DNA from: Cyanobium sp. FGCU6
GTDB lineage: Bacteria; Cyanobacteriota; Cyanobacteriia; PCC-6307; Cyanobiaceae
Direction of reading: 5' to 3'
NCBI GenBank assembly: GCA_024958655.1
Contig: JANWUR010000001.1
Location: 186,001 to 250,000 of the forward strand
Length of the DNA: 64,000 bases
Below the pieces are notes generated by a model, which saw only the letters and a list, made by a program, of their open reading frames with translations, was not told the origin of the DNA and made no database searches. A program made the position numbers and the translations under genes. Positions 1 to 64,000 of this stretch are shown here, in pieces; within the stretch, counting starts at the first letter, position 1; every line of letters begins with the position of its first letter.

Positions 1-971
1 TAGACCTTCAGATCGGCTTCAGTGGGAATGCGGCTGCCGCCGGCGCTGCTGGCCACGATCTGCTCGGCGCACATCCGACCGCTCTTGGCGGCGAAGTAGA
101 TGCCTTCGCCGGAGCTCTTGGTGACATAGCCCGCCGCATCACCCACGAGGGCCATGCGGCCCACGACGCGGCGGGGGCGGGGATGTTCGGGGATCGGGTG
201 GGCTTCCACCTTGATCACCTCACCCTTGAGCAGGCGTTTGGCGGCGCGCTCGCGGATGCCCTGCTGCAGCCCCTTGATCAGCGACTGGTTCTTCTGCATG
301 GTGCCGGTTCCCACGGCCACGTGGTCGAACTTGGGAAACACCCAGGCGTAGAAGTCGGGGGAGACGTCGGTGCCGACGTACATCTCCGCCAGATCTTCGT
401 AATAGGCCATCTCCTCAGGCGGCAGCTTGATGCGCTCCTGGAAAGCGATGGCCACGTTGTAGTCGCCGGCATCCATGGCCCTGGCCACACGGCTGTTGGC
501 ACCGTCGGCTCCCACGATCAGATCCACCTCCAGAGTGCGCGGCTCACCGGTGGCTTCACCGCTGCTGTAGTCGGTGTAGTGAAGGGTGTATGGACCCTGG
601 CGGGCGGTGCCGGTATCGATCTTTGTCACCAGACCATTCACCAGATGGGCGCCGAGGTCGGCGGCCCGGTTGCGCAGGAAGGCATCCAACACCTCCCGGC
701 GGCACATGCCGATGTACTCGTCCTGGTTGTCGAGATGGATGTCCACCTCGCGGTTGGAGGGGGAGATCATCCGCATGTTCCTCACCTTGCGGTCGATGAT
801 CGACTCGGGCAGGTCGAATTCGGCGACCATGCACAGAGGGATCGCGCCACCACAGGGCTTGGCGTTGTCGAGCTTGCGCTCGAACAGCCAGGTTTCGATG
901 CCGGCCTTGGCGAGCACTTCAGCAGCACAGGAACCGCTGGGGCCGCCACCCACAACCGCGACTCGCAACAT
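1..971 (-). CDS. chlP: Geranylgeranyl reductase ChlP, C-terminus cut by window edge
   Basis: This flavoprotein reduces the geranylgeranyl chain of chlorophyll (and geranylgeranyl diphosphate) to phytyl with NADPH. The ATG at 971 opens directly into a Rossmann FAD-binding start (MLRVAVVGGGPSGSCAAEVL), followed by the family segment AKPCGGAIPLCMVAEF. The second FAD motif GRMALVGDAAGYVTKSSGEG lies near the truncated end. About 323 codons are present, so roughly 125 residues of the usual 440-450 lie outside the window. The gene is divergent from the carboxypeptidase-like gene that follows. It is the best single indicator that the organism makes chlorophyll. Identification is confident; only the missing C-terminus cannot be checked. 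Confidence 0.93.
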   Translation of the reverse strand, partial: MLRVAVVGGGPSGSCAAEVLAKAGIETWLFERKLDNAKPCGGAIPLCMVAEFDLPESIIDRKVRNMRMISPSNREVDIHLDNQDEYIGMCRREVLDAFLRNRAADLGAHLVNGLVTKIDTGTARQGPYTLHYTDYSSGEATGEPRTLEVDLIVGADGANSRVARAMDAGDYNVAIAFQERIKLPPEEMAYYEDLAEMYVGTDVSPDFYAWVFPKFDHVAVGTGTMQKNQSLIKGLQQGIRERAAKRLLKGEVIKVEAHPIPEHPRPRRVVGRMALVGDAAGYVTKSSGEGIYFAAKSGRMCAEQIVASSAGGSRIPTEADLKV

Positions 972-1086
972 CTTGAAACCTGCTCCACCAAAGGGATCTC
1001 GGCCGGACGCTAACACCGCAGACCGGGGCTTCGCTGGATCTTTCGGCAGGCGGGATACCATCAGCCGGCTTCGTCGCCGCCGGGGT

Positions 1087-1854
1087 TTGGCGTCCCGTTC
1101 CACCAGCAGGTCTTCCGGACGGCGAGGCGCACGGGCAGCGGCACGGGCGCCTGTCGACGACATCCCCCTGGCGCGGCGCTCCCAGCCGTCGGGGAGATCC
1201 GGTTCCGCCAGGCCCGCGCGATGGCGCCTGCCACTCCTGGCCGTGGGCCTGCTGGCGCTCGGCACCGCCTTCGTTGTGTTTGGAACGCTCCGTCGCACCG
1301 CTTCGCCGCCGGTGGCTGGCCTCGACGCCCGACCCAGCGAGGATGGGCGTCTGCTCGGCCACTTTCCCTATCCGGAAGCTCGTCCCGAGCAACTGGCCGC
1401 CATCGCTCCCGGCCTGCAGCTGCGGCCGGAGGCGGCCGAGAGCCTGCGGGCGCTGCAGCGCGATGCCCAGGCCGATGGTGTTCGCATCCAGGTGCTCAGC
1501 GCCTTCCGGCCGGTGGAGCTGCAGCGCAGACTCTTCTTCGATGTGAAGGCAGAGCGCAACCAGAGCGCCCGGACCCGAGCCCAGGTGAGTGCTCCCCCCG
1601 GCTATTCCGAGCACAGCACCGGCTACGCGGTCGATCTCGGCGATGCGACCCGACCGGATCTCCATCTCAACCCTGACTTCGACGCTACGGCAGCCTTCCG
1701 CTGGCTCAAGGCCAACGCCCACCGCTACCACTTCCAGATGTCCTTCCCCCGCAGCAATCCCCAGGGGGTGAGCTATGAGCCCTGGCACTGGCGCTATGAG
1801 GGATCGACCACAGCCCTGCGGCTGTTCGAGCCAGCCCAGCGCTTCACGCGCTGA
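1087..1854 (+). CDS. D-alanyl-D-alanine carboxypeptidase, VanY/M15B family, membrane anchored
   Basis: This is predicted to be a periplasmic zinc peptidase that trims the terminal D-Ala from peptidoglycan stem peptides. A basic, low-complexity N-terminus of about 40 residues leads into one transmembrane segment (LLAVGLLALGTAFVVFG) and then the M15 domain. Diagnostic motifs are SAFRPVELQRRLFF, the zinc ligand block YSEHSTGYAVDLGD (SxHxxGxAxD), and EPWHWRY near the C-terminus with the catalytic Glu and last His ligand. The reading frame stays open far upstream, across the antisense of chlP. No ATG fits, so the TTG at 1087 is chosen as the first start beyond chlP; this start is uncertain. About 255 residues. 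Confidence 0.8.
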   Translation: MASRSTSRSSGRRGARAAARAPVDDIPLARRSQPSGRSGSARPARWRLPLLAVGLLALGTAFVVFGTLRRTASPPVAGLDARPSEDGRLLGHFPYPEARPEQLAAIAPGLQLRPEAAESLRALQRDAQADGVRIQVLSAFRPVELQRRLFFDVKAERNQSARTRAQVSAPPGYSEHSTGYAVDLGDATRPDLHLNPDFDATAAFRWLKANAHRYHFQMSFPRSNPQGVSYEPWHWRYEGSTTALRLFEPAQRFTR

Positions 1855-2116
1855 GCGTTCAGCGGACGCGCAGAGGGGGATCGGGTGGGTGCTGGGATAA
1901 GATCAAGATTCGCATCAGCCTGCCGGCAAGCCAGAGCCGCTTTCTCCAACCGCAACCTGCGCACCAGCCTTTCGCGCCCCCTGCGGCGCCCGGGCCCGGC
2001 GCCTATGCCCCGATGTTCCTGCGCCCTCAAGGTGCCGACCACTTCGGTGCTCCCCGCGGACCCGCCCCGTACCGGGCCGAGCGACGACCGACCCCATCAC
2101 CCAGGACAGACAGCCC

Positions 2117-3921
<1,805 letters not shown>

Positions 3922-3925
<4 letters not shown>

Positions 3926-4317
3926 GCGGAGCGCTCGAAGAGGAGGAGCAGCTGCAGGCGGATCCACGCCTGCAGCAGGCCATCGACCTCTTCAATGGCG
4001 GCGAGTGGTATGCCTGCCACGACGGCTTCGAGGAGCTCTGGCATGAAACCCAGGGTCCGATGCGGCCGGTTCTACAGGGCATCCTCCAGATCGCCGTGGC
4101 CCATCTCCACCTCGAGCGGGGCAACCTCCGGGGTGCCACCGTGCTGATGGGCGAAGGGTTGGGTCGTCTGGTCGGCTGCGGTGATGAGGTCCTCGGGCTG
4201 CTCCTCTGCCCCCTCCGTGAGGGGGTGGTGGCCCGGCTCACTGCCCTCCAGCAGGGTGGCGATCCCAGCTGGCTCCCCACTCCGCGACTGGAGAGAGTCC
4301 CCACACAACGCCGGTAG
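3922..4317 (+). CDS. DUF309 family protein
   Basis: This is a small protein of 131 residues. It carries the DUF309 signature in LFNGGEWYACHDGFEELWHE (F-N-x-G-x-[YW]-x-x-H-x-x-x-E-x-x-W), near residues 25-45, followed by a helical segment LQGILQIAVAHLHLERGN. The family is widespread in cyanobacteria and some firmicutes and has no assigned biochemical role. The TTG start overlaps the typA stop by four bases (TTGA), which favours translational coupling. The tail is poorly conserved and Pro/Arg rich. The family assignment is firm; the function is unknown. Confidence 0.8.
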
Positions 4318-4327
4318 ATTGAGCCGA

Positions 4328-4840
4328 ATGCCCCCTCGTCTGAACCGAGCCTTGACCGCCCCGGCGCGTTTGTTGGCGATGGCCCTTGCCGGTGGCCTGC
4401 CGCTTCTGGCCATCGCCGTGGCCCGGGGGTGGATGCCGGCCGCCAGCGCGGCCACGCCCCAGCCTCCCGCGGCTTCGGCTGCCCAGGCCCCGCCCGCCCC
4501 GGCCCCCACGGGCATGGTGACGATCGAGTCCGACAGCCAGCGGGCCGACAATCGCACCGGCATCGTCACGGCCACCGGCAACGTGCGCATCACCTATCCC
4601 GACCGAGGCATGGTGGCCACCTCACGCCAGGCCCAGTACTACTCCAAGGAAGGCCGGCTGGTGCTCAGCGGCGATGTGGATGTGGTCGATGCCCAGGGGC
4701 AGACGATCCGCGCCGAGCGGATGGTGTATCGCCTCGACGATGAACGACTCGTGGCTGAGCCGCCGGAGGGACGGCAGGTGTTCAGCCGCCTGCGCCTGCA
4801 GACACGCCCGGCGGCGGCACCTGCTCCGATCGTTCCATGA
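4328..4840 (+). CDS. lptA: LPS transport periplasmic protein LptA (OstA-like)
   Basis: This is predicted to be the periplasmic bridge protein that carries lipopolysaccharide from the inner-membrane Lpt ABC transporter to the outer membrane. The 170-residue product begins with a signal peptide (LAMALAGGLPLLAIAVARG) and an Ala/Pro-rich linker. An OstA-type beta-jellyroll repeat follows: VTIESDSQRADNRTGIVTA, then VVDAQGQTIRAERMVY. The start ATG at 4328 is chosen because it puts the hydrophobic segment at the N-terminus. The gene ends in a four-base ATGA overlap with lptB, the classical lptA-lptB arrangement. It shows the C-terminal OstA unit and is shorter than the proteobacterial protein. Confidence 0.85.
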   Translation: MPPRLNRALTAPARLLAMALAGGLPLLAIAVARGWMPAASAATPQPPAASAAQAPPAPAPTGMVTIESDSQRADNRTGIVTATGNVRITYPDRGMVATSRQAQYYSKEGRLVLSGDVDVVDAQGQTIRAERMVYRLDDERLVAEPPEGRQVFSRLRLQTRPAAAPAPIVP

Positions 4841-5565
4841 GCCTGGCCCTCTGGCAGGTGGCCATCACCCTCGGTGGCCGCCCCCTCGTCAGTGATGTCA
4901 GCCTCGATCTGCATCCCGGCGAAGTGGTGGGTCTGCTCGGTCCCAACGGCGCCGGCAAGACCACAACCTTCAACCTGGTCACCGGTCTCCTGCGACCCGA
5001 TCACGGCGACGTGCTGCTGGATGGCTCGTCGGTGGCTGACCAGCCCATGCCCAGGCGGGCCCGTCTCGGCATCGGCTACCTGCCCCAGGAGGCCAGCGTG
5101 TTCCGCAACCTCAGCGTGCGCGATAACCTGCGCCTGGCCCTTGAGCAAAGCGGCACCTCACCGGAACGGCGCCGCGATCGGCTCGAGGAGCTGATCGCCG
5201 ACTTTCACCTCGGTCCCTTCCAGCTCCGTAAGGGGTTCCAGCTCTCCGGCGGCGAACGGCGCCGCTGTGAGGTGGCGCGCGCTCTGGCGGTGGGCGATCA
5301 GGGGCCTCGCTATCTGCTGCTCGATGAGCCCTTCGCCGGGGTGGACCCGATGGCGGTGGCCGACCTTCAGGAACTGATCGGCGGCCTCCGGCGCCGTGGC
5401 ATGGGTGTGCTGATCACCGACCACAACGTTCGCGAGACCCTCGCCATCACCGATCGGGCCTACATCCTCACCGATGGGCGCATCCTCGCCTCCGGCTCCT
5501 CCGAGGAGATGGCCCATGATCCTTTGGTGCGTCGCCACTACCTCGGGGAGGCCTTCCAACTGTGA
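4837..5565 (+). CDS. lptB: LPS export ABC transporter ATP-binding protein LptB
   Basis: This is the cytoplasmic ATPase of the LptB2FG lipopolysaccharide extractor. The 242-residue protein has Walker A GPNGAGKTT, a Q-loop near YLPQEASVF, the signature LSGGERRRCEVARAL, Walker B LLLDEPFAGVDP and the H-loop ITDHNVRET. These are the LptB variants rather than those of amino-acid transporters. It starts within lptA and ends within the permease gene, both with four-base overlaps (ATGA and GTGA). The three Lpt genes are therefore almost certainly co-translated. Confidence 0.94.
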   Translation: MSLALWQVAITLGGRPLVSDVSLDLHPGEVVGLLGPNGAGKTTTFNLVTGLLRPDHGDVLLDGSSVADQPMPRRARLGIGYLPQEASVFRNLSVRDNLRLALEQSGTSPERRRDRLEELIADFHLGPFQLRKGFQLSGGERRRCEVARALAVGDQGPRYLLLDEPFAGVDPMAVADLQELIGGLRRRGMGVLITDHNVRETLAITDRAYILTDGRILASGSSEEMAHDPLVRRHYLGEAFQL

Positions 5566-6746
5566 CGGTGCTCCCCCTGCCCCGCTGGGCCTCCCAGGTT
5601 CGCCAGCTGCACTGGCGCCGCATCCCCCTGTTGGATCGTTGGCTGGTGCAGGAACTGGTGGGTCCCCTGCTGTTCGGCATCGCCGCCTTCACCGCCGTTT
5701 CCCTGTCGGTGGGGGTGGTGTTCGAACTGGTGCGGCGGGTTGCCGAATCCGGCCTGCCGCTGCTCTCTGCTCTGCAGGTGCTGATGCTGCGCCTGCCTGG
5801 ATTCCTGGTGCTGTCGTTTCCGATGGCCACCCTGATGGCCACCCTGCTGGCCTATAGCCGACTCTCGGGCAGCAGCGAACTCACGGCCCTGCGCAGCATC
5901 GGTGTGGGCACCCGCCGCATGGTGGTGCCTGGGCTGCTGATCGCCCTGGTGATGACCCTGCTCACTTTCGTCTTCAACGACATGATCGTGCCCCAGGCGA
6001 ATCTGGAGGCGACCAACAGCCTGGAGCGGGCTCTTGGCAAAGCGCTCACCACCGAGAAGGGCAACAACGTTCTCTATTCACGCTTCGGTCGTGCCAAGAG
6101 CTTGGAGGGCGAAACCGTGCGGCAGCTCACCCATATCTTCTATTCTCGTAAATATCTTGCCGGCGAGATGCTTGACGTCACGCTGATCGACTTCTCGCGC
6201 GTTGGTCAACGGCAGATGCTCAACGCCGAGACTGGACGCTGGAATGATCAGAAGTCGATGTGGGAGTTCCGCAACGGCCGCATCATCAACCTTGACGAGA
6301 AAACCGGTACCACCACCTCCGCCAACTTCGATCGCTACTTCTATCCCCTTTCCCGCGATCCCCTTGAGGTGGCCAAGCTCCCCACCGACCCTGGAACCAT
6401 GACGGTGGGCCAGGCCCGTCGGGCCGAGAGACTGCTCCGGGAGTCGGGAAACGCCAAGGAAGCCCGACGGATGCGGGTGCGGATCCAGGAGAAGTTCGCC
6501 TTCCCGGCGATCTGCCTTGTGTTCGGGCTGATCGGCAGCAGCCTCGGCGTCCGCCCCCACTCACGCACCAGTCGCAGCCAGGGCTTCGGCATCAGCGTGC
6601 TGCTGATCTTCGGCTACTACCTGATGTCGTTCATCTTCAGCTCTCTCGGCATCACAGGAACCCTGCCCCCCTTCCTGGCGGCCTGGTTGCCTGTGACCCT
6701 CGGCCTGGGGGGTGGCCTCTGGCTGCTGCGCCAAGCCAGTCGCTGA
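5562..6746 (+). CDS. LptF/LptG family permease (YjgP/YjgQ)
   Basis: This is the membrane subunit partner of LptB for lipopolysaccharide extraction. The 394-residue protein opens with [20 protein letters not shown], typical of the YjgP/YjgQ N-terminus. It has about three N-terminal transmembrane helices, a large periplasmic beta-jellyroll (about residues 130-290) and three C-terminal helices ([55 protein letters not shown]). Cyanobacteria usually carry one such gene next to lptB, so it probably works as a homodimer or with a remote partner. The GTG start overlaps the lptB stop. LptF versus LptG cannot be decided by eye. Confidence 0.9.
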
Positions 6747-6792
6747 GGTCAACAGGGCGGGACCGCGGCGCGGCAGACTGGCACGGCCTGCA

Positions 6793-7713
6793 ATGTCTCC
6801 GTTGAACGATCCGGTCGTCGGCCTGGGCCTGGTGGCCTTTGCCCTGCTGCTGTTGGTGTTGCCCCTCTCCTTCTGGTATCTGAGCGGGGGGCGCAGCAGC
6901 ACCGCCGTACGCCTGCTGGTGGCAGCGGCCAATCTCTGCCTCACGGCCCAGCTTCTGCTGCGCTGGTGGGATTCGGGCCATTTCCCGATCAGCAATCTCT
7001 ACGAATCGCTTTGCTTTCTCGCCTGGGGCTGCACCCTCACCCAGTTGCTGGTGGAGCGGACCTGGCCGAACCCACTCGTTCCGGCTGCCGCCACCCCCAT
7101 GGCTCTCGGTTGTGTGGCCTTCGCCAGCTTCGCCCTGCCGGAACGCCTTCAGGAGGCCTCGCCACTGGTGCCGGCCCTTCGCTCCAGCTGGCTGGTGATG
7201 CACGTCAGCGTGATCATGCTCAGCTATGCCGCCCTGCTGGTGGGCTCCCTGCTGTCTGTGGCGGTCCTGTTCACCGACCGCAACGAGGCCCTGGAACTGC
7301 GGGGCAGCTCCATCGGCAGCGGTGGTTACCGCCAGGCCCAGCTGGCCAGTGATGGTCCAGGAGCCATGGCACTCAGCAGCAGCAGCTTCAGGATCAGTGA
7401 GCAACTCGATGCCCTCAGCTACCGCACGATCACGGTGGGCTTTCTGCTTCTTTCCGTGGGGCTGGTGAGCGGTGCCGTCTGGGCCAATGAGGCCTGGGGC
7501 AGTTGGTGGAGCTGGGATCCGAAGGAAACCTGGGCCCTGATCTGCTGGCTCGTCTACGCCGCCTATCTGCACACCCGCCTCATCCGAGGCTGGCAGGGCC
7601 GCCGGCCTGCTCTGGTGGCATCCGCCGGCCTGGTGGTGATCGCGGTCTGCTACATCGGCGTCAACCTGCTGGGCATCGGATTGCACAGCTACGGCTGGTT
7701 CTTCGGCGCTTAG
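6793..7713 (+). CDS. ccsA: Cytochrome c biogenesis protein CcsA (system II)
   Basis: This is the haem-handling integral membrane subunit of the system II (Ccs) cytochrome c synthase used by cyanobacteria and chloroplasts. The diagnostic tryptophan-rich WWD motif [18 protein letters not shown] is near residues 235-252, flanked by conserved His-containing helices ([31 protein letters not shown]). The ATG at 6793 gives 306 residues, the usual length; an in-frame extension to 6712 lies in the previous gene. It follows the Lpt permease by 46 bp in the same direction. Its partner Ccs1/CcsB (ResB) is not in the window. Confidence 0.93.
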
Positions 7714-7857
7714 TCGCCGCAGATCATCCTTCCTTGATGACGACGTGCGATCGCCCGATCAACTCAGGTGAAGGGATGCCGGGATCCTGTATCGGCAGCG
7801 ATCCCCTGGATCAGGACGGCCCCTGACACGCATCCTGTCAGAGGCCTGTCCAGGTGA

Positions 7858-8994
7858 TCAGACCGGCCTGTGATCGGCGTCTCGGAGCCGACGCCGCAGC
7901 CGCCGACTCCAGCCCATGGCCATCGCCGCCCCGAGGGCGGGCAACGGTCCTGGTACGGGCACATGGACCGCCTCGTACATCCTTTGGCCGATCAGGGCAT
8001 GGCCGGCGGTGGTGGGGTGTGACCCATCCCAGAACAGATAGCTGCTCTGGGCCGTGGGATCGGTGACGCAGGCCAGCACAAGGATGCAGCCATCGCTCAC
8101 ATTGCTGAAGCCAAAGGCCGCCGGATCGGCCCTGACATCACGGAACAGCTCCTCGACATCGAAGCTGGTGAGCGACAGATCCGGGCGACTCGCAGCCAGG
8201 GCGTTCAACTGGAGGTTCAGCAGCTGGTTGAACCCCTGGCTCAGGTCGCTCAGGTTCTGCCTCAGCTGCTCCGAATCGTCGATGAACTCGGGAATCTCTC
8301 CGAGATCCGGTGCGTTGACGACCAGGAAATGGCGGGCACCGGCGGTAGCCAGCTGCTGGATCGAGCCGATCACGTTGGTGACGGCCGTGACGACGATCTG
8401 GCCGCCGAAACTATCCGGTTGCCCGGTCAGCGGGGCGCCTTCGGTACCGCTGAAGCTACCGACGCCGGCAGGGGGCATCGTGTTGTTGGCATAAAAGACG
8501 TCGTTGGGGAACAGCCAGAGCAGGAACAGGGAGGACGCCGGATCGAAGCTGGGGTTGGAATCGCTGAAGGCATCGAGCTGCCAGGCGTTTCCCAGATTGA
8601 AATAGGCAGGCCTGAGGTCCTGATCCACCACGGGCCATACCGATACGAAGTTCTCGTTGCCCGTGGTGGCACCACCGATGGCGTAATTCGTGCCTCCCGC
8701 TTTGGATGGAGCGAAGCCAGGGCTTGTTGAATTGAAGGCCTGCCAGAGGTATTCGACGGCCACCTTGCCGTTGCTGAAGCGGCCGTCGAAGTAGGGAAAT
8801 GGCGGGAAAGTAATGGTTCCTGACGTGAAGGCGTTGCTCACCGCCTTGCTGTTCCCGGTGTCGGAGAGGCTGTCCCCGAACACGAACAGCTGGCTCAGGG
8901 AGCTGATCCGTGCCCAGGCAGGGACCGGGGCCAGAGGACTGAGGGCCAGGGCGGCCAGCAGACCCAGGCCCGGCAGGCGGCGCTTCAGAGACAT
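7858..8994 (-). CDS. SGNH/GDSL-type lipase/esterase with VPGPLP (PEP-CTERM-like) sorting tail
   Basis: This is a secreted serine hydrolase of the GDSL/SGNH type, 378 residues. A signal peptide (LGLLAALALSPLAPVPAWA) is followed by block I FVFGDSLSDTGN with the nucleophile Ser. Block III is seen as LWLFPNDVF (the N/D region), and block V as WDGSHPTTAGHALI (Asp and His of the triad). The C-terminus PVPGPLPALGAAMAMGWSRR-LRRRL is a short VPGPLP tripartite tail: a Pro-rich motif, a hydrophobic stretch and an Arg cluster. In cyanobacteria such tails mark exosortase-type processing. A second protein with this tail is encoded at 58848-59738. The substrate is unknown. Confidence 0.88.
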   Translation of the reverse strand: MSLKRRLPGLGLLAALALSPLAPVPAWARISSLSQLFVFGDSLSDTGNSKAVSNAFTSGTITFPPFPYFDGRFSNGKVAVEYLWQAFNSTSPGFAPSKAGGTNYAIGGATTGNENFVSVWPVVDQDLRPAYFNLGNAWQLDAFSDSNPSFDPASSLFLLWLFPNDVFYANNTMPPAGVGSFSGTEGAPLTGQPDSFGGQIVVTAVTNVIGSIQQLATAGARHFLVVNAPDLGEIPEFIDDSEQLRQNLSDLSQGFNQLLNLQLNALAASRPDLSLTSFDVEELFRDVRADPAAFGFSNVSDGCILVLACVTDPTAQSSYLFWDGSHPTTAGHALIGQRMYEAVHVPVPGPLPALGAAMAMGWSRRLRRRLRDADHRPV

Positions 8995-9089
8995 CGAACC
9001 TTGTCATAAAGAGCTACATACTCACCCCTGAAGGCCGCTGCAGGGCAAGACCCTGTCAGGAACCGTTCAACAGCTTGCGGAGCACCCCC

Positions 9090-9773
9090 TCAGACCAGAG
9101 CCGGCTCAGGGCGCCGGCTGTTGCGGATCCCCTGGATCGCCTCCGCGTAATCAGCGGCGCCGAACACCCCTGAGCCGGACACGATCGCGTTGGCGCCGGC
9201 CTCGATCACCTTCCAGGCATTGGCGGGCTTGACGCCGCCATCCACCTCGATCCAGGGATCGAGGCCCCGCTCGTCGCACATCCGGCGCAGATCACGGATC
9301 TTCTGCACCTGGTTCTCGATGAAGCTCTGGCCGCCGAAGCCGGGGTTCACGCTCATGATCAGCACCAGGTCGCAGAGCTCGAGGCAGTAGTCGAGGGTGT
9401 CGATCGGGGTGCTGGGGTTCAGAACGGCGCCGGCCAGCTTGCCCAGTTCCTTGATCTGGGCCAGGTTGCGGTGCAGGTGGGGACAGGCCTCGACCTGCAC
9501 GGAGATGATGTCAGCCCCGGCCCTGGCGAAGTCGGCCACATACTTCTCGGGCTCGACGATCATCAGGTGCACGTCGAGCGTCTTGGCCGTGACCGGCCGC
9601 AGGGCCTCCACGATCAGCGGACCGATGGTGATGTTCGGCACGAAGCGGCCGTCCATCACGTCCACATGGATCCAGTCGGCGCCGGCCTCGTCGATGGCCC
9701 GCACCTGCTCGCCCAGCCTGGCGAAATCGGCCGAGAGGATCGAGGGGGAGACCACCAGGGACTTGGAGCTCAT
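9090..9773 (-). CDS. rpe: Ribulose-phosphate 3-epimerase
   Basis: This enzyme interconverts D-ribulose 5-phosphate and D-xylulose 5-phosphate in the Calvin and pentose phosphate cycles. The TIM-barrel motifs are all present: [32 protein letters not shown] (metal-binding His and Asp), [26 protein letters not shown] and [13 protein letters not shown]. An earlier ATG at 9791 exists, but [13 protein letters not shown] from 9773 matches the usual cyanobacterial start and gives 227 residues. It is divergent from the FBPase/SBPase gene, so two Calvin-cycle genes share an upstream region. Confidence 0.95.
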
Positions 9774-9977
9774 CGGCAGGTCACCGCGCAAAGAAGTGGG
9801 TTGATTGTAAGGACGCGCCCCGCCGGGCTCCCCGCAGAGGCACTGATACGATTGCCCCGCTTCCAGACCGGGAGGCCTCGTCGTGCCTCAACGGCGGCGG
9901 GCTTCATGCCTCCCCGGCCCGGGCCCCGCGCCCGGACCCAGTTCGGTGTGGAAGTCCCTTCTCCCTGCCGGATCGCC

Positions 9978-10982
9978 GTGGATCGCACCCTCATCCAGGA
10001 AATTCTCGAGGTCGTTGAACAGGCGGCCATCGCCTCCGCCGAACTCACCGGTCTGGGCCTGAAGAACGAAGCTGACGCGGCGGCTGTGGAGGCCATGCGC
10101 AAGCGGATGGGCACGATCGCGATGCAGGGACGCATCGTGATCGGCGAGGGCGAGCGCGACGAGGCCCCGATGCTCTACATCGGCGAGGAGGTGGGCAGCG
10201 GCACCGGCCCGGGCGTGGATTTCGCCGTGGATCCCTGCGAAGGCACCAACCTCTGCGCCAACAGCCAGCGTGGCTCGATGGCTGTGCTGGCCGCCTCCGA
10301 CCGTGGCGGACTTTTCAACGCTCCCGACTTCTACATGAAGAAGCTGGCGGCGCCGCCGGCCGCCAAGGGCAAGGTGGACATCCGCAAGTCGGCCACTGAG
10401 AACATCGCCATCCTCAGCGAGGCCCTGGGCCTGGCCCCCAGTGAACTGACCATCGTGGTGATGGATCGGGCCCGCCACAAGGATCTGATCGCCGAGATCC
10501 GCGCCACCGGCGCCCGCGTGCAGCCCATTTCCGACGGTGACGTGCAGGCCGCCATCGCCTGTGGTTTCGCCGGCACCGGCACCCACTGCCTGATGGGGAT
10601 CGGCGCCGCTCCTGAGGGTGTGATCTCCGCAGCGGCCATGCGTGCCCTCGGCGGCCATTTCCAGGGCCAGCTCGTCTACGACCCCGCCGTGGCCCAGACC
10701 TCGGAGTGGGAGGGGCTCACCCGTGAAGGCAACCTGGCCCGTCTGGCGGAGATGGGCATCAGCGACCCCGACAAGGTGTACGAGGCCGAGGAGCTGGCTT
10801 CCGGCGAGAACGTGGTCTTCGCCGGCAGCGGTATCACCGATGGCCTGCTGTTCCACGGCGTGAAGTTCGAGAAGGATTGCGTCCGCACCAGCTCCCTGGT
10901 GATCAGCACCCTCGACAACACCGCCCGATTCACGAATACGGTGCACATCAAGCCCGGCGCCCAGAGCATCGCTCTGCGCTGA
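9978..10982 (+). CDS. glpX: Class II fructose-1,6-bisphosphatase / sedoheptulose-1,7-bisphosphatase
   Basis: This is the bifunctional cyanobacterial F/SBPase of the Calvin cycle, acting on fructose-1,6- and sedoheptulose-1,7-bisphosphate. The GTG at 9978 gives [20 protein letters not shown] and a 334-residue product, the standard length. Phosphatase motifs are [16 protein letters not shown] and [12 protein letters not shown], with acidic metal ligands in both, and [15 protein letters not shown] near the C-terminus. The frame stays open upstream to 9471, but that part is antisense to rpe and is rejected. hemA follows 28 bp downstream in the same direction. Confidence 0.95.
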
Positions 10983-11010
10983 GTCCCCCAGCGAGCGAGG
11001 CCCGAGCCCC

Positions 11011-12321
11011 ATGCACATCGCCGTCGTCGGTCTGAGCCATCGCACGGCTCCGGTCGAGATCCGGGAGCGCCTGAGCATCCCGGAGCAGACCATGGAGGTC
11101 TCGCTCCAGCAGCTGCGGGCCGACGAGCAGGTGCTCGAGGCTTCCATCCTCAGCACCTGCAACCGGCTCGAGATCTACACCCTGCTTCGCCACCCGGATC
11201 AGGGGATCGAGGCGGTGGCTTCCTTCCTCTCCCAGGTGTCGGGCCTGGCGGTGGAGGATCTGAGCCCCCACCTCTTCACCTACCACCACGAGGACGCCAT
11301 CGGCCATCTGCTGCGCGTGGCGGCAGGTCTCGACAGCCTGGTGCTCGGCGAGGGTCAGATCCTCTCCCAGGTGAAGAAGATGGTGCGCCTGGGCCAGGAG
11401 TATCGCTCCGTGGGTCCCATCCTCAACCGCCTGCTCAACCAGGCGGTGAGCACCGGCAAGCGGGTGCGCACCGAAACCAATCTCGGCACCGGTGCGGTGT
11501 CGATCAGCTCGGCTGCTGTGGAGCTGGCCCAGCTGAAGATCGGCCAGGCCCGTGGTGTGGATGAACTGGTTCCCCTCGACCAGGAGCAGGTGGCGGTGGT
11601 GGGAGCGGGTCGCATGGCTCGTCTGCTGCTGCAGCACCTGCAGTCCAAGGGCTGCCGCGGCGCTGTGCTGCTCAACCGCACCGTGGCGCGGGCCGAGGCT
11701 CTCGCCGCCGACTTCCCCCAGCTGCCCGTGCAGTGCCGGCCACTCACCGAGCTCGACCACTGCCTCAGCACCTGCTCGCTGGTGTTCACCAGCACCGGGG
11801 CCGAGGAGCCCATCATCACCGCCGAGCGGCTCGCGGGCCTCAACCGCCGTTCCAGCCTGATGCTCGTCGACATCGGGGTGCCTCGCAACATCAGCTCCGA
11901 TGCCAGCCAGCTGGCCGGTGTGGAGAGCTTCGATGTCGACGATCTTCAGGAGGTGGTGGCCCGCAACCAGGAGGCCCGCCGGGAGATGGCGGCGGAAGCC
12001 GAAGGAGTGCTGCGGGAGGAGGCGCAGCTGTTTCTCGAGTGGTGGGACGGCCTTGAGGCCGTGCCTCTGGTGAACAGGCTGCGCACCCAGCTGGAAGAGA
12101 TTCGCGAGCAGGAACTTCAGAAGGCCCTCAGCCGGATGGGCCCGGATCTCTCGGCCCGTGAGCGCAAGGTGGTGGAGGCTCTGAGCAAGGGGATCATCAA
12201 CAAGATCCTCCACACCCCCGTCACCCGCCTGCGGGCTCCCCAGCCCCGTCTCCAACGTCACCAGGCGATGAAGGTGCTGCAGGACCTGTTCGAACTGCAG
12301 GAGCCCCACGCCGACCACTAA
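11011..12321 (+). CDS. hemA: Glutamyl-tRNA reductase
   Basis: This enzyme catalyses the first committed step of the C5 tetrapyrrole pathway: NADPH reduction of Glu-tRNA to glutamate-1-semialdehyde. The 436-residue protein has [15 protein letters not shown], the catalytic Cys region [13 protein letters not shown], the signature [35 protein letters not shown] and a Rossmann NADPH site [16 protein letters not shown] helical dimerization domain closes the protein. It sits directly behind glpX. It supplies chlorophyll and haem precursors, matching the chlP gene at the window start. Confidence 0.97.
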
Positions 12322-12433
12322 CCCGCCGTGCAAGACTCCCCACGCGGCAGACCCTGCTGCCCAATCACCCTCGCCGCGGTGCCAGGGTCACCCCACTGAC
12401 TGTCGCTCACTTGCTGGCAATGGAGAGAAAGAA

Positions 12434-13729
12434 ATGAAGCGCGTTCTGGCCATCATTCTCGGTGGAGGTGCAGGCACCCGCCTGTATCCGCTCACCAAAA
12501 TGCGCGCCAAGCCGGCCGTGCCGCTTGCGGGTAAATATAGATTGATTGATATTCCCATCAGCAACTGTATCAACTCCGAGATCAACAAGATCTACGTGTT
12601 GACCCAGTTCAACAGCGCCTCGCTCAATCGTCATCTCACGATGACCTACAACCTCTCCGCCGGTTTCGGTCAGGGGTTCGTCGAGGTGCTCGCCGCCCAG
12701 CAGACCCCCGACAGTCCCAGCTGGTTCGAAGGCACAGCCGATGCTGTGCGCAAGTATCAGTGGCTGTTCCAGGAGTGGGACGTGGACCACTACCTGATCC
12801 TCTCCGGAGACCAGCTCTACCGGATGGATTACGGCAAGTTTGTGCAGCACCACATCGACACCGGAGCCCAGCTCACGGTGGGTGCCCTGCCGGTGGATGC
12901 CGCCCAGGCCGAGGGATTCGGCCTGATGCGCACCGACTCTGAGGGGCAGATCCGCGAGTTCCGCGAGAAGCCCAAAGGGGCCGATCTCGAGGCGATGCGG
13001 GTGGATACCGCCGCACTTGGGCTTTCGGCTGAGGAGGCGGAAAGGAAGCCTTTCCTGGCCTCGATGGGGATCTATGTCTTCAGCCGCGACACCCTGTTCG
13101 ACCTGCTCCATCGCCTCCCGGCTGCCACCGATTTCGGCAAGGAGATCATTCCCGCCTCCCTCGAGCGTGGCGACCGCCTGCAGAGCTTTCTTTTCGACGA
13201 TTACTGGGAAGACATCGGAACGATCGGCGCCTTCTATGAGGCCAACCTCGCCCTCACCGAACAACCCAATCCAGCATTCTCCTTCTACGACGAGAAGTTT
13301 CCGATCTACACCCGTCCTCGCTATCTGCCCCCCAGCAAGCTGCAGGACGCCCAGGTCACCGAATCGATCATCGGTGAGGGCTCTCTGCTCAAGGCCTGCA
13401 GCATCCACCACTGCGTGCTGGGCGTACGCAGCCGGATTGAGAACGAGGTGGTGTTGCAGGACACCCTGGTGATGGGCGCCGATTACTTCGAGTCGTCGGA
13501 GGAGCGGCTGGTGCTTCGCGAGCGGGGCGGTATCCCGATCGGCGTTGGTAAGGGAACCACCGTGCGTCGCGCCATCCTTGACAAGAATGTGCGCATTGGC
13601 AGCAATGTCACGATCGTGAACAAGGACCACGTGGAGGAGGCTGATCGGCCGGAGCTGAATTTTTACATCCGCAACGGTATTGTTGTGATTGTGAAGAATG
13701 GCACCATTGCTGACGGCACCGTGATCTGA
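12434..13729 (+). CDS. glgC: Glucose-1-phosphate adenylyltransferase (ADP-glucose pyrophosphorylase)
   Basis: This enzyme makes ADP-glucose from ATP and glucose 1-phosphate, the committing step of glycogen synthesis. The 431-residue protein has the nucleotidyltransferase start [20 protein letters not shown], then [18 protein letters not shown], the sugar-binding [15 protein letters not shown], and a left-handed beta-helix C-terminus. A purine-rich leader (GGAGAGAAAG) just before the ATG is a good ribosome binding site and supports this start. Together with gnd and pgl downstream it forms a same-strand carbohydrate cluster with separate intergenic gaps of about 110 bp. Confidence 0.97.
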
Positions 13730-13842
13730 GCGGACCTGCGCTCAGCCATCCGTGCAAGCTGTGGCGATTGCCTGACTCCGCTCCCAGCCTCGGCAGCCGC
13801 TCGCCACAATGATCGGCAGCATCATTGTTTCTTCGCGGCAGC

Positions 13843-15264
13843 ATGGCTAAGGCGCACTTCGGCCTCATCGGCCTCGGAGTGATGGGGGAGAACCTCGTCC
13901 TCAATGCCGAACGCAACGGGTTTTCCAGCGTTGTCTACAACCGCACCTACACCAAGACCCTCGAATTCCTTGCCGGCCGCGGAGCCGGCAAGGACATCAC
14001 CGGCGCCGAGACGCTGCCCGAGTTCGTCGCCGCTCTCGAGCGTCCGCGACGCATTCTGATGATGGTGAAGGCGGGGCAGCCGGTGGACGACATGATCGCC
14101 ACGCTCTCCCCGCTGCTCGAGGAGGGGGATCTGCTGATCGATGGGGGCAATTCGCTCTACACCGACACCGAGAGGCGGGTCAAGGAGCTGGAAAGCCGCA
14201 GTTTCGGATACATCGGCATGGGGGTCTCCGGTGGCGCCAAGGGGGCTCTGGAGGGTCCGAGCATGATGCCCGGCGGCACCCGCAGCGCCTACGACGCGAT
14301 CGAGCCGCTGGTGCGGCGCATGGCTGCTCAGGTGGATGACGGCCCCTGCGTCACCTACATCGGCCCCGGCGGTGCCGGCCACTTCGTCAAGACGGTGCAC
14401 AACGGCATCGAGTACGGCATCGAGCAGATCCTGGCCGAGGCCTACGACCTGATGAAGCGCTGTGCGGGTCTGGGCGGCATCGCCATGGCCGACGTGCTCG
14501 CCGGCTGGAATCAGCTCGAGGAACTCTCCTCCTTCCTGGTGGAGATCACCGAGGTGTGCCTGCGCACCCGCGATCCCGAAACCGGCGGCGATCTGGTGGA
14601 GCTGATCGTGGATGCGGCCGGCCAGAAGGGCACGGGCCTGTGGACGGTGGAGAGCGCCCTGGAGATGGGCGTTCCGGTGCCAACGATCTACGCGGCGCTC
14701 AACGCCCGGGTGCTCAGCTCGCTGCGGCCCCTGAGGCTGGCGGCGGAGCCGAAACTCACCGCCCTGCCCGCCTCCACCAGCTTCCCGCTCGGCACCCCCG
14801 CCGACGGCATGGCGCCCCTGCGTGATGCCTGCATCCTGGCGGCGATCGCCAGCTACGCGCAGGGGATGGATCTGCTGCGCGCCGCCTCCGACCTGCACGA
14901 CTACCACCTGGATCTGGCCGCCATCGGCCAGATCTGGAAGGGGGGGTGCATCATTCGTGCGCGGCTTCTCCAGCGCATTCAGGACGCCTATCGCCTGGAT
15001 CCGGCGCTGCCCAACCTGATGCTGGATCCCTGGTTCCTCGAGCAGGTGAACCAGCGGTTGCCGGGGCTCCGCCAGGTGGTGGCCGGAGCGGCCCTGGCCG
15101 GCATCCCCGTGCCTTGCTTCAGCAGCACGCTCGATTACGTGAACAGCATCTTCACCGGCCGGCTGCCCCAGAATCTGGTGCAGGCGATGCGCGACTGCTT
15201 CGGCTCCCACACCTACGAGCGCACCGACCGTCCCGGCAGCTTCCACACCGAATGGCTCCCCTGA
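13843..15264 (+). CDS. gnd: 6-phosphogluconate dehydrogenase (decarboxylating)
   Basis: This enzyme oxidatively decarboxylates 6-phosphogluconate to ribulose 5-phosphate, producing NADPH in the dark. The NADP fold starts LIGLGVMGENLVLNAERNGF and is followed by ILMMVKAGQPVDDMI. The substrate-binding region GVSGGAKGALEGPSMMPGG and the catalytic HFVKTVHNGIEYGI follow. The start at 13843 (MAKAHFGLIG) is preferred over an in-frame TTG at 13825, giving 473 residues. The gene overlaps pgl by 13 bases, so consecutive steps of the oxidative pentose phosphate pathway are coupled. Confidence 0.96.
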   Translation: MAKAHFGLIGLGVMGENLVLNAERNGFSSVVYNRTYTKTLEFLAGRGAGKDITGAETLPEFVAALERPRRILMMVKAGQPVDDMIATLSPLLEEGDLLIDGGNSLYTDTERRVKELESRSFGYIGMGVSGGAKGALEGPSMMPGGTRSAYDAIEPLVRRMAAQVDDGPCVTYIGPGGAGHFVKTVHNGIEYGIEQILAEAYDLMKRCAGLGGIAMADVLAGWNQLEELSSFLVEITEVCLRTRDPETGGDLVELIVDAAGQKGTGLWTVESALEMGVPVPTIYAALNARVLSSLRPLRLAAEPKLTALPASTSFPLGTPADGMAPLRDACILAAIASYAQGMDLLRAASDLHDYHLDLAAIGQIWKGGCIIRARLLQRIQDAYRLDPALPNLMLDPWFLEQVNQRLPGLRQVVAGAALAGIPVPCFSSTLDYVNSIFTGRLPQNLVQAMRDCFGSHTYERTDRPGSFHTEWLP

Positions 15265-15980
15265 CCCGCTACCAGCTCACCGTGGCGTCTTCGGCGGACG
15301 ACCTGGCGCGCCAGGCCGCCGAGCGCATGGCCTCGGCGATCGATCTGGCCCTGGCCCAGCGGGACCGGGCCCAGATCGCCCTGGCCGGAGGCAGCACGCC
15401 GGCTGCCAGTTACCGCCATCTGGGAGCCGAGCATCTCCCCTGGGAGCGGGTGGATGTGGTGCTCGGTGACGAGCGCTGGGTGGAGCCCACGGATCCCGCC
15501 AGCAACGCCCGTCTGTTGGGCGAAACCCTTCTGGCCCAGGAGCCCGCCCGGAGGGCGCGCTTCCATCCCGCCCCCACCGACCGGGTCGATCCGGCGGCCG
15601 GGGCGGCAGCCTATGCCGAGCTGATCGCCTCCCTCTGCCCGGGTGATCCTCCCCGCTTCGATCTGATGCTGCTCGGCCTTGGCGACGACGGCCACACGGC
15701 CTCCCTGTTCCCCGGCACCCAGGCCACCACGGTCCGCGATCAGTGGGTCACGGTGGGCGAGGGTAAGGGGCTGCCCCGCCTCACCCTTACCGCTCCGGTG
15801 CTGTGCGCGGCGCGCACGGTGATCTTCCTGGTGAGCGGAGCGGGCAAGGCCACGGCCCTGCAGCGGCTGCTCGATCCCGAGGAATCCAGCGAGCGCACGC
15901 CGGCCCGGCTGGTGCAGCCGCAGGTGGAGGTGCAGATCCTGGCGGATGCGGCCGCCGCCGGCGCCCTGACCGTGGCCTGA
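15252..15980 (+). CDS. pgl: 6-phosphogluconolactonase
   Basis: This enzyme hydrolyses 6-phosphogluconolactone to 6-phosphogluconate. The 242-residue protein has the DevB/Pgl blocks IALAGGSTPAASYRHLG, VDVVLGDERWVEPTDPASN and LMLLGLGDDGHTASLFPG, the latter holding the phosphate-binding Gly/Asp and the catalytic-region His. The ATG at 15252 lies 13 bases inside gnd; an in-frame extension to 14946 would be wholly antiparallel to known gnd coding and is rejected. The tight gnd-pgl overlap places this in an oxidative pentose phosphate operon. Confidence 0.94.
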   Translation: MAPLTRYQLTVASSADDLARQAAERMASAIDLALAQRDRAQIALAGGSTPAASYRHLGAEHLPWERVDVVLGDERWVEPTDPASNARLLGETLLAQEPARRARFHPAPTDRVDPAAGAAAYAELIASLCPGDPPRFDLMLLGLGDDGHTASLFPGTQATTVRDQWVTVGEGKGLPRLTLTAPVLCAARTVIFLVSGAGKATALQRLLDPEESSERTPARLVQPQVEVQILADAAAAGALTVA

Positions 15981-15987
15981 GGAAGCG

Positions 15988-16539
15988 ATGCGGATCGTCT
16001 CCGGCGACGGCTTCAGCGGCTGGCATCCGCTCAACGACACGATCATGGGGGGGCGCAGCTCCGGCAGTTGCCATGTCACCCGTGAGGGGCTGGTCCTCGA
16101 CGCCACGGTGGTGGAGGAGGGCGGGGGATTCGTGAGCGTCCGCTCTCCCCTGTTCTCGCCGCCGCTCGACCTCTCCGCCTACCGGGCCCTGCGGTTCGAG
16201 CTGCTGGGTGACGGCCGTCGCTACAAGCTGGCGGTGGCCTGCGCCGACGGCGTGGCCGGCCTCACCGAGCTGATCCCCGGCGGTCTGCGCTGGGTGGCCG
16301 AATTCGGGGCGCCGGAGGGGCTCAGCCAGGTGGAGATCGCCTTCGCCGACCTGCGAGCGTCGGTGCGGGCCAAGCCGGTGGAGGCTCTGCCACTGGGGCT
16401 GCCGCTTCGCTTCGATGCTTCCCGCATCACCAGGCTGCAGATCCTCCATTCGAAGTTCGGCGACGACGGCGGGCCCAACCCCGGATTCCGCAGCGGCCCT
16501 CTGCATCTGGAACTGCGCGCGATCGATGCCGTCGCCTGA
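15988..16539 (+). CDS. CIA30-family protein
   Basis: The protein has 183 residues and a single galactose-binding-like jellyroll domain of the CIA30 type (complex I intermediate-associated protein 30). Family hallmarks are WHPLNDTIMGGRSSG at the N-terminus and FVSVRSPLFSPPLDLS. The C-terminus contains ILHSKFGDDGGPNPGFRSGP. In eukaryotes CIA30 is a complex I assembly factor. Cyanobacterial homologues are common but uncharacterised, so a link to NDH-1 is only an analogy. It begins 7 bp after pgl and overlaps the next ORF by 14 bases. Confidence 0.82.
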   Translation: MRIVSGDGFSGWHPLNDTIMGGRSSGSCHVTREGLVLDATVVEEGGGFVSVRSPLFSPPLDLSAYRALRFELLGDGRRYKLAVACADGVAGLTELIPGGLRWVAEFGAPEGLSQVEIAFADLRASVRAKPVEALPLGLPLRFDASRITRLQILHSKFGDDGGPNPGFRSGPLHLELRAIDAVA

Positions 16540-16918
16540 GGTCGGGCCCGGCGCCAACACCGACCTCAGCCGACTGGTGGCGGCGGCGGCCGATCTCTGC
16601 CGCAAGCCCCTGCGCCACGGGGTGCTGGTGCCGCAGGAGTGGGACGGGCGCCACCTCGATCTCAGTCTGCGGATCGAGGCCCGCGATCCTTCCGGGCTGC
16701 GCCTGCCGGAGCAGGATCTCGAACTGGAGCTCTACCCCAGCGGCGATGACCTGCACCTCACCCTGGCCTGGGCCGCCGACGACAGCCGGCCGATGCTCTG
16801 GCAGGGCGGCCATCCGGTGTGGATGGACGGTGCCAATGGCCAGCGCTGCGCCGCGCCGGCTGACGGCGCCCCCATCGAGGCGCTGGCCCGCCGTCTGCGG
16901 GCCCTGCTGGTGGGCTGA
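16526..16918 (+). CDS. Hypothetical protein
   Basis: A 130-residue acidic soluble protein without transmembrane segments. It reads as a compact alpha/beta domain (LELELYPSGDDLHLTLAWAA, then RPMLWQGGHPVWMDG) with no motif recognised by eye. The ATG at 16526 overlaps the CIA30 gene by 14 bases, which supports real coding and co-translation. Codon use matches the neighbours. The gene ends 14 bp before the convergent ilvD stop. Function unknown. Confidence 0.65.
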   Translation: MPSPEVGPGANTDLSRLVAAAADLCRKPLRHGVLVPQEWDGRHLDLSLRIEARDPSGLRLPEQDLELELYPSGDDLHLTLAWAADDSRPMLWQGGHPVWMDGANGQRCAAPADGAPIEALARRLRALLVG

Positions 16919-16931
16919 TCGATGAGGCCGG

Positions 16932-18608
16932 TCAATCACACACCGGGTCGGTCACCGCACCCTTCGAGCTGCTGCTCACCAGCCGGGCGTACTTGCCCAG
17001 CACGCCGGTGCGGTAGCGGGGTTCCGGCTTCACCCACGCGGCCCTGCGCCGCTCCAGTTCGGCTTCGTCCACGTTCAGCTGGATCCGCAGCTGGTGGGCA
17101 TCCACCGTGATCGAATCCCCTTCCTGCACCAGGCCGATCGTGCCGCCCACAGCCGCTTCCGGGGCCACGTGGCCCACCACCATGCCGTAGGTGCCGCCGG
17201 AGAAGCGGCCATCGGTGATCAGAGCCACCTTGTCGCCCAGCCCCTCGCCGATGATCGCGGCGGTGGGGGCCAGCATCTCGCGCATGCCCGGCCCCCCCAC
17301 CGGCCCCTCGTAGCGGATCACCACCACATCGCCTTCGCGGATCTGCTTGGCGAGGATGGCGGCCAGGGCCTCCTCTTCGCTTTCGAATACGCGGGCGGGC
17401 CCGGTGATCGAGGGGTTCTTGACGCCGCTGATCTTGGCCACCGAGCCCTCCTCGGCCAGGTTGCCCCGCAGGATCGCCAGATGGCCCTTGGCGTAGAGGG
17501 GATCGCTGAGGGGGCGGATCACATCCTGAGCGGCCGGCGGTTCGGAGGGCACCCCCGCGAGGATCTCGCTGAGGGTGCGGCCTTCCACGTTGCGGCAGTC
17601 GCCGTGGAGCAGCCCGGCGTCGAGCAGCAGCTTCATCACCTGGGGGATGCCTCCCGCCTGGTGCAGCTGCACGGTGACATAGCGGCCGCTGGGCTTGAGG
17701 TCGCAGATCACGGGCACCCGCTGGCGGATGGTCTCGAAGTCGTCGATGGTGAGGGGAACGCCGGCGGTGCGGGCGATCGCCAGCAGGTGCAGCACCGAGT
17801 TGGTGGATCCGCCCACGGCCATGATCACGCTGATGGCGTTCTCGAAGGCTTCGCGGGTGAGCAGATCGCGCGGGCGGATGTTCTGCTCGATCGCCTGCAC
17901 CAGCACCTCGGCGGAGCGGGCGGCGCTGTCGGATTTCTCATGGTCTTCGGCGGCCATCGTGGAGGAGTAGGGCAGGCTCAGCCCCAGCACCTCGAAGGCG
18001 GCGCTCATCGTGTTGGCGGTGAACATGCCACCGCAGCTGCCGGCGCCGGGGCAGGCGTTCTTCTCGATCGCGGTCAGTTCCGCTTCGTCGATCCGACCGC
18101 CGGAGTACTGGCCCACCGCCTCGAAGGCGCTCACCACGGTGAGATCGCAGGCCCCGAGTCGGCCGGGCTTGATCGTGCCGCCGTACACGAACACCGATGG
18201 GATGTTCATGCGGGCCATGGCCAGCATGGCGCCGGGCATGTTCTTGTCGCAGCCGCCGATCGCCAGCAGCCCGTCCATGCTCTGGGCGTTGCAGGCGGTT
18301 TCGATCGAATCGGCGATCACCTCGCGGCTCACCAGGGAGTACTTCATCCCCTCGGTGCCCATCGAGATGCCATCGGACACGGTGATGGTGCCGAAGGTCT
18401 GGGGCATGGCGCCGGCGGCGAGGGCAGAAGCCTCCGCCCGACGGGTGAGGTCGTTGAGGCCCAGGTTGCAGGGTGTGATCGTGCTGTAGCCGTTGGCGAT
18501 GCCGATGATCGGCTTGTCGAAGTCAGCGTCGCCGAAGCCCACGGCCCGCAGCATCGCCCGGTTCGGCGAACGTTGGATGCCCTGGGTGATGGCGGCGGAA
18601 CGCAGCAT
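16932..18608 (-). CDS. ilvD: Dihydroxy-acid dehydratase
   Basis: This iron-sulfur enzyme of branched-chain amino acid synthesis dehydrates 2,3-dihydroxy-isovalerate and -methylvalerate. The 558-residue protein has the three cysteine-bearing segments [28 protein letters not shown] and [16 protein letters not shown], the family signature set for cluster binding. The C-terminal signature [23 protein letters not shown] holds the catalytic serine. Length and motif order are normal. It stands alone on the minus strand between two convergent or unrelated units. Confidence 0.97.
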
Positions 18609-18664
18609 GGCCGGCGGATTCGGTTGCTGGGCAACCTACCCAGCGGCGGGTCCGACCGCCCCCC

Positions 18665-18958
18665 TCAGCCGTGGGTCTGGAGCTGCTCGAGCTGCCGTCG
18701 CACCTCATCGATGGCCTGGTTGAGCTGCTGCACCCGGTCCTGGAGGCGGCCGTCGGCCGAGTCGGTACCCATCAACGGAGCCGTGCCCTCCGGCAGGTTG
18801 GCCCGCGGACGGGGGCTCAGCCCCAGGGAGCCGCGGCGGCGGCGGTCGGCCTCGCGCAGCAGCCACCAGCCCAGGCCGGCGGCTCCGAGGGCGGCCCCGG
18901 CCACGGCGCTGAGCAGCACGGCGCTGCCACTGTGGGAACGATCCCGGGGGTCGGCCAT
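18665..18958 (-). CDS. Small membrane protein with C-terminal coiled coil
   Basis: The product has 97 residues. A single N-terminal transmembrane segment (VLLSAVAGAALGAAGLGWWLL, about residues 14-34) is followed by a basic cluster (READRRRRG), a Pro-rich linker, and a C-terminal heptad region (LQDRVQQLNQAIDEVRRQLE). The layout is that of a bitopic membrane protein with a cytoplasmic coiled coil. No family is recognised. It lies 56 bp upstream of ilvD on the same strand and may share its transcript. Confidence 0.6.
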   Translation of the reverse strand: MADPRDRSHSGSAVLLSAVAGAALGAAGLGWWLLREADRRRRGSLGLSPRPRANLPEGTAPLMGTDSADGRLQDRVQQLNQAIDEVRRQLEQLQTHG

Positions 18959-18984
18959 CGCGGAGGGCGGTGAGGCGGGAGGTC

Positions 18985-19644
18985 TCAGCCTAGGCAGCCT
19001 GCCGCGCCGATCCCATGGAGTCGCCGCTCCGGGTCACCGAAACCCGGCAGAAGCCGGCCCTGGCCATCGAGCTCGGCGTCGATGCAGCTGCAGTAGAGGG
19101 TGAGATCGCCGACGCTCTCGCCGATGAGCTTGAGCCCCGGTGCCGCCGCCACAGTGGTGATCACCCGCAGGCGAGCACCTTCCACCCCCATCGTGCGCAG
19201 CCGCTCGAGCACCGCAAGCAGGGTGCGGCCGGTGGCCACGACCGGCACGTAGATCAGTACCCCCACCCGTTCGCCGATCGCGGCGGGCAGGGTGTCGAGT
19301 GCCCAGCCTTCGCCTCCCGCCGCCAGGGCCAGCAGGGCCACGCGGGCGCCTGGCAACACCGGCTGTCCGCCCTGCCACAGGCCCAGCCCCGCCGGCAGGA
19401 TCGGCACCGCCAGCACGGGCACCTCAGGATCCACGACGGTGCCCTCGGTGCGCGCGTGCGGCGTTTCCACCTCGACGGCCCGCTGGGGCAGCCAGTCGCG
19501 CACCGCCTCGTAGGTGAGCCAGCGGCCCAGCTCCGCCATGGCCGTGGCGAACAGCGGATCCGGCGTATGACGATCGCGCAGCAGCGTGAGCCAGTTCGCG
19601 ATCAGGGGGTGGGGGGGAACCACCACCCGCAGGGACATGGCCAT
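18985..19644 (-). CDS. upp: Uracil phosphoribosyltransferase-like protein
   Basis: Predicted to salvage uracil to UMP with PRPP. The 219-residue product has VPPHPLIANWLTLLRDRHTP at the N-terminus, WLTYEAVRDWLP, VPILPAGLGLWQGG (the substrate loop) and a PRPP-site segment YVPVVATGRTLLAVLERL. The PRPP loop reads VATGRTL where typical UPRTases have ATGGS, so affinity or substrate may differ. Clustered ATGs occur at 19653, 19644 and 19638; MAMSLRVVVPPHP from 19644 fits the clade. The same frame runs open to 21456, but that extension is antisense to two real genes and is rejected. Confidence 0.82.
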   Translation of the reverse strand: MAMSLRVVVPPHPLIANWLTLLRDRHTPDPLFATAMAELGRWLTYEAVRDWLPQRAVEVETPHARTEGTVVDPEVPVLAVPILPAGLGLWQGGQPVLPGARVALLALAAGGEGWALDTLPAAIGERVGVLIYVPVVATGRTLLAVLERLRTMGVEGARLRVITTVAAAPGLKLIGESVGDLTLYCSCIDAELDGQGRLLPGFGDPERRLHGIGAAGCLG

Positions 19645-19683
19645 ACCTGCCATAACTTTTGTTCGCAGCGTACCGGTGTGTCC

Positions 19684-20226
19684 ATGCCCCCGATCAGGCT
19701 CTTCCTCCCGGCTTTCCCCCAGTTGAGGCTGCGCCGGATCGGGGGCTGGCTGGCCGCCGGGCTGCTGGCCCTGCTCCCCCTGCTGCCCACCGCCCCGGCG
19801 GCGGCGATCACGGCGCCCGAATTGCGCGGCCAGCGCAGCCTGCAGGAGCTCGACCCCGACATGCACGGCCGCAACCTGCGCCAGCAGGAGTTCCTCAAGG
19901 CACCGATGCGCAGCTTCGACCTGCACGGCAGCGATCTGCGGGGGGCCGTGTTCAACGCCTCCGACCTGCGCCAGGCCGATCTGCACGACGCCGACCTCGA
20001 GGATGTGGTGGCTTATGCCACCCGCTTCGAGGAGGCCGATCTCAGCGGCGCCGTGCTGCGCAACGCCATGCTGATGCAGAGCCGTTTCGCCGGGGCGCGG
20101 ATCGAAGGGGCTGATTTCAGCGATGCGGTGCTCGACCTGCCGGAGCAGAAGGCGCTCTGCGGCAGGGCGAGCGGACGCAACCCGCGCACCGGCGTCGAGA
20201 CCCGCACCAGCCTGGCCTGTCGCTGA
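19684..20226 (+). CDS. Secreted/lumenal pentapeptide-repeat protein
   Basis: The product has 180 residues. A signal peptide (WLAAGLLALLPLLPTAPAAA) precedes about eight pentapeptide repeats of the A(D/N)Lxx type, such as DLHGSDLRGAVFNASDLRQA and ADLSGAVLRNAMLM, which fold as a right-handed quadrilateral beta-helix. Two Cys residues near the C-terminus (ALCGRAS and SLACR) could form a disulfide. Thylakoid-lumen pentapeptide proteins with this layout are common in cyanobacteria; the role is unknown. The ATG at 19684 is chosen because it places the signal peptide at the N-terminus. Divergent from upp. Confidence 0.8.
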   Translation: MPPIRLFLPAFPQLRLRRIGGWLAAGLLALLPLLPTAPAAAITAPELRGQRSLQELDPDMHGRNLRQQEFLKAPMRSFDLHGSDLRGAVFNASDLRQADLHDADLEDVVAYATRFEEADLSGAVLRNAMLMQSRFAGARIEGADFSDAVLDLPEQKALCGRASGRNPRTGVETRTSLACR

Positions 20227-20262
20227 AGGGTGCGGAGCCGGCAAGGCGCCTAGATTGCCGGC

Positions 20263-20400
20263 GATCGGTACTGCGGGGGTATCAGCCCGCGGTGGAAACG
20301 GGGAAAGACCGGTGCAGGGCCCACGGGCCCGATTCCGGCGCTGTCCCGCAGCTGTGAGGTCCTTCGGGGCCGAGTCAGAACGCCCGCCGGTCCTGCCCTT
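20263..20400 (+). ncRNA. Cobalamin riboswitch
   Basis: The leader of hupE contains the B12-riboswitch core in order: GGTGGAAACGGGGAAAG, then CCGGTGCAGGGCCC, the conserved CGCTGTCCCGCAGCTGTGAG block, and a B12-box-like GGCCGAGTCAGAACGCCCG. Cobalamin binding to this RNA normally represses the downstream gene. Its position directly before a HupE/UreJ cobalt or nickel permease and CobW makes biological sense. Boundaries are approximate; the expression platform probably covers the ribosome binding site of hupE. Confidence 0.85.
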
Positions 20401-20427
20401 TCTCGTCCGGCGCGGACCGGCACCGTG

Positions 20428-21051
20428 ATGCCCCATCCTTCCAGCGTTGGCCGCCTGCCCGGCGGTCGCCTGTCCTTGCTTCTGGCGCCCCTGGCGCTGC
20501 CGCTGCTGGCGCTTCCCGCCTCGGCGCACCACTTGATGGAGATCCTGCAGCTCCCCCCCACGCCGGCCGTGGGTCTGTTGAGCGGTCTGGCCCATCCCCT
20601 GCTGGGCCCCGATCATCTCCTGTTCCTGCTGGCCCTGTCGCTCGTGGGCCTCCGCCATCGGGCGTCGTGGATGCTGGGGCTGCTGGCCACCGGCCTGGCG
20701 GGCAGTGCCGCCGGTCTGCTGCTGCCTGGTCTGCCCGGCGCTGAGGCCCTGGTGGCGGCCACTCTGGTGGTGGTGGCGCTCGTTTTGCTGGATCGACTGC
20801 CCCGCCTCTGGCTGCTGCCGGCATTCGCCCTGCATGGCTATGTGCTGAGTGCGGCCGTACTCGGCTGGACGTACGCCCCGGTTGGCGCCTACCTGGCGGG
20901 CCTGCTCGTGAGCCAGGGTCTGCTGCTGTTGGTCTCCCTCACCCTGCTGCGCCGGGGTGCGGCGCGCCTCGCACCTGGGCTGCGGCAGGGTCTGGCCGCC
21001 GCGCTGCTCGGATGCGGCGCCGCCTGGGCCTGGTCGGGGCTGGTGGGCTGA
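20428..21051 (+). CDS. HupE/UreJ-family nickel/cobalt permease
   Basis: A 207-residue inner-membrane protein with a cleavable N-terminal signal (APLALPLLALPASAHH) and six predicted transmembrane helices. The HupE/UreJ signature is seen in GLAHPLLGPDHLLFLLALSL, a His/Asp metal-binding segment (HPxxGxDH). The family transports Ni or Co. The upstream cobalamin riboswitch and the downstream CobW gene favour cobalt uptake for B12. The ATG at 20428 is used; a GTG three bases earlier is possible. It ends one base before the cobW start. Confidence 0.85.
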   Translation: MPHPSSVGRLPGGRLSLLLAPLALPLLALPASAHHLMEILQLPPTPAVGLLSGLAHPLLGPDHLLFLLALSLVGLRHRASWMLGLLATGLAGSAAGLLLPGLPGAEALVAATLVVVALVLLDRLPRLWLLPAFALHGYVLSAAVLGWTYAPVGAYLAGLLVSQGLLLLVSLTLLRRGAARLAPGLRQGLAAALLGCGAAWAWSGLVG

Positions 21052-21052
21052 G

Positions 21053-22147
21053 ATGGGCGCCACTCTCACAACACGCCTGCCGGTCACGGTGGTGACCGGC
21101 TTCCTCGGCGCGGGCAAGACCACCCTGCTGCGCCATCTGCTCCTTAACAGTGACCTGCGCCTGGCGGTGCTGGTGAATGAGTTCGGAGAGGTGGGCATCG
21201 ACGGCGATCTGATCGCCGCCTGTGGCTTCTGTCCCGAGGAGGAGCGGGAGAGCCGTCTGGTGGAACTGGCCAACGGCTGCCTCTGCTGCACGGTGCAGGA
21301 CGAGTTCCTGCCCACGATGCAGAAGCTGCTGGAGCGGGTCGACAGCCTCGACGGGATCGTGGTGGAGACCAGTGGTCTGGCCCTGCCCGAACCCCTGGTG
21401 GCCGCCTTCGGCTGGCCGGAGATCCGGCGCCGCACCCGTGTGCATGGGGTGGTCACTGTGGTGGACGGCGAGGCCCTGGCTGCCGGCCACGTGGTGGGGG
21501 ATCCGGAGGCGGTGGAGGCCCAGCGGCGGGCCGACCCCAGCCTCGATCACCTCACCGCGATCGAGGAACTGTTCGAGGAGCAGCTCGAGGCCGCTGATCT
21601 GGTGCTGGTCAGCCGCGCCGATCGCCTCTCGCCTGGTCAGCTCGCTGAGGTGCGGAGCCGGCTGGGAACGGCCCTGCGCGCCGGTACCCCGGTGCTGCCG
21701 ATGGCCCGTGGGGAGGTGGATCCTTCCTTGCTGATCGACACCAGCCGACCGCTGCATCCCGACGACGACCCCCACGCGGATGGCCACCACCATCACGACG
21801 ATCATCACGCCCATGACCATGCGCATGTGGCGATGGCCTCGCTCACGATCCGCCGCGAGGGCCCCCTCTCCCGTCAGGACGTGGAGTCCCGGCTGGGGGC
21901 GTGGCTGGCGGAGCATCCGGTGCTGCGCCTGAAGGGGCGGCTGAGGGAGCCGGGCAAGCGGCTGGCGCTGCAGATTCAGGCGGTGGGCCGTCGACTGGAG
22001 TGCTGGTACGAGGGTGAGGCCCCCGACAGCGGTGCCCCGGCGCTGGAGTTGGTGCTGCTGGTGGCCGCAGGGGATGGGGGCTGGATCGAACAGTCCAGCG
22101 CCACGCTTTGGCCTCCCGGATCGCCCGCAGCCGGAACCCCGGCGTAG
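21053..22147 (+). CDS. cobW: CobW-like GTP-dependent metallochaperone
   Basis: This G3E-family GTPase is proposed to deliver Co(II) to cobalamin synthesis. The 364-residue protein has Walker A VTGFLGAGKTTLLRHLL, the metal-binding CxCC motif ANGCLCCTVQDEF, an Asp/Glu switch segment VVETSGLALPEPL and the guanine-specificity region LVSRADRLS. Between the GTPase and CobW_C domains is a histidine-rich loop (GHHHHDDHHAHDHAH, residues about 245-260), a likely extra metal store. The start at 21053 follows hupE directly. Riboswitch, permease and chaperone form one cobalt-homeostasis unit. Confidence 0.9.
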   Translation: MGATLTTRLPVTVVTGFLGAGKTTLLRHLLLNSDLRLAVLVNEFGEVGIDGDLIAACGFCPEEERESRLVELANGCLCCTVQDEFLPTMQKLLERVDSLDGIVVETSGLALPEPLVAAFGWPEIRRRTRVHGVVTVVDGEALAAGHVVGDPEAVEAQRRADPSLDHLTAIEELFEEQLEAADLVLVSRADRLSPGQLAEVRSRLGTALRAGTPVLPMARGEVDPSLLIDTSRPLHPDDDPHADGHHHHDDHHAHDHAHVAMASLTIRREGPLSRQDVESRLGAWLAEHPVLRLKGRLREPGKRLALQIQAVGRRLECWYEGEAPDSGAPALELVLLVAAGDGGWIEQSSATLWPPGSPAAGTPA

Positions 22148-22544
22148 GTGACCGGTGCCGCACCCGGGAATGACCCTGCTGAAGATTTCCCAAGGGTCCT
22201 CTCGCCGTTGTTCTCTGGAAAAGTCACGGGATCGTCTCCAGAATTGAGTCCCCTGATGCGGTCCAACTGAAGGCTGACAGCTCTTGCAGTTGGCCGCCAC
22301 GAACTGCTCAGTTCCGGTGATCAGCTCCATGGCACTGGAGAACCTGCCTCACTGGCTGGATCCCTGCATGGTGATCCCCTACCCTGCGCTCCACCTGACA
22401 CGGGCATGAGGCGTAGTTGGGGGTGTGATGCATAGGAAACCGGGGTCGCTGCACCAGCCAGGAGCGGACCTTGCGATCTTGTTGCGGACACTCAATCATC
22501 CCTGCGGACCAGGGGAACAGGGAGATCCGGCCTGTCAACTAAAC
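22148..22544 (+). other. Intergenic region, about 400 bp
   Basis: No convincing gene is seen. Short ORFs on both strands have no recognisable motif and atypical composition. It separates the cobW unit from the convergent Crp-family gene. No clear Rho-independent terminator or repeat is visible. Confidence 0.5.
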
Positions 22545-23240
22545 CTACCTTTCAATCAACCCCCGCTTGCGCAACGGCTCAAGCGCCGCGATCTGTAACC
22601 CCTCGGGTCCATCCACCAGCACGGACCTGGCGCGCAGCTGACTCAGCACCTTCGAGGTGGTGCCCCTGGCCAGGCCCGCGATGTTGGCGAGCTCCGTTTG
22701 GGTGATGTCGGGGATGGGGCTGAGCGGATCAGCTTCGTAGCTGGTGCATCGGGCCAGTTCTGCCAATGTGGCCAGCACCCTGGTGGTGGCATCCTCCCCG
22801 CGCAGCCGGAATCGATGACCGAGTGCCACCAGGCGCCGCGCTTCCAGTTGGGCCAGGTTGAGGGTGAAGCGGGGCCAGCGTTCGACCTCCTGTTGCACCG
22901 ACGACCAGCGAAGCTTCACCACCTCCATCGGAGTGAGCGCCACCACGTCGGCGGAGCGGAGGCCATTGCCCAGCAACATGGCCAGTTCGCCCACCATCTC
23001 TCCTACGCCCAACAGGTTCACCACCACCTCCTCACCGCCCAGGGTGATGTGGCGCACCTTGGCCACACCAGAACGGATCAGAAACACACCATCATCCCAG
23101 TCGCCCTCAAACACCAACTGGTGAGCTGCCGGCACCGTGAGGTTGCGGTGCTGGTGGAGCAGGTGCTCCAGCTGGGTGACTTCCAGTCCAGTGAACAGGG
23201 GAAAGACCTGGAGTTCCGCAGTGTCGAAGTTGCTGTCCAT
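22545..23240 (-). CDS. Crp/Fnr-family transcriptional regulator
   Basis: A 231-residue regulator with an N-terminal cyclic-nucleotide-binding-like beta-roll (residues 10-125, with HQLVFEGDWDDGVFLIRSGV and LLGVGEMVGELAML). A dimerization helix and a C-terminal Crp-type winged helix follow. The recognition segment is ITQTELANIAGLARGTTSKV (about residues 175-195). It is not NtcA, whose sequence is different; the ligand is unknown. It is divergent from the 1218-residue protein gene, with a perfect inverted repeat between them. Autoregulation and control of that neighbour is the simplest hypothesis. Confidence 0.9.
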   Translation of the reverse strand: MDSNFDTAELQVFPLFTGLEVTQLEHLLHQHRNLTVPAAHQLVFEGDWDDGVFLIRSGVAKVRHITLGGEEVVVNLLGVGEMVGELAMLLGNGLRSADVVALTPMEVVKLRWSSVQQEVERWPRFTLNLAQLEARRLVALGHRFRLRGEDATTRVLATLAELARCTSYEADPLSPIPDITQTELANIAGLARGTTSKVLSQLRARSVLVDGPEGLQIAALEPLRKRGLIER

Positions 23241-23310
23241 TCCAGGAGGCGTTGGCGGGCGGACGACGGGGAGGGGAGAGACCTACCCCGCAAGTGTGTA
23301 GGTACAGGAG

Positions 23311-23352
23311 CCTGACTGCCCGTTGTCACCGACATGACAACGGGCAGTCAGG
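23311..23352. repeat. Perfect inverted repeat (18-bp arms, 6-bp spacer), candidate operator
   Basis: The left arm CCTGACTGCCCGTTGTCA (23311-23328) is exactly reverse-complemented by TGACAACGGGCAGTCAGG (23335-23352), with CCGACA between. The inner half-sites TGTCA-N6-TGACA have the same spacing as Crp-family sites (TGTGA-N6-TCACA). There is no T-run after either side, so a terminator is less likely than an operator. It lies 70 bp from the regulator start and 115 bp from the large-protein start. Confidence 0.8.
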
Positions 23353-23467
23353 GATTGGATGGCCAGGTGTCAGTGGAATTTACCCCTAACCACAACGGTC
23401 AACGGACAGTGATGGCATCGGTCGAGGGGGCCTGTCCTCTTCTGCCTCAATCACCGGAGGCTCACCC

Positions 23468-26400
23468 ATGAATTCCAATCTTCATCCATCTCCCCGTCCG
23501 TCCGAATCGCTCAGAGTCTTGCTGCTGCGGGCCTGGCCGGAACTGTCGTCCGTGGCTGTGTCCTTCGGCAGTTTCCTTGCCGGTACCGCCAGCTCTGGCC
23601 TGGATCAGGCTGCCCTGGTGTGGGCCCCCCTTGCTCTCTCCTGTGGGCTTCGTCTGAGCTGGTGTGCCGCCGAACTGCTCCATGGCGCCGGCCACGCCCT
23701 GGTGCGGGCAGTGGTTGACGGCGACGCCTCGGCGCTGCGGCTGGTGAATCTGCTGGAACATCGCTCAACGGCCGCGATGATCAGGGGGCTACTGCCGCTG
23801 GCCCCGATCGGTCTGGCCGATGAAGCAACCCTCCCCCTGCCATGGCTTGAGGTGGGATCTCCCGCCCGTTGGCGGGTACGACTCAAGGCGGTCGGCGGCC
23901 CTCTGTTCAATGCCCTGGCCATTGTGGTGCTGATGGGGCCGGTCGCCGCTGGCCTGTCCCCGGTCTTGCTGACCAGTGCGATTGTGATCAACGCGGTGAT
24001 GCTGCTGGCCTCTGGATCCGATTGGCGCGCGATGCTCAGTGGTCGCGCCAGCCGGTTCTACTGCGGAAACTTCGGTTTCATCAGTGGCCCGGCCCCATCC
24101 CCACGTGGCGAGCTCCTGCCCTCCTGTGCCATCGAGCGCCTGCGCACCATGGGCCTGCAGACCGAGATCCGCGGCGCCCAAGCGGCTGGAGCTTTGGTGC
24201 TGGTCGGGGATCGCCACGGGGATCCACGCTTCGTGGGCCACAAACTGGTCAACGCAAAGCGGGGTCAGCTCACTACCGCCCTGGAGATCAGTTTCGGTCG
24301 CCGCCGCCGCGAGGCCGTCCGGGCTGGCCACCGTCCCCTGTCCGCCGGCATGCTGGCTGCGTGCCACTACCGCTTCGGTACCAGCGGTCCGCCGGAGGTG
24401 ATCGAGACCCACTGGCATGGCTGGTGTCCCACCCAACGGCGCCTTCTCTGGAGCCGACAGGCGGGGCGCTGGATCAGTGCCTGGCGCACCGTTGAGCACC
24501 GCATCACTCACAACGGCGACTTCGAGCGCTTCAAGCTGGCAACGGCCGAACTGGATTTCACCGCAGTGGGCCGCTGGTTGGAGCGGGTGCTGCACCAGGG
24601 CCATGCGGCGGTGGGGGACTCGCCCAAGATTGCCGGCCTGATGGATCTGCTGATCACCCAGGGCGATTGGTATGCGGCGGTGAGGCTGGCGTCCCAGCAG
24701 GTGTTCCCCCACGACGGCACCGCGCCTGCTTCGTTGGAGCTGGAACGCTGGTCGGGCGCCTTTGAGGCGGGCTTCGGGGCGGTGCTGGCGGAGCAGCCCG
24801 GGACCGCCTTGGATCCCGGCGATCCCGCTGTTCAGCGGCTCGCGAAACTGATCCTGCTGCGGCTGGCGGATGACGTTCGACTGCGCCGCCACGGCCCGGA
24901 GCTTTTGCGCCGCTGGATCGACGCCAGCATCGAAGCGTTTCTGCACAACGATCCGTACCGTGCGGTGACTCAGTTCATCGAGCTGGCCCGGGGCAGCTTC
25001 GGGCTGGTGGTGGTGTCCTCCACCTGGCCGGATCGGCTGGTGCTCGCCAGCCTCGGCCAGCCGATCACCCTGGGCTTCGACCCAGCGGCGACTCTGGCGA
25101 TGTACGCCTCTGAACCGGCTGCGGTCGATGCCGTGCTGGCGGGAGTTCATGGTGCCTACCGGATCGACCTCGATCAGAACGCGGGTGAGGTGGCGGTGCT
25201 TACCTGCACCGACCTCATCCTCCATTCCCTCACGCTGGGGCGGGAGGTGCCGGAGGTGGAGCGGCTGGAGCGCCGCCACTTCTATGGACAGGATCGATCC
25301 AGTGCCCCGGCCAGAGCACCCAGCTCCTCCGGCCCTCGTGCAGCTGGCCGTCGCCCTGACCCGGTGGGCGATGACCTGCGTTCGATCCCCACGCTGCTGG
25401 CTGAGATCCGCAACGACTGGATCGATCCCGGTTCCGCCAACCGACAGAGCGCGGACCATCTGGCCCAGTTCCTTATTGCCAAGGCGGCCCACCTGGCCCA
25501 GAAGCAGGCGCTGCTCACCGGAATGGGACTGGATCCGACCCTGGCGAAATCGCGTCATGTGGACTTGCTGATCACCGGGGTGGAAAACAGCCTCTGGCTG
25601 GGGGAGCAGTTCGCCCGCGACCTGCAGAACCTGATGCCACTTCTGAACGTGCGAGCCCTCTCCGCAAACGCTGTGCTGCAGCACCTGCAGTACGACATCG
25701 AAACGCTGGGCTTCGCCCGCCAGTCGATCATGTTGGTGCTCAGCCATTCCGGCCAGACTTTCGCGAGCCGCCAGGTCGCGGAAACCGGCGACCTGCTGGT
25801 GCGCCAGGAGGTGATCCGTGAAGTGTTTGTCCTCACCGGTGAACCCACCAGCTTCCTGGGATCGCCGTTGCTGGAGGCCCTGGCCCCAGGAGAACCTTTC
25901 TGCCGCCGGCTGTTCACCTCCGGCGCCGGGCGCCGCATCGCCGAGCCGGCTACCGCCAGCGTGGCCGCCATGCACCAGACGCTCACTGAACTGTTGTTCT
26001 GTCTCTGCCGCCAGGTGCGGCAGGCCTTTCCAGACCAGCGTCCCCTGGGCCTGCGTCTCCCACCGGAAGAGTTGCTGGCCCTGGAGAACATGGAGGGTCA
26101 CCTGTTCCTTGAGGATGTGGTCAAGATCGTTGGCGCCGACCCCGGCGGGCAACGACGGCCCACCAGGCTGTCTCGGCAGCTGCGGACCAGCGGCCGGCGC
26201 TGGGCCCTGCACGTACTCGAAACCCCCTTCGCCTGGCTGATCCAGGCGCTCTACATCCTGGTGAGCGTTACGTTCTCGATGCCCCTCTTCCGCACCTTGA
26301 TCGGCATCGCGCTGCCGCTGGTCGGGGTGGGCGAGGGAGAGTTGCTGATGGATCTGCTGCTGGCTGTGAGCGTGCCCGCCGATGTGGCGCTCTATGTGTT

Positions 26401-27124
26401 CGGTCCCTGGTGCTGGACCGTGGCGTTGCGGCTGGCCCAGGGCCGTCCGCTGCTGGCCCGCACCGGCCGCCGCACCGTGGTGATCGGCGAAGCCGAGGGG
26501 GTGCACCAGCTGCTGGTGAACTATCTGAGTAAGTTATTTGGCCTCAGCTTGGGCATCACTTCCATTGACGTCCAGGGCGCCGATCCCCGCGATCACCTGC
26601 TGCACACCCAAGCCCACCGGGTTGTGCGCGGCACGTTGCTGTTCCTGGGGGTGCCCGATGGACGCTGCAGCGAGGGGCAGCGGTCGCTGGCTCAGGCGGC
26701 AATCCTGACAGGGCGTCAGGCCGATGGCATCCGCCACTTGGGTGTGGGTCCGGACATTGTCGCCGTCAGCTCCGATCCCAGGGTGCGGCAGGAGGCGTTC
26801 GGCGAGGCACTGCTTCTGCCCAGCCAAGCCCATGCCGGTTGCGAGGATGGTGCCAATCCTCATTTCGGGGATGGGATCGAAACGCTGCGGGAATCCCGTT
26901 TCGGATCGTTTCGCCGCCTGCTGGCCGCCTACGTGTTTTTCTGGGCCATGGCCCGCCGCGTATCCTCGCTGCCGCTGATCGGCTTCGACTGCTGGAAGAC
27001 CCAGAGCCGCACCAAAGTGATGACCACCGCCGCTCCTGTCTCGGCGGCCCGGCTCGACCGCACCGAGATGGAGGAGATCCGGGATCTGGCCCTTGATGCC
27101 CTTTCCAACCGGGAGCAGAGCTGA
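23468..27124 (+). CDS. Multidomain membrane protein: M50-like membrane domain, class II glutamine amidotransferase-like domain, SIS domain
   Basis: The product has 1218 residues. Residues 1-190 form a membrane domain with site-2-protease features: ELLHGAGHALVRA at 69-81, where HxxxH lacks the usual catalytic Glu, and VGGPLFNALAIVV at 142-154, like the M50 GPxxN motif. At 198-205 YCGNFGFI resembles the N-terminal Cys-Gly of GlmS-type glutaminases. YRFGTSG (301-307) and THNGDFE (347-353) match the Arg/Thr and Asn-Gly motifs of that fold. A SIS sugar-isomerase domain spans about 695-880, with LVLSHSGQTFASRQ. Helices at about 920-990 and a soluble tail follow. Amino-sugar chemistry at the membrane is an inference. 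It is divergent from a Crp-type gene. Confidence 0.85.
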   Translation: MNSNLHPSPRPSESLRVLLLRAWPELSSVAVSFGSFLAGTASSGLDQAALVWAPLALSCGLRLSWCAAELLHGAGHALVRAVVDGDASALRLVNLLEHRSTAAMIRGLLPLAPIGLADEATLPLPWLEVGSPARWRVRLKAVGGPLFNALAIVVLMGPVAAGLSPVLLTSAIVINAVMLLASGSDWRAMLSGRASRFYCGNFGFISGPAPSPRGELLPSCAIERLRTMGLQTEIRGAQAAGALVLVGDRHGDPRFVGHKLVNAKRGQLTTALEISFGRRRREAVRAGHRPLSAGMLAACHYRFGTSGPPEVIETHWHGWCPTQRRLLWSRQAGRWISAWRTVEHRITHNGDFERFKLATAELDFTAVGRWLERVLHQGHAAVGDSPKIAGLMDLLITQGDWYAAVRLASQQVFPHDGTAPASLELERWSGAFEAGFGAVLAEQPGTALDPGDPAVQRLAKLILLRLADDVRLRRHGPELLRRWIDASIEAFLHNDPYRAVTQFIELARGSFGLVVVSSTWPDRLVLASLGQPITLGFDPAATLAMYASEPAAVDAVLAGVHGAYRIDLDQNAGEVAVLTCTDLILHSLTLGREVPEVERLERRHFYGQDRSSAPARAPSSSGPRAAGRRPDPVGDDLRSIPTLLAEIRNDWIDPGSANRQSADHLAQFLIAKAAHLAQKQALLTGMGLDPTLAKSRHVDLLITGVENSLWLGEQFARDLQNLMPLLNVRALSANAVLQHLQYDIETLGFARQSIMLVLSHSGQTFASRQVAETGDLLVRQEVIREVFVLTGEPTSFLGSPLLEALAPGEPFCRRLFTSGAGRRIAEPATASVAAMHQTLTELLFCLCRQVRQAFPDQRPLGLRLPPEELLALENMEGHLFLEDVVKIVGADPGGQRRPTRLSRQLRTSGRRWALHVLETPFAWLIQALYILVSVTFSMPLFRTLIGIALPLVGVGEGELLMDLLLAVSVPADVALYVFGPWCWTVALRLAQGRPLLARTGRRTVVIGEAEGVHQLLVNYLSKLFGLSLGITSIDVQGADPRDHLLHTQAHRVVRGTLLFLGVPDGRCSEGQRSLAQAAILTGRQADGIRHLGVGPDIVAVSSDPRVRQEAFGEALLLPSQAHAGCEDGANPHFGDGIETLRESRFGSFRRLLAAYVFFWAMARRVSSLPLIGFDCWKTQSRTKVMTTAAPVSAARLDRTEMEEIRDLALDALSNREQS

Positions 27125-27502
27125 GGCTGAAGCGGGGTGAAGTCTGTCAGGCTTGTCATAGTGGCGGGTTCCAACCCTCAAGACCTCCCAGCCTGGTGCG
27201 CTTGATCGCCAGCTGCGATGCCCGGCCGCTCGATTTGAACGTCAACACGGTGGGGCCCAGAACCCTGGTGGACGAGGAGATGCGGGGGCTCGTGGGAACC
27301 TGTTTCATCAAGCCGCAGCGCAGCGAAGCTGGGCCCCGCGGGCTGGTTCCTGTGCCTTGCGGGGAAACGGAATGGAGCCGAATCGTCTGACCCGCCGCAC
27401 GAATTGATTTCCCTCTCAAGGCTCCAGGCGCGGTCGGCTGAGCGAAGGTGAGCCGTCCACCCCACAATGGGAAGAGACGAGCGGCTGTGATCGACCCTCG
27501 CC
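27125..27502 (+). other. Intergenic region, about 380 bp
   Basis: A plus-strand ORF of 64 codons (27196-27390, ending CGETEWSRIV) is the only open frame of note. It has no recognisable motif or ribosome binding site and is not called. The stretch separates the large fusion gene from a convergent small secreted-protein gene. No RNA gene was recognised. Confidence 0.4.
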
Positions 27503-27844
27503 TCAGTCGAGCGGGATCTGCCCCTTGGCGCAGATCCCGTCCCAGCAGAGGCTGGTGTCAGCGGCCCAGCGGCTCTCCACATCGCGCCAGTCGCCGCCTT
27601 CCCGGCGCAGACGCATCCGGCCGGTGCCGTCGTGTGTGAACTCGACGCGATCGTCGTCGATCACCAGCCACCAGTGCTGGCCCACCTGCTCCACCACCAT
27701 CGTGCAGGCCCGCCAGGGTCCGTTCTGCTGCCGGCATTGCAGGGGTACGGACGCGGGCACGGCCCTCAGGGGCCCACCGCTTCCCGCCAGCAGCAGCGCA
27801 GCCCCCAGGCGAACCAGGGGGCGGCACACCGATGACCGGGCCAT
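27503..27844 (-). CDS. Small secreted protein, unknown function
   Basis: A 113-residue product with a signal peptide (LVRLGAALLLAGSGGPLRA). The mature domain is of about 85 residues with four Cys (LQCRQQNGPWRACTM and TSLCWDGICAKG) that could form two disulfides. The mature part is rich in beta-strand patterns, such as WWLVIDDDRVEFTHDGTG. No known family is recognised. It lies close to and divergent from purS with about 95 bp between. Composition matches the backbone. Confidence 0.65.
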   Translation of the reverse strand: MARSSVCRPLVRLGAALLLAGSGGPLRAVPASVPLQCRQQNGPWRACTMVVEQVGQHWWLVIDDDRVEFTHDGTGRMRLRREGGDWRDVESRWAADTSLCWDGICAKGQIPLD

Positions 27845-27938
27845 GGCCCGCCGGAGGTGGATGCCCTTTCAAGCTGGCGATCCCCCCGGGGGGCTGGGGA
27901 GGTGGACTGCCAAGATTTAACAAACGCCACGTCGTCCG

Positions 27939-28196
27939 GTGCCCGTCTTCCACGCCCGTGTGCAGGTCTCCCTGCGCCCCTCCGTCCTGGACCCAGCCGG
28001 AGAGGCCACCCGGGCCGCCGCCGGACGCCTGGGGGTGCATGGCGTGCAGCGGCTGCGGATCGGCAAGGCGATCGAGCTGGATCTTGAGGCTCCGGATCGG
28101 GCCACGGCCGAAGCCCAGCTCCACCTGCTCAGTGACCGACTGCTGGCCAATCCGGTGATCGAGAACTGGACGCTCGAGATCTCCGAGGCCGGCTGA
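27939..28196 (+). CDS. purS: Phosphoribosylformylglycinamidine synthase subunit PurS
   Basis: This is the small dimeric subunit of the three-part FGAM synthase of purine synthesis (PurLQS), which channels ammonia from PurQ to PurL. The 85-residue protein shows the family pattern [20 protein letters not shown] and [13 protein letters not shown], then [14 protein letters not shown]. It begins with GTG at 27939 and lies 7 bp upstream of purQ, the standard order. purL itself is outside the window. Confidence 0.92.
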
Positions 28197-28203
28197 GGAA
28201 CCC

Positions 28204-28866
<663 letters not shown>

Positions 28867-28899
28867 GGTTGGTCGAGGCCCTCCGATGAGGGGGGCTGC

Positions 28900-28925
28900 A
28901 AAAAAAAGGGGCCCATCGGGCCCCT
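28900..28925 (-). terminator. Rho-independent terminator of the peroxiredoxin gene
   Basis: On the plus strand eight A residues precede AGGGGCCC-ATC-GGGCCCCT. Read on the minus strand this is a GC-rich eight-pair hairpin with a three-base loop followed by eight T, 22 bp after the peroxiredoxin stop. It is the clearest intrinsic terminator in the window. Confidence 0.85.
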
Positions 28926-28946
28926 GCTCATGCATCCCGCCGGGGA

Positions 28947-29537
28947 TCAGTTCACGGCAGCGAAGAACTCCTTGCTCTTCACGGGATCGGGGTTCATGGT
29001 CTTCTCGCCGGGCTGCCAGTTGGCGGGGCAGACCTCATCGGGATGGGACTGCACGTACTGGAAGGCCTGGAGCACCCGCAGGGTCTCATCCACGCTGCGT
29101 CCCACGGGCAGGTTGTTGATCGTGCTGTGCATGATCACGCCATCGGGATCGATGATGAACAGGCCGCGCAGGGCAACGCCGGCCTCCTCGTCGAGCACTT
29201 CGTAGGCGCGGGCAATCTCCTTCTTGAGGTCGGCCACGAGGGGATAGGCGATGTCGCCGAGGCCACCGTTCTTACGCTCGGTCTGCACCCAGGCGAGGTG
29301 GCTGAACTGGCTGTCCACCGAAACGCCGAGCACCTCGGTGTTGCGGCTGGTGAAATCGGTGTAGCGATCACTGAAGGCCGTGATCTCGGTGGGGCAGACG
29401 AAGGTGAAATCCAGCGGGTAGAAGAACAGCACCACGTACTTGCCGCGGTACTGGGAGAGGGTGATTTCCTTGAATTCCTGATCCACCACGGCCGTGGCGG
29501 TGAAGTCGGGAGCCTGCAGACCAACGAGCCTGGACAT
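28947..29537 (-). CDS. 2-Cys peroxiredoxin
   Basis: A thiol peroxidase that reduces H2O2 and organic peroxides, regenerated by thioredoxin. The 196-residue protein has the peroxidatic Cys in [17 protein letters not shown] and the resolving Cys in [17 protein letters not shown]. The GGLGDI motif of eukaryote-like sensitive 2-Cys Prx is also visible ([12 protein letters not shown]). The ATG at 29537 is chosen; the open frame to 30140 upstream is antisense to another gene. A strong hairpin terminator follows the stop. It fits the neighbouring glutathione reductase in oxidative-stress defence. Confidence 0.95.
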
Positions 29538-29742
29538 CGTGGAGAAAGAGAACGAATGCAGAGGGTCAACGGGAAAGCACGCGGCGACGCCGACTCGTGA
29601 TGTTGCTGATAACAGCAGCGACCGGCCTTCGGCGAAGTCGGATCGACTTCCAGTTGAACCATGACAACCTATCACGGATTGCAACGGAGCGTGCGGGGGC
29701 GGCGCCATAGGCTGCTTGCACTCCCTCAGCTTGAAGGCATCC

Positions 29743-30135
29743 ATGGGTTGGGACCCAGCCGTCCTGCGCAAATACAGCACCACGGGCCATTTCCGCCTGC
29801 TCAACCAGGTGCGCTCGGAACTGCGGGGCAATCCCCTGATCCGGCCCAGGGATGGTGAGACCGTGGGTGCCGCCAACCGCAGCCGCAGCCTGATCCGGGC
29901 TCTTGAAGTGCGCGCTTCCGCCGGTGCCGGCGCCCGCTCCCGCCGGGCCGCGCCCTCGGTGGTGGTCACCACCACCGCCTCCCTCGCCGCCGCCACGCCG
30001 GCACCGACCCCTTCCCTGCCGCCCCTGCCCCATGCCGCGCCAGCCGATGTCAGCTCCGGCAGCGGTCCGGATAACGGCTTCGACAGCGCTGCCAACAGCT
30101 TCCGCGATCGACTGAACGCCATCGACATGCGCTGA
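29743..30135 (+). CDS. Conserved hypothetical cyanobacterial protein
   Basis: A 130-residue protein with a well-ordered N-terminus ([20 protein letters not shown], then [15 protein letters not shown]) typical of a small family shared by picocyanobacteria. A long Ala/Pro/Thr-rich disordered middle and a short helical end ([15 protein letters not shown]) follow. The conserved ends joined by a variable linker suggest an adaptor or docking protein, but no function is known. ATG at 29743. It lies 38 bp upstream of gor, so the two may be co-transcribed. Confidence 0.7.
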
Positions 30136-30172
30136 TCCATCGGATTCAGCGCCTTAACCCCGTTTCTCCCCC

Positions 30173-31534
30173 ATGGCCGATCGCTTCGATCTCATCGTGC
30201 TGGGCGCCGGTTCCGGCGGCCTGGCCGCTGCCAAGCGCGCCGCCTCCCATGGCGCCCGCGTCGCGATCGTGGAGGGCGACCGCGTGGGCGGCACCTGCGT
30301 GATCCGCGGCTGCGTTCCCAAGAAGCTGCTGGTCTACGGCTCGGCCTATCGGCACCTGCTGGCCGATGCCGCCAGCTACGGCTGGCAGATCGGGCCCATC
30401 GAGCACGATCCGGCGGTGCTGCTGGCGGCGGTGCGCGCCGAAGTGGATCGACTCAACCACCTGCACATCGGCCTGCTGGCGAAGGCGGGGGTGGAGCTGG
30501 TGCGGGGCTGGGGACGCTTCAGCGGGCCGGACGCGGTGGCGGTGAGTGGAGCCGACGGTCAGCAGCGTGAGCTCACGGCGGAACGCATCCTGATCGCGGT
30601 GGGCGGACGCCCCCAGCGTCCGGAGATCCACGGGGCCGAGCTGGCCTGGGTGAGCGATGACATGTTCCTGCTGGAGCGGCTGCCGGAGCACGTGGTGGTG
30701 GTGGGAGCCGGGTTCATCGCCTGCGAGTTCGCCGGCATTCTTCATGGTCTGGGGGTGAAGGTGACCCAGCTGGTGCGCCGTGACCGCCTGCTGCGCGACT
30801 TCGACGGCGAAGCGGCCGAGGCGGTGCGCGAGGCGATGGCCGAGGAAGGCATTGGCATCCGCTTCGGCTGCCGGCCCCTTTCGATCACCGGCAGCACCCC
30901 GGGCGATCTCGTGGTGGCCCTCGACGATGGCGACACGATCGACTGCGGCGGGGTGCTGCTGGCCACCGGTCGCCGTCCCTTCCTGGAGGGCCTGGATCTG
31001 GAGGCCGCGGGCATCGCCGTGCAGGAGGGCCGCATCCCGGTGGACGGCGACCAGACCACCAACGTGCCCACCATCTTTGCGGTGGGTGATGTGACCGATC
31101 GGATCTGTCTCACGCCTGTGGCGATCGACGAGGGGCGGGCCTTCGCCGACACGGTGTACGGCGGCAAGCCCCGGCGGGTGAACCACGATCTGGTGGCCTC
31201 GGCGGTGTTCTCCCAGCCCGAGCTGGCGGGCGTGGGCCTCACCGAGGAGCAGGCGATCGAGCGCCACGGCAGCGAAGGCATCCGGGTGCACCGCGCCCGC
31301 TTCCGGCCCATGAGCCGGGCCCTGCCGGCCCGAGGCCCGCGGGTGCTGCTCAAGCTGATCGTGGAGGCGAACGGTGGGCGGGTGCTCGGCTGCCACATGG
31401 TGGGCGAACACGCGGCCGAGATCATTCAGATGGCGGCGATTTCCATCGGGATGGGGGCCACCAAGGCGGATTTCGATCGCACGATGGCCCTGCATCCCAC
31501 CCTGGCGGAGGAATTCGTGACCCTGCCCGACTGA
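30173..31534 (+). CDS. gor: Glutathione-disulfide reductase
   Basis: This NADPH-dependent flavoenzyme reduces oxidised glutathione. The 453-residue protein has the FAD site [18 protein letters not shown] and the redox-active disulfide [19 protein letters not shown]. The NAD(P)H fold follows at [17 protein letters not shown], then the second FAD segment [17 protein letters not shown], and the dimer-interface catalytic pair in [12 protein letters not shown]. The downstream porin converges on it. Identification as glutathione rather than lipoamide reductase rests on the [10 protein letters not shown] motif. Confidence 0.93.
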
Positions 31535-31545
31535 CAAGGGATGGA

Positions 31546-33195
31546 TCAGAAGCGGAAGCTGGTTTTGATCAGGGCGCCGAGGTTGTTGAAGCTGCGCCCG
31601 TCGCCCTTCTGCAGCTGGCCCAGGGGGGCACTGAGATAGAAGACGGCCGGGGTGACGCTGATCTGGTCGCTGATCTGCAGGCGATACCAGGCCTCCCACA
31701 CGTAGCTGCCGTCGTTGGCGCCCGGACCCACCTGCAGACCGTCAGGGAGGGTGAGCGTGCCGGGCAGGTGGGTCACAAAGGTGGGCTGCCCCACGGCCAT
31801 CCCCAGGGTGTTGCCCGGGATCAGCACGTCGTCCCACTGGATCCCCGCATACCACGACTGGGTCTGCACGCCCGACAGACCGGGGATCAGCGGGTTGCCG
31901 GTGCCGGTGTTGATCCCCCAGCCGGTGCTGATCGAAGGGATCCAGCCGCCGGCGGCCGGCTGCCAGTAGCCGCTGAGGGCAAAGGAATTGGTGTTCGTGA
32001 GCAGCGCCAGCACCGAAGCCAGCTGGGTGGCGTCGCCGCCGTAGAGGTCGCCGAAGAAGCGGGAGGTGTAGGTGTAGGCGAGCGCCAGGCCGAACTGGTC
32101 TGCGGCGTAGCCGAGCTGCAGCGTGGCCGTCTGCGCGGAGGTGGGGTTGCCGATGCCGCCGCCGCAGCTGGGGCTGACCTCGGCGTCGATCCGGCAGCCG
32201 GGCACCAGAGCGGTGGTGGCGGCATCGGCATTGGCGGAGATGTACTGGGCCGTGAGGCTGACGTTGCCGCTTCTGAAGGTGAGACCGCCACCGGCACCCA
32301 GGTTGGAGTTGTACGTACCGGGGGCGCCCGCATAGGTGAGCACGTCGAGGATCGTTTCGGCCGGATAGAGGCTGGGAAGGAGTCCGAGCATGTCGTCCTG
32401 ACGGACCCTGCCCCCCACCGTGGCGGTGAGGGCGGAGCCGAGGGGGAACTGATAGAAGAGGCGATCGATCGCCACCACATCGCCGCAGTCGCTCGGCAGG
32501 CCGCAGTCCTGCTCGAAGGCGATCTCCATCTCGTTGGGCAGCACGCCGTTGCCGAACGCCGAGGTGGCGAAGTTGCCCGCGCGCAATCGGGTGCGCAGCA
32601 GATCCTTGCCGCTGAAGCTGGTGTCGAAATCGAGGTGGACGTCGTAGGTGAAGGTGGTGCCCCCCTCCAGCGACTGGAAGGCCTGCCGCAGCTGGCGATT
32701 GCTGCCGCCGAAGGCGTTGCCCCCCACCACGAAGGTCGCCTGGCCGCCGAGGCGGGTGGTGGTGGAGAAGCCCTGGGCCTCCAGGCTGATCGCGCGAGCT
32801 TCGAGGCCGTCGACCCGGCCTCGAAGGCGAGCGAGTTCCGGGCCGAACTCCGTCACGAGCCGCTGCAGTTCATCGGTGATGGTCTCGACCCGATCGAGGC
32901 AGGCCAGCAGCAGGGCGGCGGCTTCGTAGCGGCTGATCGGCCGTCCGCCGTCGAACCGTCCGCCCGGGACCCCTGCCACGCAGCCGTAGCGCTGCCGCAG
33001 GCTCATCAGGGCCTGGTAGGCCCAGTCCTGGGGCTGGAGGTCGCTGAAGCGGCCGAGGGGCTCCTGGGGCTCCCGCTCGGCGGCCACGGCCGGGGCAGGC
33101 GCCGTGGTGACCGCAGTCAGGATGCTGCCGGCAAAGGCCAGCAGGCTGGTCGTGAGGACCAGCGATTGAGCTCGGCGGCGGGACGGGAGGGGCAA
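31546..33195 (-). CDS. Cyanobacterial outer-membrane porin with SLH domain (OprB/Som type)
   Basis: The product combines a signal peptide (LVLTTSLLAFAGSILTAV), one S-layer-homology domain (SDLQPQDWAYQALMSL, then RPISRYEAAALLLACLDRV) and a coiled-coil linker. An OprB-type beta-barrel of about 380 residues follows, ending in Phe (IKTSFRF) as outer-membrane proteins do. This is the standard cyanobacterial porin, which anchors to the cell wall through the SLH domain and admits small solutes and possibly iron. No ATG is available near the signal peptide; the TTG at 33195 is the best fit, so the start is uncertain. Four extra Cys in the barrel are unusual but occur in this family. Confidence 0.88.
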   Translation of the reverse strand: MPLPSRRRAQSLVLTTSLLAFAGSILTAVTTAPAPAVAAEREPQEPLGRFSDLQPQDWAYQALMSLRQRYGCVAGVPGGRFDGGRPISRYEAAALLLACLDRVETITDELQRLVTEFGPELARLRGRVDGLEARAISLEAQGFSTTTRLGGQATFVVGGNAFGGSNRQLRQAFQSLEGGTTFTYDVHLDFDTSFSGKDLLRTRLRAGNFATSAFGNGVLPNEMEIAFEQDCGLPSDCGDVVAIDRLFYQFPLGSALTATVGGRVRQDDMLGLLPSLYPAETILDVLTYAGAPGTYNSNLGAGGGLTFRSGNVSLTAQYISANADAATTALVPGCRIDAEVSPSCGGGIGNPTSAQTATLQLGYAADQFGLALAYTYTSRFFGDLYGGDATQLASVLALLTNTNSFALSGYWQPAAGGWIPSISTGWGINTGTGNPLIPGLSGVQTQSWYAGIQWDDVLIPGNTLGMAVGQPTFVTHLPGTLTLPDGLQVGPGANDGSYVWEAWYRLQISDQISVTPAVFYLSAPLGQLQKGDGRSFNNLGALIKTSFRF

Positions 33196-33403
33196 GGAGG
33201 CGGTACGGCGGCGCCGCAGGCTGAATCGCTCGGCCCCTCGTACTCGCGGGGGATGGAAATCGTCAACGGGCCGCGAACCGAGTCCACCTGCCGATGGGCC
33301 ATCGTTCACGGCCTGCCGATCCGCTGCGGCGCCTTTCGGCAGGCAGACGGCCTCCACACAATGGGAGGGGTTCCGATTCCGGCGCCGCACGATCTCCAAA
33401 CCG

Positions 33404-33841
33404 ATGACCCTCGCGATCGACCATGCCCTGCGGCTGCGCACCCTCTGGCTGGTGTGGCTGCTGGCGATGCTGTTCCATGTGGACCTCGGCCTGATGCCGC
33501 TGTTTCACGGCCGTTCCGCCGAGATCCATGGCCAGGTGCCGGCGCAGGCTCTGCCCTGGCTCTACGGCGCAATGATGGTGTACTTCGTGCTGCCGCTCGC
33601 GGCCCTGGTGCTGATCGCCTGGGTGGCCAGCGTGCCTGGCGTGCCAGGGCGCTGGCGGGGCTGGCGGCGCTTTCATTTCTGGTTCAGCGTCGTTTACACC
33701 GTCACCAACCTGCCCCACCTGATCGCCGACATCCTGGTGCCTGACGGCCGTGCCGATCAGATCGCCCTGATGGCGGTGCTGGTGCTGGTGGGGTTGCTGA
33801 TCAACCGTGAAGGCTGGCTCTGGTGGCGGCAGGCTCAGTGA
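33404..33841 (+). CDS. Hypothetical integral membrane protein
   Basis: A 145-residue protein with four predicted transmembrane helices: LRTLWLVWLLAMLFHVDLGL, WLYGAMMVYFVLPLAALVL, FHFWFSVVYTVTNLPHLIAD and LMAVLVLVGLLINREGWL. Conserved-looking His residues in the first and third helices hint at a cofactor or metal site, but no family is recognised. It is divergent from the porin and is followed, after 128 bp, by a GH13 gene. Confidence 0.7.
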   Translation: MTLAIDHALRLRTLWLVWLLAMLFHVDLGLMPLFHGRSAEIHGQVPAQALPWLYGAMMVYFVLPLAALVLIAWVASVPGVPGRWRGWRRFHFWFSVVYTVTNLPHLIADILVPDGRADQIALMAVLVLVGLLINREGWLWWRQAQ

Positions 33842-33969
33842 CGCATGGGCTGATTCGTTCAGCCGGAGTGCCGAGCCGGGGCTCCGGGCGCTCGGGTCTC
33901 AGGCCTGCGCGGTCCTTCCTGGCTGAAGTCTGCGGCTCGTACCCTGGCCCGATCCACGCCAACCGGTGC

Positions 33970-35934
33970 ATGCCAGGGGACGATTCCACCGCGGCAGCCG
34001 ACACCTTGCCGGAGTTCATCTTCGGTCCTCTCTCCACGGCGGCGGGGCGGGTGCGTCAGGCCCGGCTGCAGTGCACGGGTCTGCGGCACGTCGTCAATCG
34101 TGTCGTGCTGGCGCCTGCCCCCGGGGAGGCGGTGGTCATCCGCGTCCAGGTGGGGCCCGAACTGGCGGTGACGGCCGTGGAGCTCCGCTACAGCATCGAT
34201 CCCGGGCTTGATCCGGCCGCGGACGGATCTTCGGCTGACCGCGCGCCGGCCGAAGGGGTGCGCTGCCTGGCGATGACGCGCAGCCGCCTGCGCTGGGACG
34301 ACCTCGCCTGGGGCTATCTGGAGGAATGGACCGCCTCCATCCCAGGACAGCCCACCGGCACCGCCGTGTCCTACGCCATCACGGCCACCACCTCCGATGG
34401 TGACCGCCTCGGCTGTCCGTTCCTCGACCAGGAGCGGCTGCGACGCAGCGTGCTGGCACCCGAGGAGCTCGACCTCGACGCCCTCTCGCGCCGTCCACCG
34501 GAGCCCGGACCGCGCACCTACGCCTACGTGGTGGGCCGTCGGCCGATCCCGGACTGGCTGCGCGAGGCGGTGATCTACCAGATCTTTGTGGATCGCTTCG
34601 CCCCCGATCCCGGAACCTGCTTCCGCGATCCCGGAGATCTGGCCGGCTTCTTCGGCGGCAGCCTGCGCGGGGTGATCGCCCGGCTCGATCACCTCCAGGC
34701 CCTGGGCGTCACCTGCCTGTGGCTCACCCCCATCTTTCCCAGCCCCTCCCACCATGGCTACGACCCGGTCGATCCCGGAGCTGTGGAGCCCCGGCTCGGC
34801 ACCCAGGCCGACTGGGATGCCCTGGTGGCCGCCGCCCGCGCTCGCGGCATGCGCCTGCTGCTCGACTACGTGGTCAACCACGTGTCCAGCGAGCATCCCC
34901 GCTTCCGCGCCGCCCAGGCCGATGCCGCCGACCCCGCCGGCGCCTGGTTCCGCTTCCGCGAGCATCCCCACGACTACGACTGCTTCTTCGACGTGCCCGG
35001 CCAGCCGGAGCTCCGCTCCGACCATCCCGAGGTGCGCGCCTACTTCCTCGAGCATGCCCGCTTCTGGTTGACCCGCGGCTGCGACGGCTTCCGCCTCGAC
35101 TACGCCGCCAACGTGAGCCATGCCTTCTGGTCGCTCTTCCGCGAAGGCACCCGGGCCACCCGCGCCGATGCCGTGACCCTCGGCGAGATCACCCAGCCCC
35201 CGGATGTGATGCGCTCCTACACGGGCCGCATGGACGGCTGCCTCGATTTCCGCCTGCTGGAACTCCTGCGCGGCTTCTTCGCCCACCGCAGCCTCAGCGC
35301 CAGCGCCTTCGAGCACGCCCTCGAGCAGCACCTCAGCTACTTCGGCGCCGACCTCGTGCTGCCGAGCTTCCTCGACAACCACGACATGAACCGCTTCCTG
35401 TGGGTGGTGGGGGGAGATCGGCGGCGGTTGCGCCTGGCGGCACTGTGCCAGTTCACCCTGCCCCAACCGCCGATTCTTTACTACGGCACCGAGGTTGGTC
35501 TCAGCCAGCGCGCCGGCGTGGGGCGCCTCGAGGAGGCCCGCCTGCCGATGCTCTGGGGCGAGGATCAGGACGCCGATCTTCTGGCGTTCTTCCAGGAGTT
35601 GATCGCCTTCCGGCACGCCCATCCGGCCCTGCGCAGCGAACCGCGCCAGGCCTGGCTGCTGGATGATTCCCGCGGTCTGCTCGGGGTGCGCTGCGGCGCT
35701 GTGGCCGTGGTGATGAACAACGCCGAGCAGCCCGCCACGGTTGAGTTCCCCACGGCCTGGGGAGGGGCCGAACCCGTCCTGCTCACGGCGCCTGCGGAGC
35801 CGATCGCGGCGGTCGCCGGCACCCTGACGCTCGCCCCCTGGGCCGGCGCCGCCCTGCGCCTCAGCCCAGGATCACCATCCCCGCCGGCGGCAGGTCCACC
35901 TGTACCGTCAGTCGACCATCCGGCTGACGGATGA
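33970..35934 (+). CDS. GH13 alpha-amylase-family glycosidase with N-terminal beta-sandwich domain
   Basis: Predicted neopullulanase or cyclomaltodextrinase-like enzyme acting on alpha-glucans. The 654-residue protein has an N-terminal CBM34-like domain (residues about 25-180) and a TIM barrel opening with EAVIYQIFVDRFAPDPG. It carries the four GH13 regions: I LLDYVVNHVSSEHP, II GFRLDYAANV (nucleophile Asp), III TLGEITQP (acid/base Glu) and IV FLDNHDMNRF. A C-terminal beta domain closes it. The ATG at 33970 is chosen over an in-frame extension reaching into the previous gene. Its last 74 bases overlap, tail to tail, the next GH13 gene. Likely glycogen or maltodextrin turnover. Confidence 0.88.
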   Translation: MPGDDSTAAADTLPEFIFGPLSTAAGRVRQARLQCTGLRHVVNRVVLAPAPGEAVVIRVQVGPELAVTAVELRYSIDPGLDPAADGSSADRAPAEGVRCLAMTRSRLRWDDLAWGYLEEWTASIPGQPTGTAVSYAITATTSDGDRLGCPFLDQERLRRSVLAPEELDLDALSRRPPEPGPRTYAYVVGRRPIPDWLREAVIYQIFVDRFAPDPGTCFRDPGDLAGFFGGSLRGVIARLDHLQALGVTCLWLTPIFPSPSHHGYDPVDPGAVEPRLGTQADWDALVAAARARGMRLLLDYVVNHVSSEHPRFRAAQADAADPAGAWFRFREHPHDYDCFFDVPGQPELRSDHPEVRAYFLEHARFWLTRGCDGFRLDYAANVSHAFWSLFREGTRATRADAVTLGEITQPPDVMRSYTGRMDGCLDFRLLELLRGFFAHRSLSASAFEHALEQHLSYFGADLVLPSFLDNHDMNRFLWVVGGDRRRLRLAALCQFTLPQPPILYYGTEVGLSQRAGVGRLEEARLPMLWGEDQDADLLAFFQELIAFRHAHPALRSEPRQAWLLDDSRGLLGVRCGAVAVVMNNAEQPATVEFPTAWGGAEPVLLTAPAEPIAAVAGTLTLAPWAGAALRLSPGSPSPPAAGPPVPSVDHPADG

Positions 35935-37738
35935 GGGGGAGGCGCTCCAGGGCGGGGTCGGCGGGGTCGAGCGGTCGGACCAGTTGCTCGTCGCTCCAGT
36001 CGGCCCGGTAGAGCACCGCCACGCTGCCGGCGGGATGCAGCGAGGCGTCCACCGTCACCGCCGCGCCGCGGGGCTCGAGACCGTGAGTGTTGAAGGCCAC
36101 CACCACCTCATGGCTGGCCAGCACCCGCGACCAGGCGAACACCTCCCCGGCCCCGGGCACCACGAAGGGGCCGCTGCAGATGGAGGTCTCCCGCGGGAAG
36201 CAGAGCCCCAGCCGCAGGGTGCGGCCGATCAGGTTCTCGCCCTTGCGCAGCCGGCCGATCGCCGCGATGCGCAGGTAGGTGGGATGGGTGGTGTCGAAGA
36301 AGTGGCAGCCACTGGTGGCGAAGGCGCCGAAAGGACCGCCGAACATGTCCTCCCGCACGTAGCGGTCCTCGCCGAAGCGGCTGGGTTCAATGCTGTAGTC
36401 GTGATAGCCCTCGTTGCCGTCGAAGGCCTGCTCCGTTCCGTAGTACAGGCAGGGGATGCCAGGGGTGAGCAACTGGATCGCCACCGCATTCGCCACCTGC
36501 CAGTAGCGATGGGGCGTGTCGTTGCCTGCGGCGAAGCGCTCCTTGCGAGCTTTGCACGACATGTCGTGATCATCGAGGATCGACACATGGATCCGGCCCG
36601 TCTGCACATAACGGGTAAGGTCGGAATCGAGACGGAAGCGGCTGAAGAAAGCGCGCGGGTCGATCGTTCCCTTCGCCGCACCGGCCAGCAGCAGCGGTGA
36701 GTTGTTGATATCGAGAACGGCCGTCAGGGCCCGGTCGAAGACGCTGCCGAACAGCGAGAGGTAGTTGCTGGCAATCATGTTATCGGTGATCTCTCCGACC
36801 AGCAGGAAGTTCTCCTTGCCGATCGACTGGGCGAAGGAACTGATCCCGTAGCTGAAGCGCTGGCAGATGTCCTTGGGGATGTGCTTGGCGGCATCGATGC
36901 GGAAGCCGTCGCAGTCGCTCAAGGCGATCCAGTACTGGAAGCAGAGGATCACCGCCTCCAGCGTGGCGGCGTCATAGCCGTTCAGCTTCTTGAGATCGAA
37001 GAAATCGCCACGCCGGAATTCGGCGCTCGGATCCATCGGATCCGGATTCGACCAGTTCATGATCGCGCCACGGCGGTTGTAGGCCTCCTGACGCTGAAAC
37101 TCCCGTGGCCAGCAGCCATCCTCAGGCCCGTCGATCGCCGCCACACAGGCCCCGCTGCCCGATCGCCAGCCGCCGAAGCTGTAGGGCGGGTCGTAGCGGT
37201 AGGGAAGCGAGTCCTCCGCCTGTCCGGTGACATCGGGGCCGTAGAACCAGTTGTTGCCGGTGTGGTCGATCACCACGTCGAGCACCACCACCATGCCCCG
37301 GTCGTGAGCCGCGTCCACCAGGTCGCGCAGGTCCTGGCGGCTGCCGAAGCGGGGATCGATCTCCAGAAAGTTCTGGATGGCGTAGCCGTGGTAGGTCTGC
37401 AGGTCGGCCCGCTGCCGGAAGGGAGGATTGAGCCACAGGCCCGTGACCCCCAACCCTTCGAGGTAGTCCAGCTTGCTGAGAATGCCCCGCAAGGTGCCGC
37501 CGGTGAACCCGAGCCCGGCACGCATCCAGGCGCCCTTGTCGGTCACGCGGTAGTGCTCAGGATGGGCCCGGTCGAAGCGAGGCCGCTCATGTTCCCTGCC
37601 GTCGCTGAAGCGATCCGGAAGGATCTGGTAGAATACATGATTGCGCCACAGGATCGGACTGGGATACACCCTCCCGCGGGGAGTGAGATCGAGATCCTCA
37701 AGCTGTTGAGGGGCCCGCGCTTCCACAACCGTTGCCAT
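35861..37738 (-). CDS. GH13 alpha-amylase-family glycosidase
   Basis: A second alpha-glucan-active enzyme, 625 residues. The barrel opens with RNHVFYQILPDRFSDG. Region I is VVLDVVIDHTGNNWF, region II GFRIDAAKHI with the nucleophile Asp, region III LVGEITDN with the acid/base Glu, and region IV ILDDHDMSCK, where the usual NHD is DHD. A C-terminal beta domain follows. The ATG at 37738 is chosen; a TTG further out is possible. The product belongs to a different GH13 subgroup from its convergent neighbour, since the N-terminal sandwich domain is missing. The two stop regions overlap by 74 bp. Confidence 0.88.
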   Translation of the reverse strand: MATVVEARAPQQLEDLDLTPRGRVYPSPILWRNHVFYQILPDRFSDGREHERPRFDRAHPEHYRVTDKGAWMRAGLGFTGGTLRGILSKLDYLEGLGVTGLWLNPPFRQRADLQTYHGYAIQNFLEIDPRFGSRQDLRDLVDAAHDRGMVVVLDVVIDHTGNNWFYGPDVTGQAEDSLPYRYDPPYSFGGWRSGSGACVAAIDGPEDGCWPREFQRQEAYNRRGAIMNWSNPDPMDPSAEFRRGDFFDLKKLNGYDAATLEAVILCFQYWIALSDCDGFRIDAAKHIPKDICQRFSYGISSFAQSIGKENFLLVGEITDNMIASNYLSLFGSVFDRALTAVLDINNSPLLLAGAAKGTIDPRAFFSRFRLDSDLTRYVQTGRIHVSILDDHDMSCKARKERFAAGNDTPHRYWQVANAVAIQLLTPGIPCLYYGTEQAFDGNEGYHDYSIEPSRFGEDRYVREDMFGGPFGAFATSGCHFFDTTHPTYLRIAAIGRLRKGENLIGRTLRLGLCFPRETSICSGPFVVPGAGEVFAWSRVLASHEVVVAFNTHGLEPRGAAVTVDASLHPAGSVAVLYRADWSDEQLVRPLDPADPALERLPLIRQPDGRLTVQVDLPPAGMVILG

Positions 37739-37983
37739 CGGAATCACGCGCAATAAGGATTCAGCGTAGGAGATCAAACTGCAGCCCGGATCTCCTTGTT
37801 GCCGGCAAGCGCGTCGTCACCGGTGGTTGCGACGATCGGATCGATGGTGCGTGAAACGAAACGCCTGAGAAAGGACGCGGCGGTGGGACATGTGATGCAT
37901 GGGATCTGAGGTGGGTGCCCCGGGCCGGGATCTGCGCAGCCGCTCCTGTGGCCAGCGGTCCATGCACCTGTGCCGAGCCCCAT

Positions 37984-38085
37984 GGGCTGAAGCTCGCCGC
38001 CATCCTCGGTGCCGACTGGCACGAGCGCACCGAGGAGCGTCTCGGCCACCGCAACGGCTACCGGGCCCGTCCGGCCGCCGCGTGC
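37984..38085 (+). pseudogene. Remnant of IS256-family (mutator-like) transposase
   Basis: About 34 codons read GLKLAAILGADWHERTEERL followed by GHRNGYRARP. This matches the conserved N-terminal motif of IS256-type transposases (GA-x-x-[YH]-ER-[ST]-EER-x-G-x-RNGYR). The rest of the gene is absent and the frame runs into unrelated sequence. It marks an old insertion at the edge of the accessory region. Confidence 0.6.
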
Positions 38086-38535
38086 TCAGATCGGCAGCAC
38101 AAGGGCTGCCGCTTCCGGATGCTGCAAGCGAAACAGACGGTCATCGGCTGCTCGGCGGCAGGTGAGCAAAAACAGGGTCATGTCAATGCCGAACTCCTGT
38201 TCAAACAGGGTCAGAACCCCCGCCGTCTGGCCAAGGCCACAGGCACGGATCGCTCTGCCCAGACCCTGGCGAGGCTGATCCGTGAGGGTGACGAACAGTT
38301 TGTTCAGTCGGTGTTCCTGCAGTGCCCGCAAGGTTGTGACACCACGGATCCGCTCAAAGCTGAGATCAAGGCAACTCACACTTGTTCCCAGAACACGTGC
38401 CAGATCGGGAATCTCGATCGGATCGCGGAAGTGCAGCCTGAAATACCGCAGTGCTTCGCTCACTAGCTGAAGTGGGCTCGTGCAACTCAGGGGATCAAGG
38501 TCAATGGCCTGCCGCGGCCCAGCGATGCTTTCCAT
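38086..38535 (-). CDS. AraC-type helix-turn-helix protein
   Basis: About 149 residues. The protein shows one AraC-type DNA-binding domain: LVSEALRYFRLHFRDPIEI, then LARVLGTSVSCLDLSFERI as the first HTH with the usual LxxSF(E/K)R pattern. A less regular second half follows (AIRACGLGQTAGVLTLFEQE). There is no effector domain, so it is either a one-domain regulator or a C-terminal fragment. An alternative ATG at 38562 adds nine residues. The gene abuts the IS256 remnant on the other strand, a typical junction of acquired DNA. Confidence 0.6.
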   Translation of the reverse strand: MESIAGPRQAIDLDPLSCTSPLQLVSEALRYFRLHFRDPIEIPDLARVLGTSVSCLDLSFERIRGVTTLRALQEHRLNKLFVTLTDQPRQGLGRAIRACGLGQTAGVLTLFEQEFGIDMTLFLLTCRRAADDRLFRLQHPEAAALVLPI

Positions 38536-38562
38536 GCTGTCTTTCGTACGCGCCGGGTGCAA

Positions 38563-38921
38563 CGGAGCCCAGGCGGTTTGTTGTCATCATTTTGCAAGTG
38601 GCACACCGTGACGCACCGGGGTTTTAACAGAAGCGCACAGAATGCAAACATGTGCCAGAAAGCCCGAAACGCGGCGTCGCATAACGAAACAGAGCCTGTA
38701 AAGCTGTGGTGATTCCGAAGCCTCGTCAGCAGCTGGCTTGGCAGGCGGAAGATAGGCAGGAATTGGCCGCTTCTGCAAGCTGCGCACACTTCTGGGTTCG
38801 CCACCCTGCGAGGCGGACCTGTGAGAAGAAGAATTCTGCAGGACCACGGGGATCAGTGCCAGGGACGAGGTGGCCATGGCCGGGACGACGAAAGACCTGG
38901 CCGGACTGCCGGGCTGAGGAT
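38563..38921. other. Intergenic region, about 360 bp
   Basis: No supported gene. A minus-strand ORF of 126 codons covers part of it but shows no family motif. The base composition is lower in GC than the backbone around 38.58-38.72 kb, consistent with a junction of acquired DNA. Confidence 0.4.
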
Positions 38922-39494
38922 TCAGGGGTTCAGAGCATCTTCGCTCCAGCCGGCATCTGCTCGCCAACGGCGCCGCCGGTGGGGATGGTCCGCGAGCTCC
39001 AGCAGCTCCACCTGCTCCAGAACGATGCGCAGCAGCTTGAAAGGGTCCGGCATCGGGGTGTCCTCGGCCAGCTCCTGGGGGAATGCCGCCTGCCGATCAA
39101 GGGGTTCACCCGGTGGTGGCCAACCCCACAGGGCACGGCCACCGGGCGTGAGGACCATCCAGTGCCGCTCGCGCTCCCGTTGCTCCACCTCAGGCTGCAG
39201 GGACTGCAGCTGCCCGCGCAGGCGGAACTGACAGCGGGCCCGGGGCAGCAGCCAGCAGAGCTCCACGGCCGGCTGGTGCTCCAACTCGGCCACCTTGGAG
39301 CTGCGGCTGTCGGTGAGCAGATCAAGCACCGCGCCCTGGGCCCAGCCCCGGAAGACGAGGGTGCGCACCCGGGGAGTGCCATCGGGCGCCACCGTGGCCA
39401 GTTGCAGCCAGCGGCTCTGGGGCGACCGCCCCTCGCGCTCGCGGGCGCCGCGCAGCAGGGGGCGCCAGGGGGGCAGGGAGTCAGGACGGGTCAT
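38922..39494 (-). CDS. Pyridoxamine-phosphate-oxidase-like FMN-binding protein, Alr4036 type
   Basis: A 190-residue protein of the Alr4036/PPOX-like split-barrel family common in cyanobacteria. Conserved segments are SLPPWRPLLRGAREREGRSP, WLQLATVAPDGTPRVRTLVF (the FMN-binding strand pair with R-x-x-V-F), DLLTDSRSSKVAELEHQPAV and QVELLELADHPHRRRRW near the C-terminus. The exact reaction of Alr4036 proteins is not known; flavin binding is inferred from the fold. The ATG at 39494 fits. A shortened paralogue lies at 60668-60919 in the same orientation, about 84 percent identical over 195 bp by eye. Confidence 0.85.
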   Translation of the reverse strand: MTRPDSLPPWRPLLRGAREREGRSPQSRWLQLATVAPDGTPRVRTLVFRGWAQGAVLDLLTDSRSSKVAELEHQPAVELCWLLPRARCQFRLRGQLQSLQPEVEQRERERHWMVLTPGGRALWGWPPPGEPLDRQAAFPQELAEDTPMPDPFKLLRIVLEQVELLELADHPHRRRRWRADAGWSEDALNP

Positions 39495-39678
39495 CGCTGT
39501 GCATTGAAGCAACGTCGCCGCGGGCCGGCCGCAAGGATGCGCCGTGAGAAAATTATGCACTGGCTGCATACATTCAGAGGCTGGCCTAGCTTCCCTTCAT
39601 GAAGAGAGCCTGAATGATTAGGCCAGTGGGCTCCTTCTGAGCTATCTCTGGAGGCACAGAAATCGGCCGTCATCGCCT

Positions 39679-40248
39679 GTGTCAGCCCGTAGCCCCGCAA
39701 AGCCACCCGCCAGGAGCGCTCCACGCAGGAAGCTCGACCGTGTTGCTGTGCAGCAACGCATCATGGAGCTGCTGGCGGCAGGGCCTGCCGATGCAGCGGC
39801 CTTGCTGGCCTTTGCTGAGTTCATCCATGGCAAGCCCTTCCCTGAGCCTGTGCTGACGCTCAGCCAGCTGAAGGCTGAGGTCTGCCGTGCCTTCGGCTGC
39901 ACCAGTGCCACGGAGCTGCGGAAGTCGAACGAATTCAACCTCGCCATGAGCGACCGCAGCATCAATCTCAAGACCAAAGCCGACTGGCTGAAGCTCTATC
40001 GGGAATGGGTGGGGGTCCCCCCGGCAGAGCGCAATCGCAGCGGGCCCACCAGCATCAATGGCATCGATGTGCTGGAGAACTTCCGGCCCTGGCACGTGTT
40101 CGGCCTGGAGCCGGCAACCGCCACCGCCGACCAGATCAAGGAGGCATTTCGGCGCCTCGCCAAGGAGCACCATCCCGATGTGGGCGGTGATCCCCGTGTG
40201 ATGGAGCGTCTGCAGAAGATGCGCGACTCGCTGCTGGCCTTCCGCTGA
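39679..40248 (+). CDS. J-domain protein of an uncharacterised J/HNH gene pair
   Basis: A 189-residue protein. The N-terminal 130 residues are helical and unrecognised (RIMELLAAGPADAAALLAFA, then LSQLKAEVCRAFGCTSATEL). Residues 134-189 form a C-terminal J domain: WHVFGLEPATATADQIKEAF, then RRLAKEHHPDVGGDPRVMER with the Hsp70-activating HPD at 165-167. J domains normally recruit DnaK; here the partner may be the next gene. The stop overlaps the next ATG (TGATG), so the two are translationally coupled. No signal peptide. Function unknown; a role in phage defence is inferred only from the location. Confidence 0.75.
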   Translation: MSARSPAKPPARSAPRRKLDRVAVQQRIMELLAAGPADAAALLAFAEFIHGKPFPEPVLTLSQLKAEVCRAFGCTSATELRKSNEFNLAMSDRSINLKTKADWLKLYREWVGVPPAERNRSGPTSINGIDVLENFRPWHVFGLEPATATADQIKEAFRRLAKEHHPDVGGDPRVMERLQKMRDSLLAFR

Positions 40249-41342
40249 TGACCACGACACCACCTGCTGCCAGCGAACCGGGATCCCGCCGTCGCCGCGA
40301 TCGTGATTCCTTCACTGATAAGGAAGCCGCCAGGATGCTCAGCATCCCGGTGACGAAGCTGTACCGGATCTGTGACTTCTTCGATTCCGACCCCGAGGAT
40401 TCCTGGGACCTGAGCGAGGGCGACTTTTTTGAGTACGAACCCGGGCAGGCCCGCAAGCGTCGCTTCTACGAAGAAGGTGTGATGGCGATCGCCAAGTACC
40501 TGGAGGAAACCGAGGGCGGCAGCTTCCTGGCGAAGCTCAAGGAGTTCTTCACCCATCACCGTGTCCGTGTCACCCGGGCCTTGGTGCAGCGTCGCATCAT
40601 CCAGGTGACACAGGACCGAACGGCTCTGGTGATCCGCGGCGATCTGGTGTTTCTGCAGCAGCGCTCGGTGGTGCGGGTGCTGGGCACCAACGGCAAGGGG
40701 ATGAGCGGCACCCTGCGGCGGATTGAGGAGGAGAGCGCCGGGCTTGATGGTGCTGAGGGCCTGGAGATCGATGTGCACTTCGCCGACTTTGATGACTGCG
40801 AAGGCCGGCACTGGAGCCAGCGCGGAATCGCCCGCCTGGCCCGCACAATGCACGAACGGGGGCGGATCACCAAGGCCCGCAAGGCATGGGTGAAGGCCGT
40901 GGCCGATGTGGCGGAGGATTGCTTCGAGGTGCAGCGCAAGGTGCTCGTAAGCCACGAAGCGCGCGTGAAGGCCGCCATGGAGAGGGCGCGGAAGAAAGCC
41001 AGGTGCTGTGCGGTGACCCAACAGAAAGCCAACGCCGCCGACCGCAATCCCATTGAGCTGCAGGCCCATCACCTCTTCGATGCCGCCTCACGGCCGGATC
41101 TGGCGGCGCTGGAGGAGAACCTGCTGGTGATCAGCTCGGCCCTGCACCGCAACTTCCACAAGTGGATGGGCAACCGCCCCTGCGAACCGAAGGACTTCGT
41201 GGACTACCTTCTGCGCAATGAGCTCACCCACTTCGAGGGCAGCCCCAGCACCCGCGTCCGCCAGGTGCAGAGGCAGCAGAAATTGATCCACCGGCTGGAG
41301 CTGCTGCAGGCCCGCTACGAGGGCAACCGGCTGCTGTACTGA
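40248..41342 (+). CDS. HNH-type putative nuclease with N-terminal helix-turn-helix
   Basis: A 364-residue protein. The N-terminus resembles a MerR/excisionase-like winged helix (FTDKEAARMLSIPVTKLYRI, residues 22-41). The middle is unrecognised (residues 90-245). The C-terminal 110 residues look like an HNH nuclease: CCAVTQQ at 253-259, ELQAHHLFDAA with the HH pair at 274-275, Asn 291 in EENLLVISS, and His 300/304 in ALHRNFHKWMG. It starts inside the stop of the J-domain gene. The pair sits at the left side of a restriction/toxin island. Nuclease activity is inferred from motif spacing. Confidence 0.7.
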   Translation: MTTTPPAASEPGSRRRRDRDSFTDKEAARMLSIPVTKLYRICDFFDSDPEDSWDLSEGDFFEYEPGQARKRRFYEEGVMAIAKYLEETEGGSFLAKLKEFFTHHRVRVTRALVQRRIIQVTQDRTALVIRGDLVFLQQRSVVRVLGTNGKGMSGTLRRIEEESAGLDGAEGLEIDVHFADFDDCEGRHWSQRGIARLARTMHERGRITKARKAWVKAVADVAEDCFEVQRKVLVSHEARVKAAMERARKKARCCAVTQQKANAADRNPIELQAHHLFDAASRPDLAALEENLLVISSALHRNFHKWMGNRPCEPKDFVDYLLRNELTHFEGSPSTRVRQVQRQQKLIHRLELLQARYEGNRLLY

Positions 41343-41377
41343 GAGAGTGAACCCGGCCTGCCGCGTCGCTGATGGCC

Positions 41378-44300
41378 TCATCCATGCACGCTGTAGACGC
41401 TGCGATCCCTCTCGGGGTAGGCCTGCTCGATGTGGGCGAAGACGGCCTCGCACTTCTGCTGGTACAGCTCCGGCGTGTAGGCGCGGGGCAGGCCGATGTC
41501 GAGCGCTTCTTCAATGACCACCTTGAGCTTGGCTCTGGCGTCGAACTTCTGCTGCCAGTTGAGCACCAGCAATTCCTTGATCCGCTCTACCAGCGCACGG
41601 GCCGACTGCTTCACCTTGGCGCGATCGCTGTCTGAGAGATCCGGGGCGGACTGCAGCAGGATATCGAACATCGCCAGTTCCTCCTCGCTGAGGTTCTCGC
41701 GGATGTGGCGTTGCTGCTCGGCGCTGAGCTGCATGCTCAGCTGCAGCAGCTGTTTGTAGATCTCCTCCACGGAGCGGCTGCCGGCGTTGTAGCTGGCGAT
41801 CAGCGCCTCGAACGTTTCGCGGAAATCGGCACGGGTGGGGTTGAGCTGCACCAGCTGGGCGAGGTGGGCGGCAATCAGGGCCTTCAGTTCTTCCAGCTCG
41901 GTCTTCTTGTTCTTCTTCTGCTTGAACTTCTCCGCCAGGGCCTGGAAGTCGATCCTGGAGAGATCGATGCTGGCGGGCCCCTGGTCGCGGATGGCGATGC
42001 CGGTGATCGATTGATCCAGCACCTGGCCGATCTGGCCCAGCACGGCGCTGATGTCGGGCGGACGGGGGTTGAGGGTTTCGCGAATGGATGCGGCAATCGT
42101 GTTGAGCGCGCCCACTGAGGCGGCGAACTCCTGGGCGGCGGGATCGGGCTTGATCGCGGCCTGCAGCAGTTGCACGAGCCGCTGCTGCTCCTGGAAGCGT
42201 TTGCGCCGATCCTCCGGTGCGATCAGGGCCTCGACGGCATCGTTGATCAGCTGCAGGCGCTGCATCCCGCCCGTCTGGGCATGGATCGCGGCAATGTCCA
42301 CCCCGTGCTCCGCGCAGAAGCCAAGGGCGTCTGTGAGCCTCTGCCGCAGTTGACCCACCAGCACCGATTTGTCCTGGATGGGTTTGGAGCCGCCACCGCT
42401 GCGACCGCCGTAGAGGGCCAGCGCCTTTTCGAGGGAGGCGAAGACATTGGCGTAGTCAACGATCAGGCCGCTGTGCTTGCCGGGGAAGACGCGATTGGCC
42501 CGGGCGATCGTCTGCATCAGGGTGTGATTGCGCATCGGCTTGTCGAGATAGAGCGTCGAGCAGCTCGGCGCATCGAAGCCGGTGAGCCACATGGCGCAGA
42601 CGAACACCAGCCGCAATGGATCGGAGGGCTCCTTGAAGCGCTGATCGAGCGGCGGCTCTGATGTGGTGAGCAAGCGGCGGTGCGGTTCGATGTCGAGGCC
42701 CAGGGCCGCCATGTCGGCGATTTCGTTCTGCGCGGGCGACACGATCACCGCCATCTCGGTGGTGGTGAGGATGTGCAGCCGCTGGCGCAGCTGCTCGGCT
42801 TCCTCGCTGGGATCGGGCGACAGCTGCTCCACCAGGGCGCGCACCCTTGCGGTTTCCGCCTGCCAATAGCGCTGCACCTTGATGTACATGCGCAGGGTGG
42901 TGGCTTTGTCGATCGAGATCGCGATCGCCTTGCCCATGAAGCCCCTGCCGAGGAAATGGCGCACGATGTCGCGGGCGATCGTGTCGAGGCGGTCGTCTCT
43001 GGTGATGATGTGGTATTGGCGGCCGAGTTCGCGCTCGAGTTTCTGCTCCTGCTCGCCATCGAGATCGGCCGCTTCGATCACGGCGTAGATGTCGTCGTTG
43101 AGATCGGGATTGACCAGCTGCAGTTCGGGTGAGCGGTTCTCGTAGAACAGCGGCACGGTGGCCCCGTCTTCCACCGCCTGCTGGAAGTCGTAGATCGACA
43201 CGTAATCGCCGAACACTTCACGGGTGCGCTCCTCGCCATCGATCAGCGGCGTGCCGGTGAAGGCGGTGAACAGGGCCCTTGGCAGGGCTGTGCGCATGTT
43301 GAGGGCCAGGGTGTCGTACTGGCTGCGGTGGGCTTCATCGGTGATCACCACCACATCGCTGCGATCGCAGAGCAGCTGGGGGATGCGGAACTTCTGGATC
43401 AGGGTGAACACGTAGCGGTGATTGCCGCGCAGCAACTCGGCCAGCTGGGCGCCGCTGCCGGCATGGCACTGATCGCCTTCGGCAACGCTCACCACGCCGG
43501 CAGCCTTGAAGGTGCCGGCGATCTGCTCATCGAGATCGGTGCGATCGGTGACGATCACAAAGGTCCAGTCGCCGGGGAGCTTGCGCTGGATCTTCTGGCT
43601 GTAGAAGGCCATCGAATAGCTCTTGCCGCTGCCCTGGGTTTGCCAGAACACGCCCGCCCGGCCGTGGCCCCGGCGGCGGGCCTCCAGGGTGGCGGCGATG
43701 GCGTTGTTGACGCCGATCACCTGATGGTTCTGGGCGATGATCTTCACCAGCCCGCCCTTGCTGCCTGTGAACAGGGCGAAGTTTTCCACGTAATCGAGAC
43801 AGCGCTTGGGCTGACAGGTGCCGCGCAGCAACACCTCCAGCGACACGTGCCGGGGTTCGTTCTCGCTTTCGATGCGCTTCCATTCAAAGAACCGCTCCCA
43901 GTCGGCGCTGAGCGAACCGATGCGGCTGTCGGTGCCATTGGAGGCGATCAGGAAGGCATTGCTCCAGAACAGCTGGGGGATGGCGGCCTTGTAGTGGGTG
44001 AGGTTGCCTGTGAAGGCAACGCGGGCCGAGACGCCGGGCTTCTTGAACTCGATCACCACCAGCGGCAGGCCATTCACGAAGCCCACCAGATCGGGAATGC
44101 AGCTATAGAGATCGCCCTTGACATTGAACTGGTTCACAGCCAACCAGTCGTTTTCCGCCGGCTGGTCCCAGTCGATCACCCGCAGCCGCACCTTGCTCTG
44201 GCCGCCCCGTTCGCGGTCGGGCACCGACACCAGCACGCCGTCCTTGAGCAGGCGGTTGACTTACCGATTTGCGGCCACCAGGCCCATGGCGGTGCGGCTG

Positions 44301-44542
44301 CGGCTGAGCTCCTCGATGGCGGCGCTGATCGCCTCGGGCGGTTGGCCGGGATTGAGATGTTCCAATGCGGCCCGCAGCCGCGGCAGCAGCACCACCTCGC
44401 GGCGGTCACGGCGCCCGAGGCTGCCACCATCGGGTGCGAAGGTTTCCTCCAGGCCGCAGGCGGTGGCCCAACCCAGTTCGGCCAGCAGCGCCAGGGCGGG
44501 CTGCTCCACCAAGTGGTCTTCGTTGTAGGGGTTGGGGGTCAT
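41378..44542 (-). pseudogene. hsdR: Type I restriction endonuclease subunit R, interrupted by one in-frame stop
   Basis: The motor/nuclease subunit of a type I restriction system. Downstream of the stop the sequence is complete: nuclease segment PDLVGFVNGLPLVVIEFKKP (D...ExK), Walker A QTQGSGKSYSMAFY, DEAH-box VVITDEAHRSQYD, FTAFTGTPLIDGE, and motifs V-VI in the second RecA fold, then a helical HsdM-binding tail. The first 93 codons (44542-44264, starting MTPNPYNEDHLVEQPAL) are in the same frame but end at TAA (44261-44263). Continuation reads AANR-stop-VNRLLKDGV, where Glu is expected, so a single GAA to TAA change is likely. Re-initiation at GTG 44236 would give 952 residues keeping nuclease and helicase. 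Confidence 0.85.
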
Positions 44543-44735
44543 GGCAGCGGGGGGGTGCCAGGGGCTGGCGAGGCGACGCAGCCGGCACCTCCATGCCTAC
44601 AAGTAGCAATTCGGCATCAACATGACACTCCAGTGCTGGAGCGAAGGCGCACCGATTCGTACTGGCAGGTTGTCCACGGAGGCGATGGCACGGGGACAGA
44701 ACGGCTGCGAGAGCATGGATCCGCAGCGTCTGATC

Positions 44736-44801
44736 CGGAATCTGGTGGCGGCCAACTCGGAATCTGAGGGCGGCCAAGTCGGAATTGCGAGGCGGCTGAT
44801 C
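44736..44801. repeat. Three imperfect 22-bp direct tandem repeats
   Basis: Three units start CGGAATCTGGTGGCGGCCAA (44736), CGGAATCTGAGGGCGGCCAA (44758) and CGGAATTGCGAGGCGGCTGA (44780), each 22 bp. Repeated short units of this kind occur at the ends of some IS21-like elements, so this may be an insertion-sequence end. No transposase is seen nearby. Confidence 0.6.
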
Positions 44802-44813
44802 CGGAGCGGAAAT

Positions 44814-44832
44814 GTCCAACAGGCTGTTGGAC
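44814..44832. repeat. Perfect 9-bp-arm palindrome
   Basis: GTCCAACAG-G-CTGTTGGAC is perfect with a one-base centre. It follows the three 22-bp repeats by 12 bp. Together they lie in a 400-bp stretch (44543-44949) that holds no supported gene, between hsdR and a broken toxin gene. Confidence 0.6.
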
Positions 44833-44949
44833 GAATGGCGGTCTGGGCCTTTGTGCAAGCAGCCCTTGCACAATCAGGGAAACGGAGGACAGCCTCTGGC
44901 CGTTTTGGCGGGGTCAAGCCATCCACTCCTCGCACACCTGGGCCGAAGC

Positions 44950-45003
44950 TCATCCGTGCAGGGCGAGCAGGGCGGAGGTATCGAGCAGCCAGCGTCGCGT
45001 CAT
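44950..45003 (-). pseudogene. PIN-domain (VapC-like) toxin stub
   Basis: The 17-codon ORF reads MTRRWLLDTSALLALHG then TGA. DTSALLAL is the first PIN-domain motif with the first acidic metal ligand. The ATG overlaps the antitoxin stop (ATGA) as in intact vapBC pairs, but the remainder of the PIN domain is absent. It is replaced by the repeat-containing sequence. This leaves the AbrB-type antitoxin without a working toxin. Confidence 0.65.
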
Positions 45004-45233
45004 CGCTCCTGCTTGGTCCGATCAAGCCTGCGCTCCTCCAGCAACCAAGCGGTGCCGCCACCGGCGCCGGAGCCCCGGAAGGCGCGGATGGGGTTGAGGT
45101 CAACCGGCACCACACGGATGGATCCGTCGCTGTCGACGATCCATTCGAGGCGTGTGGAAGGGCCGAGCCCGAAGCGCTCGCGGATGGGGGCGGGCACCAC
45201 GGTCTGGCCACGGGCGGTGATCGTGCTGCGCAT
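45000..45233 (-). CDS. AbrB/MazE-type antitoxin (swapped-hairpin DNA-binding), partner toxin truncated
   Basis: A 77-residue protein. The N-terminus MRSTITARGQTVVPAPIRER followed by FGLGPSTRLEWIVDSDGSI is a canonical AbrB/SpoVT swapped-hairpin domain (Thr-x-x-x-GQ-x-x-x-P-x-x-[IV]-R-x-x-x-G-x). The C-terminal tail (TAWLLEERRLDRTKQER) would bind the toxin. It overlaps a PIN toxin stub by four bases, so it belonged to a VapBC-type module. The antitoxin itself looks intact. Confidence 0.82.
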   Translation of the reverse strand: MRSTITARGQTVVPAPIRERFGLGPSTRLEWIVDSDGSIRVVPVDLNPIRAFRGSGAGGGTAWLLEERRLDRTKQER

Positions 45234-45325
45234 GGCGTGAATGACCTGATGCCTTGGATCATCATGTAACGCATCGGGCCCGTCATCAGATGATGCCTAA
45301 GCTGATGCCAGCCCCACTCGAAGCC

Positions 45326-45520
45326 ATGCGCACCACCGTGACGCTCGACGACGAGCTGCTGGCCAGGGCCGAGCAGCTGTGCGGTGATCTGGAGCGCAGT
45401 GCCCTGCTCAAGGAGGCGCTGCGGGCCCTTGTGCAGCGCGAGAGCGCCAAACGCCTGGCGGCGCTGGGCGGCAGTGAGCCCGCGCTGGAGCCGATCCCCC
45501 GTCGCCAGAGCGCGGTGTGA
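45326..45520 (+). CDS. VapB-type ribbon-helix-helix antitoxin
   Basis: A 64-residue antitoxin starting MRTTVTLDDELLARAEQL, the VapB/DUF2191 ribbon-helix-helix pattern. A helix rich in acidic and basic residues and an extended tail (PIPRRQSAV) that would wrap the toxin follow. Stop and VapC start overlap (GTGTGA). The start at 45326 is preferred over upstream in-frame starts since RTTVTLD is always near the N-terminus. Autorepressor of its own promoter by family knowledge. Confidence 0.85.
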   Translation: MRTTVTLDDELLARAEQLCGDLERSALLKEALRALVQRESAKRLAALGGSEPALEPIPRRQSAV

Positions 45521-45891
45521 TCCTGGTCGACACCTCGGTGTGGGTGGAGCACCTGCGCCGTGGCCTGCCCCGGCTCGCCACACTCCTGCAGGAGGGCGAG
45601 GTGCTGATCCATCTCTGGGTGATCGGCGAGCTGGCCTGCGGGACTCTGAGCAACCGGCGCGAGGTCTTGGAGCTGCTGCAGGGCCTGCCGGCGGCGACGG
45701 TGGCCAGCGATGCGGAAGTGCTGCTGCTGATCGAGCGCGACCAGCTGATGGGCCGGGGCATCGGCTACGTGGATGCCCATCTGCTCGCTTCGGCCCGGCT
45801 GAGCCACTGCTGGCTGTGGACTCAGGACCGGCGCCTTGCAGCCGTGGCGCAGGAGCAAGGGCTGGGAGGAAGGCAACCCGAGCGGGAGTGA
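45517..45891 (+). CDS. VapC PIN-domain ribonuclease toxin
   Basis: A 124-residue toxin with all PIN acidic positions visible: ILVDTSVWVEHLRR (Asp), WVIGELACGTL (Glu), and GIGYVDAHLLASARL (Asp), with TQDRRLAAVA near the end. The length is normal, so this module appears functional. VapC enzymes cleave tRNA or rRNA when VapB is degraded. It overlaps vapB by four bases and converges on the YhcG-like nuclease gene. Confidence 0.88.
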   Translation: MILVDTSVWVEHLRRGLPRLATLLQEGEVLIHLWVIGELACGTLSNRREVLELLQGLPAATVASDAEVLLLIERDQLMGRGIGYVDAHLLASARLSHCWLWTQDRRLAAVAQEQGLGGRQPERE

Positions 45892-45933
45892 GCCCTCCCT
45901 GGCGGCTGCCAATCTGCAGCAGCCAAGCCAGGC

Positions 45934-46962
45934 TCATGGCTCCAACCCCTCAAGCAACGCCGCGATCTCCTCGGGCCGTGGGAGTTGCCCTTTCAGTTCC
46001 TTGGGCAGTGTTCGGGTGATCTCGTAAGTCGCCACGCCGATGGGCTTGTTGGCATCGTGCAGGGCGTACTCGACGATGGTCCGGCTCTTTTCCTTGCAGA
46101 GGATGATGCCGATGGACGGGTTCTCATCCTCCTGCCGTACCTGCCGATCCAGCGCTGTCAGATAGAACTGCACCTTGCCCACGAATTCGGGTTGAAACTC
46201 GCCCACTTTCAGCTCGATGGCCACCAGACAACGCAGGCGCCGATGAAACAACAACAAATCCACGAAGAATTCTCTGCCGTCCACCTCCAGCCGATATTGG
46301 CTGCCCATGAAGGCAAACAGGCCACCCATGGCCCGTAGGAACTCCTCGACCTTGGTGATCAGCGCCCGCTCCAGCTCCCGTTCGCTGTGGGCGGTGCCCA
46401 GTTCCAGGAAATCAAAGGTGTAGTCGTCCTTCACGGCGAGCTTTGCTTGTTCCCGTAGCGCGGGCGATAGTGTCTGGTCGAAATTGGTCTGACCCAGCAG
46501 GGACTTTTCGTAGCTCTGGTTCTCGATCTGGTGGATCAGCACATTCTTGGACCAGCCGAACTTGCGAGTCATGCGCAGGTAGAACTCCCGCTCCAAAGGG
46601 TCTTTGCACTTGCCCATGATGACCAGATTGTGCGCCCAAGCGATTTCTCGCACCAGTGGTGCGAGTTTTTCATGCTGCCGGTAAAGTTCAAAGAAAGCCT
46701 TCATCCTCCAGAGGTTAGAGGCCGAGAATCCCCCGACCGCGGGGAACTCGCGCCGCAGGTCGGCGGAGAGTTTCTCAACAACAGACTTGCCCCAGGTCTC
46801 CCCGATCTGCCGCTCCACGATCATCCGGCCCAGATCCCAATACAGCCCCACCAACTCGGTGTTGACCGCCCTCAGCGCGGCAACCTGGGCGGAACGGATG
46901 CGCTCCTTCACCTCAGCAAGGAGTTGGGTGTAGTCGGCGGGCCGCGGGATGAACTCAGGCAT
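45934..46962 (-). CDS. PDDEXK nuclease-family protein, DUF1016/YhcG type
   Basis: A 342-residue protein with the DUF1016 N-terminal domain (VNTELVGLYWDLGRMIVERQ; GFSASNLWRMKAFFELY; IAWAHNLVIMGKCKDPLER). The C-terminal PD-(D/E)xK nuclease fold reads GREFFVDLLLFHRRLRCLVA then IELKVGEFQPEFVGK (D..ExK). Family members are often found beside type I restriction systems, though their role is unclear. The ATG at 46962 overlaps the 3-prime end of hsdS by eight bases, so the two genes are co-translated. The open frame upstream to 47205 is antisense-like and rejected. Confidence 0.9.
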   Translation of the reverse strand: MPEFIPRPADYTQLLAEVKERIRSAQVAALRAVNTELVGLYWDLGRMIVERQIGETWGKSVVEKLSADLRREFPAVGGFSASNLWRMKAFFELYRQHEKLAPLVREIAWAHNLVIMGKCKDPLEREFYLRMTRKFGWSKNVLIHQIENQSYEKSLLGQTNFDQTLSPALREQAKLAVKDDYTFDFLELGTAHSERELERALITKVEEFLRAMGGLFAFMGSQYRLEVDGREFFVDLLLFHRRLRCLVAIELKVGEFQPEFVGKVQFYLTALDRQVRQEDENPSIGIILCKEKSRTIVEYALHDANKPIGVATYEITRTLPKELKGQLPRPEEIAALLEGLEP

Positions 46963-48145
46963 GGTCGAGCGCCTCCACATCGATCTGGCTGGAGAGCAGC
47001 CGGGGCAGGAGCAGGTCGCGGGTGCGGCGGAGGATTTGGATTTGGCGCTGCAGGCCGAGCATCTCTTCTCCGATGGGCGCTGCAAAAGACTCAAACATTT
47101 GCACCAGATCGGCCTGGGGATGGAGAAAGCAAATCGGCTTAAACACTCCGCGACTAATCTCCTTAAAGGTGGATCCCGAGGCCATCCGCACAAACGTGGG
47201 GACATTCTCCTTCAGCCAGGAATGAAGAAAGTAGAGAGGCACCTCTCGACTAGGTAGACAGGTAATAAACCCTTGATTCGTGCAGGCTTCTGTCGTGTTG
47301 ATCGCAATAGCACCGATAGTGGCACGACTTGTCAGCATCACGCAAAAGGGCGGGAAGAGACGCGCAGAACTTTCAGACAGACCCAGGGGCGTGATGTGGT
47401 CCCTGGAGTCATCCATGAACATTGTGCCTGCACCGGTTAGGTCAGTCGGCGAGAACCAATTAATCGAGACTTCGACCCAGTACGCATCTTCTTTCCGCGA
47501 AGGTGTACCACCGCCCAGGATCTCAAATGAATCGTCCACGGTTTTCACCTCCCACCCCTCCGGAATCTCCCCCAGCGGCGAGTCCACAAATCGGCAGTCC
47601 TCATGGCCGGGGAAGCGGAAGTGGACGAACCACTCGCGGTAGAGCCGGCGGGCCATCTCCTCCAGGATCTTGATGCGCCGCTGGCTGTTCTCGATCAGGT
47701 CGTCGTAGGCGGAGAGGATGGCGGCGATGCGGCGTTGGATGGGGAGCGGTGGTACCGCTATCTCCGTCTCATTAAGGATTGTTAATGTAAGAAACTTAGT
47801 CGCGGCTCCCGTAGAAAAGCTGCGAAGCTCATCGAGTTTGGGACGAAGAGCGTAGTAAAGATACTTGGTTGCAAGTCCATCCACATTAAGAGGTCTGACT
47901 ACATAAGTCCGCTGGTAAGCGTCAAATTTTCCCTTGAAGAACTTCAGGGGGAAGATGCCATTTGCGTTGTTGCCGGCAAGTAATACGCATTCAGTATCAA
48001 AGCTGAACGTGTTTGTGCGGAGTGTTTCTTGGGAGCACGTGAAAAATGGATATTTGCCGTTAGGAACAGCTGCATTGGAGTCAAGCTTTCCGGTTTTAAA
48101 TGTGACCAACTCGCCAAGTCTTCTGGGTTGGGACAGGATTGCCAT
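46955..48145 (-). CDS. hsdS: Type I restriction-modification specificity subunit S
   Basis: The DNA-recognition subunit of the type I system, 396 residues. Two target-recognition domains are present: one before VPPLPIQRRIAAILSAYDDL (first central helix) and a second starting PLGEIPEGWEVKTVDDSF. A second conserved helix follows near EEMLGLQRQIQILRRTRDLL with LLPRLLSSQID. The TRD regions (about 47.1-47.5 and 47.75-48.15 kb) are visibly richer in A/T than neighbours, as expected for exchanged specificity modules. It looks intact. It is separated from hsdM by about 2.8 kb of toxin-antitoxin genes. Confidence 0.93.
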   Translation of the reverse strand: MAILSQPRRLGELVTFKTGKLDSNAAVPNGKYPFFTCSQETLRTNTFSFDTECVLLAGNNANGIFPLKFFKGKFDAYQRTYVVRPLNVDGLATKYLYYALRPKLDELRSFSTGAATKFLTLTILNETEIAVPPLPIQRRIAAILSAYDDLIENSQRRIKILEEMARRLYREWFVHFRFPGHEDCRFVDSPLGEIPEGWEVKTVDDSFEILGGGTPSRKEDAYWVEVSINWFSPTDLTGAGTMFMDDSRDHITPLGLSESSARLFPPFCVMLTSRATIGAIAINTTEACTNQGFITCLPSREVPLYFLHSWLKENVPTFVRMASGSTFKEISRGVFKPICFLHPQADLVQMFESFAAPIGEEMLGLQRQIQILRRTRDLLLPRLLSSQIDVEALDHA

Positions 48146-48280
48146 GGTTACGTCACTAAATTCCCGCCATATTTGAGGCTATGCAGGCCTTCCTGGCCTG
48201 GGCATTCAGCCCCTGCCGGCCCTCCTGCAGCTTCTCCATCCAAGCCCCCATCTCAGCCCTCCCCAATCCCGCGCACGACA

Positions 48281-48622
48281 TCATCCCGCAACCCCCCCAA
48301 TCGCCTCCAGAATCCCCACACGCGTGCCTGGCAAGGGAAACGGCCCCTCCTCATGGCGCGCCTCCACGGCATAGGGCTGCAGCGCCAACAGCACTGGATC
48401 CAGCTTCACATCCGCCAACGCCGCCAGCTCATGCAGCATGGGGCTGAACGGTGGCCGTTCATCGCGCAGCACGATGCGAACCTTGATCAGCTTCTCCACC
48501 GCCTGCTGGGCCGTGAAGCCCCATTCCTCATCCGGATAGGCCGGATCCAGGTTGAGCCGCAACGCCCGCAGGTGGCGATCCACCAGGGCCAGCAGCACGC
48601 GGGCGTCCTCCTGGGGCGTCAT
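48281..48622 (-). CDS. HEPN-domain protein, predicted toxin of an MNT/HEPN pair
   Basis: A 113-residue helical protein. HEPN features are LLALVDRHLRALRLNLDP, the conserved WGFTAQQAVEKLIKVRIV, the polar RDERPPFSPMLHEL (the R...H region of RNase-active HEPNs), and PYAVEARHEEGPFP. HEPN toxins paired with minimal nucleotidyltransferases act as RNases or are inactivated by oligoAMPylation. The ATG overlaps the stop of the upstream nucleotidyltransferase (ATGA). That partner is frameshifted while HEPN is intact. Confidence 0.78.
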   Translation of the reverse strand: MTPQEDARVLLALVDRHLRALRLNLDPAYPDEEWGFTAQQAVEKLIKVRIVLRDERPPFSPMLHELAALADVKLDPVLLALQPYAVEARHEEGPFPLPGTRVGILEAIGGVAG

Positions 48623-49022
48623 GGCTGCACCACCACCACCCGCCCATGGCGGGCCGCTTCGCTGATCACGTGCCAGCGGGAGCCTGCCAGGCGGGCGGCG
48701 TCGGCGCTGCCGCTCACGATCAGGTCCACCTCCAGCCGCGCCGCTTTCAGCGGTTCGAAATGGCGCCACCAGCTGGCCACCTTCGCCTGCCCCTCCAGGT
48801 GCGGCGTGCGCTCCACCACCAGCGGACGAGGTCCGACTCGGGCCGGGCGTTGCCCCTGGCGCGGGAACCGAAAATCACCAGGGCCTGCACCGTGGGGTCG
48901 GCGGAGATGGTTTGCAGGGCCGCCTCCACCGCCTCGCGCCGCTCTGCATCGAGGCCCGGGCCCAGATCGGGCAGGGCAAAGGGCTGGGGCGTGGTCCAGT
49001 CGGCGAGGGTGGCGGAGGTCAT
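48619..49022 (-). pseudogene. MNT-type nucleotidyltransferase antitoxin, frameshifted
   Basis: From ATG 49022 one frame reads the MNT start MTSATLADWTTPQPFALPDL and VQALVIFGSRARGNARPESD, which holds the GS motif of the active site. It then loses the expected DxD. A second frame, beginning near 48832, resumes with PLVVERTPHLEGQAKVASWW and continues to the stop at 48619. The break lies at 48821-48832, in CTCGTCCGCTGG of the coding strand, and removes the metal-binding Asp pair. Whether this is a true lesion or a sequencing error cannot be told here. Confidence 0.7.
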
Positions 49023-49037
49023 GGGGCAATTCGGTCC

Positions 49038-49331
49038 TCAGCGCTGCACCAACGGCTGGATCCGTTCCAGTGCGTCCGCCAGCTCATCACTGGCGACCTC
49101 CGTGTCGCGCGCGGCCTGCGCACGCAACCAATACCCCGGACTGAGCCCCAGCACCCGACAGAGGCGCAGATCGGTGTCGGCCGTGATCGCCCGCTGGCCG
49201 CTGATGATCTCGCTGATGCGGGAGGCGGGCACGTCGATGGCCATGGCCAGGCGGACCTGACTGATGCCCAGGGGTTTGAGGAACTCTTCCTGAAGCAGTT
49301 CACCGGGGGTGATGGGAGCAAGGCGGTTCAT
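49038..49331 (-). CDS. HigA-type XRE antitoxin (VapI-like)
   Basis: A 97-residue helix-turn-helix protein. It matches HigA: ITPGELLQEEFLKPLGISQV, RLAMAIDVPASRISEIISGQ (HTH recognition part), then DTDLRLCRVLGLSPGYWLRA. The ATG at 49331 gives the standard MNRLAPITPGE start. The expected upstream higB is reduced to a short remnant, so this is probably an orphan antitoxin. Divergent from a vapBC pair. Confidence 0.88.
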   Translation of the reverse strand: MNRLAPITPGELLQEEFLKPLGISQVRLAMAIDVPASRISEIISGQRAITADTDLRLCRVLGLSPGYWLRAQAARDTEVASDELADALERIQPLVQR

Positions 49332-49424
49332 GGGACTGGCGTTGATGCGGTTGCCGGGCGGCACGCGTAACGACTGGAAGGGCGGGACCTCCAATCCCTT
49401 GGCCAGCGTGTCAGATCCCACGGC
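49332..49424 (-). pseudogene. HigB toxin remnant
   Basis: In frame with and directly before higA the sequence reads LEVPPFQSLRVPPGNRINAS, resembling the conserved DLRVPPGNRLEAL segment of HigB (RelE superfamily). No complete RelE fold follows and the C-terminal catalytic part is missing. Weak evidence because only about ten residues match. Confidence 0.35.
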
Positions 49425-49482
49425 CGCTCGTTGCGCCACACGGTGGCCCATCTCACCCACCAGGGCGGATAAATTGATGCTT

Positions 49483-49496
49483 GATGCGAACGCATC
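49483..49496. promoter_or_regulatory. Palindrome upstream of vapBC, candidate operator
   Basis: GATGCG-AA-CGCATC is a perfect 6-bp-arm palindrome that ends 3 bp before the vapB ATG at 49499. Ribbon-helix-helix antitoxins usually bind such sites to repress their own operon. Confidence 0.45.
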
Positions 49497-49498
49497 CG

Positions 49499-49753
49499 AT
49501 GCGCACCACGCTCCAGCTCGACGATGACGTGCTCGCCGCCGCGCGCGTGCTGGCACGGCAGCGGCGGGTGAGCCTGGGTGCCGTGATCAGCGAACTGGCC
49601 CGCCGAGCCCTGGTGGCGCCCCCCCAAGGCCTCGAAGCCTGCGCTGGCGAGCAATCCGAGGAACGCAACGGCCTCCCTCTCCTGCCGTGGACGCCCGCGG
49701 GGGCGCCGGTGGATCTGGAGCTGGTAAACCGTCTGCGCGACGACGCGCCATGA
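49499..49753 (+). CDS. VapB-type ribbon-helix-helix antitoxin
   Basis: An 84-residue antitoxin: MRTTLQLDDDVLAAARVLAR then VSLGAVISELARRAL, the RHH DNA-binding part of the VapB family. An acidic, Pro-rich toxin-binding tail follows (LPWTPAGAPVDLELVNRLRD). The ATG at 49499 is supported by the family start; earlier in-frame starts would read through the palindrome. Ends in an ATGA overlap with vapC. Confidence 0.85.
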   Translation: MRTTLQLDDDVLAAARVLARQRRVSLGAVISELARRALVAPPQGLEACAGEQSEERNGLPLLPWTPAGAPVDLELVNRLRDDAP

Positions 49754-50184
49754 GCGCGGCTCTGCTCGACGTGAACGTGTTGATCGCCCTGCTCGATCGG
49801 CGCCACGTGCACCACGAGCCGGCCCATCGCTGGTTTGCCGGCAGCAGCGGCCCGTGGGCCACGTGCCCACTCACCCAGAACGCTGTGTTGCGCATCCTGG
49901 GCCAGCCCCGCTACCCCAACAGCCCCGGTCCTCCAGCCGTTGTGGCGCCTCTGGTGACGGCCTTGATCCGCCATCCGCGCCATCACTTCTGGCCTGATGC
50001 CGTGAGCCTGCTGGAACCATCGCTCGTGGCTTCCGAGCGGTTGCTCGAGGCTGGCCAGCTCACCGACTCCTACCTGCTTGCCCTTGCCGTGCATCACGGC
50101 GGACAGCTTGTGACGCTGGATCGACGCCTCAACAGCGCGGCCGTTGTTGGCGGAGGCGAGACGCTGTTGCTGATCGATCCCTAA
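49750..50184 (+). CDS. VapC PIN-domain toxin
   Basis: A 144-residue PIN protein of the TA-system VapC type. Motifs are ALLDVNVLIALLDRRHVHHE (first Asp), PLTQNAVLRILGQPRYPN with the family Asn/Arg, HFWPDAVSLL and LTDSYLLALAVHHGG with the later Asp, then LVTLDRRL. All expected positions are present, so the module appears functional. Convergent with another vapC. Confidence 0.87.
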   Translation: MSAALLDVNVLIALLDRRHVHHEPAHRWFAGSSGPWATCPLTQNAVLRILGQPRYPNSPGPPAVVAPLVTALIRHPRHHFWPDAVSLLEPSLVASERLLEAGQLTDSYLLALAVHHGGQLVTLDRRLNSAAVVGGGETLLLIDP

Positions 50185-50209
50185 TCGAAGCCAACGCCCA
50201 GGTTAACGC

Positions 50210-50593
50210 TCATGGGGCCAGCAGCTCCACGCCGCAGCGCAGGCCGGGTGCCCGTGCGGCACGGGCATCGGCGGTGAGCAAGGTGGCGCCCAGCTGTTCG
50301 GCCAGGGCCACGTACAGCGCGTCGTAGGCCGTGAGGTTGGCGCGCAGCTCCCAGGCCCGCGGCCAGAGATGGCGGCTGGCATGCCGGCGCAGGCCCAACC
50401 GCTGGCTGGTGGCCAGAGCCTGCAGGGCGTGCTGCTCAGGCAATCGCTCAGCCAGCACCAGGCGGCGCAACACCGAGAGCAGCTCGGCATCAATCAGATC
50501 GGGCGCCTGCAGGTTGGCCTCAGCAATCCGCGCGCGGGCGGCGCCATCGATCAACAGCGCATCCACCAGCACGGAGGCATCCACCACCACCAT
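50210..50593 (-). CDS. VapC/FitB-type PIN-domain toxin
   Basis: A 127-residue PIN toxin: MVVVDASVLVDALLIDGAA (Asp), APDLIDAELLSVLRRLVLAE (Glu), LTAYDALYVALAEQLGATLL with the third acidic residue and TADARAARA. This is the VapC subgroup starting MVVVDAS. Complete. ATGA overlap with the upstream antitoxin. Only 26 bp separate it from the convergent vapC at 49750-50184. Confidence 0.87.
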   Translation of the reverse strand: MVVVDASVLVDALLIDGAARARIAEANLQAPDLIDAELLSVLRRLVLAERLPEQHALQALATSQRLGLRRHASRHLWPRAWELRANLTAYDALYVALAEQLGATLLTADARAARAPGLRCGVELLAP

Positions 50594-50853
50594 CAGTGTT
50601 CAGCGCGGTTCTCGTCAGCGCGGCTCTGGCGCAGGGCTTCGAGAATCTCGCCCGGCCTGAGCTCCGCCGACGGCAGCGCCTGGAGCAGCTCGGCATTGTC
50701 GGCACGGCGGGCGGCTTCGCTGAGCTCCTGCAGGGCAAAGGTGCTCAACGGCACTCCGGCGCGGCTGGCCAGCCGCTCCAGGCGTTCGGCCACGTCGTCG
50801 GGCACGTGGCGGATGTAGAGGGTGCGCGACACAGGCGGCGGTTGCTTGCTCAC
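50593..50853 (-). CDS. FitA/VapB-type ribbon-helix-helix antitoxin
   Basis: An 86-residue antitoxin: TLYIRHVPDDVAERLERLAS, then AGVPLSTFALQELSEAARR, the FitA-like RHH pattern (I-R-x-V-P-D-x-x-x-x-x-L). The GTG at 50853 is preferred to the longer frame at 50946. It overlaps its toxin by ATGA. It lies between hsdM and hsdS, with 89 bp to the hsdM stop. Confidence 0.82.
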   Translation of the reverse strand: MSKQPPPVSRTLYIRHVPDDVAERLERLASRAGVPLSTFALQELSEAARRADNAELLQALPSAELRPGEILEALRQSRADENRAEH

Positions 50854-50942
50854 TGCTAGCAGCCTAGGCGGGTGCGCGGGGTCCGTCGGGATCCGCCCTG
50901 AATCCAGGCAGTCGTCAAGGAATCCTTGACAGCTCACTCGCT

Positions 50943-52556
50943 TCACCCGCCCCCCAGAATCCCCGCCACATTGGCGGCAATCGTCGCCTCCAACTCCCTG
51001 GCCTGGGCATTCAGGCCCTCCAGTTCCTCCTGCAGCTGTTCCAGCTGCTCCTTGAAGTCTTCATCGCTGAGGTCTTCGCCCGCGGCCACGCCCACATAGC
51101 GGCCGGGGTTGAGGCTCCAGCCCTGGGCTTCGATTGCCTCCAGCGTGGCCGCCTTGCACAGGCCGGCGATGTCGCGATAGGCGGGCTCAGCTCCGAAATA
51201 GGCCTCGATCCAGCGCTGGGCCTCCTCACCGCCGAGGGTCACGTCCACCGCTTCGCCGCGATAAAGGCGCGCAAGATTAGCCAGGAAGCCGATCTGGGCT
51301 TCGCTCCAGTCGCGATGGGCCCGGTCGATCTGGCGATGGATGTGGCGGGCATCCACGAACAGCACCGTGTTCTCCCGCTGCGTGCCGATCTTGCCGCGAT
51401 CGAAGAACCACAACGTGCACGGCAAGGTCACCGCGTAGAACATGTTCGGCCCCACCGCCACCATCACATCGACGGCCTTCGCCTCGATCAGCTTCTGGCG
51501 GATCGCCTGCTCCGACCCCCGCGCGTCGGAGGCGGAGTTGGCCATCACGAAGCCGGCCCTGCCTTTCTCATTCAGCGACGAATAGAACAGCTGGATCCAC
51601 AGGTAGTTGGCGTTATCCACGCTCGGCGTGCCGAACGGAAAGCGCCGGCCGGAGCCGGTGGCGGCGCTCAGCTTCTTCATGTCCACCGCGTTCACGTTGA
51701 ACGGCGGATTGGCCATCACATAGTCGAAGGCGCCCACGGCATCGTGCGGGTCCAGGTAGTAGCTGTTGCTATCACCACCGTGGGCAATACGCCCCTCCAG
51801 GCCATGCACCGCCAGGTTCATGCGGCACAGTCGGCCGGTGTCATCGGTTTTCTCCACGCCGCCGATCGCCAGGTCGCCGGCTGGGTTGCCACGGTGAGCT
51901 TTCACGAAGCGGGCACTCTGCACGAACATGCCGCCCGAACCGCAGGCCGGATCCAGCAGACGCCCGGCGAAGGGCTCCACGATCTCCGTGATCAGCACCA
52001 CCAGCGACGACGGCGTGAAGAACTCACCGCCCTTCTGTCCCTCGCTGCGCGCGAACTCCCCCAGGAAGTACTCATAAATGCGCCCGAAGGCATCGAACTC
52101 CAGATCGGTGGGGATCTCGGAGATGCGCTTGAGCAATTCCTTAAGCAGTTGCGACGTGAACAGGTTGTAGCTGCGCGGCAGCACCCCGGCGAGCTTGCTG
52201 TTGTGCTGCTCGATCAGGCCCATCGCCTCGTTCAGCCGGGCACCCACATCCGCCCCCTCGGGCAGTTCCAGCAGCTCCTCATAGCGGGATCCGGGGGGCA
52301 GGTAGAGCAGCCCTTCGCTCTGGTAGGCGTTGGGGTCTTCCTCACGGCTGCCGCGCCGCTCGCTGCCGCCGGCGGCCTTGAGCTTCTGCCACTGCGGCAG
52401 GAAGCGGGCATCGGCGAAGCGCAAAAAGATCAGTCCCAGGATCGGGGCGGAATACTCCTGGGCCTTGAGGCCGGAGTTGGCACGGAACTGATCGGCCGCC
52501 TCCCACAGGCTCTTCTCCATCGCCGCCTTGCCCAGGTCGCGCTCCGGCGGCGCCAC
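50943..52556 (-). CDS. hsdM: Type I restriction-modification methyltransferase subunit M (N6-adenine)
   Basis: Adenine-N6 methylase of the type I complex, 537 residues. The helical HsdM N-domain appears as [20 protein letters not shown] and [17 protein letters not shown] motif I is [18 protein letters not shown] and the catalytic motif IV is [14 protein letters not shown] (NPPF). [13 protein letters not shown] is the usual bridging motif. The start is uncertain: the frame upstream reads [20 protein letters not shown] without an ATG, while the natural N-terminal domain lies in another frame. A frameshift in this region is therefore suspected. Confidence 0.9.
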
Positions 52557-52921
52557 CCAGCCGGTGAAGCCGCGACTGGGATCAGCGGGTTCCGGTGGGG
52601 GCCGGCCGGGGCTGGCGCTGTTTCTGTGGACGTTCGGCCGTTGGAGCCGTTGCCGTAGCGGCGCGGACGGACGGCAGCAGGATCAGAGGGCTGTGCTGGA
52701 GAACGGGTGGCAACGGCCTTCAGACCACCACCGGCGCCTTGGGCGCCTTGTGCGAGGCCCAGTGCCTTGACTCGTTTTTTCACCACATCAAGGAGGGAAT
52801 CGCTGATGGGCTCCCCGGCCTCCTGCGCAAGAGCCGCCCGGATCTGGTCGTTCGTGATCCGGCTGCCGTCCTCCGGGATCAGGGCGATCAGGTCGTTGAC
52901 GAGGTCAGCGATGACGGCCAT
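52430..52921 (-). pseudogene. N-terminal winged-helix-like segment upstream of hsdM, probably frameshifted from it
   Basis: From ATG 52921 the frame reads MAVIADLVNDLIALIPEDGS, then ITNDQIRAALAQEAGEPISD and LLDVVKKRVKALGLAQGAQG, a helical winged-helix-like domain, followed by a Pro/Ala linker. It then overlaps hsdM out of frame and its last 50 residues look non-natural. The hsdM frame just upstream of its GTG reads a sensible linker ([20 protein letters not shown]). A one- or two-base indel in the G/C-rich stretch at about 52575-52610 would fuse both into one larger HsdM. Confidence 0.5.
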
Positions 52922-53089
52922 CGAAACAGGCGAAGGAGACACAGCCTCAGGGAAGCAGAGCCAGGACCGCGTGGAAGGTGCGGGGCCATGAAGCCGTCAG
53001 CATGACCGAGGAGTGCGCTTGCCCTTGGCGCGCCTTTCCGAGCTGCATGCGGTCGCTGGACCCATGCCCAGGTTGTAGAGGCTCCTGGA

Positions 53090-53404
53090 TCAACCTCCGA
53101 GCCAGCCCGCTCCCCCCTGAATCGTCTCCAGGTTGTAATGCCGCCAGGCGCCCTCCAGCTTCTCCGCCACCAGGGGTGTGAGGCGCAGGCCGAGGGGCCG
53201 GCCGCCGGCCACATCCACCCCCGGGCCGCCATAGGGGCGGCTCAGGCGTGAGCCCCGGCCCGCGCCGCCCACGAACAGCTGGGAACGGGCCAGTGTGCGC
53301 TGTCCCGCCTCGCTGGCCCCGCGCAGGATCGGCCCTCCCGGACGCTGGCGGCGCAGGCTGTCGCCGCTGCCGCCGCAGTCGGCCAGGGCGACAGGACTGG
53401 GCAT
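53090..53404 (-). CDS. Hypothetical protein
   Basis: A 104-residue product: MPSPVALADCGGSGDSLRRQ, a Gly/Arg-rich middle, and an ordered C-terminus VDVAGGRPLGLRLTPLVAEK then LEGAWRHYNLETIQ. No family recognised. The C-terminal 45 residues have natural composition, the N-terminal half less so. It may be real or a fragment. Confidence 0.4.
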   Translation of the reverse strand: MPSPVALADCGGSGDSLRRQRPGGPILRGASEAGQRTLARSQLFVGGAGRGSRLSRPYGGPGVDVAGGRPLGLRLTPLVAEKLEGAWRHYNLETIQGGAGWLGG

Positions 53405-53498
53405 GGCTGGCCTGTGCCGATGGAAACAGGGCAATCACCAACCCAGGGATGTCCGGGTCGCGACGGCTGGCCACGGGATGACGCCATCGTTCATGCCC

Positions 53499-53849
53499 TC
53501 ACAAAGGTTGCTTCCGGCTCGGAAGGCCCTCCTCACAGATCACCAGCAGCTGGGTATCCAGCAGCGCGGTTTCGGTATGGGTGTCGCCGGGCTCCACGAA
53601 GTAGTAGCCGCCGGCATCGATGGTGTGCACGTCGTCGCCATCGGCCTGCACCTGCATCGCGCCACTCACCACGTACACCTGGCACCAGACGGGATGGTGG
53701 TGACGTGGAATCGTGAGGCCCTGCGGCAGTCGGTAGAGGCCGGATTCCACGTTGTGCTCGCCTTCCCAGAGCAGGCAGGCCTGCATGGGGATCCCCCGCA
53801 CTTCGATGGGCTGCCACTGCTGGGCGTCGGTGGGGAGGTAGCGGGTCAT
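53499..53849 (-). CDS. Cupin-domain protein
   Basis: A 116-residue single-domain cupin of the ChrR/anti-ECFsigma-like kind. The metal-binding motif 1 reads LTIPRHHHPVWCQVYVVSG (HHH...E replaced by Q-V) and motif 2 GGYYFVEPGDTHTE with the last His. DAQQWQPIEVRGIPMQACLL at the N-terminus is typical of cupins that sense or break down small metabolites. Substrate unknown. Both ends are natural and length is normal, so it appears intact within the decayed area. Confidence 0.82.
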   Translation of the reverse strand: MTRYLPTDAQQWQPIEVRGIPMQACLLWEGEHNVESGLYRLPQGLTIPRHHHPVWCQVYVVSGAMQVQADGDDVHTIDAGGYYFVEPGDTHTETALLDTQLLVICEEGLPSRKQPL

Positions 53850-53938
53850 CGGTGGCTGGGCTCAGGGAGTGGTCACGAAGCGCTCTTGGGTCAGTTGCCT
53901 GCGTGGATCTTCAACATTGCCATGGCTGCAGCCGGCCG

Positions 53939-54210
53939 TCAGCCGGGTTCCAGGCGGATCAGGCGCTCGCTGTTTGCGCGGTGCAGGAGCCTTCCACCCT
54001 TGCCCCGCTTTTCAGACGGCACCATGGCGCAGCTCCTGGCCGAGGCTGAAGCAGCCCCCGCCAGCCGCTGACGCAGGGCCGTGGCCTGGGCGGCGGGCAG
54101 CTGCTCGACCAGCTGCTCCAGCGCCAGAAAGCATCACGGGCCTGCAGGGCAGAGCGGTTGAGAGCCTGGGAATGCTGCTGGCGGCGGGAGGGGGAAGCGG
54201 GGGAGGCCAT
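53939..54210 (-). pseudogene. Small hypothetical protein with a probable frameshift
   Basis: From ATG 54210 the frame reads MASPASPSRRQQHSQALNRS and ALQARDAF, then loses sense. One base over, it resumes as LALEQLVEQLPAAQATALRQ with RLAGAASASARSCAMVPSEK and ends GLLHRANSERLIRLEPG-like at 53939. The joined 90-residue product would be helical and basic. No family is recognised. The break is at TTTCTGG in the coding strand (about 54125-54132). Confidence 0.4.
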
Positions 54211-54361
54211 CGGCAGGACGGCGGAGAACCCCACCCCCACCGGCCGGCCACAGCGCTGTGGCAAGGACGCCCCGCAGGGGCGCATGGCCCGATCCTTGGC
54301 GCGGCGTGAGCACCGGCCGAGGGATGCGGTGGGTGTTGCGCGGATCTGGTGAGGGCGTTCA

Positions 54362-54622
54362 CCCCTGACGCTGCACCTCGCCGATGGCCAACCCGTCCTC
54401 GGCGTCTTCGTGCTGCGAATCAAGACCCGCGGCCACCGCGACCTGGTGACGGTGGTGGGCCATACCGCTGAGATCAGCGCCGGCAAGTGGGACACGGTGA
54501 GTGGCACGTGGGTGAACGACCGGGAGCACGGCCAACAGTTCAAGGCCTCTTTCCTGCGCTCCTCGCCGGCCACCACCGCCGAGAGGATCGTGAAAGTGCT
54601 GAGATCAGGAATGACCGGGTGA
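54362..54622 (+). pseudogene. RecD2-like helicase N-terminal fragment
   Basis: About 86 codons read PVLGVFVLRIKTRGHRDLVT, VVGHTAEISAGKWDTVSGTW and FLRSSPATTAERIVKVLRSG. This closely resembles the N-terminal OB-like domain of RecD2-type helicases (NGFCVLRVKARGHRDLVTVV and so on). It stops at TGA (54620-54622) where the family continues with GIGP. The sequence after the stop still reads IGPIPTSTLLKSY in the same frame. The helicase domains are absent. Confidence 0.7.
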
Positions 54623-54657
54623 ATCGGCCCGATCCCCACCAGCACGCTGTTAAAAAG

Positions 54658-54912
54658 CTACGTTATTGAAAGATTCAGCATGACCAAGCAGGACAGCTTT
54701 GGTCCACGACTTGTCCGGTCATGGGTTGTGAGCCAGGGATCCGGCACGGTGATCAACAGAGCCACGTCGGAGTCCGGGCGGGCTGTGCCCTTCGCCCGCG
54801 ATCCGAACAGGCGCACCTGGGCCTCGGGGATGGCCGCTGCGATCCCGGCTACCACGGTGCTGATCCGCGGATCGATGGGGATGGCGATCGGGGCCGCGTG
54901 GGGAGCTGTCAT
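54658..54912 (-). pseudogene. MNT-type nucleotidyltransferase fragment
   Basis: The ATG at 54912 starts a short minimal nucleotidyltransferase: DPRISTVVAGIAAAIPEAQV, then RLFGSRAKGTARPDSDVALL, the MNT GS-x10-D-x-D site (here DSDVAL with one Asp replaced), then ITVPDPW. After about 60 residues the sequence turns unrelated (THDRTSRGPKLSCLVMLNLS). So the C-terminal half and the HEPN partner are missing. Confidence 0.6.
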
Positions 54913-54925
54913 CGCGGCATTCTGG

Positions 54926-55120
54926 TCACTGTTCACGCTGGCGTGATCCAGCAGCCGTGCCTAGCGGCAAGCTCACATGGGCGGCCGAGCCAAACGCGAT
55001 CAGCCGCAGCGGAGATGCTGCCGCCACCAGGCGGTTCACCACGTCTTCGAGCTTGGCGGCTGTGACAGCCCAGGCCTGGCCTTGCGCCCCAGGGGCAACA
55101 GCAGGAGTGGCTTGGGTCAT
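54926..55120 (-). pseudogene. Second MNT-type nucleotidyltransferase fragment
   Basis: From ATG 55120: MTQATPAVAPGAQGQAWAVT, then KLEDVVNRLVAAASPLRLIA and FGSAAHVSLPLGTAAG. The N-terminal helix and RLIxFGSAA strand match MNT antitoxins, but the sequence breaks right after GSAA, before the catalytic Asp pair. It lies 14 bp from the other fragment, so two different nucleotidyltransferase genes ended up joined by deletions. Confidence 0.5.
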
Positions 55121-55208
55121 GGCCCCATTGTGTCGGAGCGGACCTCGAGTTGTCATCACGATCTGCAAAATGCTGAACCATCCCTGCAGCTCTGACTCAT
55201 CTGTTGCA

Positions 55209-55373
55209 TCAATAGTGGTAGCGCCCCTGCAGAAACACCACGCGGTCAGCCTTGACAAGATAGACGCAGCGATGTTCCTGTGTGATTCGCCGCGACCATA
55301 CGCCGGAGCCGAGGTATTTCAGAGGTTCCGGTTTGCCGATGCCGCTGAAGGGATCCCGCAGGATCGCCTTCAT
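55209..55373 (-). pseudogene. YoeB/Txe-family toxin, C-terminal part only
   Basis: The 54-codon ORF starts ATG 55373 and reads [40 protein letters not shown] and ends FLQGRYHY. This is the conserved C-terminal two thirds of YoeB ([14 protein letters not shown]-x-x-EHR-x-VY, RYHY end), including the catalytic Glu, Arg, His and Tyr positions. The first roughly 30 residues of a normal 85-residue YoeB are missing. Its ATG overlaps the stop of the upstream broken ATPase gene (ATGA). No YefM antitoxin is seen. Confidence 0.75.
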
Positions 55374-56240
55374 CAGAACACATCGGCGATCAGCAGGTTG
55401 CGCGGCCGTGAGGCATGCTCCCGCTTCAACGCCTCGGGTTCCAGGCCGAAGGGCAGGCCGCCTTCACTCCAGAGCTCCAGCCGGTCGTTGAAGATCGCCA
55501 GGCTGATCGCCGCTCCCTGCAGGCTGTAGTCGCGGTGGCAGAGGGCATTCACCAGCGCTTCGCGCAACGCCGGCAACGGAATCGCCAGCTGCTCTTCGCG
55601 CTCCAGCCGATCTCTGGGAATGCGTGCCGCGGTGCTGAGGTGGCGCTGGCAGAACAGGATCGTCTCCTCCCGCAGCTGGAAGGCATGGCCGTTCAGTTGG
55701 CGCTGATCCAGGAACTCCCGCTTGTCGGTGCCGCGGAAGCGGGCCAGCCGCAGCTGGCACTGGGGCAACACCGCCACGCCTTGGCCGAACAGCACCGGCG
55801 CCGCCAGGGTGAGCTCGCCATCGCGCAACAGCTGCAGCCGTTCCAGGGCACCGGCCTGATCGCTGAGCGCCGCCTCAGGCGATCCGCTGGAAGGCGCGGC
55901 CGTCGTGAAAGAAGGGCCTCAGTCCATGCCCCGGTGGCACCCGCACAACAAGCACTCGCTTCTCGGCATCACCAGGCAGCGGCACTTCGTGAATCGTGGC
56001 TTGGGCGGAAGGTTCGATCTTCCGCAGGGCCTCCGCCAGTTCACGGCGGCTGGCATCGCTGCAGTGTTGCCCCAAGATCCGCCCGCTGTCGCTCACTCAG
56101 AACAGCACCGTGCCGCCCTGTCCATTGAGAAAGGCGCAGAGCGTGTCGCAGCCGGAGCGCAGCTGGCTGGTGGAGCGTTTGAACACCAGCTGTTCGGATT
56201 CTCCGGTGGAGATCAACGCCTCAAGCTCGGCCTGTGTCAT
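55373..56240 (-). pseudogene. AlbA_2/Schlafen-like DNA-binding ATPase (RecG-like family), multiply disrupted
   Basis: From ATG 56240 the N-terminus reads [20 protein letters not shown] then KRSTSQL, the AlbA_2 start (ESEQLVFKxS). It continues to FLNGQGGTVLF, hits TGA where Gly is expected, and resumes as VSDSGRILGQHCSDASRREL and HGLRPFFHDGRAFQRIA. A further stop and an internal deletion follow. The rest, in another frame from about 55830, reads the C-terminal HATPase-like part: IPLPALREALVNALCHRDYS, then [13 protein letters not shown]. Complete homologues are about 400-500 residues. Overlaps vapC upstream by ATGA. Confidence 0.65.
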
Positions 56241-56678
56241 GCCAACGCAGCCTCTTGATCGGTGCGGCTGAAATCGTTGCCCACAAACAGCAGCGGCACC
56301 TTCAAGCGCTCCGACAGGGCATAGGAGAAGCAGTCGCCGAAGTTCAGGCCACTGGCATGGCGGCCCTTCCCGAAGCGTGCAAAGGCATCAGCGGCCTGAT
56401 CGGCCAGTTCCCGATCCCAGGCCACCGTGAGAAAGGCCTGCTTGCTGATCGAGAAACTCGCGGGCGCGCTCCTGGCCGATCACTCCCAGCTTCACCAGCG
56501 CCACCAGCAGGATCTCCGTGCGCGTGGGGGCAGCCACCGCCGGCTGCACGGCCCGGCAGAGCCTCTCCAGCACGTCTTCTGCGACGGGCTCCCGCAGCAG
56601 AACCGCCATGACGGCGCTGGTATCGACGGCGAGGTCGATCACCAGGCTGCCTTCAGCCGCAGAGACCGTCATCGCCAT
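56237..56678 (-). pseudogene. VapC PIN-domain toxin, frameshifted
   Basis: The N-terminal frame reads [40 protein letters not shown] and RAREFLDQQ, then loses sense. The other frame resumes [40 protein letters not shown] and [20 protein letters not shown], the typical VapC C-terminus. The junction is at about 56428-56445. With one indel removed, the protein would be a complete 140-residue PIN toxin. The start may be GTG 56642 (VIDLAVDTS). It overlaps the antitoxin stop and, at its end, the next gene by ATGA. Confidence 0.78.
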
Positions 56679-56913
56679 ACCCCAGGATCTCCTCGGCGCT
56701 GCGCTGATCCAGCACCGGCAGGCTCCACACCTGCTGCTCCAGCCAGAGCCTGCTCTCCTGGAGCGTGGGCCGCTTTGGAATTGGCGACTCCGGCAGCCCC
56801 GCCTCCAGAGCGAGGATCGCCTCCTGATTCATCGAGCGCCGGTGCGCCGCCGCCACCGCCTTGAGGCGGCGGTAGAGCCCATCGGGCACCTGCCGTAGCA
56901 CCAGGGTGTTCAT
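56653..56913 (-). CDS. FitA/Arc-type ribbon-helix-helix antitoxin
   Basis: An 86-residue antitoxin with MNTLVLRQVPDGLYRRLKAV and AAAHRRSMNQEAILALEAGL, the Arc/FitA RHH fold (V-P-D-x-[LV]-x-x-x-L-K). A tail with Trp (LWLEQQVWSLPVLDQRSAEE) follows. The ATG at 56913 is chosen over 56955. The partner toxin is frameshifted, so the antitoxin is probably an orphan. Confidence 0.82.
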   Translation of the reverse strand: MNTLVLRQVPDGLYRRLKAVAAAHRRSMNQEAILALEAGLPESPIPKRPTLQESRLWLEQQVWSLPVLDQRSAEEILGYGDDGLCG

Positions 56914-57054
56914 CGCCCCAACGCCCATTGCTAGCGGAATGCTAGCGCCGTTCATCGCGGCATCTCCTCACGATGAACCACCTCGTCGTGGATCAGACCA
57001 GGCCAGCAGCGCAAGCCCCAGCTAGGGTGACATGTAACCGATGCGGGAGTTGCC

Positions 57055-57333
57055 ATGGGACCTGAAGCCGCCCAGGAGGCCAGAGCCTCAGAGGCCTCCG
57101 CCCAGGAGGCGCGCCGTGCGGCCAATCGCCGCAAAGTGAGGGAGCACCGCCAGCGGCTGCGGGCCCAGGGGATGCGGCCGATCCAGATCTGGGTGCCGGA
57201 TGTGCATTCACCCGAGTTCGCCGCCGAAGCGCGGCGGCAGTCGCTGTTGGTGGCGCAGAGCCCCGAGGAGGCCGAAATCCAGGCCTTCATTGATTCGGTG
57301 TATGAGTGGCCCGACGACGAGTACAGCCAATGA
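57055..57333 (+). CDS. MazE-like antitoxin (DUF3018 type)
   Basis: A 92-residue, highly charged protein. An N-terminal helix rich in Ala, Glu and Arg is followed by the family core RLRAQGMRPIQIWVPDVHSP and FAAEARRQSLLVAQSPEEAE, as in DUF3018 antitoxins of MazF. The acidic tail (WPDDEYSQ) probably occupies the toxin RNA channel. Its stop overlaps the mazF start (ATGA). Confidence 0.8.
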   Translation: MGPEAAQEARASEASAQEARRAANRRKVREHRQRLRAQGMRPIQIWVPDVHSPEFAAEARRQSLLVAQSPEEAEIQAFIDSVYEWPDDEYSQ

Positions 57334-57659
57334 AGCGTGGTGAGATCTGGACCATGGCAGGTGGCTCAGGCTATGCCGGTAAACCTCGCCCGGCTGTGAT
57401 TATTCAGGATGACTGCTTCCCCGAAACCCTCTCGATCGCCGTTTGTCCGCTGACAAGTCAACCGATTGAAGCTCCGATCCTGCGCATCCTGATCGATCCA
57501 ACGCCCGAGAACGGCCTGCGAGCTCCCAGTCGCCTCATGATCGACAAGGTCACCACCGTGCCCAAGAGCGGCCTCGGCCAGTGCATCGGCCACCTTGCGG
57601 ATGACGACCTGCTGCGCCTCAACCGCTCGTTGCTCGTGTTTCTGGGCCTGGCCCGTTGA
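57330..57659 (+). CDS. MazF-type mRNA interferase toxin
   Basis: A 109-residue PemK/MazF protein. The family blocks are MKRGEIWTMAGGSGYAGKPR with PAVIIQDD (G-x-x-x-x-KPRP-x-[VL][IV]), SIAVCPLTSQ, and the C-terminal LMIDKVTTVPKSGLGQCIGH then LADDDLLRLNRSLLVFLGL. All landmarks are intact and the length is normal, so the module should be active. MazF cleaves RNA at short sequence motifs. It is the best-preserved module in the right half of the island. Confidence 0.88.
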   Translation: MKRGEIWTMAGGSGYAGKPRPAVIIQDDCFPETLSIAVCPLTSQPIEAPILRILIDPTPENGLRAPSRLMIDKVTTVPKSGLGQCIGHLADDDLLRLNRSLLVFLGLAR

Positions 57660-57676
57660 TCGCGCTTGCGTAACGC

Positions 57677-57775
57677 TCATCGCAGCATCCCCTCCAGCTC
57701 CTCAATCCCCTGCAGGATCTCCTGCTCGATCGTCCGCAGTTCGGCCAGGATCTCCAGCGGTGGACGGTGATCCCC
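57677..57775 (-). pseudogene. Short remnant resembling a type I methyltransferase C-terminus
   Basis: About 33 codons read DHRPPLEILAELRTIEQEIL then QGIEELEGMLR and stop. The heptad pattern and the LEGML-R ending resemble the C-terminal tail of some HsdM proteins. Nothing else of such a gene is nearby. The match is to a low-complexity helix, so confidence is low. Confidence 0.3.
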
Positions 57776-58253
57776 GTAGGTTCACGTTCTGAATTTGCGT
57801 GATGGATGGCTGTCTGGCGTTCCCCTGCACCGGCTGCTCTGCAATGGCAGGAGGATGGCGAGCTGGCTGCACCGGATCTGTTCGCCCTGGTCTGCCGCTT
57901 GCGGCACGTCGAACCTGCTGAGCACAGCAACGCACTGTGGCGTCTGGGACAGAAGCTGCCAGGCCGCTGCCGGCCAACAGGACCTGGCCAGCGATCCGAA
58001 GGCTGAAAGCCGCTCCCCCGTCACACCCTGCATCTAGAAGCCCGCGAGGCTCTGATCGACCATTGCGGGCAGGCTCACAGCGCCATCCCGGTAAGGATTT
58101 GCCGGAAACCCGCTGCTGCCGCCCCTGGCACCAGATCTTTGATGATCCCCTGTGTTGGGTTGAGCTGCCCAGGAGTGTGACGTCTTGTCAGCATGACTGG
58201 CGCTATGGGATCTGCAGCCTTTTGGATAGTGAATGCCTGCTCTCTGATTTGTG
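57776..58253. other. Gene-poor stretch of about 480 bp
   Basis: Plus-strand open frames cover the region (one ending CLLSDL at 58254, just overlapping the next start), but none shows a recognisable domain. It may be decayed coding sequence. No repeat or RNA gene was recognised. Confidence 0.35.
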
Positions 58254-58487
58254 ATGGCCGGTGAGGTCCTGAGCGTTGGGGAGCTGGAAGCCCAGTACCC
58301 CCTGTACTGCAAGGCGATGCGCATCCTGGTGCGGGATGGCGTCAGCATCAATCAGGCACGTCGCACAGTGTGCTGGCAGAAGCTGGAGATCTTGAATCAC
58401 TGCCTGCCGCGGCACTACCGCGAACCAGAGCAGCTGTATCTCCATCTCAAGCGTGATCAGCAGCAGGCCACTCCACCCAGCCGCTGA
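58254..58487 (+). CDS. Small hypothetical protein
   Basis: A 77-residue protein: LSVGELEAQYPLYCKAMRIL, then RDGVSINQARRTVCWQKLEI and LNHCLPRHYREPEQLYLHLK. The composition is natural, with three Cys and a conserved-looking helical pattern. No family can be named with confidence. The ATG at 58254 overlaps the stop of an unassigned frame (TGATG). An unusual, partly lower-GC neighbourhood follows. Confidence 0.5.
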   Translation: MAGEVLSVGELEAQYPLYCKAMRILVRDGVSINQARRTVCWQKLEILNHCLPRHYREPEQLYLHLKRDQQQATPPSR

Positions 58488-58710
58488 ACGGAACTGCAAG
58501 GCCGACGCTTATGCCTCCAGCTGATCATTATTGGATGGCAGTTGCCCAGGCGAATATCCCCCGCCTGAGCAGGGGCTTTGGTGCAAACACTTGGTCACAG
58601 GGGCGAAGGCTGAGGATCAGCCGATCGCCGGGGCGGGGAGTTGGCTGCGGAGCTCAGCATTCTCCTGCTTGCAAGCCTGAATCTCCTGCTGCTGAGCAAG
58701 GATCTGCATT

Positions 58711-58743
58711 CTGACGCTGGCTGGTGTTGCCAGCCAGAGTCAG
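58711..58743. repeat. Inverted repeat, possible hairpin
   Basis: CTGAC-G-CTGGCTGG then TGTTG then CCAGCCAG-A-GTCAG: arms of 14 bases with one mismatch. No T-run follows. It sits in a 360-bp stretch (58488-58847) without a supported gene. A 30-codon minus-strand ORF with a heptad pattern (MQILAQQQEIQACKQENAEL) reads out of it and may be a fragment. Confidence 0.5.
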
Positions 58744-58847
58744 AACGCACAGGAGAGATCGCCGCTGAAGTCGAGCCGTGGATCAGAGGATCAGAGCCAG
58801 GGCTGACCGCTGGGGAGGGTCGCTGAGGGCATGTGGACTCATTCAAA

Positions 58848-59738
58848 TTAAGTCAGCGCTCTTGTGCGTCGACGAAGCTTGCGAGAGAAGCGGAATGCTG
58901 CACCCACGCCCAAAATTGGCAGTGGGCCGGGGACTTCGGCAACTGTGCCAAGCACTCCGGCGATGTTTGGACCGTAGTAGCCATCAGCGGAGAAATTTCC
59001 AACTAGATTCGGAAATGATAGATTTTGGCTGCACAGAGTAGGGGCAGACCCACACTGATAACTAAAATTTGAGGAGTATTGAATGATCCAGCTAGCAAAC
59101 AGGGGGTCGGAGCTTGCATTGTATGCAATGCTCGCATATCCTTGATAGCGATCACTAGTGTAGGGCTGAATATACAGGGCGCCCAAGGTGTATTCAACCC
59201 CAGGTTGAAGTGTCAGCTCTGGAATATCTGTGTAACGGAACTGGCCGAAAAGCTTGCCTGCTGTTCCTGCGGGCACGGTGGCGGAAGCGAGGAGAGAGCC
59301 AGTGCCAAGAAAGTCCCTTTCCCAGAGCCCCACTTCGGTAGCTACCGCCAATCCATCAGCATCGGCGTCATAGACACCCAAAAGACTAATGTTGCGGGGC
59401 TCATTGACAATAAAACTCCAGCCTACAGTTCCCTCAAAGGGGACAGTAGAGGAGATGGGACTGCGTTCAAAAGAAATAATGCCTGGATCTATCAGATCAA
59501 GAGCATTGGCGGGCTTCGGTTCAAGCAGTGCAGAGAAGACAACAGCAAAGAGTGGAAGCAGGCTTATAACGTCCAACGGCCGCGATTTGAGAAGTGGGAC
59601 AACCTTCTTTCGGAATTGATGACGCGAGGGGGTAGAGAGGGATTGAAGGTTGCGCTTCCAGAAGTGGATTATCCGGGTGGGGACTTGATTTCTGTCGAGC
59701 GTGATGGATTTGCTCTGATTGTCGTTGAGTTTATTCAT
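58848..59738 (-). CDS. Secreted protein with DUF4082-like domain and VPGPLP (PEP-CTERM-like) tail
   Basis: A long basic N-terminus leads to one hydrophobic segment (DVISLLPLFAVVFSALL) acting as a signal. A beta-rich domain follows (VGWSFIVNEPRNISLLGVYD, GLAVATEVGLWERDF, LFGQFRYTDIPELTLQPGVE) resembling DUF4082. The C-terminus is EVPGPLPILGVGAAFRFSRK then LRRR, the same kind of exosortase-type tail as in the GDSL lipase at 7858-8994. The gene is visibly richer in A/T than the backbone, suggesting transfer. The start is uncertain; ATGs occur at 59813, 59759 and 59738. Confidence 0.7.
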   Translation of the reverse strand: MNKLNDNQSKSITLDRNQVPTRIIHFWKRNLQSLSTPSRHQFRKKVVPLLKSRPLDVISLLPLFAVVFSALLEPKPANALDLIDPGIISFERSPISSTVPFEGTVGWSFIVNEPRNISLLGVYDADADGLAVATEVGLWERDFLGTGSLLASATVPAGTAGKLFGQFRYTDIPELTLQPGVEYTLGALYIQPYTSDRYQGYASIAYNASSDPLFASWIIQYSSNFSYQCGSAPTLCSQNLSFPNLVGNFSADGYYGPNIAGVLGTVAEVPGPLPILGVGAAFRFSRKLRRRTRALT

Positions 59739-60078
59739 GCACTCTAGTGCTGGAGTCATGGGTTTGTCGTTGGTCTTTTTGCGGGAAGACTGAAGTAGAG
59801 AGGCCAGCGTCATGGTTTAACACTTGCCTACACAGTAGCGGCGGGCGTCCCTTTATGCCATGGGCGGCTGCTTGTTGCTGCGGACTTTCCCTTGGGGGCC
59901 TCGTCCAAATGACTGCCTCCTGCAGTGCCAGCACCCACTCCCGCCGCCAGGGGGTGGTGCCTGCTTCCATGAGCGCGATCAGGGAGGCGACGAGCTTCTC
60001 CTCGGCGCTGGGGCCCTCGGCACGGCGACGAGAGGACGAACGGCGGGACGAATCCGGGGTGGGCGGAACGGCAGCCAT
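59731..60078 (-). pseudogene. ArdC-like antirestriction protein, N-terminal fragment
   Basis: From ATG 60078: MAAVPPTPDSSRRSSSRRRA, then AEEKLVASLIALMEAGTTPW and RREWV. The segment LIxLMExGTTPWRREW is the hallmark of the ArdC ssDNA-binding domain (DUF1738). After that the match stops and the sequence (ALQEAVIWTRPPRESPQQQA) is unrelated, so the antirestriction zinc-peptidase domain is missing. It lies in an island with two restriction systems. Confidence 0.68.
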
Positions 60079-60131
60079 CGATGGCAAGCGCAGGACCCGA
60101 AGCACGCTGAGGATCCCTGCGCGGCGTTCTC

Positions 60132-60671
60132 TCAGCCCACCAGGGCGAACTCCGGGCAGAAGCTCACCAGTCCAGATCCCTGTGGGATGCCACCAGGTTG
60201 AAGAGCGATTACCTGGAAGGCGTCTCCGCCGCCATAGGCATCACGAAGGCCAAAGGCGGACGCCGCTTGGAACCCGAAGCGCCCGTAGTAATCAGGCTCC
60301 CCCAGCACCACGACCCAGCGGTAGCCCAGCCGGCGGGCTTGCTCAAGACCCGCCTCCACCAGCCGTGTGGCGATCCCCTGCCGTCGGTGCTCCGTGGGGA
60401 CCGCCAGCGGCGCCAGGCCAAGCCCAGGGCCCGACTCCCCGGGGATGCCCGCCGAAGCCCGCTCGATGTCAACCGGGGAGAAGGCGAGGTGGCCCACGAG
60501 CTGCCCGTCACGCTCGGCCACCAGCGAAATGGGCAGGTGGCCCGCCTGCCGTAGGGCCTCCACCAGCTGGGCCTCTGCAGCGGTGGGGAAACAGGTCTCC
60601 AACAGGGAGGTGATCGCCGCTCCATCAACGCGTTGCTCCTGGCGGATCACGAGGTCCGTAGCGATGCTCAT
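60132..60671 (-). CDS. GNAT-family N-acetyltransferase (YhbS-like)
   Basis: A 179-residue acetyltransferase. The acetyl-CoA loop is seen in LGLAPLAVPTEHRRQGIATR (Q-x-x-G-x-[AG]) after the strand LVGHLAFSPVDI, with VVVLGEPDYYGRFGFQAASA typical of YhbS/COG3153. The substrate is unknown. The length is complete. Its ATG overlaps the stop of the shortened Alr4036-type gene (ATGA), so the two are co-translated. Confidence 0.88.
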   Translation of the reverse strand: MSIATDLVIRQEQRVDGAAITSLLETCFPTAAEAQLVEALRQAGHLPISLVAERDGQLVGHLAFSPVDIERASAGIPGESGPGLGLAPLAVPTEHRRQGIATRLVEAGLEQARRLGYRWVVVLGEPDYYGRFGFQAASAFGLRDAYGGGDAFQVIALQPGGIPQGSGLVSFCPEFALVG

Positions 60672-60919
60672 GGGTTGAGAGCTTCCTCGACCGCCGGCTG
60701 ACGGGCCAGTTCCGCAGGCTTGGCGCTGCGGCCATCGGTGAGCAGATCCAGCGCCGCCGCTCCCGCCCAGCTGCGGAACACCAGCGTGCGTACCCGAGGG
60801 ATGTCATCGCTCGCCACAGTGGCCAGCTGCAGCCAGCGGGGCTGGGGCGATCGTCCCTCGCGCTCGCGGGCGCCGCGCAGCAGAGGGCGCCAGGGGGGCA
60901 GGGGTTCAGGTCGGCTCAT
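60668..60919 (-). pseudogene. Internally deleted paralogue of the Alr4036-type protein
   Basis: The 83-codon ORF reads MSRPEPLPPWRPLLRGAREREGRSPQP-like start, WLQLATVASDDIPRVRTLVF, DLLTDGRSAKPAELARQPAV and then jumps to EEALNP-stop. The full-length copy at 38922-39494 has PAVELCW and, about 100 residues later, SEDALNP-stop. So the middle of the barrel is lost by an in-frame deletion while both ends are kept. Nucleotide identity over about 195 bp is about 84 percent by eye, so the copies are not recent. Confidence 0.75.
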
Positions 60920-61260
60920 CGGGCTTGAGTTGGGTACCTGGATCCCGCCAAAACCCATCACCAACTGAGGAGGCTGAGGCGTGAGCTTCTGTGCGGCAGC
61001 CTCCAGGAACGCCACCATGATCGTGATCAGCAGGATGTAATCCCGCAGGGCGGGATTCACGGATGGCCCTCCGGTGTCACTGGTCTTGGCGAGCACCTTT
61101 TTCAGGGTTTCCCAGAGCGGATTGACGCGAGCGTCCTGGTAGGCCTGGGCCAGGCGGGCTGCATGGGCCCCCTCCACCGGCGTTTCGATCAGCCCGAGGC
61201 GGTGGGCCAGGCTGATCCGTGCCCCGAAGGATCCGAGCGGGCGAACGGGCAGCGGCGGCA
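60920..61260 (-). pseudogene. Possible MltR/DUF4145-like helical fragment
   Basis: In frame with the truncated Alr4036 copy and just upstream of it, the sequence reads LGSFGARISLAHRLGLIETP, ARVNPLWETLKKVLAKTSDT and LRDYILLITIMVAFLEAAAQ. SFGARISLAHRLGLI resembles the conserved core of mannitol-repressor-like proteins. No start codon is evident and the N-terminus is missing. Low confidence; it may be a fused remnant. Confidence 0.35.
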
Positions 61261-61337
61261 GCCGCTGGCTCAGCCGCTGCTGGTGTTGAGGCTTGCTCGG
61301 TGGACGATGGCGATGGCAGAGAAGAGGCGGACACGGG

Positions 61338-62408
61338 TCACTCCTGGGATGCGAACTGCAGCAACCGGGCCCTGAGGACGGCGTGGCTGGCGGTGAGATC
61401 CACGGTGGCAAAGCGGAGGCGATGCCCCTGGATCGACACCGATTCATCCACTTCCGTGTCGATGGCTGGATGGAGCAGCAAGCCGGCGGCTGAATCAGCC
61501 CAGGGAGCAGCTGGGTCATCGCGCCCTTCCTGGGAGCGGAGGTAGGCGTAGAGCTGGTAGATGGTGCCGGCGCGCAGCGATTGCTCGCGGTACCAGCCCC
61601 GAGAAAAGACGCCTGTGAACTTGGTGTCGATCACCAGGCGCTGGGGCCGGTCGCGGCGATCGATCACGATGTCGGTGCGCATCGAGGGGAACACCTGAGC
61701 AATGCCGGTGGTGGCCCCAGCCAGGGGCCAGCTCAGCGGCCTGCCGGTGCTCACCACCCACTCGGCCTGATTGAGATGCAGGCGGAAGAAGCCGCCGATC
61801 GCCTTCTCGTAGAGGCGCCTCAGCCAGTGAACGCAGCGCTGCGGATCAAGCAGGGAGTTGGGGCCGGCTTCCTCCGTGGGGAGCGCCAGATCCATGGCGA
61901 GGCGAGCGGCCGCCAGCATCTGTTGGTCGATCGCATCGTGCCTGGAGAAGCGTTCATTGCTGATTTGCTTTCGGGTGGGCGGTTCACCCACCACACCCTG
62001 AAGGCGAAGGCCATGGGCCAGGCTCCGGCAACGATGGGATAGTGCCGGCTGCCTGACCAAGCGGGCCACGGTTTCAAGCGCAGCTCGCACGAAGCGGTTG
62101 CGGGGGCTGTCGATCGTCAGCTCCTCGAAGCGGCAGGCCACCTGGCCTTTGGCGAGAAGCTGCCGGCGGCTGGTGGTGAGGTGGTCGATGCGGCCACGGA
62201 CGCGAGTGAGCACCGCCTCCCGCTGGCGGAAGGCAGTGGAGAGCTGGCGACGCTGTCGCTGTTCAACAGAGCGGGCCAGGATTTCCGCAACCAGATCGGG
62301 GATCTCCTCTGGAAGGCCCTCTGCCGCAAGCTGAGCTGGGTCGGTGCTCCTGCCCAGATCAGAGGCGTAGAGCATCAGCCACCAGATGTTGCGGATGGGG
62401 ATGCTCAC
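61338..62408 (-). CDS. mcrC: McrC-like subunit of an McrBC restriction system
   Basis: The nuclease partner of McrB, 356 residues. The N-terminus (MSIPIRNIWWLMLYASDLGR) and a central helical region lead to the PD-(D/E)xK nuclease: MRTDIVIDRRDRPQRLVIDT with KF next (D...DTK), then YQLYAYLRSQEG. McrBC cleaves DNA carrying modified cytosines, or acts on phage DNA. The GTG at 62408 overlaps the mcrB stop (GTGA), so translation is coupled. Complete and without visible lesions. Confidence 0.9.
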   Translation of the reverse strand: MSIPIRNIWWLMLYASDLGRSTDPAQLAAEGLPEEIPDLVAEILARSVEQRQRRQLSTAFRQREAVLTRVRGRIDHLTTSRRQLLAKGQVACRFEELTIDSPRNRFVRAALETVARLVRQPALSHRCRSLAHGLRLQGVVGEPPTRKQISNERFSRHDAIDQQMLAAARLAMDLALPTEEAGPNSLLDPQRCVHWLRRLYEKAIGGFFRLHLNQAEWVVSTGRPLSWPLAGATTGIAQVFPSMRTDIVIDRRDRPQRLVIDTKFTGVFSRGWYREQSLRAGTIYQLYAYLRSQEGRDDPAAPWADSAAGLLLHPAIDTEVDESVSIQGHRLRFATVDLTASHAVLRARLLQFASQE

Positions 62409-64000
62409 CACCCCTCCAGCAAGCGATCCGCTTCCCGATCGGCCACATCAGGTGCGTCGAACCAGTACTCGTGCAGCAGGGGACGGAGCTCGGTGGCCAC
62501 CACCTCGGCGAACCAGTCGCGGCTGGAGCGACCCTCCAGGCTCTGACTGGGAGTGACGTAGCTGTGGCCGATGCGGAAGGCCTTGCCGAGGCGGCTATCG
62601 GCGCTGATGGTGCTGTTGAGCTGCTCCAGCCGCTGCTGGATCGTGGCGGCTGCGTTCGCCTCCAGCTGCATCCTTGCCACCCATTCGCGCCAGGCAGCGC
62701 CCAGGGATGGCTCCAGATCGACGAAGGCGAAGCGGCGGCGAAAGGCCATGTCCACCAGCGCCAGGGAGCGATCGGCGATGTTCATGGTGCCGATCACGTA
62801 GAGGTTGCCCGGCACATGCACCGGTCGGTGCACGCCATCGGGGTCGGGATAGCAGAGCTGCATGGCATCGCGGGGCGTTCGTTTGCCGGCCTCCAGCAAC
62901 GTGAGCAGCTCCCCGAAGATCTGGGCTGGGTTGCCGCGGTTGATCTCTTCGATCACGAGCACATGGGTCTGGCTGGGGTGCTGCAGGGCGCCCTTCACCA
63001 TCTGCATGAACACCCCCTCATGCAGGGCCAGGCCGCCATTGGTGTTGGGCCGCCAGCCGCGCACAAAGTCTTCGTAGGAGAGGTTGGGGTGGAACTGCAC
63101 GGAGCGCAGCTGCGGCTCCTGCACCAGATGGCCCACCAGGGCCATGCCGAGGCGTTTGGCCAGCCAGGTTTTGCCGGTGCCGGGCGGGCCCTGGAGGATC
63201 AGGTTCTTCTTGTCGCGCAGGCGGCGCAGGATGCGCTCCAGCTCGCTGCGGGCCAGGAAGCAGCCATCAGCCAGGATGTCATCGATGCCGTAGGGCGTGA
63301 GCGGGATGACCGGCTCCACCACTGGGGTGTCGTCGACGTCATTGACGGCCGCCTCGTCGTCTGCTGATTCGTCGCCTTCCGTGTCTGTGCCGCTGGCGGT
63401 GTAGGTCCAGGCCTCCAGGGAGAGCTCGGGGAAGGAGTGCACACTGAAGTCGGGCTCCTCGAAGCGCTGCCGGAGCGATTCGATCAGCTGGAGATAGTCG
63501 GCAGCGTTGCAGCGATTCTTGGGGCCATGGCGGCCGATGGTGAGGCGCAGCTTTTCGCTGATGTAGTTGCGGGAGCGCTCATCAAGGCTGAGGAAGCTCC
63601 AGGGGCGGCACCAGTAGAGCCCGAAGGTGAGGTTCCAGGCCACACCGAAGTAGCCCATCGCCGCATCGAAGTCGCGGCTGAAGCGCTCGATCGCCTGCTC
63701 GGTGTCGGCATCGGCGAGCAACAGGCCACTCTGAAAGACCTGCCAGAGGGCGTCGATCTGGGCGGGCTCGCGATTTTTGGCGTAGGGGAAGAACCACGAC
63801 TTCTGGTTGTTGAGCACCGGGATGCCCTCGAAGCTCTCGGGGAGCGCTTCTTCCACGCCCAGGAACTGGGCAAGGGCGGCAGCGATGGCGCGGCGATTGC
63901 TGTCTTTGATGCCCCGGTTGAACAGGCCGAACAGGGTGAAGGGGTCGATGTCCTGGATGAAGCCCTTGCTGCCATCGGCGAACTGATCCCCGCTGAGCAG
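62405..64000 (-). CDS. mcrB: McrB-like AAA+ GTPase, N-terminus beyond the window
   Basis: The motor of the McrBC system. Only the last 531 codons lie in the window; the frame is still open at 64000. Motifs are Walker A LQGPPGTGKTWLAKRL, Walker B with the McrB signature HVLVIEEINRGNPAQIFGEL, and NLYVIGTMNIADRSLALVDM with AFRRRFAF, the sensor/arginine-finger part. An N-terminal region (WFFPYAKNREPAQIDALWQV) with a possible DNA-binding role precedes an acidic linker. It is co-translated with mcrC. McrBC GTPases use GTP via the NRGN-type region. Confidence 0.92.
   Translation of the reverse strand: MLSGDQFADGSKGFIQDIDPFTLFGLFNRGIKDSNRRAIAAALAQFLGVEEALPESFEGIPVLNNQKSWFFPYAKNREPAQIDALWQVFQSGLLLADADTEQAIERFSRDFDAAMGYFGVAWNLTFGLYWCRPWSFLSLDERSRNYISEKLRLTIGRHGPKNRCNAADYLQLIESLRQRFEEPDFSVHSFPELSLEAWTYTASGTDTEGDESADDEAAVNDVDDTPVVEPVIPLTPYGIDDILADGCFLARSELERILRRLRDKKNLILQGPPGTGKTWLAKRLGMALVGHLVQEPQLRSVQFHPNLSYEDFVRGWRPNTNGGLALHEGVFMQMVKGALQHPSQTHVLVIEEINRGNPAQIFGELLTLLEAGKRTPRDAMQLCYPDPDGVHRPVHVPGNLYVIGTMNIADRSLALVDMAFRRRFAFVDLEPSLGAAWREWVARMQLEANAAATIQQRLEQLNSTISADSRLGKAFRIGHSYVTPSQSLEGRSSRDWFAEVVATELRPLLHEYWFDAPDVADREADRLLEGW

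Follow-up and report, generated by a model that had tools for sequence, protein, structure and literature searches.

The locus and its protein family

The window, i.e., the whole stretch of 64,000 nucleotides from Cyanobium sp. FGCU6 that was analysed, carries an uninterrupted frame (ATG to stop, 1218 codons) for a protein referred to as P0001, with a GGAGG motif at 23456-23460 immediately 5' of its ATG. All features of the locus are listed in Table 1.

Table 1. Features at the P0001 locus, in window coordinates
Feature	Position	Strand	Basis
Divergent Crp-like regulator, cNMP-binding + HTH_Crp_2	22545..23240	-	Pfam E 2.7e-16 and 1.3e-8
Dyad TTGTCACCGACATGACAA, likely operator	23323..23340	+	in 227-base divergent intergenic region
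GlmS-like membrane protein gene (P0001), 1218 residues	23468..27124	+	open frame, upstream GGAGG, conserved full-length homologues
N-terminal membrane domain, plausibly M50/site-2-protease-like, residues 15-190	23510..24037	+	model, fold match, motif order
HGAGH, residues 72-76, HExxH position with Gly for Glu	23681..23695	+	H72, G73, G75, H76 in 16/16 long forms
GGPLFN, residues 143-148, like S2P G-P-x-x-N segment	23894..23911	+	GGxxxN in 14/16 long forms
Asp185, candidate third metal ligand	24020..24022	+	16/16 long forms
Cys199, class II amidotransferase nucleophile position; expected cut 198/199	24062..24064	+	20/20 members, weak GlmS Cys1 alignment, short-form residue 2
Class II glutaminase (Ntn) domain, residues 199-615	24062..25312	+	hhalign vs cyanobacterial GlmS; Foldseek 1jxa
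Arg302, aligned to Arg of GlmS TRWATHG motif	24371..24373	+	12/16 long, 4/4 short forms; weak local alignment
HNGD, residues 348-351, Asn-Gly of class II glutaminases	24509..24520	+	Asn349 in 12/16 long, 4/4 short forms
First SIS domain, residues 640-912	25385..26203	+	fold matches; hhalign vs pooled SIS
LSHSGQT, residues 758-764, phospho-sugar loop motif of SIS domains	25739..25759	+	aligned to GlmS TQSGET
Membrane helix pair, residues about 916-977, between SIS1 and C-terminal domain	26213..26398	+	hydropathy
C-terminal domain, residues 995-1195	26450..27052	+	dN/dS 0.07-0.35

The protein belongs to a conserved cyanobacterial family of patchy distribution. Across the full length, eleven homologues (alignment A1) show 44-86% identity, and all parts measured have dN/dS below 1 (7 pairs), so the frame is more than a chance one. 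By part, the values are 0.13-0.29 for the glutaminase, 0.10-0.41 for the first SIS domain, 0.15-0.40 for the membrane pair and 0.07-0.35 for the C-terminal domain (7 pairs each), as well as 0.36-0.54 for the M50-like part (6 pairs having that part). The first-pass annotation, which had reported the 1218-residue protein, thus described something real. Its positions for HGAGH, GGPLFN, YCGNFGFI (198-205), YRFGTSG (301-307) and HNGD hold, while LSHSGQT starts at residue 758 instead of 759; the C-terminal helices placed there at about 920-990 are seen as hydrophobic helices at about 916-977.

Searching 386 genomes gave matches in 13, with the P0001 family found only in G000, G023 and G320. Nine of the other ten matches sit in frames starting MCGIVG, like GlmS (the remaining one is L022). 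Among 42 further-searched genomes, ten had matches, five of them from the family; the other five are MCGIVG-type GlmS frames (L025, L043-L046). A pattern scan of viral contigs and a tblastn search of plasmids yielded no relative, and a literature search returned neither a membrane-bound GlmS-like protein nor an M50-amidotransferase fusion. A separate normal GlmS above the cut-off is present in 13/14 carriers, which argues against a housekeeping role for the family. For the comparisons below, the set comprises 16 long and 4 natural short forms (20 members).

With regard to gene neighbours, the Crp-like regulator adjoins the gene in 8/16 long-form loci, and TGTCA-N6-TGACA occurs in all eight of these. 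This dyad pattern was seen in 0/100 shuffles of the window; within the 4.07 Mb of G000 it is the sole such site, and a reversed control pattern likewise occurs once there. In another order, the family gene sits within a heme-sensor kinase cluster. Five loci (L003, L004, L005, L053, L054) have neither a Crp neighbour nor a kinase cluster within the flanks examined, and the neighbours of paralogous Crp genes (listed without Pfam) gave no clue.

Glutaminase and SIS homology

Scans of the whole P0001 protein against Pfam, NCBIfam and PADLOC gave nothing above any cut-off; below it, two NCBIfam GlmS models match residues 494-553 (E 0.028 and 0.13). The proposal of the first-pass annotation that P0001 is a GlmS-like class II glutaminase with an internal Cys, followed by a SIS domain, is nevertheless supported by hhalign, local alignment, Foldseek and fold matches. 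By hhalign, the glutaminase part matches cyanobacterial GlmS with probability 95 (E 3.3e-8), spanning the C-terminal 90 columns, and a longer profile carries the GlmS match on over the first SIS domain (probability 93.5, E 2.2e-7). The AlphaFold model of the whole chain is poor (mean pLDDT 43, pTM 0.30, 8 sequences) and fold lists derived from it barely probe residues 1-305 or the C-terminus. On this model, the Foldseek top match is E. coli GlmS (1jxa, E 5.2e-6; TM-score 0.12 by query, 0.21 by target), and 1xff matches model residues 292-594, i.e., protein residues 306-608, with Z 8.1 and 4.2 A over 164 residues, leaving residues 199-305 outside the match.

In class II glutaminases, an Arg and an Asn-Gly bind glutamine. 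Residues of this type are present in P0001, namely Arg302 and HNGD, which we take to be the HNG motif of GlmS, and in 16/20 members. Cys199, Arg235, Arg302, Asn349 and Asp384 are all kept in 12/16 long forms. One four-genome clade (L049-L052) has lost Arg302, Asn349 and Asp384 and still keeps the frame with dN/dS below 1; thus, the domain can persist without the normal glutaminase residues. Conservation is complete for Cys199 (20/20), while Arg302 and Asn349 are missing in 4/20. The catalytically dead domain that the initial reading had offered as an option is, judged from these residues, probably right for the clade, since Arg302 and Asn349 are lost there and the other members keep both. The sensing of amino sugars proposed along with it is hypothetical.

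The first SIS domain (model residues 682-799, protein 696-813) matches sugar-phosphate isomerases in fold, the best being 3c3j in the VIA list with Z 9.7 and 3.0 A over 102 residues of a low-confidence model. Its hhalign value is 41% against pooled SIS sequences, an alignment that includes one doubtful frame (L117), and 0.9% against GlmS alone. S761-G762 is found in 20/20 members and T764 in 16/20. The gathering score of PF01380 (SIS) is not reached (best 13.8 bits vs 25, homologue L061), and P0001 itself has no SIS match in Pfam at E <= 1. For the C-terminal domain, no profile matched and hhalign gives 0.1% against GlmS; a second SIS domain, which GlmS has, would be a guess here, and the model is unreliable in that region.

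Compared to GlmS/GFAT (TIGR01135), the P0001 family shares the order of glutaminase and SIS, the Cys and Arg positions and, in 16/20 members, the S-G-x-T loop. It differs in that P0001 adds membrane helices N-terminally and ahead of the C-terminal domain, that the Cys is internal in the long forms and that the P0001 score is far below the GlmS cut-off.

Cys199 in long and short forms

All four short forms are without the membrane domain and begin Met-Cys-Gly-Asn-Phe-Gly, i.e., the Cys is residue 2 after Met, which is the layout of class II amidotransferases. In contrast, the Cys is internal in 16/16 long forms, where it is preceded by a Tyr, His or Asn codon. None of these is a start codon and, therefore, an N-terminal Cys in the long forms would need cleavage at 198/199. 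The earlier suggestion that Cys199 becomes N-terminal gains from the four natural Met-Cys starts. The local alignment of Cys199 onto GlmS Cys1 is weak (3.1%, E 0.014) and does not surpass an unrelated pair used as control (glutaminase part vs site-2 proteases, 5.4% by hhalign). A search for a stand-alone M50-like domain in 42 genomes from the short-form order brought up only the two long forms.

According to PMC9140057, class II amidotransferases mature by autocatalytic loss of the residues preceding Cys, given there as 'a few amino acids'. As in these enzymes (MEROPS C44, short propeptides), the presumed nucleophile Cys of P0001 is preceded by residues that would need removal; however, its 198 residues including membrane helices are far beyond 'a few'.

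It is possible, if doubtful, that the long forms are never cut and that P0001 is a membrane sensor with a dead or binding-only glutaminase, reporting glutamine, glutamate or amino-sugar phosphate to signalling partners. This would agree with the four genomes that keep the frame at dN/dS below 1 without Arg302, Asn349 and Asp384, with the signalling genes as neighbours and with the separate GlmS in 13/14 carriers, but it sits poorly with the retention of all five glutaminase residues, including Cys199, in 12/16 long forms and with a Cys precisely at residue 2 in 4/4 short forms.

The N-terminal domain and a possible precursor

From the order of its motifs and a weak match in fold, it is plausible that the N-terminal domain is M50-like, as had been annotated. 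We observe HGxGH, i.e., the M50 HExxH without its catalytic Glu, in 16/16 long forms; GGxxxN stands 71 residues past the first His. H72, H76 and D185, the candidate metal ligands, are conserved in 16/16 long forms, and Cys199 follows 14 residues beyond the last of them. The ordered series H-x3-H, GG-x3-N, N, D, a pattern chosen post hoc, is found in 14/16 long forms vs 0/20,000 shuffles of the window's N-terminus. For a model of residues 15-210 (mean pLDDT 69), mjS2P (3b4r) heads the VIA list with Z 6.3 and 5.2 A over 124 residues, and Foldseek gives E 3.4 and probability 0.33. On the other hand, Pfam M50 models match 0/7 members of A4 at E <= 10 (HMMER filters on), and hhalign against three site-2 protease groups stays at background level (0.6-3.2%). 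The best PDB sequence match is a methane monooxygenase subunit (E 0.5); at E <= 10 (hmmsearch), the only further PDB sequences are two of 'Putative zinc metalloprotease aq_1964' (E 1.2), presumably a site-2 protease, with the alignment falling at GGPLFN.

The missing Pfam matches, the background hhalign values, a best Z of just 6.3 with Foldseek E 3.4 and the monooxygenase match would also suit a helical anchor unrelated to M50, its HGxGH being coincidental or another metal or heme site. We regard this as unlikely given aq_1964 at GGPLFN, mjS2P as the top VIA row and the (post hoc) motif order. With site-2 proteases (M50), P0001 shares the order of His pair, G-rich segment and Asp, while it has HGxGH instead of HExxH and is fused to a glutaminase-SIS part; the kinship is putative. 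Because the HExxH Glu is replaced by Gly, the domain would be catalytically dead. In this it would resemble plant EGY3, termed a site-2 pseudoprotease in PMC9355673.

Very improbable is an ordinary second glucosamine-6-phosphate synthase that is membrane bound by chance: its glutaminase and first SIS homology is colinear with GlmS, but P0001 scores 10.7 bits against TIGR01135 (GlmS, NCBIfam; cut-off 418.05), 13/14 carriers have a normal GlmS and the C-terminal domain is without GlmS match (0.1%).

The reading we prefer, at about even chances, is that P0001 is a signalling-linked, membrane-tethered GlmS relative made as a precursor. Its dead site-2-protease-type N-terminal domain would hold the glutaminase at the membrane and block Cys199. 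A cut between residues 198 and 199, by analogy to other Ntn enzymes most likely autocatalytic, would provide Cys199 as N-terminal nucleophile. After glutamine hydrolysis, either ammonia or a binding signal would reach the SIS part, which may hold a phospho-sugar and would be anchored by the second membrane helix pair. The short relatives would bypass the precursor stage. In this genus, the local Crp-like regulator might set production, which in another order might be tied to the heme-sensor kinase cluster.

A more far-reaching version strikes us as improbable, namely that an inactivated site-2 protease now serves as membrane propeptide and as a latch on the Ntn amidotransferase; with release of this latch, the protein would be a membrane zymogen in amino-sugar or ammonia signalling. 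Here, release would occur by self-cleavage on a heme-sensor kinase signal, or the Crp-like regulator would set its level, and Cys199 may cap the metal.

If the precursor reading is true, a class II amidotransferase would be silenced by a membrane domain resembling an intramembrane protease, and its ties would be to bacterial signalling instead of the housekeeping synthesis of sugars. Since long and short forms both occur in nature, N-terminal Cys maturation can be tested directly in laboratory E. coli and free-living cyanobacteria. In the family tree, where the placement of L061 is flagged as unsure, at least two changes between long and short form are required.

The GlmS-like region and its internal cysteine

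All motifs named in the first-pass annotation are found in the translation of the window gene (see the table at the end of this section), except that LSHSGQT spans residues 758-764 and not 759-764. The assignment of a GlmS-like glutaminase with an internal Cys is borne out, i.e., the profile of residues 199-615 matches the cyanobacterial GlmS profile (probability 95, E 3.3e-8) across the domain's C-terminal 90 columns, and Foldseek ranks E. coli GlmS (1jxa) first (E 5.2e-6, low TM-score) for the whole-chain model, which is poor (mean pLDDT 43). VIA places model residues 292-798 (protein 306-812) onto GlmS 21-414 (Z 7.5, 8.1 A), a fold match that leaves out residues 199-305. A second local alignment begins with Cys199 opposite Cys1 of GlmS; further on, the Arg residues of RGYDSAG and TRWATHG stand opposite Arg235 and Arg302, respectively. 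This alignment is weak: at 3.1% (E 0.014) it falls below the 5.4% of an unrelated control pair, so that its support comes from position and not from score. The SIS domain proposed downstream is likewise recovered: in the model, residues 682-799 (696-813 of the protein) resemble sugar-phosphate isomerases (Z up to 9.7) and the longer profile 199-1195 carries the GlmS alignment across the SIS1 region (93.5%, E 2.2e-7). The SIS1 profile alone reaches 0.9% versus GlmS, 31.6% versus SIS-only GlmS relatives and 41% versus the pooled SIS set. The C-terminal domain (995-1195) shows dN/dS values of 0.07-0.35.

Family counts rest on 16 long forms (with the membrane domain) and four short forms (without it), excluding the contig-cut copy L006 and the broken copies L056 and L057. 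Cys199, Arg235 and His315 are retained in 20/20 members, while Arg302, Asn349 and Asp384 are kept by 16. That is, the conservation expected for Cys199, Arg302 and Asn349 holds throughout for the Cys only. The four deviating copies (L049-L052) form a single clade on the tree; their dN/dS is still below 1, and this clade may act by binding only.

In all 16 long forms the codon preceding Cys encodes Tyr, His or Asn, such that Cys could become N-terminal only through cleavage at 198|199. According to PMC9140057, class II enzymes autocatalytically shed a few residues ahead of their Cys; compared to the loss described there, the 198 residues and membrane helices of the long forms are a large departure. 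The natural short forms (L060 and L061 from genome G449, L062 from G448, L063 from G462) all lack the membrane domain and start with Met-Cys-Gly-Asn-Phe-Gly. For L060, L062 and L063, only two codons lie between the upstream stop and the start Met; for L061 there are 29, with no other ATG but possibly rarer start codons. In a maximum-likelihood phylogeny built from residues 199-1195, at least two changes are needed to account for the short forms; L061, whose long branch is flagged unsure, stands apart from the other three. The direction of change is not proven, since the tree is midpoint-rooted. We favour a membrane-tethered GlmS-like protein in a signalling setting that matures by exposure of Cys199; the relation to M50 as well as cleavage, activity, ligand and regulation are inferred.

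Features of the GlmS-like membrane protein gene and its neighbourhoods
Feature	Position	Strand or placement	Detail
GlmS-like membrane protein gene	window 23468-27124	+	1218-residue open frame
Two membrane helices	residues ~916-977	after SIS1	hydropathy
Crp-like gene	window 22545-23240	divergent from family gene	cNMP_binding E 2.7e-16
Dyad TGTCA-N6-TGACA	window 23323-23340	between Crp-like and family gene	pattern search
Signalling neighbour 1		kinase cluster	Tll0287-sensor histidine kinase with receivers
Signalling neighbour 2		kinase cluster	HisKA-receiver-ParA protein
Signalling neighbour 3		kinase cluster	protein with several receivers and HisKA

The N-terminal membrane domain

The M50-like reading of the N-terminus stands in part. 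In its favour, HGxGH and Asp185 are present in 16/16 long forms, and 14/16 show H-x3-H, GG-x3-N, N and D in that order (the exceptions, L054 and L055, have neither the GG nor either Asn). This ordered pattern, picked after viewing the sequences, occurs in 0/20,000 shuffles of the window N-terminus. For a separate model of residues 15-210 (mean pLDDT 69), VIA ranks the site-2 protease of Methanocaldococcus (3b4r) first (Z 6.3, 5.2 A, 124 residues), and Foldseek lists it second (E 3.4) yet with the highest probability of the list (0.33), values which by the tool's own note are within the range that chance can give. On the other hand, Pfam M50 models match 0/7 members and profile comparison with three groups of cyanobacterial site-2 proteases gives background only (0.6-3.2%). 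A PDB sequence search (E up to 10) returned three sequences, i.e., a methane monooxygenase subunit as best (E 0.5) and two entries of 'Putative zinc metalloprotease aq_1964' (E 1.2) aligned across the GGPLFN stretch. Taken together, the domain is probably a site-2 pseudoprotease.

Distribution of the family

The family is patchily distributed. A scan of genome contigs gave seven relatives out of 24 pattern matches, all cyanobacterial, and whole-genome searches found the gene in 9/42 genomes of the window's own genus and in 5/42 of another cyanobacterial order (G320, G448, G449, G462, G468), with only broken pieces in G320. In a phylum-wide spread sample, 13/386 genomes had matches, but only G000, G023 and G320 hold the true family; the remaining ten matched through weak cross-hits, which for nine were traced to GlmS frames. 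A separate GlmS above the cut-off is found in 13/14 carriers, including G320; the exception, G431, is a 90% complete genome.

Two broken copies were also observed. L056 (G002:C24, 8078-10952) is a second copy in a genome with an intact one (L007/L058). Within L057 (G320:C85, 8135-10140), one frame opens like a Tll0287 sensor kinase and continues as the family protein, as if intervening genes had been lost by deletion.

Signalling neighbours and the shared dyad

At four loci of the other order (L059, L060, L062, L063) the gene lies beside the three signalling proteins of the table, their domains being assigned by Pfam for L063 and L059 and through similarity for L060 and L062. At L064, one such receiver-PAS protein is immediately upstream of the family gene, at the contig end. 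The Tll0287 domains of the four clusters carry CxxCH; such domains, according to a preprint (PMC12889525), carry heme c and show NO-sensor properties when joined to signalling modules. The L059 cluster also encodes a sulfate-permease-like SulP-STAS-cNMP protein (3521-5749, minus strand).

A divergent Crp-like gene adjoins the family gene in 8/16 long-form loci (six own-genus genomes, L001 and L002), and all eight intergenic regions contain the dyad. The pattern is absent from 100/100 shuffles of the window, and in the genome (4.07 Mb) both this pattern and its reversed control occur exactly once, the former at the window dyad. Given that the 42 genus genomes hold 0 to 5 sites each (25/42 with at least one), place and recurrence are telling, not rarity alone. 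Six of the 42 genomes encode Crp proteins with at least 67% identity (E up to 1e-30), adjoining the family gene in 6/6; carriers G010, G426 and G431 have relatives of just 47-49% identity on other contigs.

The window dyad lies within a longer inverted repeat (23321-23340 plus flanks: CTGACTGCCCGTTGTCA ... TGACAACGGGCAGTCAG), whose longer arms were not seen in L001 or L007. A second dyad is located just 3' of the gene stop in L049, L050, L051 and L052, the same four copies that lack glutaminase residues. Dyads are also found about 75-125 bases upstream of two more distant Crp-like genes that do not adjoin a family gene (L119, G421:C36, 42% identity; L120, G010:C112, 48%), which fits autoregulation. 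Finally, an adenylate/guanylate cyclase-AAA-TPR protein (L049 4103-7177, minus strand) adjoins the Crp-like gene, whose ligand it might supply; comparable frames at other loci were identified by blastp only.
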